DNA from: Diprion similis
Taxonomy: Eukaryota > Arthropoda > Insecta > Hymenoptera > Diprionidae
NCBI RefSeq assembly: GCF_021155765.1
Contig: NC_060106.1
Location: 18,068,031-18,132,030, forward strand
DNA length: 64,000 bases
Direction of reading: 5' to 3'
Shown: in pieces, positions 1 through 64,000 of the stretch
Layout of the letters: every line of letters begins with the position of its first letter
Position numbering within the stretch: the first letter of the stretch is position 1
Notes under the pieces: generated by a model
Told to the model about the DNA's origin: nothing
The model's database searches: none
Seen by the model: the letters and a program-made list of their open reading frames with translations, nothing else
Program-made: the position numbers and the translations under genes

Positions 1-3000
1 AATCGACCGTTTGTGAAATTGTATGTTGCGCCGTGAGGTTCGCTATACTTATAGGTATACCTATACCGTTGAAAAACGAAGCGGTGTAAAGATTTTTACA
101 AAACTTTTTCCCCAGTTTTCTCTCTCTCTCTTTCTCTCCATTCTCTTTTCCTCTCTTCACACCGGTACAACATGGTTCATGTTGTTATACAAAAGTCAAT
201 CTGAAGGAGCTTGCGTACATTTGCAAGCAAATAACACCCTCGAGCTTTTTAATTATTTTCAAGTTCTGTTCGGAGCTTTTTGATGCGTGTCTCGAGGCTC
301 AAAAGTTATCGACAATATGTATCTACTCATTGAAATTTTGATGTAAATCAAAAGAGAAAGAAGTAAATTTATACAAAATCCTTCATTATCTCTGCGGTTT
401 TCCATATTTTTATAAACAAATATTGGAATCAAAAATGCATAAGAATTTGAGGTTTGAAAACAGGTGGATTGGAAGAAACCCTGAGAAATCTGATGAAATT
501 TACGATCGGTAACTTTTCTCAAATAGACATACTGAGATATTTGGAAGGAAAATGTAAAAAAAAAAAAAAAAAAAAAAAAGGAACGGAACAAATGGTGGAT
601 GGTCAGCTCTCTGGGAATTGGCTTCCTTAACGAAGGGACCAAGTCCTCGTGACCATTCATAATGCTCCATAAACATATTACGACATTTCCTAAACTACCT
701 TGAAGTTCACCTGCAGCACACTAATCCTTTGTGAAAGACGATTAAGCTGAGAGGGAGAAGGTCGGGAGAGATAAATCCTTAAGCGTGGGTAACTGGTTGA
801 ACACGCCGTTTAATAACTGTGTTCGTATCCGTTTAAACATGCGTCATATGAGTATACATTTCTACGTGTGAAGGATTGACAAATCCGAGGAACCTGATTC
901 AAAGAAAATAGAAAAAATTAAACCGAGCAAAAGTGGAAAATTGATCTCTGAAGCTAATATATTCCTAACACCTATATATATATAGTTTCGTTGATTATCT
1001 AACCGATTTTCTCCGAATAATTCTGATGAAAATTTACTGACCAATTTTATGTAAATGATTTCTGCAGATTTTTTTTCGTTTCGGATTCAGGCAAAAAAAA
1101 TATTCAGATTCAGTTTCTTAAAATTTTGGAATTTAAACCACGGAGGGTGAGAATGAAAACTGGAATGGCGGATTAATGGAAGACCGAAATATGGAATTTT
1201 GAAAGATGAAAAAATTTAATAGGTATAATTATTAAAATTTAGAAAGTGAAAGCGAAGAAAATTGCAAATATAGAGACTCGAAATACAAAAAGGTTAAAAC
1301 ATATATCAGCAAAATCTGCAATCTGTAAGGGACTTTCTTCTAATATTCTTGGCATTATATATCCTGACCTTTTTATTTTTTCACTTCTCACACTTTGGCT
1401 TACCACATTCTTAACATTTATAATTCCACAAATTAAATTTTCCGCTTCTTAAGAAAATCAATATTATGGCCCTTCTATTTTTTCACCTTTCTATATTTCA
1501 ACCCCCACCCACCAATGAATTATAGATTATTGCAGATTATTTTTCTCGACATTGCGGACAAATTATAAGATGACTGATCAGGAAAATATAATTAAGCAGA
1601 TAACCGCGTTGTTTTCACCTTTCGTTAGCAAACTTTCAAGCCATCGGATATATTTAGGCTCCCTAGGGTTGCGATACACGGAGCTGGGGGTAGTTTATGC
1701 CTAGCTTTCCTCCGCCACTTGCTTTAAGCCCTCGATATAACCAGTCTAGGCGTATAAGGTGTGCGGAAGGATTTGAGAAGGGCACGAGAGCGGTCGAGTA
1801 TAAAAGCTGGCGGCTCCTCACCGTGCCGACCAAAGAGGAATATTATTCAAAATGAAATTTACATTTTTACGACGGCTTCATTTTCTGCCCCACCCTGCAC
1901 CGACCACCGCCCCCCTCGTGCTGGCATTCTTATTACACATCCAGGAAATAAGAATGGGAATAGACTTATTTACATTCAAGAACTCACGTGTCAGAGATTA
2001 ATGTCTTGATTACTTCATTCTCGAATAACTTTTAATAATGTCATGTTCCTTTTCCTACCGTTCAAGGAAAGAACCACAAAAATTTTAAAGTCTATGAATC
2101 GCTAACTGGGCAGATGATACGATAAAATATATAAGAAATTCTTACCGGTTTTCCACGGTTTTATTACCTGCACAAAAAATAGGGTAAAAATTATCTCAAC
2201 AAGAAAATAAGAAAAATAAAGCAATGGGCATACAATAACCTCCTGGTCCATTTTTCAAACCGTCCACAGTGTCACTCGACGAAATCCAACTCTTTTTCAA
2301 CATCGCGATCACTCGATGAAGCGAGGTGAAAATCTATTAAAAACCGTTTTCAAACCCATTTGTATTCAATCTTCAACACTCAGGGTCGAATTCATGATCT
2401 GCCGGATTACCGAGCTAATGGAATGACGATTCGTGACCTCCGTTTATCTCGCTATTCGATGCCTTATATTCAAGAAAATTTAGCGAACGTCATTGCACGC
2501 GAAGCGAGAATTAATGTAGACGATGATAACGGAAAATTGGGTCAATTTTTACGTCCAGAAAAACGAGCTATGAAGTGTTGAGGAAAACTCGTTACTTCGC
2601 GTTGCATCTTTAGGAAAGTTTAAAATTTAGTGAACCATGATAAAAAAAAATATACTCCACGTTTTTCAAAGCCAAAATAAATGTAACCAACTTCAACCTC
2701 ATCAAAAAATCGATCGACGGTTTCGATCGATCATCGAGTATAACTATTTCAAATTTGGATAAAGCCGTCATCCCATTCAGCGAACACGTTTCGTCTGATA
2801 GACGAAACGATAATTTTGTGAATATGAGCTCGCTGAATACAAGGCAATGTATTTCCGTATGGCAAAATCGAGGAATATGAGTAACGACAAATCGGCACGA
2901 ATGCACTATACCCAATGATTTGCACTAGTTGTTGTATAACTCTCGTTTGTTATGAATCAAATTTCAAACTACCCGTGTCGACATGACAGCTTTGTTTAAA

Positions 3001-3182
3001 TAATCACGTGTAACTCGATACCCTACAGTGCAATGTATACGTATATATTATCAAAGATAGACGTATAGAATATCATATTTGCCAGTGATCGTTGAGCTGC
3101 AGCGGATGACGTCACATTCCGACGAGTTTCTTTGGCGGGTAAATTGAATCCAATTAAGAGAACCGTGCAACGTCGCTGTTCG

Positions 3183-3205
3183 TATATATATATATATATA
3201 TATAT
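3183..3205. repeat. (TA)n microsatellite
   Basis: Uninterrupted TA dinucleotide run of about 23 bases. Confidence 0.9.
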
Positions 3206-4321
3206 GCTATGTTTAACGACGACAAGAAAAATAAGTGGATAGTATGCTGCTTGACGAGAGAAAAAGAGAAAGAGAAAGAGAGAGATGAAAAAGCACACGC
3301 GAACGATGCGTGACAATAAAGATGCACGGCGTACAGTCACGTGTAAGAATCTATCATCCCGTTGAATAAAACGATGCGATATTGCAGTCGTGAGAAGAAA
3401 GGCAAGTACTTTATTTTTCTTTTTCTTTTATTGGAGTATTGACGAGGTTGAGTGAATACGTAACGTTAACGTAACGAAACGTCGGTGAAAAAAATTATTA
3501 TCGAACAATTTTAAAGTGACTTTCAAGGATTTACTTAATTTCGAAGTTTATTTTGAAGTTGAGATTTTTCCTGACGATGCATCGTCAAAGTAACGTTACC
3601 AACTTTAATCACATGCGTATAATTGACGAGTTCGCGATTCGTCGGGAAATTAAATCGTCGCGAATAGATATTGGATGCGAATGTCGAGTACCTGCGAGAG
3701 CAAAGCCCCGGACATTTTGACTGTAAATTAAAGTCGTATAAACGGTGTTTTAACGACTCGAGGTATTTACGCGCGGTTTCATTCCAGCGCAAAGTACTAT
3801 CGGTTTGTCAACTTTACAAATAGTTAACGCTGCAACCGGGGCTGTCATAACACAGGCAATAAACGCGAACAATTCAAGCGAACAAATTGGAATAAAGCCG
3901 GTGAAATGTGGGTTGCATATTACAAAAAAGAAAAAAGAGAAATCTAATTGAAAATAAATCTTACAAACCGTCACCGAGTTGCTGTTTAATGCGAAAAGTT
4001 CAGTGTCGGAATTAGGAAAAAACCAGGGAAAAAAAATAAACTTCATATACATGCACGTAATACCCATCCCCTATGGAATTTGTTAATCGCGAATTTCGTT
4101 TGTTCGCAGTTTTTCAGAAAAAGACAAAAAAATCGAAATCACGGGCAAATGAAATTTTTTTTGGCCTAATGAAATCTCTTGGGGTGTATTTTCTGATCTT
4201 CTATCTATACATTTTTTATAATACACACCCACCGTACAACGTTTACGAATTAATATGCAAATATTTTTGTGTATATGCAGCATGATTTATTCATTATTTT
4301 TTAACCTATTCCGTGTACATG

Positions 4322-4323
<2 letters not shown>

Positions 4324-4360
<37 letters not shown>
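4324..4360. repeat. (TA)n microsatellite
   Basis: Uninterrupted TA dinucleotide run of about 37 bases. It is AT-rich on both sides and has no associated gene. Confidence 0.9.
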
Positions 4361-4363
<3 letters not shown>

Positions 4364-7300
4364 ATGTATAATGTACATAGAATTCGCGGATTAGTTGGCA
4401 ACGAATTTCGCCTGCCAGTGACGAAAAATTAAATTTGCATATTCATTATATTATTAATCTAAAAAAAACTCGAGATAAAAAGAGAATATCCTGAAAGGCG
4501 TTCGTTCGTTCGGTCGATCCTTCACCGTCTGCCTTGTGATGTTAATAAATCCTTACCAGATTATATGATTAATTCCTTAAGGAACCTATACCTCGCGGTA
4601 ATATAGTCTTCCAAATTTATGCGTAATAAAAATTCACACAATACACGAGTTGTAACCCCGAACACGGTAAAAAAAAAAAAAAAAACCTCCGATATCGAAC
4701 GGTTATGGAAATTGCATTGACTCGAAAACTGCATATCTTGGATAAAATAACAATTTACAGAGAGCGTTATTCCGTATACCTACTATGGAGCAATAAATGC
4801 GGTAAACTTTTTCGCGATCAGTTCGAAGTTTGGACGATCATCATTCGTAATGCCTGATTAAATCGTAACTTTTCTCATTACTATACCATACGCGAGAAAT
4901 GTCTTATTCATAAATGCAAGGAAAGTTCGATAACCTCGTTTCCACTAGCCTTTCTCTCCAAAATTTACGCTCGACAAATTCAACTATCAACTGTGCGTAT
5001 TAATAAAAATCGTGAATTGACGTTATAGGTATTTATATTGGCCACTATACACCCACCCCTGCTCTGCGTCTATTATATCCCAAGAGCCGGAAATTGATGG
5101 AAACGTAATTCCATACGACGATTTTCCAATAACCACACGTCGTCGAGCCAATGGTGGCAACGACTTCCGGAAAATTCCGTACCGAGGGACTCGAGTATTA
5201 AGAATCTCGACGTCGTTTTATGCGTGTCGAACTTCTTTCACCTCGATCGCTTGAATATACCGCGGATCCCAAGGGTTGGAAACTTGCAACGAATCGCTGA
5301 CTGTGTACCAGAGACTCGATCAACCATACAATTTTTTTTTTTCTTTCATCTTTTCGATCTCTTCTTCCCTTTTCACCCCTCTTGCCAATGTTAATGGGGT
5401 TTGAAATGACGATGACTAAATCCAATCTTGATATTAATACACGTTCAACATTTAAAAGTGAATAATAAATATTTGCATGCCGCATCCATGACGCCAGATA
5501 ATAATAATAATAATTGTCTTGTAGACAGAATGTAATCGTCGGAATGGTTCTCAGATAACGCAAATCTCGCGTCGCGTCGCCGCACGTAAGCTATATATAG
5601 TAGATTCCTCGTTAGTGCTTGCTGTCACGCACTGACCTCATAATGTATACTCTTATCATTGGGTCAAGTGGGATAATACAGCACGCGTTCACTCTGTTGT
5701 ATAGATAATTTAGCCAGGAACGCGATCCATCTGAATTCAAAGAGGAAAATTTCGCGTCTAGACCGTATTAAAGGGCATTTGTGCTGGAAGATCGAGATAT
5801 ATATAAGCAAAATCTCAGCACGAGACTAGAGCAAAAAAACGAAACTCTTACTTTGACCGTCAAAACAAATAGACTAAACTTACTGAAAACATTATTAAAA
5901 TACAAGATTGAAGTTCCCGACGTAATATTGAAACTAAAATCATTGTCTTGGAAAATTTTCGAACGAATTCAATGGAGTTTAATTACTAATATCTGAATAC
6001 ACTTTGCTTTTTAAAAATATATTGCTTAATTTCAGACGATTCTGCAGTTTGCGAAATAATGACTTTTACCAAAAACGAATCGTTAAATTAACGTTACGTA
6101 CTTCATTCTCTTTGATTAAAATTGCATTGTTCATTTGATCTATTGCTCTATAAATTAATAAACACTATATTTTACTACTATTAATAAATTATTATCGTCA
6201 AAAATTTATTTATTTTTTAAAATTACATTGAATTATTGCCGAAATTTATAATACCTATTCTTATACTTTATTCATTCGTTTAATTCATACAGATCTTCAT
6301 ATTTAATTCTATTGTTGTGCAGATTATTTTTTACCGATTTCCAGCAGCAGCGGACATCTGCCTTCGAGTACGAAAATCTATCCCCAGCAATTAAAGTGGT
6401 CCGTAAATTAACTCTTGTTAGCAAGGAAGACTTCCTCTTCGAATTTCTCCTACTATCATTCTCTCTTTCTCTCTCTCTCTGTTTCTGTCTCTATCCGCAA
6501 CCGAGGTGAAGAAAACCCGCTTGAGGCTCTCGAGGCTGGTCTGCAATTGAATTAGTCGGACCAGGTGGTAATTAGTTTGCGAAGTACGCGGTGTGTCTCG
6601 TGAATTGAAGTGCGAAGAGAGTAAGCCTCGGACTTGAGACGTCTCTCGGTGAAGAAGATCAAGTGTCGCCTCGCCTCGACGCCGGCGCCCCTTCATGCAG
6701 AACAATCGGGTCCATCCGTATAAAACTGTAACGTATAACGACGTCGCTGAGCCGCGTCGAGGAAATAAAATAAATGTGTAAAAAAGAAGTGAGATGAAAA
6801 AAAAAAATGGAGAAAAAAAAAACGGAGGAACTAAACTATATTTTCCTGTATAATTTTTCACAAAGCCGTAAGACGGGAAAATAAAGTATAATGCCGTGAG
6901 AGTTTCATCTTTGCGTAACTTTTAAAATTACGATAGCCTGCAGGTATATTTGACGCCACGGTTGAAAAGATATCAGCCTTGAAAGAAAACATTTTCTAAT
7001 ATATTATAAACGCCGGAAAAACGTCGTATCATGCACGGCTAGCTTGACGTTTTACATATAAGTTATATAATATATAACGAAACGCAAGAAACCGACGAGA
7101 CGAGAGAGAGAGAGTAAGAGAGAGAACGAGAGATGCGAAAAGGTGAATGAAATTCGAAGACGACTCCGAGGCAATATCTTCTCCGAACTTCTGAAGTCGA
7201 TATACTGTCATATCCACACGTCAAAACGTGCATTCGTATATTATACCAAGGGAAGAGGGGCGAGGGGGAATATTTTGTAGAAGAACGGTTCTTCACCCCG

Positions 7301-7411
7301 CGAAAGGTACGGATAGCAGGGGACAAGGGGGTGGAGGCGGAGGGTGACGATGCCGACGAGCCGAATGGCGGCGGAAGGGGGTGAAATCGCGGAACGATGG
7401 AAGGACGGAAA

Positions 7412-7438
7412 GGGGCGGGGGTGGGGGGTGGGGGGAGG
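7412..7438 (+). other. G-quadruplex-type G-run cluster
   Basis: Four runs of four to six G separated by single bases (one C, two T), in a purine-rich GC-rich patch at about 7250-7440. The pattern meets the standard G4 rule (four runs of at least three G, loops of one to seven). No gene is assigned here. It could mark a promoter or an unrecognised first exon. Confidence 0.6.
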
Positions 7439-7570
7439 AATAATACCAAGAGCGAGGGTGTGACAACGGCTCGCCCCTCTGTCACTGCGAGTTTACCCCG
7501 CACAATGCTGACACGCGCGCTTGCACTCCAGGCATAAATGCGACGCCTGCACGGTGGTGGTACCGGTACT

Positions 7571-7610
7571 CCACCCCCATCCCCGTCGCCCCATCCCCCA
7601 CCCCCCCCTC
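7571..7610 (-). other. C-rich run cluster (G-quadruplex on the minus strand)
   Basis: Repeated blocks of four to eight C separated by one to three bases, lying about 130 bases after the G-run cluster. It meets the G4 rule on the minus strand and is largely complementary to the earlier cluster. Confidence 0.55.
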
Positions 7611-9964
7611 ACGACCACTTCATGCGTATGCTCGTTGCGTTACAACGCATTTCCAGCATCCCAATTTTCTCTTTCTCCCTTTTTTTTCTGTCTCTTGCTT
7701 TAAGTTTGTCGAATATTTTTATGGATAATAACAAGTACATCGCTTTTTTATTCTATTTCTGTGCTCTGTTTGGGTTTATGATCAACCCTCCGTCTTAGAC
7801 CGAAGAGAGACGAATGACGGTGAAAAATATTCTTTGTGGATTAATACGACGGGTTTAGAGTTTCAATTTGGCTTGAGATATTACTATTTGCATATATGTG
7901 TAGGGCTTTCGTATGTGAGGCTTTCAACGCCAAATTGACCTGAGTCTGATCCTCGGTCTCTTGGATTAATTGATCTGCCATTTTTTATATTGTTGTTTCA
8001 GCTCTAAAAAGCAATCGAATTATTTTTCAAATTTTATCTTGAACAACTGCAATTACAGTTTGAATAATACAATATGTAGTAAATGTATATACGAAAGCAG
8101 AGACGATTCAGGCAAACTTTATGACGAATATGGTTCATTCAAACATTATTATACAGTTAATACCATACACTTAATTTCATTTTCAATCTAATCACACTCC
8201 TAAATTAACCTTGAATAACAGCCGGATTTACAAAATCAGTAGCAATTTGCAAATTGCATAACGTATTAGTACGTGTACGTTATACATACATATACGTATA
8301 GGTGCTTAGTTAAACCAACTTCATGATCAGGTCAATTGAATACGGTAATCTATTTAAGTTGACGAAGTTCCTCAGTTATCAATTAGCCGCTTCTAGCCCC
8401 AAAGTTCTGCGCGCTCTGAATTCACATCATATATGGTTATATTGCCGCAGACATGACAAGGATAAAATTGCGTAAAATTTAGTCATTTAGTAATTTGAAA
8501 TTAAATTTTTTCACCGTGCAAAACACACCTGCGCCATTGAATGAAACAAAACGTTATTAAAAATTGCACGATATCGGACGAATGGACGTTGTTAGAAACG
8601 CTGTTGTAAAACGAAATCTGAGCGAAAGAAAAAAAAAAAAAAAAAAAAAAAATGGCACACGGATACAGAGACGTGCAGAAAAAAAAGATAGCAGAGTTAT
8701 GAAAATGATGCAAATCGTAAAACCCGTCAACTACAAGCATCAACAAACGTGAAATACAAGAATAAAACAGGGTGTAAAAAGCATGAGCGCATATCGATGA
8801 AGTAGGGGACTGAACCGATCCTTTTTTACACTGTTATATAAATATATGTATATGTATACAGAAATACCGTAAACCAGCGAGGGGTGTACCATATAAACGC
8901 TACGCTCGATGTTTGTAATATTTATCAGTGTGGTAATAAAAACGTTCACAGTCCTGTATTTTCAATTTAAAAGCGCTGTAAAAACGTGAGCACATTTGAT
9001 TATTTCGTCACATTTTTCATCCATCGAATCAGCTCTGTAATAAACCAAACTTTTAAATCAGCTTGAAACGCTAAAGACGAAAAGCTACGAGTAAATTAAA
9101 TAAGAAAAAGCTCCACTGCATATGCGACAATCGTACCGATGCTATGGGGAATCGCGAGTGCAGGGGTGGGACCAGGTGTTGCCTCGATCCTACAATGACC
9201 ATTGTTGCTCACTGGTCGCAATGACTGTTATTGAAAACCTTTTTACCGCGGGTTGAAGCCGCACATACGGTGGCTTAATGACTCACGCGTCTAATGAATG
9301 ACGCCTCGTTGATTTTCCGTTAATTTTCAGCCTCAAAAAGGGGTGGTTGAAAGCATGTGGTACACTGCTTTCTAAATACGCGCGAGTTTTGAAAAATTAT
9401 TAACGTTTCTGCCAGCAGAAAAACAGGGGTTTCAAATTGGAAAAAAAATAAATAAAAAAAAAAAATACTCGCCGCACGTTATGGATGAAGGTACGTGGTA
9501 TGCATGTATGTACATACCTAATGCCGAACGAGAATTGGACCGGAAATAAATCAGCGCTTCGTAGCGCGGCTTGGACAGAAGGCGAAAGACGTATAGGATC
9601 ATTAGGGGAAGGAGCGAAGGAGTTATCCACACTTCTTCCGGCATCCCCCGGCGCTGTGTACCGCGGTATCAACGCTGAACTAAACTACAGGGTGAGGGTG
9701 GCTGCTGATCTCCAGTCGGAAGATCTCTTGATTGTTTTTGCTCGCTTTCTGTCTCCTCCACACTCTCCCATATCTCGCGCCTCCACCCTCGGCAATAGAA
9801 TTTCACCCCCGTTTTCCGCTTCTTGCGATTTGATGGATTCCTGTTTACGCTTTTCCCGGACTCCGGAGATACATATAGGTTATATATGTATGTATATATA
9901 TATATACATACTCCTCGTTGTGCGGAAACATTTTTTTGGCAGTATTTTTCTTACCGAAGAATAT

Positions 9965-9968
<4 letters not shown>

Positions 9969-10018
<50 letters not shown>
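9969..10018. repeat. (TA)n microsatellite, about 50 bases
   Basis: The longest pure TA run in the window. It creates artificial Ile-Tyr repeat open frames on both strands, which should not be read as genes. Confidence 0.95.
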
Positions 10019-10020
<2 letters not shown>

Positions 10021-13000
10021 TCTGCCGACAGACCAGAGTGTTCACCTTGGACCACTCGTCGCGAGCTTTTCTCATCTTTCCTTATTGCAGACTCCTCCAC
10101 CTCGATACAATGTCCGTATTAATTGCTCGAGCACTCTCGGGATCGATCCTCTGGGTGAAATTAATCTCTCTGAAACCATGCGGCCTAGACAGACGTAGAA
10201 AAAGTTGCGGAAAGCGAGGAGTTGAAGTAGATTTTAGTCCCCTTCATCCCGTTTCATTAAATTGAGCTGAAGCCGCTGAAGGAGGTTCCCTATCCCAAGT
10301 GATGGGCCCCAGATTAGCGTGTCCATAAAATAAAAACGAAAGAAAGACCGCAATGAAATATCCGTGCAAAGATCGTTTTTGGGAACAACGTGACCGAGTT
10401 GTTCATCAATCTCAAACCAACACAGAGAGTCTGAATAGCTGACTGAAAATAACATTCCAGTTCTGAATTCAATTGACGAGAAGTGTAAAGAGGGGTGTAA
10501 TTTCGTCGTAACTCGATGAACGGCCCAACGAATGAGAGGAGTAAGCGAGCGAACTGTGAATGGATCTTGCAAGAATCGGGGCCTGCCGTTTACACCAGGC
10601 TAACAAAAGCCGCGAATTAGGGTCCGCGAGTCTTTGCCTGTGTGTGTGTGTTTGTATATATGTTTGTGTTGAAAGGGTGGTATCAAGTTGCGCCCCGGCC
10701 GGACCGGTCCGATGGAATAATTATGTGCGGGTCTCCTTTCATACGAAGGCCACGTGCACGCGGTTACCACAGCCAAGAAAAGGTCCACCCTTGCACCACG
10801 GTGCGAGCATTCTACAAACCGAGTGCCTACTCGCCCCTTTTACTCCGCCTAACCGCGAACTCTGACGCTTCGAAGGCTTTATCGCTCTTCAACAGCGATT
10901 CGTGTTCCAGAAAACAAAAGCTCGAGACCCCGAACTGCGTGCTCACTACTGTTATTAACAATCCTAATGTCCACACGCACCCTGGCCTTGTTCACACTGT
11001 TCCATATATATTCTGAATCGCTTGGTCTTTCGCGATTATACACGCCTGCCCGAAATCATTAACAACCCTTTCTTGCAGTCGGGGTCACCATGGCGGTACA
11101 ACGTGGAAAGTGACAGCTGTCAACATTGCCAATGTGGTATTTCGTTGCTGGAAGAGTAACCATTAGAGTGTCAAAGTACAATTAGACTCTCCAATAATCA
11201 CAAGTACACTTAAGCAAAGTTAGTCCAGCCATTCCTGAACCCTTGACGTTCACCACAACTTGGTGAATTAGGTTGAGGGTTCATGAGACCACCATATGAC
11301 AAGAACTGGCAAAAAAATTACGAACAATAATTTTCTGACGTAACCGATTTTCCAACAATTTTCTCATCAATTTGTACGAAACCCTTGTAAGGACCGAGCA
11401 AAAAGAGTACCTACGTGTCGCAGTTCCTGAACCGGTTCGTCCTTAGACAGCACATAACACTGTTCCGTGATGTTCGCGTGGGAGAAATGATTGCAGTGGG
11501 TACCTACAGGGGTAGCTACCGCATCTGAGGGAATGCCAACGACCTCTGGGAGTAGAATTTGAATACGGTAGCGTCCCCCCTATGCTATACGCAAGGTACA
11601 TACTACCAACATACACACACGACGAGTTGTCAGGACGAAAAGCATGCAGAAGGGCTTTGTCACTTGGAAAAGGATGCGAAGAGTGCCGTGCCATGCCACT
11701 CGGTTCCTTGTTAAACTAGAAGGGGACTCGTAGTTTTTCGAGTGTAAGAACACGCGCGTGTACAACCTTCGCATTACGCTGGTCCTCGTCGGAGGCGGGA
11801 GGGAAAATTTTACCCCTCTACATGAACTCCTCGGGGAATCGCACGTTGGCGTCGCGTCATGGCGACGCATTCCAATTAAACCGAGTGTAGTGTCACTCAT
11901 CATCTCTCGTCGGTACTCGCACCCCGTGCAATTCCTCCCCCCCCCCCCATCGCCACTTCCTCTCTCCTCTTTCTCTCTCTTTCTTTCTCGCTCTCCGCAC
12001 TTTGCCTCCACTTTCTTTTTCCGCAATCTCTTACTCCAGACTTCGAAACAAACCCCGTTTCACTCGGTACTTATACCGCGAGGGTAATTAAGACACGGTG
12101 TTCACCGGAAATCCACTCGCGATTCTGCTTTGAGCTCTGGGAGTACCGGAGATTGCCGGGTTCGCTGTACTTGTCATTAACCGTAGAGCCAGCTGATTCA
12201 GGGTCCAAATACACGCGAGCAGATGAAGTGAGTCTGTTCTTCAAGGAGCGAATCCATCCCACCACTGGCACCAAAAGTACCTCTATATTCGCGAAGAAGA
12301 AGCTTGCAATTCTACGACAAAAGGAATCAGCACACGTCAAACACACGGTTGGAACAAGTTGTGATGCACTTCTCTAGTGTTCTTTGTACGATTGAACCAT
12401 ATAAGGACATCGCCAAAGGATAAAAAGAAAAACACTTGGAAGAGAATAAACGTAGACGAGTGGTATGCTCGACTATGCTAAACGAAATTCCAATATCGTT
12501 CCTGAGTCAGTTTGACAAGGAGTTTCAACCAATGAAGAAAACAATTTTATCCTGCAGACGCACTTTTTCTCAAACGTACGAAAGGGGAACCTTCAATAGA
12601 AGGACGTTGTGCTTCACCGGAATTCTCGCACTTTCCTTTACATTTTCGCTGCAAAACATGAATCACCCGGTATAATACACATGTGTGCGCATACATTACT
12701 CTCCACCGCAGTATATAAACAGGGTAGATAAACGCTGGCCGGGCTGCACACGTCCCCAGCGATTTACATACCGCATGGGCGCCGGCCGGTGGGCCCGGCG
12801 TGTGCTTCCATCGAGAGCTTTAACCATCTCCGAGGAACTTTGGAACCTTCGGTCCTCGGGGAGGCCGCCACCGGCGCCGCGGCTACCCTCGTAAATATAC
12901 TCCGTGCGGCTTAGGAACTCGAGTTCGCCATCCAACGGAGCCACCGCATATCCTCCTCTCCTCGGTCCATCTTCTCTTATACAGAATCCTTCCATGATGC

Positions 13001-15379
13001 TGCACTGCTGGATGATACCTTCAGAGCAACTTTTGAGGCGGAGCTTTGACGAAGGCGCGCTGGATTCATTACATTACGGAATTGCTCTGGATTACTTCAA
13101 GCCTCGTGAAAGCGCCTTGATCCTTCTCGAAGATCAACCTACTTCCTTTCGTATGAATCAGCGATCGGTTCATTCGATCCTTAATTAAGACAAAATTTAT
13201 TTCTCATATTACTGCAAGTAGTAACGGAATATTCTGTACATTCAGAGTGCAGATTACTGAGGTCCAGGTTGAATACCTTGGAATCGCTTTTAAAGCTCTG
13301 GAGTGAGAATGAAGGATTCGCGTAAAATTATGGATGAACTAAGTTTCCACATTTTGAAAATTCGAGGTGATTATGAATTTGACTTTTCACGTTTTTACTC
13401 GGATTTCACGCTCATGCAATATGCATAGTCTGTCACAGAATAATTAGCGCCCGCGTTTTTGGAGACCCTGCAGCCTGTTGTTGGCTCTTTTTTTCAAAGG
13501 AATATCTTTTTCAGCGTTAATGGTTCGCCGACATGAATTGTCGGTGCATGAAGCTGTCCACATAAATCAGAGTACCTCTATGTCGGTTTGTGCGAAACTT
13601 GCGAGTCAGTTGAGAAGCTTATAAGATTACTGAGCGGATCTACTCTGCAAGAACGTTTTCTTGTCAACTTCACGTGCAGTTTTGGGATCAAACCGCTGGC
13701 TTTGATAACGAGAAATGTGTATCGAGAAACCGGATGTTTTGACAGTAAATATGAAAGGATCATGTATTTGTACGATGTGACAAGGATTAGCCGTGTTTTC
13801 ATCTAAACTGAAGAAGAGTAGGATTCTGTCTGAGGGTAATTTTTTCAGAAATTGATTAAAGTGATGAGAACCGTTTATCGTGTCACGTTGTTCCGGATCC
13901 GCATCCGCAAAATAGATGCCAAACTTTGATCCCCTCGCGGTATCAAACTTTACAATTAGAAAAGTTAGCATAAGCTTCTTGGAAGACAAACCGAGAACCA
14001 AACTTCGAACATTCTTCCCCCTCTACCATTTGGCTGGAATTATTGCAGTAAACAACTAAATTTCATTCTTTAAAAATCGTTAGTTCATCCTTTGACCCCG
14101 CTCAGCAAGTAAATATGAGTTTTTCCCGTCTCTTTGCCGAATTTAATAAAAATCCGCGACGCTAAGTATGACGGAGAAAAAAGTGTCTCGACCGAGCTTG
14201 GCATTAATATCCGTCGAATGAGATCAACGTTCGAGAAAAGTGAAGACTTGGGGCATCGGGGGGAAGCTTGAATACTCAAAAACAAGATCTTCGTCTAAGG
14301 ACCACCGACAACGTCACTGCGGGTTTCGTCAACTCCTTTCCTTCCGTATGAAAGATCTGCCAAATTGAGAACCAAAGTGTTTTTCAAAGGCCTCGAAGTG
14401 CGGTTGGGGTGAATGAAACCTGTCGAAGCTGTCTTCACTCGAGCTTAACGACCCTCGCGGATCCGACGAGGATAAAATTCGGGATAGATCCTCGTCGCCG
14501 GCGAAACGGAGGAAGATGCCGGGACTCCAGGAGCACGCCTGAACCAGGAACCCGGAATTGGTGCCCGGGGAACAAAACACCGCAGTCGCTTTGTGTCCTG
14601 GGTCGTGGCATTGTGTCCGGGGTTGAATTCCCCATAATGGATGGTGACGTGGAGTCGCGTGGCCACTCGTCCATATGGTGGCTAACCATGGCGCAAAAAG
14701 TACCATCGCCGATAGATTTCGGCGTCGAGAGCTGCGCCGTTGCTTCGTGATCCATATGCCACTGGGTAATTCGCCCATTCATACAAGTCGCCCCAGGTGT
14801 GTCGGGGCCTCGGGTTATTTGCGCACTATAACCACAATGCCCGGGAGTCAAGCAGCCTCGCCGTTGATGTAATTAATTCACCGGTAAACACGTCGACGTA
14901 ATTAGCCATTCGCTACGCTCCGTAGAAAACCCGTTTCGGCCTCGAATCTACTCTATAACTACTCGAATCGTCTCCGCAATGAACCGAACTGCTCGTGTCT
15001 ACGACAACCTATCCTGCCTAGGTCACTTGTACACGGTACCTACTCTCATCACGATCCTGGAAACCGTGCATCCGGCTTATACAGGGAACAGTTCTACACC
15101 AGAAGAGAATTATGGGTATTCTATGCGCATCGAAGCAAGTTGTAACGAAGGCTTGAAGAAGATTCCTCGATTCGGATCTACACAATCTTCACACATGATC
15201 TTACAGATCTTTTGTCGAATATAACATTCAAATTTCATTCTAGAATGGTGCAGCGTTGAAAGAACCCATCAACACAAACCAATTTCAAATGGTCTCTAAT
15301 TCCGAGACTTTTTATTTATTTTTTATTTTTTTCATAATTACAAAATTAATCAAAAGCTATTTTCATTTTCTATTTTCAG

Positions 15380-16401
15380 TTGCGATGAGCGAAGCCCAGG
15401 CCGTAGCTGGAGGAGTTGCCCAACTGCCGTGTGACGTCGAGCCTCCGATCAGCGGTGACAAACTCTATCTGGTCATCTGGTACAAAGAGGAATCCAACAA
15501 TCCGATTTACAGGTTTGTAAAGATGGAGTTGAAGTCGTCGATGATAGTTGTTATGAGGATGGAATCTGGAAGGGTTCGCAACGCGTTCACGCTCAGGTTC
15601 GTTACAACACACGCTGTCGCGAGGACAATAAGGAACGACGACACTAATCTCGGGCAGATTCAAAGGACTCGTGTAAAGGGGGACGCACGCATGGCGTCAT
15701 TGCGAAGGAAACCAAGCGAGTCCCGTGGCACTCGCAAAAATCGCACGAGCGTGACCGCGTGGAGAGAAATATCCTACGGGGAAAAGGCGAAAGCTCACAC
15801 AATTTCCCGGCTGCATCCCTTTTCACTGTCTTCTTTTCTTCTCTCATCTCGTCTCTTATGGTGGTGCGATCACCAGTTTTTTATTATATAAGTGCCCGAT
15901 AAAGAAGTATCGAAACCGAAATAAGCCGGCCAATTCGCGTCATTTCGGTAATCAAAGAAACGGAGCGAATTTTCGCGATTTTTCTATCATTACACCCTCG
16001 CAAACATCTTTTATGCTTCCCCGAAGAAATTGCGTAACGTAGAATCCTGACCGTTGTTAATTCTCGGATAACGAATGCTCGGGATTTTTTTTTTTTTTTT
16101 TTCATATATTCTGACGAGTGAAAACGCGAACGGAAAGTGACAGAAAAATTCGCATTCTTCAAGATCACAACGTTTTTTCGTCGATTTTTCAGCTTTGACT
16201 GTCGACGTCACGGCAACGCGCAAGACGCCACGCACTGGTCTGATTCCAGTATCGGAAACAGAGCCTTCTTCAAGCAGTCCGACAAGCCCGCTAAACTGAA
16301 CCTTGAATCCGTCACCGAGAAGGATAATGGCCTCTACAGATGCAGGGTTGACTTCAAGCAGTCACCTACCAGAAACAGTAAAGTCAACCTGACCGTCATC
16401 G
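15380..16401 (+). CDS. Sidestep-like exons 1-2: N-terminal V-type Ig domain
   Basis: Two exons (15380-15512, 16193-16401) joined in phase 2. The B-strand cysteine is in LPCDVE, the C-strand tryptophan in VIWYK, and the F-strand cysteine in [13 protein letters not shown] and SPTRN are hallmarks of the family's first Ig domain, the Beat-binding end in flies. Confidence 0.88.
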
Positions 16402-16939
16402 GTAAGTCGCACCCCCAACAAAACCTCGCATCAATTTTCTAGCTGTTTTCGAATTCGAAAGTGCAAAAATTTATATGTCTATTACTCGCCAGAAAAATGG
16501 TTGCGATTTTTTTTTTTTTTTATTTATTCATTTTTTTTTTTTTCTTTGAGTCTTTGAATCATTCGTTTTCATTGCTAGCCGAGAGCAGATCGACATCTGA
16601 TTCCGGTTTTGCATCTTCGGTTGATCCGGGGTCACGTGTCTATAGAAGCCACGAACAAAGCCAGAATTTATTTGAATGCCATGAGTTGGATGCCTCTTCG
16701 ATCACCCCGGCACCCTGGCATCATGGCGCCGCGATCTGCCTTCCGCTATTCGGGGATTCGCCCGAGCCCCCGATAACGTTTCACTTTGGTTTGGAAATCC
16801 GGCGGGTGGTTGGCGTTACCTTTTTACAAGAAAATCGTTCCTCGGTTCGCCTCGTCCGACGTTTGCACCATCAAAGGATTTATTATCACCGCGGTGGAAC
16901 AGCGAAGGGCTGTAAATTCAGATTTTATCCCAATTTTTC

Positions 16940-16988
<49 letters not shown>

Positions 16989-19900
16989 TACCCCATCATC
17001 AATCAATTAATACTGTGAAAAATTATTCCTCGCTCGTTTTGCCGTCGCTGAACGTATTTTTGTTAATATTTGGAAAGAGAACAAATACGAAAACAAAAAC
17101 CACCCCTACGCGTCTAAACTTTGTTCATCACCCGGGTGAAAAAGCCTGTTTTCAAACGACTCGGCAACAGCTCACAATTAGGTTTTGAAGTCATTACGGA
17201 AGAGGAATTGAATTGTTTTTTTTTCTCTTTTTTTCCCGTTTGGTCGTTGGTTTTCATGTTTTTTTTTTCGCTCCTTCTTTTTCGCGTTTTTTATTGCCGT
17301 TTTATTCGCTTTTGTTTAGTTTTTGTTCCCATGTGTTTTATTTATATATGTATGGATTCGCCAGTGTGGGCTGTTTGTATAACGCGCCACAGCCACTTTC
17401 TGAGCAAAACCGTAATATAGCGAAAAACCCCCGTGGCAACAGCAGAATATATTACGGTCCGGAGAGGATTTATACACGGGAGCCAAATTTATCGATGAAT
17501 TTCGGTTACAGTTCCCCCCGAAAGGCTGAGCATACTGGACGAAGACGGGACCGCACACATCCAGAATTACATCCTTGGTCCCTACAGCGAGGGTGCTTCT
17601 GTCAACATTACATGCGTCGCGACGGGGGGTGAGAATTTCTCTATTATACCTTTCTTCTCATTTTCATCATCGCCAAAATTTATCCCTTGTGTCACGTTGG
17701 GCACGAAAACATCGATTTTCTTGTACAAATGTCATATTTCTTCTGAAAATGCGCTGAACCCGGTTATTTAAAGGGGGAGGAGGGGTTGAAATTCCAAATT
17801 CGGAAAGTTCGAAAAGTGCGAAAATGAGAAAATTTAAGAATCTGAAACATCGAAATTTCGAATGATCGAAGATCTTCAGCTCCGTGAAGTTTCACCACTT
17901 TGATAATTTTTTTTTTTTTACGTTTGGAATCCTGGTCATTCCGATCTTCGGTTTTTCTGATTTTTTACACCCACTCGTTGAGTAAACTACGCTGTGTGAG
18001 TATATTTTAATTTGTTGGAAATTATACCATATCGAAACTTTATTTTTCCGAATTTTGATCTATCGCAAATTAACTTTTCGGAACTTTGACTCGTCGATTT
18101 CCGACCATTCGAAACTTCGTAGAGTTTCTTCAAAGTTTGATTTCTTTACTTCAAGTTTCGCCACCAAAAATAATTCCGGAATCATACGCTTCCGGAACTT
18201 TTCAAATTCGGAACTTCAACTCCGGCCCAAAGGGTGGTAATGAACAAGCTGAAATAACATTCCGCCATGTCAGAAGCTTCCTCCTTGGTGCCTCTGCAGC
18301 CAGTGTTTTCTTCATCTGTCAAACTTGTCTTCTCGCCACCGTAATTCCAAGAGGCGGTTAACGAATCGGCACGTGATATTACAGGTCGACCCCAACCCCG
18401 AGTAACTTGGTGGGACGAGAGCGTTCTGCTGGACGAGAGTTTCGAAGCTGTGGGAAATCGGAGTGTCCGGAATGTGCTGCGATTGGAGAAGTTGGAACGG
18501 AAACACCTTTCCACAACGCTCACTTGTCAGGCGTCCAACAATAACATGGTCACACCTATCGTCGGGACTGTAACTTTGAACATGAATCGTAAGCATAGAT
18601 TATATATCAACATCGGGACTTCATCGCGACTTCATTCGACCTTTGCATTCCAGTTAAACCACTGTGGGTGCGACTTAGGGGTGAAAACCAACCGCTCAGT
18701 GCCGGGAGCACTCACGAAATTGCATGCGAAGTCGTCGGCGCTAGACCGACACCCGACGTCATATGGTCGAAGGGAAATATACCGCTGAAGAACACCAGGC
18801 TGACGGTGAGGAATACTCGTATGAGTGTGTGTGTGTGTGTGTTTATTATTATTATTATTATTATTATTTCTTTTTCCCTCCCTCTTATTTTCGTATTTCC
18901 TTTATAGCCTTTAGATCAAAGGTATTTGAGGCAAACCACCAGACGCAGTGCGTAAGTTTGTGTACCGAACAAACCGCCTGACGTCCGATGATTGACTTTT
19001 AATCAAGCTGCGAAGAGCAAAAAAAAAAAAAAACCAGAAAAAAAGTTTATTTTCTGAGAAATGGTAATGGGGGAAAAAAATATGAGAAAAAAATTTAATA
19101 CCGGTGCAAGACAAACGCCAATGTATACTATCTTCTTCTCCTCACAAATTAGGAAAACTGAGTCTCGTGTTTTTGTTTCGTACCCAGCCGTATTTGCCAC
19201 GGGGTTTTTCATCCCCTTTGCAATTACCCCGTTTTCCGTACCTACTACGTTCTCGACGTCCGTGTGACGACCGTCTTGTTTTATATACACTTTTCGTTTC
19301 ACGCCTGGTCGAGCAGGTCAGCCCGGATGGCAACACGACGACGAGCACCCTGACTTTCGTCCCGAGCATAGAGGACGCTGGGAAGTTCTTGTCCTGCAGA
19401 GCGAGCGTCCCCTCAATTCCACACTCGACGATAGAAGATGGCTGGAAACTCGACATATACCGTGAGAGTGAATTTGTTGTTTGTTTGTTTCTTTTTTTTT
19501 TTTTTTTTTTTTCTCTCTCACTTTTCCTCGCTATTACTTGGCGGCCTATGGCGGCCCTTTTTTTCTCTTCTTTTTTTATTTTCTCTCGCCACGATACGGA
19601 GTGACCTTAATCTCGCGAAGCTATGAGGCCTGCTATTTCTCACGCTCTGTTAGACTAGCCTAGTCTAGTGTTATACTGTAGTTATTCATCGCAGATGTTG
19701 TCTACCTTGTTTATTTATTCTATTGTGACGTCATGCTTTGCGCTACTTAAAATTCGCCATCGCTGTAACGCATGTTTTACACATCTTCACAACTTTTCCC
19801 AGATTCACCCGTGGTAACCCTTGAGCTTGGTAGCAACCTGAACGGAAGTCCGATCCGCGAGGGTATCGACGTATACTTCGAGTGTAACATCAAGTCGAAT

Positions 19901-21410
19901 CCATGGGTCTACAAGGTCTCATGGCGACACAACGTGAGTACCTACACGATGCCATGAAAAAAAACTTTTATTTTATCAAATTGAAACCCTAATTATACGC
20001 ACGCAGCAACTAGAGGATGGAATACTTTTTCAAACTATCCAAAACAATTCGTGGGTAACCAGAGATAGCTGGTGACCAAACAACTGCTGTTTCCAATTAT
20101 AAATTTGTTATACCACAGGAGATTTATCGAGGCTCGTAAAATTTCTCTCTTTCAGATTGTGATTGAATTTTTAGAGCGTGTACTACACGTAAGGGTGGAC
20201 GGCGGGAGAAGCGCAGTCGATTAGTCGCTAATCGATTAACAATCCCTGCTGCCAATGCGTGTGGCCACATCCACATCGATCGTGATTTATACCTATAACC
20301 TACCTTCCAAATCTGTGTTCAGGGTAATCCGTTGTACCACAACGCGGCTGCGGGTACAATCGTTAGTAACCAGAGCCTGGTCCTGCAAAGTGTGACGCGG
20401 AGCCGATCTGGGATATACACGTGCGTCGGGAGCAACCGGGAGGGTGACGGGGAGAGCAACGCCCTTAATCTGGACATAAAGTGTGAGTGAAATATCAGCT
20501 TGGATCGTCGATCGGATCTCGGTAACCGGCACAAATTTCCTTCCGTTTTTACAGTCGCTCCGGTGTGCAGACCAGGTCAGACCAAGGTCTATGGAGTCGC
20601 ACGTCAGGAGACCGTCAGGATACGATGCGAGCTCGAGGCTAACCCTACCAACGTCTCCTTCACCTGGAGGTTCAACAGCAGCGCCGAAGCCGTCGACATC
20701 GCGCAGGCCCACGTCACCTCGGATCGGGCCCAATCTGTTGTTTCCTACACCCCGATGACAGAGTCCGATTACGGAAGCCTCGTTTGCTTGGGTGTCAACG
20801 ATCAGGGGGCCCAGCTGGAGCCCTGCGTATACACCATCGTTCCTGCCGGTGAGTGACCACGACTACTACGAAAGCTTTCGATGATCCTTAGTTCGTGCCT
20901 AGTTTCAAGGACCGAAGTCGAATGGTGGTTAGTCGGTTTTTCGTCCTTTAAGTCCTTCACGCTGATCAGATAAACGGCGAATTTTGCATAGCTACCATTT
21001 TTAACTCATTACTCGTTGTCTTCTCACGTTTCTTCTCACCGTGAGATGGTTAACTCGAAACCAACAGCGTTTTTCGTTTAGCCAATCGTTCGGCAAACGG
21101 TCCTGACTTTGACGAGAACGATCAAGACTTGCGGAAATCGGACGTGACTCGACCAGCACTGCGTGGAAGCAGGCAAGGGCGACGATTTCTGTTGATACAT
21201 TCCCTGCGTCCTTAGGGGGTGAAAAAATAACCCGATTGTATACACGCAGGGCGTTTCGTTCAAGGGCGGAAATTCGGGAGTATATTACCTCGAGACCAAC
21301 GGGGTGTGAAGGCTGGTCTGGATGGTCTGATCCATCGCGATTTGCGACCGCCTTTGGCACAACCATTCCAGAGATAAGATTCTCGGTGCCATTCTCTCTC
21401 TATTTCTGTA

Positions 21411-21442
<32 letters not shown>

Positions 21443-22993
21443 CAATCTCTAACGAGCCCTTTGACGTCCTGAAATCCGACGTGAGTAGGTGTCGCTTTCA
21501 GCTGAACATGAATCGGGCGAAGCATGGCCGCATTTACTCAGCAACGCGGATCACATTTCGCGGTCACGTAACTCCCGCCAGACCAATCTTGGATCGTTGA
21601 CTCGAGTCCCCAGCTGACCGGAAGTCCAGGAAACCCTTTACTCGATCGGAACGTCGAGTGACGGGCGCACCTCACCGTGCATTATGGATCGAACGATTAT
21701 TTATTCCCTCTGCAGTACTTGGTCGACCCTCCCCAACACCCTGGCACGTTTAACAGGGTTCCCATGCAGCATCACCAGGGTGGGACTGAATAATCCTTCA
21801 TCCTCGTCCAGCGACGACTGTGTAATGATATTTGCGGGACTATAGAAAGGAAGTAATCTCTATATCTTACAGCTGTTTCAACAGACAGTATTCAGAATGG
21901 CAATAATTGTTTCGAATCTTGATGGTCTGGATAAATATTGGAATGATTTGAATTTTCGAAGGGTCGTAATTAGTGGTTGAGGGAAAATTTTTCGCTGCAA
22001 CCAGTTAGAATCGTTCGCGGAATTCTGACCTTTCGGTAATTTCAACCGTCAGGAATGTCAACCTTCGACGCGTTGGAGTTGATGAGAATTTCAACCGTTT
22101 GGACTGATCAAATTCCACGTGACGATACGTTAGAACTTTCGATCAGATCCCGTTTGACACAGTACAAACGGGCGAATCACTGACCGTTGAAAAACAGTCG
22201 GAACGATTGGTGTTTTGCCGACGGAATATGGTCGTCTGGATTTTTCGCAAATAGTGCAGCTTCGGTATGAATATGGCTGACTCGTTGCACGAGCTTGGTT
22301 TTCGTGTCACGTTCGCGCAGCGACCGCAAAAGCTTGGCAAAGTAGAAGAACTAAAAGAAGAAGAAGAAAAAGTTGAAATGCAATTTTTCAGGCACATTGG
22401 ATGCCGCCCCCGCGTTTCTCGGGGTAGGTTTTCACCCCGTGGTGACCCAAGGTCTGGCATAAATCTGGTTGCAGGTCATCCGGACAATCCGCACAACTGT
22501 TCAGTCCTCAATCAGACCACCGACTCCCTTCACGTCGAATGTACCGAGGGATTTGACGGCGGTCTTCCCCAGGAGTTCACCCTCGAAGTAGACATCGAGA
22601 CCAGCAACGAACTGGCCAAGGCTGGATCCCTCGTCTACAACTCGACGAGCAAGGTGCCGACGTTCTCCGTCACTGGTCTCGACCCCGGAACCACCTACCA
22701 CATCATCGTATTCGCGAGCAACTCGAAGGGACGCAGTGAGCCCGTCCGTTTAAGGACGACGACCCTGAACCTCCCCGAACGTCGAACCGGTAAGTTTGCC
22801 GTCAGGCAGATAAAAAAATCTTGGCCGTCGCTAGCAGCCGCGTTAGCATCTCAGTAACACGAATTTCTACGTCACCTTACATTCTTGAATATGATTATAC
22901 CTGTGTGTATACCTACGCAGGGTGGATTAGTTGAAGGGAACTGCAGGTGAGTATTTTAGAAATTGCAATATGGTTGCAGTTAAACGAAAGAAA

Positions 22994-23025
<32 letters not shown>

Positions 23026-26000
23026 CAATTATAGTATTTTCATCTAAAATTCGACAAGTTTGAAGAAGGAGAAAAGTTTTACCGATCATATGTGACATTG
23101 TCATTCGAATTATCTATAGCTTTTCAAACCGATTGCCCTACTTTTCAATTTTTAAATTAAAAACAAACTTTAAAACTACTCCGACGTTGTATAAAATCAG
23201 TGTAAATTATCTTCTAGAGGTCAAGTTCTAATCGCGATTTTCGAACATTCCAACAAGAACAGAAAAGATAATCTAAAAAAGACAAAGCAATCGTAATAAC
23301 GTACAGTGAGATGTCTGTTAACGTGACTTACAATTAGCTATATCTTGTCAATGGTAAGAAATAAACAATTGTTGTCGTAGCTCGTTGGATTCGTCTCGAT
23401 GTCTGCAATGCAATGTGATGAATAAAAACGTGAGATAGAAAAATGATTTGGATAAAAACAAACATTACTGTTAACACAAAGTTCTCTCAAAAGTAGCTAT
23501 AGGTACAATACATACGGTGAAATGTTTTGTTTTTTCTGCAACTCTTGTAGAATCCGAGACGTTCGCTTATTATTTTCCAAACTATTACACCCTGCAATGC
23601 GTATCTGCATACCACGTGTAGGTATTATTCATTATGCACCTGATACCCATAATGCATAAGTATGCGTTGATATGTTACGTTTCATTTTGAGCACTGTTTG
23701 CTACGCTGCACGGCCTTGCATCGTAGAAGTAAAATGGGCTCGTATACCTAGCTGTATACTCATGTATATTATACATAATATGCATCATATATATATGGGG
23801 CATTCCATGCCAACTCAGTAAACGGTTGACCATAACGTTTTTTAATTTCACCAAGGATTTTTCCTACGGAAACACGACCCCTGAAATGTTTCCAAGAAAT
23901 TTTCAATTTTTTTTTTTTTTAATCACTCACCTTTACCCTATGATTTTTTAAACCCATCTCAAAAACACCGAAATTGATTTTTATAAAACCAGAAATATAG
24001 GGAACTCGTTTTATTCAGTTTTTTAATCATTTCTTCTATTCTTTTAATCTTTTTTTTTTTTCTATTTTTCAAACCGAATGTTTTTTTTTTGGTTTGATAA
24101 AAATCAATTTGGGTGCTTTTGAGATGGGTTTAAAAATTAACAGGGTAAAGACGAGTGATTAAAAAAAAAAATTGAGAGTTTTTTTGAATGCCTTTCAGGA
24201 GCCCAGGAAAAATCCTTGTTGAAATTGAAATAAATGTTATGGTCAACCGTTTACTGAGTTGGCGTGGAATGCTCCATACATAATACACGTGTACATATAA
24301 TACACCGACGTATTAAATTCGCACTCAATTCCAGTAGAGAAAACTGTCCTTTCCTCTCACTCGAGCCTCACTCAAAACGTCCGTAGCTGAATTTATTGCT
24401 CCGGTCACTCGGCGCTCTGATTTGCCGATAGACCCATTCACCCCATTCACCCTGCGATCCGCATTCGTGTCTATCGATCTTTTATCGGTCCAGCCGTAAG
24501 CTCGCCGAATTTAAGCGTCAATTTATGAACCCGCAATGCTATCAATGCCCGTGAAAAGAGCACGGTTACCGTAAAGCTTATACGACTCGAATTTTCGGTT
24601 CGCCAAATTTTTGGCTGACAATTTTTTTCCCCTTTTTTGCACGCTTCACCTTACGTCAAACGTCAAACACCTTACCAATCTTTTCCTCCTAATCAATCTC
24701 TGCGAAAGTGGCTATAGATTTTTTTCTCTTTTCTCTTGTGACTTTGAAAATGTACTTTTTGTCACAGGAAATAAAATTTGACTCCACTGGGCCGGGGTAG
24801 AATTTTTTTTGTGGGCGTAATATTGAAAGTTCCGTCGAACAAGCATTTTAAACGTACATCAATCAGATGCTGCGAACCTTTCGATCTTGTCTCCTTTTTT
24901 CCTGTCCGTTCAATTTTTCAAGAGGATATTCAACCTTCGATAAGAATTTTGTCAATACTTTGAAACAACTGATTCCACTGTAAACGACTGAATATTTGAC
25001 GAACCGTGCCTTGCGCGTATCCGTATCACGAAAAGAGAACAAAAGCTCTCAACATTCACTAAAATATGACAAAATAACAAACCGCATTGACGTTCGATAA
25101 GTGTGATAAATATTGATCGACCTGCAGGTGAAGCTACGGCCGTTTGAGTGAAGTCGCGCGTCCTAGTTTTTTCAGAAAAGAAATTAACCAAAATGAAGGA
25201 AAAACTTTCACGCAATTATCCACGTAGACCGATATAGAAACGAAAAAATTAAAACAAGAAAAAATCTGTTTTGAAAATTCCCACTGTGGTGGATTAATTT
25301 TGTTGGTTTGTTTATTTTTTTTTTTTTTTTTTTTTATCCTCTCACTTTACTAACTTTTCATACACCGTTTCGCAACATTTTCGCGTACCTATAAACTACA
25401 GGACAAAAACTCTGTAGCTCGTTGACCTCTGTGTTCCCCTCGACTGCAGACTCGCGTCGAGCGAGATGAGAGCATAACGCAATATAAGCTGTATCACATT
25501 TCATCCCCAGGGGGTGCGGAATATAAAGATTTTGACTGGGATGGAATACAAACTAAAATACACACACACACACACACACACACATACCGAACCTCATAGA
25601 CCTGCGTATGCAACAATGTGCGAATGCGAATCGATAAACGAATGGGAAACGGGGGTGCAAGTAAGCGAATAAACGTTTCAAACTCGCCGCGAGAAACGGG
25701 GGTCGGGGGTCAGGGCGAGGCTTGCACGATAACTTCTTGGGCTTTTGTCGGTCATCACATTTTATTAAACATCACCGGGGCTTCGGCACAACATGCGATA
25801 TTTGGTCACGTGATCCGTGTACCTACCTACCGTACCTTAGAACCTTATCATACCTATAGGTGGGTTTATTCGTATTACAAACTGCAATTCCGTCCTCGTC
25901 ACGTGTCGCGAAATTTTTGCTTAGATGTGTAGTAAATCGATAGGCCGGGAAAATCGGGAATAGTCTGGGAATTATGGTGGACTGTAAGAAAAAACGAACT

Positions 26001-29000
26001 TTTCGGACAGTGAATTTAGTTAAAAGTTAATTTTCCGAAAACTTATCGTTTAAGTTCTAATTATTTCTGATAAACGAAGCAATACTATTCGCTTTTAGAT
26101 CTAAATTTATATATTCGAGGTGCAGAATTTTTCGAGCTTTTTGTCATAAAAGCTACCAAACATTACCCAAATTTCGTGGGAAAAAGTGAGGAAATTTTAT
26201 TTGAGCAAAATTGTCGCCACACTGATCAAGCATTCCCTTGGTGCGATGTAGCGGTATTTTTGTCTCTCTTTCTTTTTTTGTGTCCAGTATTTTCTCTCGT
26301 TTTTTTCCTTCCTTTTTTTTCATATATATATATACTTTGCTCTTCTCAGAGCCGACACCGCGCATCGGTAATGCGTAATGTAAATGTTGAAAGGTTACAC
26401 GATCCTTGCGTACCTTTATAACGTCAGGGTGGAGAGGTGGAAAAAAGAGGAAAGAAAAAAAAACATCATTAGACCTGTATTGATATTCAATTCAAAGTAA
26501 ACATTTTCACGTACATAATACTGTGCCGACTAGCTGGCTGCCCGGACTCTGGCTCCATTACCCAGAAACGATATAGATACGCGTATGATACGCCGATACG
26601 TGACGCGGGATTTAAAACCGGATGTAGAAAAAAAAAATATACTTTAAAGCGCAGCGGTGATGCGTGAACAAGGATGGATCACTGACGTCAAATCAACGAG
26701 CTTTTTATTTTACAGAAATTTATAGAAAATAAACGTAGTGTATGGATAAGCTCGGGTTTCTCAATGCTTTGCTATATTTTTTGCTTGATATTTTTGCTGT
26801 GAATTGAAGAAAAATTTAACGTAGGATTACCGGAAACGCCTGAGGATGAATGAATCGTACCGTTGGAATTAAAAGATAGGAGAGACAAAGGAAAAAAATA
26901 CTTTAAAAATCTTTAACAATCTTATTTTCGCCAATGATAAGTGAACGCGAATAATAGAATCTAAAATCATTAGAATCGTGTAAGAAATACCTGCAGAGTT
27001 TGATAATTTTAAACGTTTCAATTGTAAAAAGTCTTTTCGAAAATTTTTGATATGCTTTTAATTTTTATTATTCGAATTTACTCAGTCATTTGTTTTTATG
27101 AGATGATAAAGAGTGTTGTTTAATCTACTTTCACCATTATTGGCACATGTAACATTGTTGGAGATAGCTTTTCAAACGTTTCTACCTCTTTTCAAACCCT
27201 TTACCGCGATTGATCCGACCCTTTAATTAACCCCGTTAAATTTTTTGCGAAAAATAATAATATGCTATGAATCGTATTTTTACGCGATATAATATCAAAA
27301 AAAAAAAAAAATGATACTCTGAAAAATTGGCTGTCAAATCGCGAAAATAAAAGAAATAAATGTCAAATAAACGCGTGGAAAAATTGGCGCAAGCCTCGAA
27401 GTGCGGAGGCGAGGGAATAAACGAATATTCGGCAATATCGGGCTAAAAGGAGAGTTTAAAAATTCGAAAAAAGATAAACAAAGATAAAAAAAAACGGTGG
27501 CACCGACGAGGGTGGGATCCTATAGACGATGAACGTTCAGGGCAGATTATCCCCGTACCAGCAGGTGAACGACTGACACGTCCGCCATCCCCGGAGAACT
27601 GCACGATCCGGGAAGAGAGTCGAACGATGGTGAGGGTGAGCTGCGCCGAGAGCGAGTACTTCGACCCGAACACGGCGACGTACGTCCTCCAGGTCTTCGA
27701 CGCCGGTTCTCGGCGGCTCCTGGCATCGGCGACGAGTCTGACGCCCAGCATCCTCGAGGTGACGGACCTCCCGGCGGAGCGAAGTCAACTGGGACTCGTC
27801 CTCTCCCTCAGGATCATGACGGCACACGCGACGAGCGACGCCACCGTTCTCCACAGCCAGCACTTCGTCCAGGAGGGCGAGACCCTGGAGCACCAGCGAT
27901 ACCCAGGTAGGGATCACATTGACATGATCTGAGATTTCCACCGATATCACGAGTCCGGTCGACGCGGCTGCCCTGCAACGTCGCCTGCTTCTTCTCTGTG
28001 CATTCAGCCATTTTTATACAACCCTCTATGTGACCCGTCTTTATCCACCCTGCACCTCACGCGATAAAAATTCTACAAATCCTTCGCTACTCGCGCTCCT
28101 CACGTTTCACACATCGACCTGCTGCAGAGTTTTTTTGTCCGAGCTTCGCGGTCTTTCAATTTCAATTATGTGGGAATTAGGGATGGAGGAGGGATAAAAA
28201 AAAACGAACGCAAAGTTTAGAGAATAGTAATCGAAGGATGTAGAAGTGCAGTTTTTACAACGATGTTTCCGATGTACAAAGAATATTTCATACCGATACG
28301 TACATGCATACCTATGTATTATACATACACAATTTATACCCCTTTTCTTTTGCTTTCTCTCTTCTTTAAGGGGGACTTTTTTATGCCTGCTCACTATGCG
28401 CTTCGCTTTTTATTATAACTATACACGATTTATTCATCCTTTCAGTTTCATTTTTAGACTTGTATTATAACGTTATAGCTGCATGCAAATGACACGTAGA
28501 TGTTACACGCTTCAAATTGAAACGACCAGTACTCGAGTCAATTTCTTTAAAGTAGTCAAATTCGTGATGCATTCAGTCACGCGTGATATAAGTAATTGTT
28601 CAATGAAAAGTCAGTGTTGGAAAAGAGATGGTTTTTTATCCGCTCTTTTCAACGAATCTTTACTCGCAACGTGGCTGAATCATAATTTTGATCCTAGTTT
28701 GCAAAAGTAATTGACTGGTACATTGGGTCCTTTCAATTTCTATACATGTAATGATATGAGTAATAACTATATTATAATTTACATAACATGTGTTTATATT
28801 CATCACGTAATTGTTGATAATCTCGAACAATCACGTTTTGCGATTTCACGCCGTCTTTGCGACTGAGAATTAAAAATTGGATCAATAAGTGAAATCAGAG
28901 ATTGAAAAATCTCCGTAATCTCCATAAGTTTTCAAAAAATCCAAGGAATTTAATTTTATCGCAGTCTTTTCTTCGACAGCGAAACTTTAGAAAGCCGATG

Positions 29001-32000
29001 AAAAATAATCGCTTGCAAATACCGCAAGTTTTTAATATAATTTGAAACGAAAATTCAGTGTTTACCGAAACGAAAAAGTGTACAGACGAACCAGCCGCGT
29101 ATTTATGACTTCGGTGTATAAGGCGGTATTCAAAAAATTTAAAGTAAACTAAAGTTTTTTACTTTTTGACTTTTACCACCCGCGAAAAGTTTCCGCTGCA
29201 TAAAACATGAAAATGTATTATGCAGCAGCACCCTGAGTTTGCATGTGTCTTGTACACCGCGTTACAGCCCAGTTATATCCGAAAGCTTGTTAAGTTTTGA
29301 ATTTTGAACACGCCTGGCGCCTTTTCACTTTTTCACATCCTCGTCAACGGTGCAAATACCAAAATCATCTCAACGTCAGTCTCTAACGACTAACGCAGAG
29401 CTGTTCCACTTTTTTGATTAATTCGTTATTTAGACGATTCGTTTAACGATTCGATTAACTTTCAAATTGCACGACTTCTGCGTATGTATAACACAAATGT
29501 CAAACCGGGGTCGCTGGAGACCCCACACAAAAATTCATTCCGTAGAAACGGAGATATCGATTCAAATGACTTGAAATTTTATCTGGGATACACTTTAACA
29601 ATGATATTTAAAGAAAAGTTTGTTATATTTATCAAAATGAAACTTTGAATGTGGCAAAACAAAAAAATTCATAAAACAACAAAATACCGAAAAATGGATC
29701 ATTCTTCTCAACAAAAATTATAACACACTGAATTTTTCATATTTTTTGCTAAAAATTTAGCGAGTACGATCAAAACATAGTTTGAAACAAACAAAAAAAA
29801 AATGTATCAAAATACTACGCGATGATCGAAAGCTATTCATTTGCACGAATGATTTGTATTTAAAAAAAAAAACATGAACTAATAAATTTCACGATATTTC
29901 ATTATTTTTCTGAATGTTTTTCGTATGGAATTCCCGTTTAAGCAAACACATCGATTTTTGTTTTCTTTTAAGCCAAATATTCAAATTTGATACTAGGTTG
30001 AACCGCGTGGAGATAAAAATCGAAAAGTAGCATGATTAGTTTCATGGTTCGTCGGAGCTTCCAGCTGCATGAAGCTTCCTTGCAGTAGGGATGTAGCGAG
30101 GTTGCTTCGGTCTAGTTCACCTAAAGGTTCCCGTGCGGAGGATGTCATCTTCCCACCATAGGACAGTACTTCTACTCACGCTGATTCGGTAGTAAGGAAC
30201 AAGGGTCGCCATTGTTCCTTTGACAATGACCAGCATAGACGTAGGCCAGGTCAAAGAAACCTCTGTGAGAACAATGCTGAGATAATTCGACGACTCAACT
30301 TTGAAGAGCGACGAGTTTCCGCTGTACCAACGTTTACATACGTATATACATATATGTATATATATATATATATATATATACGTATACCTATCTACCTGCA
30401 CAAGTATATTGTGCATGAAAAGAGGCATACACGCAGGTACAAACTCCCGGGACGCCGAAACCTGCAGGGTGAAGTGAACGCGAGTTTTAACCCTTCCAAT
30501 CACAGTGGGACTCACAGCATCCCACCTCAAAAATTTCCATTTCCTAGCCTGATCCTAGTTTATTTACAACTGCTTGAAATCACCTCGTTACTTTGCACAA
30601 CCCCGAAAACCACCGAGTAACAAATTTCGGCCAGAATCATAGAATTTCTATAGTTTTATCGCTTTTTTATGTCCACTATATTGGATCCGTCATCTTCGAT
30701 TTAGAGATTGTCAAATTCTGACTACAAATTCGTGATCAGTGACTCCGAAAACCTCTGGGTAACGAAATTTCGGCTTAAGTATTGAGTTGAAAAATGTGCG
30801 ACTGACAGAGGGTTAAACACAGTCGGCCGAGCTCAGCATCAACTCCTTTCAATTACCAAGTTAATTACTCGGCTAGTTATCAGCGATTGATTCGTATACA
30901 TATATATATGACCACGAGCATCGCTACGAGGCTTCGTAATTATGAAACGACCAACGACACAATTAGCTAATTGCTTCGAGACTCTCCGTGATGTCACGTC
31001 AAAGTGCATTTTAGCGGATGCAAGCTTGCACAATCCCGGTTGTGTATAGACGGCACCCTGTAGCCTGGGGTGCAAATCAAGCCCTCATCCGTGAGTTCGA
31101 TCGTTTTTAGTTGATATTTATCCCCGTTCAGCTGTTTTGCTTCGATTTTTATTTTTATTGTTTTAAATTTTTTTCCTTCCTGTCACACCAAATCACACGA
31201 TATCCATTCAATTACACTTAGTGTCGATCAATTGAGTGCTCGTTTATACTCGCGGGCTGAAAGTAATTTACACGCACGGATTCATTCCGTGGCTAGCTTT
31301 TGGGAAATTGGGAAAACTCAATCAGCCCTCCGATTTCGAGGATGATATTGATTCGCAGAATTCTCGTAAGCTTTGAGTACAAGTTGCAAAAACATGTTTT
31401 ACGAGTCACTAATGAAGTACCCGTACTTCAATAAAATCAGACTATTACTTTGAAGCTTCTAGTATTGTATAGTACATTCCTTTCGATTATAGTTCAATAA
31501 TTATTTATCCATCAGTCACCTCGAAATCGAATATCGAGTTCTACAGTCCTGTAAATATCGCTCATCTCAACTCCTTCAGCCCGAAACCTGCCAATCGCAT
31601 AAACGTTTCAAGTATTCACCGATCAGTGTTTGTCCGGAACGATTTAATATTTACCAATCAATTAACAGAAAATTGCGTTACCTCCTCAAGAAGCCAGAAA
31701 ATGGTATAAAAGAATCAAAAAGTCGTTTGTGGTAAAAGATACTCGTGCCAATTATATTTTTTACTAAAAATGTAGCAAATTTTACTCTCCGCACAATATT
31801 TTTCACTGATTCTACAGTAAATTCTGCATTTTATTAAGTATATTTAAAAAAAAAAAAAAAAAAAAAAAGAAACCTGCAATTTTTAGCAAAATTTTATCTT
31901 TTTCATACTCTTCGTGTTGAACTCTTTAATCCCACACATGCCGCATTCCTTATCGCGCAAACTGTGAAGCATAATCCTTGGGCGACTGAAATAATACTGC

Positions 32001-34113
32001 AATACCGGGGGTTGAGGAAAGCCGGTCAGATCCGTTCCACGATAAGATTGAGCGTCTCGTTCCCATTATATCATGTATAACGACCCTCCTCCTCCTCCTC
32101 CTCCTCCTCCTCCTCCTCCTCCTCCTCCTCCTCCTTCGCGGGGGGCGGAATGGAGAGCGCCGGTGTACTCGGATTGTTTGTTAAGTGGGCAAGGGATTGC
32201 CGGGAGTCCGGGGGTGGAATATTAAAGCGAAAGTTTATGTCGACAGCTCTGACACCCGTGATGCTGTCTCTGTCGGGTCCGTTGCTGGGTGCCGTCGTGG
32301 GCGCAGCTGCCGGGCTGCTTCTGGTCATCTTCGTGATAGTCCTTGCTGTCCGTCTGCGGTACCGCCCCCGCCCCCAGGACGACAAGGACTCGCACGACGA
32401 CGGAGGGATGGCTAACCTGGCCGCCCCCAACGAGAAGACGGCGAGCCTCCCGGCCAACACGGACAGCATAGAAAGCTTCGAAAAGAACCCCGACATCATA
32501 CCCCATGGAAATGGTAAGTTGGCCTTACACGAGTAGCAAGTTGTATTCGAAAGTATTTTTCCCAGCTTTGTGTCGTTTGCTTCGAGAGCTTCGAGAGCTT
32601 GCGGAATTACTCTGCGTCCCACTGCAGCCGGGGATCCGAGGAATCGATTCAACTTCGCAGCCTATCGCGGCTTAGGATCCTAACAACTATGATATATGTG
32701 GCAATATTATGCGCTAACGCTCTTACAGATAAAGGCTAATTAATTGCAAATTGGTATTTGGAATATAATGCTCGTTGAAAGCCGGTTACCACTCTCCACC
32801 CTTGTATGCACCCAATACTGCACCCTCGTACTACTGCAGGGTGAAAGATCTACGAGGTCGCTGATCTATGGACGCGCTTTGCGTGTAGGTAGCTGCTGGT
32901 TGTGCGGCATAACAGAAAAATATCATCCTCTTCCATACCTCTGTTCCTGTAAAGTATAGCTATACCTATACACGTACATATCCTCTGGGTATCTCCAATT
33001 TATGAGCATTTTCAATTTTTACTCTATCTCGGTGATATTCTTTACCAGCCGATAAATCGGCCGCTCTTTTCTCCTCGCCTTCCTCGGATCTTTCAGTGCA
33101 TGTCGCGCGGCTTCATATTCTCGTCATGCGAATTGATATCTGTGCATTTATTCGAACAATATCACGAAAAGAAAAATATTACACATTTTAAATCTCTTGT
33201 AGTTATTATGCGGGCAGCACTTTTTTGGACCTAAATCTACAACAATTGTTACAAAATTTACAAATCCAGTAATGAGAGTTAGTAGAAAATCCATAGTAAG
33301 AGTTACGATTTGCTTATACATAGATTTACCACAATTCATGTAAATCTAACCCCAAAAATATGCTGTCCATATATTCACCATAAAAGATGTAAAATGTGTG
33401 TTAAATTTTTTTTTCCATGTACACTAGATATACAGTAAACAGATATTCTCCATTTATTGTCAGTGTGTACAAAACATTCTAAAGCAAAGAAAAAAGCTCT
33501 CTATGAGTCTGAATGATTACCATAATTGGCAATGAGTATCGATATTTCTTCTTAAAGGGATGAAATCCAATAAAAATTGTTTTAAACAGGCTTTAACTCT
33601 GTTTCCCCGTCAGAAAACTCTTACGCTGAGCTCTGCAAGGGTGCGTCGCCCCGTTTTATCCTGCCGCAGTCTCGTCAGCTTCAGGATCAATCGTCCTTCG
33701 GGCCGAATGGGAACAACGTAAGTTGTTACCGAGATATTACCGGCGCATCCCCAGCTCGGGGGCAGCAGAAAGATGTTAAAAAATGCTTAACGAACGCTTC
33801 GACGCCCTTGATACCGCAGAGTATCGAGCTCACCTACGCCGAGTTGTCGCTGCAGAGGGGCGGCAGACGCGTTCCCCCAAATTGCTACCAGCCGGTTCCT
33901 GTCGCGGGTGTTCAGCGTCCTCAGCTTCTGCCTATGTCCACATTGACGCGTCGCCAGCAGCCCCAGGATCCAACGATTTACGCCCAGGTTGCGACCGGAA
34001 AGTCTGTTTACATTCCGCCACCTCACCCCTATCTGACCAGGGGCGTCGACGAGACCACGGCGGAAACGCCTCTTATCGGCCGTGAGAACAAGGTACGCCC
34101 ATCCTCGAGGTAA
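15380..34113 (+). CDS. Sidestep-family Ig/FN3 transmembrane receptor, 13 exons, 5' exon missing
   Basis: Cell-surface adhesion receptor of the Sidestep family, whose members bind Beaten-path Ig proteins during motor-axon guidance and synaptic matching in flies. Exons: 15380-15512, 16193-16401, 17512-17628, 18385-18588, 18654-18805, 19317-19461, 19803-19933, 20323-20482, 20555-20848, 22475-22789, 27565-27906, 32247-32513, 33590-34113. Every junction is GT-AG and all phases join, giving 996 codons plus a stop at 34111. Order: a V-type Ig with the family signatures HWSD and YRCRVDF, four further Ig domains, two FN3-type modules, one transmembrane helix and a cytoplasmic tail of about 240 residues that includes KNPDIIP. 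The first exon starts in phase 1 inside the mature ectodomain, so the signal peptide lies upstream and was not found. The family is certain enough to name, but I cannot say which Side paralogue (Side to Side-VIII) this is. Confidence 0.88.
16941..16987. repeat. Poly-T tract of 47 bases, intronic
   Basis: A pure T run in the intron between Sidestep-like exons 2 and 3. It may be a retroposon tail or a replication-slippage tract. No SINE body is obvious next to it. Confidence 0.9.
17512..18588 (+). CDS. Sidestep-like exons 3-4: second Ig domain
   Basis: Exons 17512-17628 and 18385-18588, joined in phase 1. The domain opens with VPPERLSI, the usual start of Ig2 in the family. Cysteines are in NITCVATG and TLTCQASN, with the core tryptophan in VTWWDE. 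A degenerate inverted repeat occupies the intron. Confidence 0.87.
17772..18234. mobile_element. Degenerate inverted-repeat element (possible MITE) in Sidestep-like intron 3
   Basis: The segment at about 17781-17820 and the reverse complement of about 18188-18228 share a run of roughly 38 bases with few mismatches. The common core is GTTGAA.TTCC.AATT followed by GAAAAGTTC. The interior has weaker inverted similarity rich in TTCGAA words. I could not fix a target-site duplication. Confidence 0.45.
18654..19461 (+). CDS. Sidestep-like exons 5-6: third Ig domain
   Basis: Exons 18654-18805 and 19317-19461, joined in phase 0. Cysteines are in IACEVVG and LSCRASV, the tryptophan in VIWSKG, and the interdomain start is KPLWV. 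The intron carries a (GT)n/(ATT)n microsatellite close to the donor. Confidence 0.87.
18825..18868. repeat. Compound (GT)n-(TTA)n microsatellite
   Basis: A GT dinucleotide run followed directly by TTA trinucleotides, starting about 20 bases after the exon 5 donor at 18806. Confidence 0.9.
19803..20482 (+). CDS. Sidestep-like exons 7-8: fourth Ig domain
   Basis: Exons 19803-19933 and 20323-20482, joined in phase 0. Cysteines are in YFECNIKS and YTCVGSN, and the tryptophan in VSWRHN. The exon 8 end was set at 20482, using donor GTGAGT, because the phase-1 T completes a Phe codon with exon 9. Confidence 0.87.
20555..20848 (+). CDS. Sidestep-like exon 9: fifth Ig domain
   Basis: A single 294-base exon flanked by phase-1 introns holds a whole Ig domain. 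APVC opens it, as in other family members. Cysteines are in IRCELEA and LVCLGVN, and the tryptophan in FTWRFN. A symmetrical phase 1-1 exon is the classic shuffled-domain format. Confidence 0.88.
21413..21442. repeat. (CT)n microsatellite, intronic
   Basis: CT dinucleotide run in the intron between the fifth Ig exon and the first FN3 exon. That 1.6 kb intron otherwise shows no feature. Confidence 0.85.
22475..22789 (+). CDS. Sidestep-like exon 10: fibronectin type III module
   Basis: A 315-base exon, phase 1-1. It has the family's FN3 signature, with PHNC near the start, [11 protein letters not shown], and then [10 protein letters not shown] and [11 protein letters not shown] in the later strands. 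The cysteine pair at the start (14 residues between) is typical of this family's FN3 domain. Confidence 0.87.
22986..23024. repeat. (GAAA)n microsatellite, intronic
   Basis: Tetranucleotide run in the 4.8 kb intron between the two FN3-type exons. Confidence 0.88.
23796..24276. mobile_element. Foldback MITE with 43-base terminal inverted repeats and TA flanks
   Basis: The left end TGGGGCATTCC and the right end GGAATGCTCCA are inverted copies. About 40 terminal bases match with three or so mismatches, including an inner block with CAACTCAGTAAACGG. The similarity then continues inwards on both arms for about 200 bases, so nearly the whole 481-base element is one imperfect palindrome. TA lies immediately outside each end, as expected for a Tc1/mariner-type target-site duplication. 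There is no coding capacity, so it is non-autonomous. It sits inside an intron of the Sidestep-like gene. Confidence 0.78.
25560..25584. repeat. (AC)n microsatellite, intronic
   Basis: CA dinucleotide run in the same long intron as the foldback MITE. Confidence 0.9.
27565..27906 (+). CDS. Sidestep-like exon 11: second, diverged FN3-type module
   Basis: A 342-base exon, phase 1-1. It repeats the layout of exon 10, with PENC near the start, a second cysteine in VRVSCAES 14 residues later, and a strand YVLQVFD followed by the loop VTDLPAE. It lacks the usual Tyr-x-Tyr of a good FN3. The exon is GC-rich in AT-rich surroundings and has open frames on both strands, but splice phases and residue pattern favour this frame. 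Confidence 0.8.
30590..30785. repeat. Fragment of a dispersed repeat with internal direct duplication
   Basis: Two blocks about 140 bases apart share CCGAAAAC, then GTAAC and AAATTTCGG (near 30603-30630 and 30746-30774). Between them is TTGGATCCGTCATCTTCGAT, a wording that resembles a repeat family I recall from many insect genomes. That resemblance is from memory, and I cannot name the family. Confidence 0.4.
32085..32135. repeat. (CCT)17 microsatellite, intronic
   Basis: Pure CCT trinucleotide run ending about 110 bases before the transmembrane exon. On the minus strand it makes a false poly-Glu frame. Confidence 0.93.
32247..32513 (+). CDS. Sidestep-like exon 12: transmembrane helix and juxtamembrane segment
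   Basis: Encodes a hydrophobic helix rich in Gly, Ala, Leu, Val and Ile, then the basic stop-transfer RLRYRPRP and an acidic segment ending in [13 protein letters not shown], the most conserved tail motif of the family. The acceptor at 32246 was chosen because it is the only nearby AG giving the required phase 1. The frame stays open upstream to an ATG at 32150, so an alternative promoter product cannot be excluded. Confidence 0.85.
33590..34113 (+). CDS. Sidestep-like exon 13: cytoplasmic tail with ITIM/ITSM-like tyrosines
   Basis: The last recognised exon is 524 bases, with stop TAA at 34111-34113. It contains LTYAEL (33829-33846), which fits the ITIM consensus, and TIYAQV (33973-33990), which fits the ITSM consensus. 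A weaker NSYAEL lies near its start. A strong donor GTAAGT at 33718 and a branch-site-like and acceptor pair ending at 33819 bound an optional 102-base, in-frame segment. A possible donor (AAG/GTACGC) at 34093 could bypass this stop. The listed stop is the simplest reading. Confidence 0.8.
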
Positions 34114-35627
34114 CCGGAAACGCGGTCAGGCTTAGTCCACATGCGTACACGGTTGGAAACCCCGTCGAGTTTCGATCGGAAGAATCGGCCTAGATCGGAA
34201 GTTGAGAGAAGCGGACGAAACTGTGCGAAAAATCTGTGCTGATTTTATTCGCTCTAATTATTGTCGGAAATACGGTAGCAAACAGATTCTCTATTCTGTA
34301 ACAGAAGACGAATAGAAGCCAGTTCGAGTAGCGCGATTGCGAAGATGTAAAAACGTTGGAGAAAATATTTTCTGTAATCAGAATATTCGAAATTATGAAA
34401 CTCTGATGTCGCGCTTATTTTATTTATTTTTTGGTATTTTTTTTTTTTTCACCAAGGAGCCGCTTGGCAAAATTCAAAAAAACGGTTAGCTTAAAGGTGA
34501 GTTAACACAGATTTGTTCAGGTAAGATTTTTTTAAACGCTCTTCGGCCAATCAGTTTAAATCTCGTCAGCGATAAACATAAAAATCGAGTAAAAAATACG
34601 AGAGTTCAATTACGCCGAATATTAAATAATTTTAAAAACGTTAATTGTGTCGATTTCTTAATGTCTTAGCTTGCATAATTTAAATTTGATGAGATTTGAT
34701 TTTATTACATGGTAAGAATGTTTTTTCGATTTGTATTTACGATCATTGGCACACATAAAATTACAAAATATTTTTTTTCACCTTTTCTTAACTTTTTATA
34801 CAAACCGATTTATTCTGAAACGTTAATGCACTCGAAGAGTGACGCGATCCAATAAATTGAGAATTGAAATATTGAGACCGTCGATTATGGAAAAAAATTA
34901 ATGTCTGCTCGTTTACTTTGCATCAAATCATTTCTATATCTATCTGAACATATCTATCTTAGCGGGCTCAAACTCAATAAACAAATTCCGTGTCGTGTAA
35001 TGCTATGAGACAGAAAAATCAATCGTGGAATTTGAATTTCAAAACTACAGAGCTTCTGCGGAATATTGAGAGAAATAAACTGCCAGAACAATAGAACCCA
35101 TTTATTACGCTGTCTCACCCATTTTCTCTCACATCATATTTTTTTTCCGCGTAGAGCGCTCAATGCTCTAAAAATCTGTAATATACTTGAAAATTGTAGA
35201 TTATTTTACACGACCGTGTAATTATTTATTTATTCTTTCTTTTATCTTTTAAGGAGAAAACATCTTTTAAAAAAATATGGGGTAATCGTTCGAGAAATTA
35301 GTTCAAAGCGTTTGACATAAATTTGAAAAAAGAAGTAAAAAATTCTGTACTAATGAAAAATTATCTAGGAACGACCTGATTTGTCTCTCTTATGACGATG
35401 TAAGATTTTCAAAATTTCAGCTAAACAACACTGACGACCATCTTTAACCGAATATCATTATTATGCGTGTTTAGATAACAACGATCACAGAATCAGCGAA
35501 TTCGTTATGGCGTTCGGCCACCCCGCCAACTTCAATGGCGCCGGCCACGTGACTCTATAAGACGGAGCTGTAAATTAATAGATCGAAAATCGGGTCTGTA
35601 GCGAGGCAATCATCATAGTCATGTCGC

Positions 35628-35662
35628 TGTGGATGTGGATGTGGATGTGGATGCGGATGTGG
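35628..35662. repeat. (GGATGT)n minisatellite
   Basis: Five to six hexamer copies, one with a T-to-C change. Confidence 0.85.
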
Positions 35663-36839
35663 CAATGATTATAATACGTATTTTATGACAGCCAGAAATC
35701 TGTCCGAATGTAATGGATCAACCGTCCCCAAAAATCTGGTGAACCTTGGGGGGAGAAAGTAAAAACCGAACAAGGAAATAAGATACAAAATCAAATGAAC
35801 GGGATATCCGGAATGCGGAAACGTGACGACTTCGACGACAAGAGAGGGTGAAACGAGTGTGTAACGTGAAACTCGAGGGGCGCCCCGGTAAAGTGAAGAA
35901 GCAAAGAAGCAAAGAAGCAAAGAAAAGAAGGATCCTCACCAAGGAGCGTCCGAATTTCTTTCCCGTCTCACTTACTGTCTGAGAATCGATAAATCTACTC
36001 ATCTCGAGAGCTCGATATAGGTATATTAAGTGGCTTTTACCCGGTCGACAGCCTCCAGCCTCTTCCCTTTCGATTCCACTTTGCAAAGGATGATTTTTCA
36101 CCACCTTCATCTCTATCGACTCTTCAACGATCCTTCGTCAGTGCTATACAACTGCAGGACGGCGACAAAATCGGCGAATCGTTGACGGTCTTCCGGTATA
36201 AAAAGAAATGTGAAATCTCGAGAGTTGCGTTAGTCATCAGCGACGATTTCGAATTATCTTTCCGCGAAATTTTTCACGGGATTACATTTAGCTTCGGACC
36301 ATAAAGCGGCTCGGGATTCGCGAAATGAATAACCGGATATGACATTAGAGCCGTAGACGACGGGCTGTAAACTTGAAAACAGAAACGGGATGAAAATGTT
36401 CTCCGAGGCCAAAGAAATCCGGTTCACTTCATCCGGTTGAGTAGTCATGCGGATGTTAATCAAGCTGCTGAACCCCGAAGACTATGGCTTAAAATAAAAT
36501 TCCGTCTCTCGTCCGAAACTCGGCGAAATAATGATGTCTAGCTATAATAACTGCGTACCTTCGTAATGTTTGTACACCTGATTTTTACCAGGCCTATGTA
36601 ATCGCAGAGGAACGATAATACACGTCATGTGAAGTGTCAGTTTTTCGCTGTATATGATGAAGACAAAAATAAATAGGGAGGAGATAAAAATGGACAAAAA
36701 AATATGTTTTACAATAATGCTGTGTTTGTATAACATAATCAGGGTGTAGGTTTAAGGTATAAAGTCGAACTAGATGAAAAATTGTGTGTTTTTTTTTTTA
36801 CGAACGGTGTGTGGGATAAAAACGCAGACACAGAGAAGG

Positions 36840-37418
36840 AGAAAAAGTTAATAATAATAACAACAACAACAACAACAACAATAATAATAGAGACAATGAA
36901 ATGAAGACCGAAGAGAAGTTCGAAGAAAGGAGAAATATATAATAGTACATGTAGAGCTATATATAATATAAGTTTATAGATACACGAAAGGTTTTTACGG
37001 TAATACAAACTATAAAAAGATTTGGTAATTTGTTTAACATTATAGTTGGTTCATACATACGTGTATAATACATACGTATAATCCCGTACGTATAATATTA
37101 TACTAATAAAAAAACAGACTCCCGATGGCGAGTTATAGTTGTATTAAACAAGGATAAAGTGAAGTTTAATTTTCAACAGCGGTTTTCAAATAAGGTGAAA
37201 TAGTACATAATTAATATATTATATTATACGTAAAGTACGAGGAAAAAAAGAGAGGGAAAAATATTGTGTAGGATAGAAGAGAGAAATTAATAGTAATAAT
37301 AATAATTATTATTATGATAATAATAATAACTGTGCTCAAAAAGTTTCAATAAAATACAATTTTGCCTATGCTAAAGAGAAAAGAAGAAAAAAAAATATTA
37401 ACAGAGAAAGGTGAGAAA

Positions 37419-37451
<33 letters not shown>

Positions 37452-37810
37452 TCGTACCATAGTTATTTTTCATATGCTGTGCCAAGGTATAAGATAATTA
37501 TTGTTAATATTAAATACTTACATATTACATGATAAATATATATTGCTATGACACCGTAATTATTTAAACCGTACATAATAATGATGAGTATAGATAAATA
37601 AATAAATAAATAATAATAGTAATAATTATGATGATTAATCGTGTCTATAATAATAATGAGAATAAGAATAAAAATAATAAATATTGTAATAATAATCATA
37701 ACAACAACAATAATAATAGAGTTTTTATCTAGGAATATAATTTATATATATATATATATATACAGAGATAAAAGGTATAAATTATATACATATATATGTA
37801 TATATATTAT
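36840..37810. repeat. AAT/AAC/TA microsatellite cluster
   Basis: A dense set of short runs: AAT and AAC units at about 36848-36891, AAT at 37282-37332, AAT at about 37421-37452, AAAT at about 37593-37612, more AAT units to about 37720, and TA at about 37740-37762. Nothing here looks protein-coding. Confidence 0.8.
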
Positions 37811-40354
37811 ATTATATATGTAAAAAAAGTTATAATCTCTCCGAGGAATGAGTGTTCACAAGCTAGATCGTTGTTCTAAAATAAGCTATAGCTATCGCGG
37901 CATGATAATAATTATTTAACTTTTAGAAACTGAAGAAAAATGTACACATATATATAAATATACATATATGCATAAAATGTCTAGCTAGGTATGTATATGT
38001 ATGTATATATGAATACATCAAATGATAGTATCTATTCAATATTCTATGTAAAACTGTACGCAGACATTACAATTCCACTGGAACTATAATTATACATATA
38101 ACTAAACTAAGTTTAATTCGTTGAGCAGAATAAAAATTAGTTACTCCTGAAAAAAAAAATCCGATCAACCGGCCATATTCGTTGATTTTAAATTGAATCA
38201 ATGACGTCCGAAATGTCAAAAAGATACGTTCGCTTTATGAGATGTAGTTGAGAACGGTGGTACGATGTTGGCTGATTCAAAATCGTCGAAATTTGTATTT
38301 CCGTTGCCTTTTTAATTTTTACTTTTGTACCTCATGTGAAAGTCATTCGTCACTTGGCAAGAAATTTTCAAAAATACGTAAACGCATTCCGCAAATTGTA
38401 ATTGTTGAAAGATAAAGTGAAGAGAAGAAAACAAAAACGGAATCAAAAATCACTGTATTATGTCACACAAACAATCATTGCACCGTTAAACTTTCCTCGA
38501 ATATTCACTTCCTCCGCACCTAATCTTTATTATTACTCTATAAATTCTTGTAAAGTCTAAAAGTGTTTTGCTCATTGTTATAATCCTACTTATTATACGA
38601 CCCGGTACAGGGTCTAGAATATAATAGCACTTCGTACCATTTATTCGCGATAAGATATTTCATTAAACTCGTTTGCGGAAACGATGCGAAGATAGTAAGA
38701 TAGTAGCTATATATACATCTTACTTGTTAAATCTGCTTTTTATTCCCTTTTCTGCTACGTTGATCCATTAAATATCTAGTCTACAGACTCTTGGAAGTAT
38801 CAGGCGACCGCTTAAAACATTTAAACTCAATTTTAACGCACGTAAGAATCGTTTGTAATTATCACTCGGTTTACACAAAATTAACTTCCCAATTATTCGA
38901 ATGCCGATCAATTCCTGGACTGTTTCCTCTAGATTTTCATGAGATTTTTATCAATGACAATCATCAGTTTACTTTCGCGCTCATACGAGAAATCGCATTT
39001 TACATTCGAATCTTTCCAAATTCGTATAACATTTTTTCAACTTTTTTTCATCGCCACTCACGTTCGCAATCAATACTGTTATATTTATAATAATATATTT
39101 TACAGTCGCCATCGGCTGATTAGAAACTGCTTCTTGCATTTTGATTATTCTTATTTCACTCTTGGAATCCTCGCGATTCTTTTTAATATCTAATACCTAA
39201 TATTATCCGGATCCGAATTATTTTCATCAATTATTGGTAAAAGTGAGAATTTTCACACGTTCTTAACTCTGCTTTGTACACACATACGTTACGTAAACTA
39301 AAATTTTACAGCCGTAGTAGCTTCTCCGTAATTCTACTATCCCACCAAAATGCTCATTCCCTCATTCATTAATTAACACACGCAGTTATTACATAGATAA
39401 ATTAATATATTATTAATAAAAAAAAAAAAAATATATATATATATACGTATATATATTACATGTATTATATATATAAAAAAATAGATATTATTTCACTTTT
39501 GTATGAAGGACTTTTCCATTATTATTGTTACATTATAATTATAATAAAAACTAATAATATTAGGTTTAAAGGTTGAGTGCCTTCTGTAATCTAAAATACT
39601 GTATACTTTGTACTATATTTCGTGTTCGTTATGAATTCAGATGTAAATACAATTTTAAACATGTATAATGACACAAATTTTTCTCTCATTTCGTAGCTAC
39701 ACCAGATTTTTTATACCGCTCAAAGAAACCTCCTTATATTCCAAAGGGTGGATCAAAGGCTTTTATCCAATCTATAATTTAGGTAAGTACGTTTATCCTC
39801 TGCAGCACTATTACGTATAATTTTATTGAAAACTCAAGTTAAAAATCAGTTGCTATTTAAAATTATATATTCTATTTCTTTTTCTTATATTTAAATCGTC
39901 GTTTGTTGAAAATCAGCTACAGAATTTACATTTCCGTAGAATTTATCGATCTGCACTGAAAATACCACTCCAAAATTTCTACCCCTGGGGAGCAGAAGAA
40001 TTATTGCCAACCAGTGAGAAAACGAGAGAAGATAAGAAAGAAAAATATATATATTATATACGTTTGAAGAAGTAAATAATTTTCAGAGTGACAACTTCAC
40101 GCACGTTTGTTATTGAGCGATTTATTTCACATCGGAAAATTTTACTGCTGCTGCTGCGGAAACTCGAACGTGGTAAATTACACTGTGCGGTAAAGGCTGA
40201 AAATTGCACACCTTGTTCCACCAATATTCCCCCCTTCACAAAGGGAGTCAAATTGACTGTCGTATATAATGTCAGGGTGAGGTAAACCGCCGCGCGAATA
40301 CTGCGCCGTCTTTCGTCCTCGGAATACTTTAGCAAGTTGCAGAGTAGGGGAGTA

Positions 40355-40879
40355 GAGTGTTTCAAAAAAAAATAATTTGCGATTTTTCACCATGGCATTC
40401 CATAATAAGTTTGTTCAGGTTACAAAAAAGATTCCGTCGAAAGATAAGCGTTCTACGTTATGTGGAAGATCACGGTCAGTTGATTTTTCACTTTTATACA
40501 TTTTTCTAAATTTATGAAGAATTGTGAATAGAATACTTTTTATTGCTTACAGCAATCATAATATCAATTTATGTCACAAAGTTGATCCACACTTGTAATA
40601 TCAAGTATCCAGTCGATGTTTGAAAAGTGTATCTAACGACTTTTTCATTATCAATTCAATCGCATAAAATAGTTATAATTCGACATGAACTCTGAACTTT
40701 TAATTTAGGGGAACAAGATTCCCGATTGACATATGATCGTTGGATCAGGATCGTGATCTATGGGTTGAATATAAAAGTCAGGAAAGAATTAACAATTGAA
40801 GTGCAACAACGTGCTTTTTCACAGATTCAAATGGGATGCTACGGTGCAAAATCGCAAAATATTTTTTTCTGAAACACCC
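40355..40879. mobile_element. MITE with terminal inverted repeats and TA target duplication
   Basis: The left end GAGTGTTTCA and the right end GAAACACCC are inverted copies. The match extends about 45 bases with scattered mismatches, including a shared TTTGCGATTTT and a CACC...GCAT.CCAT block. TA flanks both ends (40353-40354 and 40880-40881), as for the Tc1/mariner/IS630 superfamily. The 525-base interior has no transposase frame, so it is non-autonomous. Confidence 0.75.
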
Positions 40880-42599
40880 TAATATATATAATAATAACGG
40901 TTATGTCGCTACTGCGGTGGTTACGCGTAGTCGTATGCTTTCTTGTTTACTATACCTAATCAGAGTTGTTTTGGAAGCCTTTGCATTCAAACTCGCTCAT
41001 GGGCTGGCACATTGACAGCCGTGTGTACTTTGCGCTTTCCACTCGCCCCACAGAATTTGGCAGAAGTCAAATCCCGGCCGGATAGAAGGCGAGACAGAAA
41101 CTATACAGCAGCGAGGAGTTTGCTTGTGTCAATTTGACTCAGTAAATGGAAAGCAAACCCGAGTTGGGTCCTTCCGACGAAGTTTGAATTAGGTTCTTGG
41201 ATATTCATGCGCGGGAAATACCGGACGAATTCCTTCGCCGCAATCTTGGAATGAGAAATCTGGGTTAATCCGAGAAGTAGGTGTACGTACGATACGGACA
41301 TGGCAGGCATCACCGAGGATTACATTGATCCGCAAGCGTTTCTAAGGATTCCGTCCTGCGACGCATTTGCATTATACATTCAGACTGTCACTTACAATCA
41401 GTATTATACAACCAATGCTGAAAAGTATCCGCAACTTGCGATTCTTGCCATTCTCACTCCAGCGTCGTCTCTTGTCACATAAATGCTTAATGATGACCAA
41501 TTTTTATTAGATATTTAACCAGAACTGCACAGCTGTAAAAAGTAAACTACGGTACCTTCGATACAATTTAACCCGTAGCCCGTATCTGTAAGAATTAATT
41601 AAAGTCGGTAGTTTATCCTCATTTCGTAAGCATGCATTAGTTAACCACACGTGACTGCAATGAGTATTTAAATGTCAGCTGGCATCCTGCTGGTAAAGTA
41701 AAGAATCCGGAAGTTGTCAAATATCGGTGGCAGAGAACTCTGGAAGTACGGAGGTTACAATTGAAATGCCTTCCGGTTTGAAAAAGCGACTTTTACTGGA
41801 TTTAGGTAACCGTAATTTGGAGACAATGACGCTGTAATAAATGACAGTAAATGAGTGAAGTAGCCTGCCATCGTAATCGGTGGTCACGCAAGGGAAAGTG
41901 ATTTTCATAATGGACCCTCTTACATATTCACAGCAGTCAAGCAACTGGATGCGAGGGGTTTTACCAGACATCTGACCGCGGCATAGAATTTAAATGAACA
42001 AATTAGTGTTCTCTCAAAGCTAAATTTTTGCGGCAAACCGATTTGCGGAACGTCGAAATTTTCACCACGCAAGTTGAGTAAATTTTATTTTTTTAAAGCT
42101 CTTTTTTCAATTGGACATCGATAAAAACCTACTGTTCAAAAGTATTCAAACTGATGACGGTGATGGGATTGTGCAAATATAGCTACGTACAAAAACATTC
42201 GTTCGTCGTCGTCGGTGTCTGTGCAGTGAGTGCATAAATAAAACGGTGAAATTAAATAGCGCAGTAGAAATGTCAAATATTTGATTTAGAGCGCATTACC
42301 ATACAGTGTGTGAGTTTGAAATGGTCGCAGTGAGAATCTGCACTGCAGCTGATTAAAACGCAAAACGAAAGAAACGAGGAAAAAGTATAGTATACCGTAT
42401 TACGTATATGTAATAAACATGAAAATATTTTCTCGGTAGAATCCAATAGAAGAAAAACAACTATCAGATACTTTATTCAAAAGCTAAAAAAAGAAAAAAT
42501 AGATAATCGTGGGCTTCAGTAATCGATACATGATAACCAAGAGCGAAGACGCGTCGAGCGTTGCATGACTAGGTCCGGTCGTAACTTGGGGGAGGAATT

Positions 42600-42891
42600 T
42601 TCCGAGCCAACGGTAGCTGGCCATTGGCCGGTGATTGGCGGAGGGTAAAATAGCGTGGACAAAGCGGCGAACCCTGGGAGCGGGAGAAGTCGGCGAGGCG
42701 GCATTCGAGGGTCGAGTTATGCCGGGTGAGGATTGAGGAGAAGCTGTAGGAGTGTCGCGAGTATCATCGGCAGCAGTCGCTTCTGCGGGGCAATTTGTCC
42801 GTCGAGTGCGCGTTAATCAATACGGGACCAGTCCGTAGAAATTCCGTTTTCCAGCCGCGACCTCTGACCTGCAGGATAAGACAGGAGAGCA
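42600..42891 (+). promoter_or_regulatory. Putative IMPDH promoter and 5' UTR
   Basis: Two inverted CCAAT boxes (ATTGG at 42623-42627 and 42634-42638) lie about 260 bases before the IMPDH start codon, in a GC-rich island that begins abruptly after AT-rich DNA. No TATA box is evident, as in many housekeeping promoters. A GTGAGG donor at 42726 and a TGCAG acceptor ending at 42874 could define a 149-base 5' UTR intron. Both boundaries are inferred. Confidence 0.45.
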
Positions 42892-44454
42892 ATGGCTGAC
42901 TACGTGTTCGACGCCACGAGGCAGGACGTCCCTGAAGATGGGCTGACCGCCGAACAGCTTTTCGCCGCTGGCGACGGCCTGACCTACAACGACTTCATCA
43001 TCCTCCCCGGGTACATCGACTTCACCGCGGACCAGGTCGACCTTTCGTCCCCGTTGACCAGGGGGATCACCCTGAAGGCTCCGTTGGTATCAACGCCTAT
43101 GGATACGGTGACGGAGTCGGACATGGCCATCGCCATGGCGCTCTCCGGCGGCATTGGGATCATACACCACAATTGTTCGCCCGAGTACCAAGCGACGGAG
43201 GTGCAGAAGGTGAAGAAGTACAAGCACGGATTCATACGGGACCCGGTCGTTCTGTCGCCTGATCATACGGTGGCCGATGTGCTGAGGGTCAAGGCGACGC
43301 ACGGGTTCTCCGGGGTGCCGATAACGGAGAGTGGGAAGATCGGGAGTCGGCTGGTCGGCATCGTGACCTCTAAGGACATCGACTTCATGGAGGACGTTGC
43401 GACTCAGCAGGGCGAGAGACTGGAGAGCGTGATGACCAGATTGAAGGACCTGATCACCGCGCCCGCTGGAGTTACTCTTCAGGAGGCCAACTCCATCCTG
43501 GAGATGTCGAAGAAGGGGAAACTCCCGATAGTCAACGAGGGTGGCGAGCTCGTGTTCCTGATGGCACGGACTGACCTCAAAAAGAACAGGAGCTACCCGA
43601 ACGCCAGTAAGGATGAGAACAAGCAGCTGCTTGTCGGCGCCGCGATCGGATCGAGGGACGAAGACAAAGAGAGACTCAAGTGCCTCGCTTCGGCCGGGGT
43701 GGACGTTGTCGTCCTCGACTCTTCCCAAGGGAACTCAAAATTCCAAATCGAAATGCTGAGGTACGTAAAATCCGCGTATCCAGAGCTCGAGGTCATCGCT
43801 GGGAATGTCGTCACCTGCGCCCAGGCAAAGAACCTGATCGAGGCTGGAGCCGACGGACTAAGAGTAGGGATGGGCTCGGGCTCGATCTGCATCACCCAGG
43901 AGGTGATGGCCGCCGGTAGGCCGCAGGCTACCGCCGTCTACAAGGTTTCGGAGTACGCGAAGAGGTTCGGGGTCCCGGTTATCGCCGACGGAGGGATCCA
44001 GTCCATTGGGCACATCATCAAGGGCCTTTGTCTCGGCGCGAGCACAGTGATGATGGGATCCCTACTCGCCGGAACCTCCGAGGCACCTGGAGAATACTTC
44101 TTCAGCGATGGAGTCCGGCTGAAAAAATACCGGGGAATGGGCTCCCTGGAAGCCATGGAGCGTCGGGACACCAGGGGATCTGCAATGGACAGGTACTACC
44201 ACAACGAGATGGACAAGCTGAGGGTCGCTCAGGGTGTCAGCGGGTCCATCGTCGACAAGGGTTCTGTCCTCAAGTTTTTGCCCTACCTGCAATGCGGGAT
44301 CAAACACGGCTGCCAGGACATTGGTGCCAGGTCTGTTTCCGCCTTGAGATCGATGATGTACAACGGGGAGATCAGGTTCGAAAGGAGAACCCAGTCTGCG
44401 CAGCTTGAGGGCAATGTTCATGGTCTCTTCTCGCACGAGAAGCGAATCTTCTAG
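42892..44454 (+). CDS. Impdh: Inosine-5'-monophosphate dehydrogenase, intronless
   Basis: Oxidises IMP to XMP with NAD+, the rate-limiting step of guanine nucleotide synthesis; cytosolic tetramer. The 520-residue frame is uninterrupted and aligns end to end with animal IMPDH (human IMPDH2 has 514). The N-terminal DGLTAEQLF and GDGLTYNDF are followed by a CBS/Bateman module at about residues 110-235, then the catalytic barrel. The catalytic Cys333 is in [11 protein letters not shown], the substrate loop has VIADGGIQ, and the flap Arg434-Tyr435 lies before VAQGVSG. The C-terminus HEKRIF matches the family end. The start ATG follows GAGCA and is the family's usual MADY start. The fly orthologue is raspberry (ras). 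The lack of introns and strong GC bias stand out from the intron-rich genes nearby. Confidence 0.97.
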
Positions 44455-44843
44455 ACCTTTTTATCAGTGCCAAATATCAAAGTCATGCATGAAACTTTGT
44501 GGCGAACGCGGAAACATGCATGTAGAATTGATTGATCCTGCGTATCGGTTGCAGTCTTCACTCAAGTTGTGGAGAAAATTATTAGTCGATATATTTCATC
44601 AGCGAGTACTAACGGCGGTACGAAGCCAACATGGCCGCCGTTTACACACTTGCGATTTTATTCCGAGTTCACGATCACTTTCAGCAGTCAACGGTAATAG
44701 AGAAACATTGAAAGCGAAAGAAAATTCGGCATAAATAGTTTACATGTGATTTTAACTTTGATGAAAGCTTAACAATTGAGATTTTAACTCGTGAAATTTA
44801 CTCATATACGTGCGTGGTCACGTGTTGCCTACAATTTGTTCTT

Positions 44844-44849
44844 AATAAA
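44844..44849 (+). terminator. Polyadenylation signal AATAAA for IMPDH
   Basis: First canonical hexamer after the IMPDH stop codon on the plus strand. Use is inferred from position. Confidence 0.45.
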
Positions 44850-46473
44850 TGTGAAACTAGTTGTTTTTCTGGTCATATCTTGAATATTTTTACATCAAAT
44901 TGAATTTCATGTCATTTTTACAAGAGAAAAAATGCCGAAGTATTTTGTACTGAAAATTTTTATTCATATCTCGTTTTCCATTGTTAATAATCTTATTGTA
45001 ATACTGACCGGTCATCACATATGACGTCCATTGCTAGAATTGCTATTCTATCAGACCGTGCATAGAGTGTAACCGTTATTAATGACATGATAATATGTAA
45101 CTATGTTCAAGCCTAAACCTGAAATGTACCTGCATTAATATTAAACAGATATCGTGTCAAAACATAGCATCGGTGCTGACAATGAGTGCACCATATATTT
45201 TACACAATTGTAATCAAACGCGTACGCGGAATTCTCCCATTCTATAGGTATGCATACGTGTAAACTGTAAGTACCAACAATAAAAATATTGAACGATTGT
45301 TTGCAACTCACGTACTAGCGTGATTCACCATTTTAGGATAAACGAATGCATAAACTCATATAGTTTCAGAATTAACCAAATGATTCACTATAATGAAATG
45401 ATCAAATTATTATGTTATTACTTTGTCAATGAGATAATCGTTTCGTTTTTCAACGGGATGAATATTTTTCGATGCACCATAACAGGATTGTCTGCACATT
45501 GGATCAAACTGTCATCATGCGTACACGCTACACCATTTTTTATAACTGAAGTTGGGGGCTGTTTGTAGGAGTGGGCAATAATGACTCAAAAGTTTAAACA
45601 TTTGTACTGATCTAGGTTCATCGGCAAAGATGAAAATTTATGCGTTTAGAAAATGATGACTTGTCACAGATGGATGACTCGACGAACCCTATGAATATGA
45701 ATAAATTCTTAGAAGACTCAAACAATCAACAATTAATTATTGAGTGTTTAAATTACAATTGAAAAACAAATGACTAGTAACCACCAATGCAATAAACAGA
45801 AGATTAAAATTCTGTGACAAAAGCAGATTAAATTACATTATCCAAACTTGACAATAATAAAGAAACATTGCTTGGTTAGATTTAAAGTTTATTACAAAAT
45901 TAATGACGTTTTAAATCTTGTAAGATGATTACAAAACGCTAAATATTATTCGATTTACGAGGTTTAGGATTTTTCCTTGCAGATGATTTGCGAAGTAAAT
46001 AATAATAAACATTCGTAACAAATCTTAATGAATTTTCATTTCAGTCGTCAGTGTAAAAGTCTGCTTTCTTTTTCGTTCTCTTTCTTCAGTGCGCAAGGGG
46101 AAAAATTTGTTGAAAGTTTTTTTTAAATATATGAATGATTCACTTGAATGTTATTGTTTGCTTAGATGATAACAAAGTTTAATGCTTAACGTTACAATTG
46201 AAAGCAACTTTATTAATCACCAAGTTTTTGTAATCTGCGGAGTGCCAGACAGCGTTGAAGTTCTCATATTGATCACATTGTGATGCAATGATTAACATTA
46301 TCAATTAACAGATCCCTAATCTAAGCATCACTGTCGGTAAATCTTCAGAATAAACTCTGTCCAGAACGTTGAGGTGATTGAGAATATCTTTCCACGTGAT
46401 ATCATCGTTACACAATGTCTCGATTACAGTCAAAGTTTATGGATAGAAACACGCGGAAATAATTCATTCCTCA

Positions 46474-46479
46474 TTTATT
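46474..46479 (-). terminator. Polyadenylation signal AATAAA for Ulp1
   Basis: AATAAA on the minus strand, about 67 bases after the Ulp1 stop. A second copy lies at 46209-46214. Use is inferred from position. Confidence 0.4.
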
Positions 46480-46545
46480 CACCTCAGTATCGCAGATTCG
46501 GGAGCTTTTTCAACTCACAGCAGTTCCTCAAAATAGATACTTTAG

Positions 46546-48300
46546 TTATAAAAGTTTAGATTTAAGTATTTCATATACCATTTTGTTGCGGAAATACGGC
46601 ATGTCCTTCTGACTGAAAGTCAGTCTCTTGTTGGCACACAAGTACTCGGCAAACATGCATGAAAATACTCCGCAATCGCTACCGTTCATCTGCTGGGGTA
46701 TATCTTTGACATTCTCTAATTTCCAGCCCGTCATATTGTAAGGCTGCTTCTTTTTGTCCAAACTCTCATCTTGGAGATATTGTTTCAAAGCATTGAGGCA
46801 CTTAAGATTACTCCCACCCATACTGTCGAAGTAACGAATAGTTTTGTCCCTAAAATCGACGATTGACATGCACCAATGCATTCCAAGATGTATAGGAACG
46901 ACGAGCATTTCTTTTGAGAATATATCAACCTTCCGTGTCCATCGTTTCAGCGACGAGTGCCCCCCGGAAAGTAGTTTTGGGTAGAAAAATGTATTCATCA
47001 CGTGAACTTTAGGGAAATTCCCACCACTGTTCCCCCGAACGATCAATAAATTCATGTAAAAGTTGATTACTTCGTCGTTCAGCCAGTTCAAGCCAGATAG
47101 GGTGTGAATGTCTTTCCTCGTAATCTGAAGCCCAAAGCCTTCGACCAGAACCTGATTCGGTGGGTGAGGAATGAGGGCATGCTTGATTTCTTGGAGCATT
47201 TCGTTCGTAAGACTTGGGAGTGGTTCATCTTCCGGTTCTTCTGTATCGTCGAGAATTGGTTCGCATAGCCTCAATGAACGGTGGAACTGTTCTTCAAGTA
47301 CAGCTTCTCTGGTCAGTCGGTTATGCTTGGCAAGAAGATCCTTCTCTCTCTTCAGCTCTTCGGCCTGCTTCTGACATTCTTGAATGCGTGCATCATAACG
47401 TTTTGAAACTTCTGAGACATAATCGTTTTTTAGAACTGCTTTCGATCCGAGTAAGTCTCGCAGTGTGTTCGTGGTGGTGTTTTTATGACCAAAGGATTGT
47501 CGAGTGATGTTCGAACGATAAAGAGGCAAAGAAGTTTCATGTGTGGTCACATTACCCAGTTCCATGGATTTTCTATGATTTCGATCATGTTCGACAATCT
47601 TTGTCTCTGGGACGGTATTTCTATCCTTGAAATCAGTAGGCCTATACCACGAAGAACTTGAGGTAGGAAAAAGCAGCTTGGTTGATTTGCCCGGCGTCTG
47701 CCTTTGGCACGGTTTGTACTTTTCCGAATGTATCAATTCTGTAGGATCTTTCGCACATCCTTTTGCCTTGGTAAATTTAGTCACGTCGATTTCCTGTATT
47801 CTGGCTGGAATATAATTCTGCAGTATCTCTCCATACTGCTTTTTCTCTCGTAACAAAGATGTCTTTGCCAACGTTGACATCCCGCTGTCTGTAAATTTGC
47901 TAACGTTTGGATTGCTATTCTTTGCAAACCGGTCATTCCCAGAACCATTGCATTTTGCGGAGTGGGGAGTATACGCGTCTTTCTTGGGTGGCTTCATGCT
48001 TGTCGACAAGTTTGTAGAACTGAAACCTTCACGATTTTCGTTGTTGATTCCGTTTTGTAAGTTTTTGGTATATTTTGATTGATAAACTGATTCTGTAGAT
48101 ATTTTTACACTGCCGTCATCCTCGAGACCGTAATGATAGTCTCTGAGTTTAGTTTTGAGACTACCCATTTCGCGATCACGACACTGCTTTTTAATTGGTA
48201 TAAAATCTTCGCTCGGACTTGACGAATCAGGTATCTTTCTTTTCCGGCTGATTTCATCTGCATATCCGAAGAGCTTCTTGAAGTAATCGAACACAAACAT
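46546..48300 (-). CDS. Ulp1: SUMO-specific protease, Ulp1/SENP1 type (peptidase C48)
   Basis: Cysteine protease that matures SUMO precursors and removes SUMO from targets, generally at the nucleus or nuclear pore. The 584-residue frame is uninterrupted. The N-terminal half is low-complexity, with a basic RKRK at residues 19-22 that could be a nuclear localisation signal and a predicted coiled segment at about 290-340. The C-terminal C48 domain covers about residues 365-584. The catalytic triad is His475 (GMHWCMS), Asp492 (RYFDSMG) and Cys543 (NGSDCGVF), with oxyanion Gln536. Spacing matches SENP1 closely. The WLNDEVINFYM motif is also present. An upstream acceptor (exon start at 48417 on the minus strand) suggests a 5' UTR intron. 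The start Met is the first in frame. Confidence 0.94.
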   Translation of the reverse strand: MFVFDYFKKLFGYADEISRKRKIPDSSSPSEDFIPIKKQCRDREMGSLKTKLRDYHYGLEDDGSVKISTESVYQSKYTKNLQNGINNENREGFSSTNLSTSMKPPKKDAYTPHSAKCNGSGNDRFAKNSNPNVSKFTDSGMSTLAKTSLLREKKQYGEILQNYIPARIQEIDVTKFTKAKGCAKDPTELIHSEKYKPCQRQTPGKSTKLLFPTSSSSWYRPTDFKDRNTVPETKIVEHDRNHRKSMELGNVTTHETSLPLYRSNITRQSFGHKNTTTNTLRDLLGSKAVLKNDYVSEVSKRYDARIQECQKQAEELKREKDLLAKHNRLTREAVLEEQFHRSLRLCEPILDDTEEPEDEPLPSLTNEMLQEIKHALIPHPPNQVLVEGFGLQITRKDIHTLSGLNWLNDEVINFYMNLLIVRGNSGGNFPKVHVMNTFFYPKLLSGGHSSLKRWTRKVDIFSKEMLVVPIHLGMHWCMSIVDFRDKTIRYFDSMGGSNLKCLNALKQYLQDESLDKKKQPYNMTGWKLENVKDIPQQMNGSDCGVFSCMFAEYLCANKRLTFSQKDMPYFRNKMVYEILKSKLL

Positions 48301-48945
48301 AATGGCCAGTGATTTCGACAGGTGATAAATTCAAAAGCAAACTCTGTCTCTGTAGTATCAAGTCCATTCGGTATAATTTCACTCACGGCACTATGTCATT
48401 GGGAGACGGTCGTAGATCTGCAAATAAAAATACAGTGAGTTAATGAACGACAGCATATAATCGCAAAAAAATTTTACATGCACCACTTTAATATATTCCA
48501 AAACGCTTAAACCCCTTTTTCACACAGTTTGACCTTTCAAATTCACAGTTTTATTTTATAAAATAATTAAACAGTTTAAAGATATGAATTCTCCTTGCTT
48601 TTCAGCTTGCACCAAACGCTGATTCTCACCTTTTTCACTGTAGCGATGTGGCTCTTAGGTGACTCCAGAAAAATTTTTATTTAAGAAGCGCCAGGCACAG
48701 ATGAGTTTACCGCGTCGTATTAGCCATTGGAAGGAATATTTCACATGCTGAAAAACGAGTATTATCATTCCTGAGTTTTGTCGAGGATAAAAGAATTGCA
48801 TCTTCTTACAATCGAACTGCAAATGTTTCAGGACTTGTTTAGTATATACAAATAAGAAATTCGAGGAAATGTTTATACCCCTACCCTGAATTTTTTTTTA
48901 CATCGCGCTACATCAAGTAAGTTTAAGAAATGTGCAAGAAAGCAG

Positions 48946-48962
48946 CCTAACCTAACCTAACT
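48946..48962. repeat. Interstitial (CCTAA)n, telomere-like
   Basis: Three full CCTAA units plus CT, i.e. the insect telomere unit TTAGG on the minus strand. It is short enough to be chance or a promoter word. Confidence 0.6.
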
Positions 48963-49379
48963 TTTTAAGGAGCGTCAATCATCCGAAGAATCGCCCAATT
49001 CCAACATCTTTTCAGGTGAAGATCACAGCTGAAATTTCTGGGAGTAATAGTGGGAGAGAAGTAGACGAGAAGAGAAACTTACACACCAGCGATAATTGCT
49101 GTGGGCATCCTCAGTTTAGTCATGATAATCGCGACGACTGGAGTCGCGTAGATTTTCGACGTAAATACAGCGTATCGCGTCACGCCTGTGAAAGACGCAA
49201 GTTTGGATTTAAATAGAAGTTATGCACATAGTCGAAAAAGCATGTATATAGGAAAATTGTATTCTAATGCACTCCGCGTCAAGTGCAGGCTGTTAACCGA
49301 GCGGAAAGCCGAAATGCTACAAGATAAACACAGATAAGCGAGGCGTTTGCACTCGGCACTTGCGCCAAATAAACTACGA

Positions 49380-49619
49380 CTAAACGGAAAGCGAAACGAT
49401 TTGGCTGATTTTTTGTACTGCGGTACGCACAATTTTTAAACACTGAAAGTTTTCGGGATTGTAACGGTCATCCAACTCGTTATTGACTGGAACTCGGACA
49501 CCTTTGCGTTCTCTGTTAATCTCTATCCGGTCTGTTGTGTTGGTATCGCCTATTTTCTCCTCCGGAGTCCTGACTTTCCATCGTTCCGGTTCCGGTGTTC
49601 TTAAATCTACTGAATTCAT
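49380..49619 (-). CDS. Possible small protein, 79 residues, unrecognised
   Basis: I do not recognise it. The frame is highly charged, with RTPEPERWKVRTPEEK near the N-terminus and a C-terminal segment KIVRTAVQKISQIVSLSV that could be helical. Composition is more protein-like than neighbouring spurious frames, and there is no overlapping long frame on the other strand. It could be a short gene, the first exon of a spliced gene, or chance. Confidence 0.25.
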   Translation of the reverse strand: MNSVDLRTPEPERWKVRTPEEKIGDTNTTDRIEINRERKGVRVPVNNELDDRYNPENFQCLKIVRTAVQKISQIVSLSV

Positions 49620-51962
49620 GCTAACTAGCAGCAGCTTTTTTCCTGGTTACTTTTTTGACATCATGGCGCTGCTAGTGGTTTCTAGCCTTGTTGGTCGAGC
49701 CAGCGCGAAATTCAAATACCAATTTTGGTCTGATGCAACTCGAATTATTTTTATGCGAACGAAAAAAAAAGAAGAATGATATTGTAATACTATTATGTGT
49801 ATAAAAATCATTTTCAAGCAGATATCAGACATTTTATGCAAGTTAAAGTTTAACAGTCTGAATTGATTGATCTGGCATTTTGAGTAGTGCAATCGTCTTT
49901 TCAGATTGTAAGATCTCGATCTTTGCACAAATTGATTCTTCATTACCGTAAATAAAATGTCCGTACGATGTAGAAATAACTTGGAATGCGATGTATAAAA
50001 ATTATTATTATGCAAACATTGCAGTAGTTTGGGCAAACAGCATGCAACTCTTGAGGATTGTAAAAAATCATCACAATAGAACTATCAAGTGTGATGAACG
50101 CACAAAATGCGAAGTGCAAAGCAAAGCGTTAAAACAGCCTTTCAGATAACGATAAAACGAATTACCCAATCAAAACTTCTGATTACAAACATGATGAAGT
50201 AAACGAAATGCGCCTTGATGGTATTACAGCTGAAACGTGTTAAATCCTGTTGAACTCTTCCGAACTTTCATCCACAATAATGCAATCCAAGGAATTACAA
50301 TTAACTCCTAGCTTTGCAGCAGTGATTTCAGAAATCCTTTTGATGAACATTATGAGCTGCGGTGATAAGATTCCGTTGATAGATGAGCTTTGACTTCACT
50401 CGCGATAAGGGGTTCTAACCAGGTAACGTATTCGTATTTAATTTAATGTCGTCAGCCACCGAATAATACGACCTACATTTGAAACTGTTATAATTTATTC
50501 TCGGAAGGCACAGGAAATCGATAGGCGCTCTAATACAAGCAATGCAGCACGCATCCGAATGCGATCATTAACCCACTCTGCTTATACGAGGAAATTTTTA
50601 TTCCCCACTGCCCGTGTAATTCCTCATTTGAATTGGACTCGAAAGGATTGGAACGAACGTCCTCCAGGTTCGTGAATCACTTCACAAAATTGCATCATAT
50701 CCCAATCCTGCGCATGATGTAATCCAGTCAACGAGACATCCCAATGCCAATTAGCAACTTACCACTACAAATTTACTACACATCCTTAAGATCCTTCAGA
50801 AAGATTAGCCTGCCTGTGGTGGCCTGTAAATGATGTGCAAGAATTTTTTGCCCACCAATTGATGAAAATCCTGTTAACTATCAACAGTTGATAATACTAA
50901 AGATTTGACCTCCAAGAAAATGAGCAATTATCGATCAATCATTAAAATATACCTTTTGAGAAACGGCGTTACTTTAAAGTTGATCGGTGGGTCGTCTTAC
51001 TTGGATTGGGCTGCAGCCTGTGCGTTACACGAGGAAGATGCTTTTGGAGTGGGTGTTCCTTGTGGAGGGAAAATGGAATGACTCAAAATCGGCGTGACAA
51101 ATTACATGGTATGGACGGCATAGTCTTAGCTTTCAGGAACAGTATAATGTGCCATCCAGCTCTGCTATGTTCAGATCATGCGATCTCCGGTCCCGAAATT
51201 ATTTTTGGAAACTGTATCTGAAAGCACGATATACCTGCAGATGTATATCCGCTTATTGAACTATTCCGTTGTCAAGCAAGTAAACATTCCGTAACTCGGC
51301 GAGCGCTCACGGACTCGCTGGAAAGACCTAGTCCAACAGTCTTCAGTGTACGTAACTCGATTCTCGAGGTATAACATTCCTCCAGACGATTTCGCTTACG
51401 TTGAACAGATACGGTAGTACAACAAAACAGTCCGAAAGATGATGATACAATTTAGTAACGCTTACAAAGCCACCTTGAATGTGGTCGGAATCTGGTCCAA
51501 GTGTTTATGTGAATCTGTGAATTCACAGAAACATATAATAATAAATCTTGATGGGGTTTTTGCGTAATTATTCTTGATCGGAAAATGAGTGGATTTGTAT
51601 GAAATAAATTTATTCCAATGATCGAGGTGAGTAAATCGTATATTGTAGATTTTTTGATTATTAATTATTTTAATTGTTTATTCAATCTAGTAACGCTGTA
51701 ATAAAAGGCTAATTAATGACTCAGCTGTTTGGTATAGAACGTTTTTACGACCCTTTTCAATGCACGATGACAAGAAAATCGCGCAAATGGATTAGGGAAC
51801 AAAAATTCATTGGTATTACGCTTTCTCCTCATCCATAAAGACCATGAACAATAATTACATCGTCTCAAAATTGTCAATTATCATAATTTCAGACCAAAAA
51901 TGAATTCAGCCAAGAGACATAATGACTATCAAACAAATTAAAATGATACCAAATTAGAAAGG

Positions 51963-53315
51963 ATGGAGGACGACCGAGGGGAATGCGGCTTGTACTGTCC
52001 GGGAAGTTACACGAAGCCAGAATTTCGTCCACCGGAAGGTTTTAACATCCCTAAGTACGTGGCGGGTAATTTGAAAGTGCGGGCATCGCTGCAGAGAAGC
52101 ACGCCTGGACCTCGAGTTTTGCGTCCACCAAAAATTCAGCACACACATCGTCCAATGGAGATGCCAACGTGCCGTGACAACTTCGCGATAGCGAAAAAAT
52201 TTCACACCGAAAATTTGGAGCACCAACCGCTCCCAGATCGGGTCGACGACCGAGTCTTCGCCAACATGAATTTCGGCCGAGCGCGGTCCTGTGGCTCGTT
52301 GAACTCCTACAAGGCGCACAAAAAGTACCAGGAAGTGACACCCAAGGTGTTCCAACGGCGACCGCGAAACCAGGGTCTCAGTCAGTTGCCCGGTCCGCTC
52401 CTCGGCTGCAAGGTACCCGAGACTCGAATGGACCTCGCGATTTGCTGGGACGCGCCGATCGACCCGATCTACGAACCTAGAAGGCCGGTTCACATCGACG
52501 GATCCGACGGCGGTCCGGCTCCGGGGATCTTCACGCTGGTCCAACACCCGGCCGAAAGTTTCGACCCGGAAATCTACTCCCCAGATTTCTCGCGACCCAG
52601 GGCGGCGTCCGCTGACCCTGGAAAATTTGAACGCCTCGTCAAAGCACCGCCTTGTCAGCCGGAAAAGCGGTGCAGACCCGCGACTTCCAAAGATCAAGGA
52701 TCGCGAAGTGGTTCTCCGCGACGCTCGCCCTGCGTCGACGACGACTCTGTCGCCAGGAGCAGAATCAGCGTCCTCACGAGATACAAAACGGAAACTGAAG
52801 AAGAAGACGACGAGGGTCGGGCCAGGAAACTCCTGGAGGGATCGAGCAAGTGCCACCTCTGCAAGGGGTTCGGTGACATCCGGCTGTCCGAGGCCGAACT
52901 TGACCTCGCTAAACGCTACACCAGCTCACCTCAAGTTCCGAGACGGGACAAGCGGAAGCACGCTGGTTATCTCCGGAACTGCTCTGCCTGTGAACAAAGA
53001 AGCAAAGACGAAGAGAAGGAGCTACACAGGCGGCAACAGCGACTACAGGCTTTGCATCCTGCGGGACCCAGGATGGGGGGCGGTGATGATGCCCAGAGGA
53101 ACGGCCTTCCTACGAGCCTCCACGTGCCCAGACCGAGAACCCCCTTCGCCAGGAGGTCCTTTTGCATCGACACCCTTACTCCACCCTTCAGCGTCGTCAA
53201 GGGATGTCGAGACGCCGATTATCCCGAACACTGGCGGCTTACCACCGTCTATCAGCAATCTTACAGACCGCCTCGAAATCACAAAACCGCCCACCCATGT
53301 CGGATGAAGAGATAA
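51963..53315 (+). CDS. Uncharacterised 450-residue protein with paired CxxC motifs
   Basis: Unrecognised single-exon frame. It starts MEDDRGEC and ends HPCRMKR. It is basic and rich in Pro, Arg and Ser, with no signal peptide or membrane helix. Two CxxC pairs (Cys297/300 in KCHLCKGF and Cys340/343 in NCSACEQ) could bind one zinc ion, with an intervening acidic then basic region. An aromatic C-terminal stretch, EHWRLTTVYQQSYRP, is reminiscent of short Tyr/Trp motifs in sperm-tail microtubule inner proteins; that is a weak inference. The plus frame is preferred over the long minus-strand frame (51954-52856) and a +1 frame (52627-53307), because it is longest, has a clean start and ends, and its residue composition is coherent. 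GC3 is high, like the Sidestep-like and IMPDH exons. Confidence 0.6.
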   Translation: MEDDRGECGLYCPGSYTKPEFRPPEGFNIPKYVAGNLKVRASLQRSTPGPRVLRPPKIQHTHRPMEMPTCRDNFAIAKKFHTENLEHQPLPDRVDDRVFANMNFGRARSCGSLNSYKAHKKYQEVTPKVFQRRPRNQGLSQLPGPLLGCKVPETRMDLAICWDAPIDPIYEPRRPVHIDGSDGGPAPGIFTLVQHPAESFDPEIYSPDFSRPRAASADPGKFERLVKAPPCQPEKRCRPATSKDQGSRSGSPRRSPCVDDDSVARSRISVLTRYKTETEEEDDEGRARKLLEGSSKCHLCKGFGDIRLSEAELDLAKRYTSSPQVPRRDKRKHAGYLRNCSACEQRSKDEEKELHRRQQRLQALHPAGPRMGGGDDAQRNGLPTSLHVPRPRTPFARRSFCIDTLTPPFSVVKGCRDADYPEHWRLTTVYQQSYRPPRNHKTAHPCRMKR

Positions 53316-53830
53316 TGCGAAATCGTTGCTCGTGTCAAGTTCCGGCTGTCAGTCGCTGAATATAGTCAATCAGAATCTCGGTTTGAAACATACCAAGAAA
53401 TATCGTAGGTATATATTCGATAAGTAATCGAGCAAAGCGATAATCGAAATAATTCACCCTTTTCAACAAACAACGATACCCAGAAACCAAATATCTTGAT
53501 ATTGCAAAAACCAGTGCATGTGAAACTCACTGCTCAACACCAGTAGATAGGCAACTGAAGTTACATTTTTGACATTTAGGCATACAAAATGTAGCTTTAG
53601 TTGCCTATTTGTTGGCGTTTGTGTTGCTATATCAACACAATGTAGTTTCTTTCGGTTGCCTATCTGCTGGCGCTTATCGGCGAATTTTGCAGAACGTTGT
53701 CGGCATACTGCTCCGAAATTTCGACATTACGTAAGGGCGTACTAATTTGAACGAATGTGAAATGGCGGTAAAATTTTTTCATGGATAAAAAAAAACAGAG
53801 AAAGTATGTACTCGGGGGGTTAAAGTAGTT
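53316..53830. other. Intergenic spacer with a foldback repeat
   Basis: Separates two convergent genes. It contains a hairpin repeat at 53541-53678 and no coding sequence. Confidence 0.6.
53541..53678. repeat. Foldback repeat with three copies of a TTGCCTAT word
   Basis: The block TAGGCAACTGAAGTTACATTTT (53549-53570) is inverted at about 53587-53609, giving a hairpin. A third copy, direct to the second, with GTTGCCTATCTGCTGGCG, follows at about 53655-53672. Between the two direct copies lies the palindrome GTTGCTATATCAAC. It may be a small transposon remnant. Confidence 0.6.
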
Positions 53831-56495
53831 TCAAGTTTTATTATTCGATGTCTGCACAGAGTTAGAACGCTGATTATCGTTGTTAAAAACTTCTGCAGGT
53901 ATGTTCCCCTCGAGTCGATAAAGCTCGCCTAAAAATACAGTCTTCTCCAATCTTTCCAGAACTAATTTCTGCAGGATATTCATGAGGCTTGGAAACGGTT
54001 CTATGACTTGCTGAAAATCTTCGCGGGATAAAACGTACAGCTCGCATATCTCGACCGCCACAACGCTTGCAAGCCGCTGATCGTTCTCCATTACCAAGGA
54101 TATTTCACCAAAGTGCGCTCCATCCTTCAGATGGCAAACCTCCTTTCCTAAACTTGTGTATATAGCAACGGTTCCAGAAGCTATAAAATACATCGCGTCC
54201 CCGGTTGTCCCTGCCTTGAATATTATGTCATTTGTCAGGAAGACTTCAGTGCGTAGAGACATTGCGATACGTGATACGACGACTTCCGGTAAACACTCAA
54301 AAAATGTTACTTTTTCAACCAACTTCCGAGAGTTATGCAACGTTAGCTCCTACGAACGTAAAATTAGCATCTCTTGAGTGATTGTCTCTTGAAACATCAG
54401 TGCCGATCCTTTTTTTTTAAATAAGAACGGCGAAATACGGAAACATTTGTCATTTAAAAAATTTGTCCTTGCAAAAAAATCTCGTATACCTACCTCTTTT
54501 AAATGTGGTGATAATTGCCGCATGATACTTTTCTCCAAATCAATAGATCTCTGTGTACAATATTCGTAGTAGGTGGTCAGACGGTGTTGAATTTCAGGAG
54601 GTAGTTCCTTTTGTCTCATATATGTCTGCAATTGCGGCACGAGTCGTGAATAGTTGTTATTTGTGCCTTGACGAGCGTGTGTCAGCTGAAGCCACTGCGC
54701 TGTTGAACCAGATAAACTATTATCAGTCTTCAGATTATTCACACCGGTATCGCAATAAATCTAAGTTATCAATTTGGTGCAATAAGAATTATTGAATACT
54801 AGGAAACACCTGCCTATTACGTAGATGTTTCCTACTCGACCGCATATAGACAGGACTACATCATACATCACATCTTCTACCGAAATCATCTCATCAGATT
54901 TCAGAGCGCAAACCATGGCTGAAACTGCCCTGTACAAGGCCATATTATACTTGTAAAAAGTGTTGCCCTGCACCACGTTTGGGAGAGTAGTCCAGTTACT
55001 GTGAGGAAAACAATAGTCATTTTAGGAGCATCACTTTCATTGTTCGTCCGAGCCACTATCGGGAATTTAGAACTCGCATAGATATTGCATGAAACTTGCT
55101 GTCGGCTTGATAGAGTTCAATTATAGCAACACTCACTCGAGATCCTTGCCAGACTTAAGATACTGTCGCCGAACAGTTGCAGAAATGTAATATTCGGCAC
55201 AAGCTGCCCAATGTAGAATTAATAAAATCGAGATCGATATTGCCAAGGATTTATGTGTTTGGAATGACATGTGATAAACCTGAAAATGGCAACAAAAATT
55301 AATATTACAGAATCATATGAGGACAGATGGAAAAAAATTAACGCGATGAAAATGTTTCCCAAATTTTTACCATCACGTTTAGTAAAACTTTATTTTCATT
55401 GGTACAATTGCGTTATTATGATTAACAGCACTCACCCGTCGCAGGCGACGAGCATATACTATGAGGGTTCGCAATTTCAAAAGCTTGAGCATTTGAAAGT
55501 GACGGTACAATTGTTGGGATTGTGCATCCATTCCTGACAAGACCAAGTACAGATCCATTGGTAAGACTGGCAATACGTCGAACCAGAACCAGCCCATGAT
55601 ATATTTACTGCAAGCGTATGACCATGATGCAATTAACTTATTGTGCTTGTTTCGATAAATTTTTGTGATAGATTTATATCTCAGTTTGTCGGTAAATTAG
55701 TACCGTGCAACAAGTCTTGGTTCCAACACAACAACGTTTGTTCGGAAGTCGTGGTGTCCAGTCATAAACCACAGTACAATATCGGTCAATAAAATACTGT
55801 TCAAGAACACCGCGAAGAAAAACCATTCCCCGATTTCTATATCACCATGAAAAGTAACGTGAAACGGTAGGACAATCATGGACGCGATCACCACTAAAAT
55901 CAATAACGATTCCCAGAATATCCTGCGCAATAAAACACGTTGCTATAAGTTCAACAAATTATTATTCATTGCTTTTGGGCATATAAATAAAAAAATTATT
56001 TACAAACTTATTAAACTTTATTCGTGTGAGATTTTGAGTAATTTTGGCGTTCAATCGCTTAAGGTTTGCAAAGAATTTGAATTGGAGTTTGATTCTAGTA
56101 TACCTGAATTCACTGAATGGATGTATCATGTAGGCGTATGAATTCAAATGTCTAGTCTGTTCGTATGAGATTGCAGCTTTACTTCGCAAGCAAAACTGCG
56201 TTCGGGGATGCATTTGCGACACCAAACACTTCCGACGAAACCATCGCCGAATTTCAGCGAACCATCCGTTGCCTACTATCACATTCCTTATCTCGTCCCA
56301 TTCAGGGGGCATTTTACATTTGTGTTCGGTAACTGGAAATGTCTGATAATCCATACATGAATCGTCGAATAGATATTCAAACAAGCATCTCTGTAATTTG
56401 GAGCTCAAGTTATAACCAACAATTTGTTGTCCTACCTTATTTGCATTCGTGTTTGACTGCTCCTTAGATGTTGGTACAAGCAACATCAAATCCAT
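53831..56495 (-). CDS. HCN-like cyclic-nucleotide-gated channel with non-canonical pore, 7 exons
   Basis: Plasma-membrane channel subunit of the HCN/Ih lineage. Exons on the minus strand: 56495-56104, 55922-55704, 55607-55436, 55279-55137, 54998-54810, 54716-54494, 54349-53831, giving 618 residues with all phases joining. Order: N-terminal HCN region ending YMIHPFSEFR (about 121-131), S1-S2 (131-203), S3-S4 (204-261, S4 with Lys245, Lys248, Arg250, Arg257-261), S5 with HWAAC (262-308), pore and S6 (309-372), C-linker (YMRQKELP, YYEYC) and cyclic-nucleotide-binding domain (447-580). That domain keeps the binding-cassette residues Phe526-Gly527-Glu528 and Arg538 (QRLASV). The filter position reads C339-A-L-K-S343 instead of C-I-G-Y-G, so normal potassium selectivity is not expected. 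It is not a standard Ih channel; a modulatory subunit, an altered-selectivity channel or a decaying paralogue are all possible. Confidence 0.88.
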
Positions 56496-57202
56496 TTTCG
56501 TTAAGGTAATTAAGCGATAGTAATTATGCTATTACTATTATGTGATATTACTATATTCCCAGAATAATAAGATAGAAATACTAAGTTTTTGGTGATCGAT
56601 GTATACAGTCCCGCTTACTCCCTGGCTACAATTATTCATTTGTTCATAATCTACATGATCTACTAATTCAAATTTTCACAAAAACATTTCTGGTGCTTCA
56701 TGTTGAATTTTAAATGAGAGTAAATAATTACAAATTTACAAAATTTTGTTCTTTCTTCGTTAATATTTTCAATAGTCACAAAAAAATTACGAAGCTTCTT
56801 TATATAGGTCAAAATCCAATTTAGAGTATTCAAAATATTCGTACAATTGCTCTATATAGATTTGATATAACTGAAATGTTTATTTCGCATTCGCAATTAT
56901 TCTGTACGTTCTTGAAATAAAGTTTTTTTTTGTGGGAGAGCTTAATTGAAAAGGCATCTCTCACCCTTTCAAAAAAGTAATCTGCACTCACGCGATGAAA
57001 TATGTGAATTTTGGCCTGCAAGCCGATGATTTGATGTACTGTCTTGTAACCCAAATTGCTCTACTCTCAGGCGCCTTGATATTAGCTTCTGCTACGTCTT
57101 GCTAGAATAGAGTTGACAGATTCGTGATTCTGAGCGCTCGACATCCCATCTGATCCTGGGCTTTCGACGATAATCAGCAAGAAAGAAGTATCTAGAAGTG
57201 AA
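56496..57202. promoter_or_regulatory. Shared divergent promoter region of HCN-like channel and TRIP4
   Basis: 707 bases separate the two start codons, which point away from each other. The segment is AT-rich with no coding frame. A bidirectional promoter is inferred from geometry only. Confidence 0.4.
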
Positions 57203-59956
57203 ATGGAAAAGTGGCTCCAAGAAAATTTATCCGGCTTATTGGACTTTCCAGTACCAACTGATTTAACATCGTTAGTAAAGAAATACAAGTTTATTACAGT
57301 GTTTTCCATAAGTTTTTAGGTTATGACTTAAATTTTTCATATGGTAAAATAATTTTTAGGAAAATATAAAACGTTCCGCTAATTTACACAGATACTCGTA
57401 GCATCATTGCTCTTTTTCTTATTACAATTCCGAAGAATGCTTAATTTAAATGTTTTGGTAAACAAAGTTTATATTATCACTGGATATCGCTAAACCTGCT
57501 GGGTAATTACAACTTGTGAGCAATGAACACTGTTGAATTTTCTAACTTACAGGTACATTCTACAAATGCAAAATGCAAGAGACTTGGATGAATACCTCAA
57601 AACTTTGCTCGACTATGATAACCCAAAGCACAGACAGTTTGTTTCGGAATTGAAAAAACGTCAAGGTAGTGTACTCAAAATATCAAAATCCATTGACCTC
57701 ACATGTTTAGAAATTTTCGCAGTTTTTGCTGCGCGATTGATGTATTCATTTTTGTTCAATAGAAATAATAAAGATGATAATGTTTTCTGTAGCCGGGAAT
57801 AACGATCTTATGGGATATAAGAAATCGAGCATATCAGAAACTTCAATCAATCCAAAGCAAAATGACAAGAAAAAAGGCAAATCTAAAGGGGCGAACCAAC
57901 AGACACAGGTTTGTTTTCAAAATTGAAAGTCTCTTGCTAGCTCAAGCGGTTCGACTGATAAGCTTATCTCACTGAAATATATAATAATTTTATTTATCAG
58001 AAACAAAAATCCTCTCATTTATTGAATACTAACTAATAAAATTCCTCTCAGAATTATGTACGACAAAATTGTTTAGATGCAGGAGAATATAAAGCCAGAG
58101 AGGGTGGAGAAGAAAAAGACAAAATTCGTCAATCTCTATTCACCAGAAGGTCGAGATAGAGAGACGATAATGTTGAAAGGTAATTGTTGTAATTCAATTG
58201 GATGATAAGGTAAAACGTACAGTAATTTTCTTTGTGATTGAGAGATTTTTTTCACAACAGGTAGACATAAGTGTAATTGCGAGGCCAAAAAGCACAGCTT
58301 AATAAATAACTGTATCAGTTGTGGAAGAATAGTCTGCAGCCAAGAAGGGGCAGGACCCTGTTTCTGTTGCGGAGATCTTGTATGTTCACCTGAACAGCAA
58401 GCACTTCTTTCAAGCAATAGCAGGCAGGCTGATAATCTTTACAATAAACTAATGGATCAAAAGCCACCCAAGGATGTGGAAGAATCCCTCAAACACAGAA
58501 ACAAACTACTTGAATATGATCGTAACAGGTAAGTACATCCAATTGAATGGAACGATATTACAAAAAGGATCAATGTTCACATAATTTTAACAAATTCAAT
58601 TACTCTCACCTCTTCAGTGCACGGAGAACAGAGGTCATTGACGACGAGTGTGACTATTACCAGACAAATAGCGTATGGCTTTCAAATTCTGAACGAGAAA
58701 AATTAGAGAAATACGAAAATGATGTCAGAGCTAAGAAGTATGGGTCACGTTTGAATAGAAAAGTCACTCTTGACTTTGCTGGAAGAGAAGTAATTGACGA
58801 TGCTGCCTTCACAGATGAAGCGAATGATCAAGTCTTGCGCAGTATCACTGAATTTAAGTCTAGTAGTACCACTATGTCTAGTAACGCATGTCCAACCATA
58901 GAATTCAATCAACCATCGGTAAGTATGATTCTTAGCTTCAAAGATACCGGGCTTACCTTAAAGGATATGAAAAATTATTCGAATGTATCATAATTTATTT
59001 CCTCAAATGTATGAAGTATTTTTTTCATGTTCTAGTATGTGGACGTTGGAATGTTGGATTCAAAGAGATCGAAGAACCTAAATACTACTTCATTTGGCTG
59101 CAGTCGAATACAGGACAAGGAGTTTTTGGAAATGGTTGACGAAGGCCTATGTCTGAGCATGCATCAACCTTACGCATCGCTTCTTACCTCCGGAATCAAG
59201 ACGTACGTTTATTTTCTTTCGGTGTTATAAAGAAAAAAGAAAATTCCACGGTGTTATGATATATTTGGGTTTCAGCCACGAAGGGAGGACATGGTATTCA
59301 GCACATAGAGGCAGACTATGGATAGCAGCAGCTTCAAAAGTACCGTCAACCGAAGAAATTACTGCGTTAGAGAATAGATATCGCGTTTTAAAAAATGGTT
59401 GGTTACCGTTCGGTTTTATCTAAAATCAGTCATTGGATAACGCGATAGTTGAAACTGCAATATTTCAATTATTTGTTTCAGAAAGCATCAAGTTTCCCAA
59501 AAGCTATCCAACTGGATGCTTACTAGGCTGTGTCACAGTGGTCGATGTTCTCTCTGAAGAGGATTACCGTAAAAAATATCCCGACGGGGATAGCGAGAGT
59601 CCGTATGTATTCATATGTGAAGACTGTCACGAATTGCCAGTAAGATTTCCTATGCAAGGCAAACACAAAATATGTAAGTATTTTAGTGTCTTTGAAAAAA
59701 AAAAAATAGCAACGTGTGCACTACTTTGTCCCCTCATTCTATTCCACAACGATTCCTTGCAGCTTATTTCATATTTATGTGGTCTAAGATTGAACCATTT
59801 AGTTTTTTGAATTTTGGAACAAATTTTGTAAAGAACTTTCGATCGCCCTATTGTTTTTTACTTGTAATATTGCCCACAGATAAATTGGATAGCAAAATAC
59901 ACCGGGCAGCAGTTAACTCTTTGCAGAGGAAAATGAAGCTTCAAGCTGGGACCTAA
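57203..59956 (+). CDS. TRIP4: Activating signal cointegrator 1 (ASC-1, TRIP4 homologue), 10 exons
   Basis: Scaffold of the ASC-1 complex: a transcription coactivator that also takes part in alkylation repair and splitting of collided ribosomes. Exons: 57203-57270, 57553-57665, 57793-57908, 58077-58179, 58261-58528, 58618-58918, 59036-59202, 59276-59397, 59482-59673, 59880-59956; 508 residues, phases consistent. The N-terminal helical region has NARDLDEYL, then a Lys-rich linker and KFVNLYSPEGRDR. The C4-type zinc finger follows (Cys138, 140, 151, 154, 159, 167, 170, 175, with HSLINNC and GRIVC), then KVTLDFAGR. The C-terminal ASCH domain (about 361-475) has CLSMHQPYASLL, GRTWYS, RGRLWIAA and GCLLGCV. 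Length compares with 581 in human. Exon 1 ends at the GTTAGT donor because that alone gives the right phase. Other donors in exon 1 break the frame. Confidence 0.93.
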
Positions 59957-61426
59957 TTTTCAAATAGTCACTGTAAAACGCCCAAAACTTTTGAAATAGC
60001 CAATGGAAAATAATAGGCGTTGTATTTAATATTTCCTACGAGCTTACTTGAGGACATCCCACCAATCCTTACTGTCAAGGTACTCCATGATTTTATCCAA
60101 TGTTACAGTTATTGAAGAGATACATTAACGAGATCATTTGTTCCAAAGGGTTGTAAGAACTTATATGATATTGATGATCACACTAAACTTATTAAAAATA
60201 ATTAAACAAATGAAAATACAAACAGTGTACTTACTAAACATCCAAGATTATTGAAATTTCAATAAGTTTTAAAAACTTCGTTAGTAAAAATACATATTTT
60301 ATTATTGTACAAGTCCTATTATTATAACATATGTTTCATAACTCACAAGTATTTGTTACAATAATTTATGCAAATGCAGAAAATCGCCTAAAAAGATTAA
60401 CGAATAGATAATCGATATAAATCTTGTGATAAATTTTCACTATTCTTTGTTAACGTTGAACGTATAGCCTTAGCTAAAGTATACATACGTATCGTCGCGT
60501 AAAATTTGAAACCTTCGCAACAGATTGATTAGTTCCATTCGTATTGACCTTAATCCACTACTAAGATCGGTAAATTTTATTTTTTTTCGTGCTTAGCAAA
60601 CTACTTTTAGTTGAAAGGATTAAATTTAAATTCGTCAAGCAATCTATTTCGTTATACAATATTTTTAAATTGCAGACACTAGTGTCGTTTTCAGTTTGAC
60701 TTTTCAACAATTTTGCTTTGGAGTTTAATATCCATATTTGGTTATATTTACTTATAAATTATATGACTATGTTTTGAAATGAAGTTTATAAATACAACAT
60801 ACATGCGCCAAAGATACGATTATTAGTTAATAAATAGAATAAATAATGCAGTGTGCATGTGGTGATTACATACGAATATAATGAACATACATATTTCATT
60901 GAAATGGAATTGAAAGGTCTCATCAACTTAATACTAAAATCTGATTCAAACTATAATCATACGTTAATGTGATTAGTTGATAAAAAGCCTACGAAAATAA
61001 TTATCAAGTGAGCAGGTAAAAAATGATAATCTTGTGTAATAATATTTGATAAACATTCTCTTACGACATAATTTTTTTTTTCTTGTTTTTACCAGTTCGC
61101 CCCAACATAACGGTTGAAAATTCAGCGGGGAAATACACTGCTTACTTTTGGACTATTTTGGCACCTGTAAAAAAATTCCAGAAAAAAAGAAACAAGTCCT
61201 TAATCTTATCATTTTGCACTTTGTCCCGGTATCTGTATCGAAGATTGTAGCGAGTTTAAGAAATTATTTCAGTTTTCTGATCTCTGATTTCTGACTACAA
61301 CTTTTACACAGCTAATTATGTTGCAATTGATACTTGGCCCAAAGTAATCCGGCAAACATCGACTAGCCTACATTTTATCTATAAATTTGTCCTCTCGGAG
61401 GATGCTATATAATAATCTTGTTACTC
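59957..61426. other. Intergenic region between convergent TRIP4 and tamo
   Basis: AT-rich DNA without coding potential, made of the two 3' UTRs and the gap between them. An AATAAATAGAATAAAT cluster near 60829-60844 may serve as a TRIP4 polyadenylation signal. Confidence 0.55.
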
Positions 61427-63861
61427 TTATATATATGTTGGAGAATCTTTTAAACTAGCTCCACACGCATCACAGTTAGAAACATTTTTCTCATTTACAA
61501 GAGTACATTGCGGGCACTCCTTGCCTCCGCTGGCAAGTGGCTTATCTTCGTTACCCTTTCGCCTCGACTTTCCGCACATTTCACAAATGTCCTTGCCGAA
61601 AGTATTCAAATAAGTGCACGTAGAACACTGCCACTTAGTCTCTTTCTGATTTTCAATATCCTGCTGGTTTATGTCAAGGTTTCGCATAGAATCGCTTACT
61701 TTTGCAACACGATCGATTTCGGTGGACCGTTTTTTGTGCTGATTGGGCAAGGTTTGGCTATACTTTTTATCCCTGTCAATAAAGTTGTATCGTTCTTGAT
61801 ATGTTCGGTCTCTAAGTTCCTTGTTCAAGTCGTCGAATGAGGATTTTTTTTTAGGTGGAAATGACACTTCTTCATTGCCGGCTCTGCCGTTAGTAGCCAA
61901 TCTGTCGAGTCCCTCAAAATTGGAGCGGACCTTCCGTTGATCCAAATGATTCTGAGCATATTTCTCCTCCTGATAATTCGACGAGTCCTTGAACGGCTTT
62001 TGCCGAAACCTATATAAATCAGATTCTCGCTTATGCAAAACATCTTCCCTGTCTCCCAAATCCTTCGAATAGCCAAGACTTTCTAAATTTCTATAGACAA
62101 AATCCCAACTACTGAACGAATCTTTTTCAGGACCTCCAACGGGTGATTTCAATGTTTTCTTCTCGACTTTAGCATATTCATAATTACTTCCATCTCCAAT
62201 TTGCCCTTGGCCGGTATCTGCTTCATCGAAATCGGGCTTATAATGGGGAATTGTGTTTGCTATTTTTTTGTTATCCTTCTTCTGGTAATTGATAACTGGC
62301 GTTGGTGGATCCAGCTCTATCAATTGGCCTGTCGGTACCCCAGTAGGATGGTTGGGTACAGGCGGGCAATATTCGTTCGCGTTAATACCGCCGAAATACT
62401 TGCTGTCAGTTTTAGGATGCCCGTAAATACTGAATCTGTTACCAGAGTTGTAATCGACCGGTTGAAAATACTGTAAGTTCATCTGCGGCACATTATTATC
62501 CTCCAAATATTTGTATGCAGTCTGATAAGGAGTTGTATAAGTATTGTAATTATTCACAGGGAAATTGTAAGGAGTGGCAGATATCAAATCGATAGTGTTT
62601 GACGGTATCTGCCTGTAGTCTCTGTAATTTGCAGTCTTTACACGATTGTGGTGCACCTTTTCAAGAAATCTGTAATTTAACGCACGTATTGCTTGCTCAG
62701 GTGTTCCGACATGGTTTTCTCTAAATTCCAACACTTCAAGCCATGAAATGGTAAAATTCTGAGATACACTCTCCCAGATCTGTTTTAGTATCTGCAAATA
62801 CGAATAGTTAAGTTACATTCCGGTAGACTGAAATGTCAACAAATTGATAAGAAATTGAATTATTATTCCATTTCTCTTATGTACCATTGAAAACTGGCAT
62901 TACCTGGCACTCAACAAAGGCCACAATCGCGTCTCGACTAACATTGGAGACTTTGTCTGGATCAATTGGACCTTCCAGGATCAATTCCCCTAGGGCTGCA
63001 TGTCTATAGCCCATCAACTCGAACATGAGTTCCGCTCCAATCAGATTGACATCAACTTCGTGTTTGTAATATCCACTGTAAGTCTGAGAAAATAAATTTC
63101 TATGTTACATTAAAAGTGTACAAAAACGATGTGAGAAGTAATTCAGACTGAGACTTTAAACTCTGTTCCTGCAGTTTGAAACTGACCTTCAAATTCTTGT
63201 ATTCCTTTCTCCAAGGTTGAGCAAGCAAGTTAGCAGCATACAAGGCAATCGCATTCCAAGCATTACAGGCCCTGTACCCACTAAAATCTTGTACAGTTGC
63301 AGCGGATCTGTTGAGTATATCAGCTGTCTCTTGGAATTCGTATTTGTTGTCGTTCGGTACAAGGCATAGGAATTCTTTGATAAAACCTGGTAAAAAATAT
63401 AGATATTTATTTGAAAAGTTTTGAAATAATCGCAGAAAGTTCCGAGTGTTACAGATGACAAATCAACTATTTCACTCATTTAAAACGAAAAAATCTAGTT
63501 TGCATAATGGATGAGACAAATTCCAGGTTGTAAATCAAATTCTCTTGCTTTCCCAAGCTCTCCAAGTTTGTAACAAGTATTTACTCTCTATATCAAATTA
63601 TTCACGTTTAGTTGAATCCAGCATTGAACTGTCCGCTATACCTTCGAGCTTTTGACGCTGCTGCAACTTTAACGGGCTATCGTCTGTTTGCAAGTAAACA
63701 AGATGGCTTTGTTCGAGCTTGATGCTGATGTCCTGCAACCGATCTCGACTTCTTCGAGTCAAATCTTCAGCCATTTTTATATGCTGTAACAAATTGATTA
63801 GACGGTTGTTACTATGCAACAAATCCAGAAGCTTCATTGCAATATTTTCATTCTTAATCAT
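61427..63861 (-). CDS. tamo: Tamozhennic (tamo) / SPATA2 homologue, 4 exons
   Basis: Adaptor of the SPATA2/tamozhennic family. SPATA2 links the deubiquitinase CYLD to the LUBAC ligase through its PUB domain. Fly tamo affects nuclear import of Dorsal. Exons on the minus strand: 63861-63642, 63386-63187, 63083-62904, 62791-61427; 654 residues, phases join. The PUB-domain region spans about residues 55-240 (LEGFIKEFLCLVP, AQPWRKEYKNLK matching SPATA2 YPWKKEF, and ELMGYRHAAL). A low-complexity Tyr/Asn/Pro region follows, with a DLY motif at 458-460. Two RanBP2/NZF-type zinc fingers close the protein (Cys589, 592, 603, 606 and Cys626, 629, 640, 643). Three in-frame Mets are possible starts. Met30 (genomic 63774) has the best context (AAAAATGG) and is a good alternative to the first Met. 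Confidence 0.88.
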
Positions 63862-64000
63862 TTACAAACTGGTCCATACTGCTCGATGATTACGATCGTG
63901 TTTATGAAATATGACACACCTGACAAACGAGTGTTTTAACATATTCCACATACTTTATCGATGAAAGAAAAACAAGCTTTTCAAATTCTGAGGCTAACAA
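63862..64000. other. Upstream flank of tamo
   Basis: 5' UTR and promoter side of tamo. An in-frame TAA directly precedes the first Met, so the frame does not extend further upstream. Confidence 0.5.

Follow-up and report, generated by a model that had tools for sequence, protein, structure and literature searches.

A Diprion similis HCN-like gene without the CIGYG filter motif and with a retained cyclic-nucleotide pocket

Introduction

Among the described systems closest to the locus reported here is HCNL1 of zebrafish sperm, which passages of two papers (PMC10651576, PMC11700363) present as an HCN-like protein whose pore is non-functional owing to filter changes and which conducts protons through its voltage sensor. 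As described in parts of one of them, the CNBD of HCNL1 is non-functional, probably for want of an arginine, and its S4 carries a regular series with methionine at the third arginine (PMC10651576). Sections of the same papers suggest that CNGK and HCNL1 cooperate in fish sperm (PMC11700363, PMC10651576). An HCN relative that is kept without the K+-channel signature raises the question of what a channel can do when poreless. HCNL1, whose voltage sensor passes protons, is one answer, and a clade that keeps the nucleotide pocket would be another. Our search of the open-access literature found no paper on insect HCN paralogues devoid of GYG.

This study concerns a minus-strand gene within a stretch of 64,000 nucleotides of D. 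similis DNA (hereafter the window), which an earlier note, made from the letters alone, had described as an HCN-like channel with an altered selectivity filter. We compared its protein with vertebrate HCN channels, with the canonical Ih channel of the same genome, and with further HCN-like genes found there.

Results

Gene structure and kinship with HCN channels

The gene runs from 56495 to 53831 and comprises seven exons with 611 codons, open from start to stop (Table 1). Neither stops, frameshifts nor lost splice sites were found in it. Its six introns measure 96-181 bp and its pore exon 185 bp. Exon 7 submitted alone to AlphaFold gave a mean pLDDT of 34 and was unusable.

Table 1. Features of the window gene and positions of related genes in the genome. 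Positions without a contig label are those of the window.
Feature	Position	Strand	Basis or remark
Exon 1: start codon and N-terminus with HCN-domain-like stretch, ending at S1 start	56104..56495	-	weak PF08412 match
Exon 2: S1-S2	55704..55922	-	HCN4 alignment and gene model
Exon 3: S3 and charge-poor S4	55436..55607	-	gene model, S4 column counts
Exon 4: S4-S5 linker and S5, HW..C retained	55137..55279	-
Exon 5: turret, pore helix, filter region, S6	54814..54998	-	GC donor TAG/GCAGGT
C-A-L-K-S replacing C-I-G-Y-G	54896..54910	-	codons and HCN4/Ih alignment
S6 Arg codon adjoining conserved Gly	54836..54838	-	aligned with HCN4 Ala (IVGATC)
Intron 5, GC-AG, phase 1	54700..54813	-	overlapping GT donor 54809-54808 gives a frameshift with the same acceptor
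Exon 6: C-linker	54494..54699	-	HCN4 alignment
Exon 7: C-linker end, CNBD, stop codon	53831..54349	-	PF00027, E 2.7e-20
FGE, cyclic-nucleotide pocket	54104..54112	-
Pocket Arg, residue 531	54074..54076	-	identical in four paralogues and HCN4
C11 paralogue	C11:7683890-7685945		529 aa, open start to stop
C4 paralogue	C4:25386418-25388827		595 aa, open start to stop
C2b paralogue	C2:22069033-22072413		600 aa, open start to stop
Canonical Ih	C2:18774335-18796492		filter LCIGYG

The assignment of the protein to the HCN relatives, made in the earlier note, is borne out by searches with the full length and with the membrane part alone, in both of which an HCN channel came first. In phmmer, the protein aligned with HCN4 (6gyn) from before S1 through to the CNBD (E 2e-64), and the best non-HCN chain among the matches listed was 5v4s (4.8e-29); for the membrane part, HCN1 (2.4e-25) was followed by KAT1 (1.3e-11). 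Above the Pfam cut-offs were PF00027 (Table 1) and PF00520 (9.9e-11), and PF08412 matched the N-terminus weakly (E 0.0078; 16.3 bits, under the 27-bit cut-off). The N-terminal HCN-domain-like stretch is 38-56% identical between the window protein and its paralogues. HCN channels (vertebrate HCN1-4 and the genome's Ih) include its best PDB match, and with them the protein shares S1-S6, the C-linker and a CNBD with FGE and the pocket arginine. It lacks two defining HCN features, CIGYG and a long, regularly spaced S4 series of about eight basic residues, and we therefore call it HCN-like rather than an HCN channel.

Filter, S6 and S4

The pore region reads YNMALYRAVSAMVCALKSDEM on the minus strand. 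The codons TGC GCT CTG AAA TCT at 54910-54896 encode C-A-L-K-S, where HCN4 and Ih have CIGYG; the loss of both filter glycines and of the tyrosine, and the presence of a lysine, are thus exactly as the earlier note had read them. In the phmmer alignment to HCN4, CALK-S stands opposite CIGYG, with one residue fewer in the window protein. Because the coding sequence is open across all seven exons, the filter reading is not a chance effect; an open pore exon by itself would prove little, since such an exon stays stop-free by chance in 8-12% of cases at 0.5-1 substitutions per site. Further along, in a gap-free stretch of 21 columns in S6, an arginine following the conserved glycine takes the position of an HCN4 alanine which we take to face the cavity in HCN channels.

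S4 is shortened, its outer part is absent and its basic series is gapped. In the aligned S4 columns we counted four basic residues in the window protein, two, two and three in the other paralogues, eight each in HCN4 and Ih, and four in a KCNH control, so that S4 is poorer than in HCN channels but not poorer than in the control, and voltage sensing may survive. The S3 aspartate (214) is retained.

An alternative exon encoding an intact GYG, named in the earlier note as a possible oversight, was not found within the gene. A second pore exon was rejected because of intron sizes and a frame scan: introns of this gene are too short for another 185-bp exon (intron 1 being a possible exception), and the motif [CSTAV][IVLT]G[YFL]G, scanned over 53.0-60.0 kb on both strands, gave one match, outside the gene.

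Paralogues in the genome

Protein and family searches of the genome yielded at least four full-length HCN-like paralogues, the window gene included; this count is a lower bound, since the searches score only the best candidates, and part of the 92 Ion_trans and 31 cNMP matches were examined. The gene is not a single oddity, and in this respect the earlier picture changes; the filter loss itself holds. The three other paralogues belong with the window gene in one clade, with a common N-terminal part, the signature GKE[IV]CHLxDGA and no GYG, but each has a filter sequence of its own. Neither GYG, GFG nor GLG occurs anywhere in the four proteins (4/4). The aligned filters read CALKS in the window protein, CSGFN(G) and GSSYG, with ..SYG retained in C4 and GF.G in C11. 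That of C2b is either CSIDS or a stretch further on, its register being unsure because extra residues lengthen the loop that follows the pore helix. Only the window protein passed the PF00520 cut-off; the other three had no match at 0.1. In C11, most introns of the 3' part have been lost, so that one exon of 1192 bp (L019 2591-1400, minus) encodes everything between S2/S3 and the stop, and the 5' introns remain.

In a tree of seven rows, the four HCN-like proteins fell on one branch (support 100/99) and Ih and HCN4 on another (96/98). The tips of the HCN-like paralogues measured 0.86-1.23, that of Ih 0.23. As drawn, the HCN-like clade would be older than the insect-vertebrate split, or else long branches among the seven rows account for its placement.

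The paralogues also bear on the end of exon 5. All seven exons had been said to keep frame with this exon ending at 54810; the 611-aa frame stands, but it needs a GC donor. The GT donor at 54810 (CAG/GTGTTT) with the acceptor at 54699 breaks the reading frame and leads to a stop, and was ruled out. The most likely end is 54814, four bases earlier, where the GC donor restores the frame. C4 and C2b have introns at the same codon and phase as intron 5 of the window gene, with the donors GTACAT (C4) and GCAAGT (C2b), and 18 residues separate the last S6 residue from a conserved tyrosine in HCN4 and all four paralogues. The GT-AG pair 54810/54716 is also in frame, with six extra residues, and the filter residues are identical whichever splice model is used. 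One might guess that two donors four bases apart form a splicing switch. GC donors, which account for about 1% of introns, were present in 3 of the 24 introns of the four HCN-like gene models (window 54813, L022 3088 and L020 2828), which seems high beside that figure; two of the three occupy one shared position, and the third sits where C2b has GT.

Where constraint lies

The window protein is less conserved in its pore than in its CNBD, with identities to the nearest paralogue of 19% and 63%, respectively. Of the six regions compared, P-S6 had the lowest identity in every one of the six paralogue pairs (12-20%, compared with 40-63% for the CNBD), and the most alike region was the CNBD in three pairs and a short N-terminal stretch (34-35 columns) in the other three. 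Identity to HCN4 in P-S6 and the CNBD amounted to 26% and 39% for the window protein, 77% and 67% for Ih, and 31% and 26% for the KCNH channel of this genome, whose P-S6 is thereby closer to HCN4 than that of any of the four HCN-like proteins (17-27%). By these identities, the CNBD ranks above the pore, contrary to the usual order. The window C-linker is 29% identical to that of HCN4.

Between the CNBDs of the window protein and C11, pN was 0.26 and pS 0.90; as dS is saturated for this pair, we report pN/pS alone, and its value of 0.29 (bootstrap 0.22-0.37) indicates purifying selection. The C-linker and cyclic-nucleotide pocket had been noted as intact, and FGE, the pocket arginine and the PF00027 match agree with this, except that the arginine given as 538 is residue 531 in the 611-aa model. 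Gly520, Glu521 and Arg531 are retained, the arginine in all four paralogues. The residue following the arginine is leucine in the window protein, threonine in HCN4 and valine in Ih. Against a CNBD profile built from the four paralogues, a Toxoplasma protein (9ya0) and four PKGs outscored HCN, so that either cAMP or cGMP is a candidate ligand.

In neutral simulations started from the Ih helices, with the 97.5% level as the mark, the hydropathy of S1 and S2 exceeded that mark, from which we conclude that membrane insertion is retained; S5 (0.91; mark 1.32) and S6 (1.20; mark 1.30) lay above the simulation mean and under the mark.

Discussion

We propose, with moderate confidence, that the gene encodes an HCN-derived six-helix protein without a K+/Na+ pore of its own, which may act as a membrane-bound cyclic-nucleotide sensor or a modulatory subunit. 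At least four genes of this genome, the window gene included, have lost the motif and kept the nucleotide part, and the window protein combines a retained pocket with lysine and arginine in the pore; a non-conducting sensor or helper is therefore more probable than an ordinary channel. In a homotetramer, four filter lysines and four S6 arginines round the axis would repel cations, which makes cation flow through a homomer unlikely. The CNBD is predicted still to bind cAMP or cGMP, and the ligand-induced change would pass via the C-linker to a partner; Ih, one of the other HCN-like paralogues and a protein that is not a channel are all conceivable. Several observations speak against this reading: the CNBD profile favours 9ya0 and PKGs over HCN, the hydropathy of S5 and S6 stays under the neutral mark, the open pore exon is weak evidence of constraint, the S4 count equals that of the KCNH control, and in three of the six pairs the N-terminal stretch outranks the CNBD.

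The protein could instead be an obligate heteromer subunit, altering the selectivity or conductance of a pore formed with Ih or with another HCN-like paralogue; we regard this as unlikely. CNG channels are built from unlike subunits, the C-linker and CNBD are retained here, mixed filters are imaginable given the remnants in C4 and C11, and a heteromer containing the window protein could still conduct. However, the lysine and the S6 arginine fit poorly in a cation pore, and the C-linker has diverged considerably from that of HCN4.

Still less probable is a gene in recent decay with its stops yet to come. The long branches, the eroded pore and S4 and the GC in place of a GT donor would suit it, but constraint on the CNBD and the recurrence of this erosion in four full-length genes speak against it, and stop-free neutral coding sequences are rare, amounting to 1.0% of runs at 0.05 and 0/400 at 0.1 substitutions per site; a very recent loss (below about 0.03) would be compatible, since 16% of runs at 0.02 were stop-free.

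Conduction of protons or other ions via the voltage-sensor domain is improbable too, for although HCNL1 offers the precedent of an HCN-like protein whose filter changes leave the pore non-functional, as passages of PMC10651576 and PMC11700363 report, and the window protein has a gapped S4 basic series and the S3 aspartate, HCNL1 is described in part of PMC10651576 with a regular S4 and without the CNBD arginine, whereas the window protein lacks the outer S4 and has that arginine.

The sensor or modulatory role that we favour differs from what those accounts give for HCNL1. Both proteins are HCN-like with a changed filter, the pore being reported as non-conducting in HCNL1 and predicted to be so, as a homomer, in the window protein. 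Arg531 is kept here, and the essential arginine is missing from HCNL1 as portrayed there; the S4 segments, compared by description only, differ in that one has lost its outer part and the other is regular with a single methionine.

A wider reading is tentative and, in our estimate, rather doubtful: this insect lineage would possess a clade of membrane receptors derived from HCN channels, proteins that no longer conduct ions or sense voltage and survive as receptors dedicated to cyclic nucleotides. A bolder and more speculative version would have the lysine and arginine rings form an anion-permeable pore. The four paralogues, with their differing filter remnants, are natural variants in which pore, sensor and ligand could be tested separately.

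A parallel loss of the filter may have occurred in another family of cyclic-nucleotide channels in the same genome. A four-repeat CNGK-like gene (L042, C1:459500-469000, minus; ORFs 6696-1786 and 8302-7310) has an open frame of 1637 aa and eroded filters, its pore loops reading by eye NWNNARG, TSLGVSK, RCGNG and TAVGTHD. At a second four-repeat CNGK-like locus (L043, C2:9363500-9373000) they are TGFGG, TGYGD, IGFGD and TGFGD. Near the window gene, on the plus strand, are a single-exon frame of 457 codons at 51942-53315 with DUF4812 (PF16071, 1.2e-28) and, at 58242-58532, a zf-C2HC5 domain (PF06221, 8.7e-10), presumably of the kind present in TRIP4/ASC-1.
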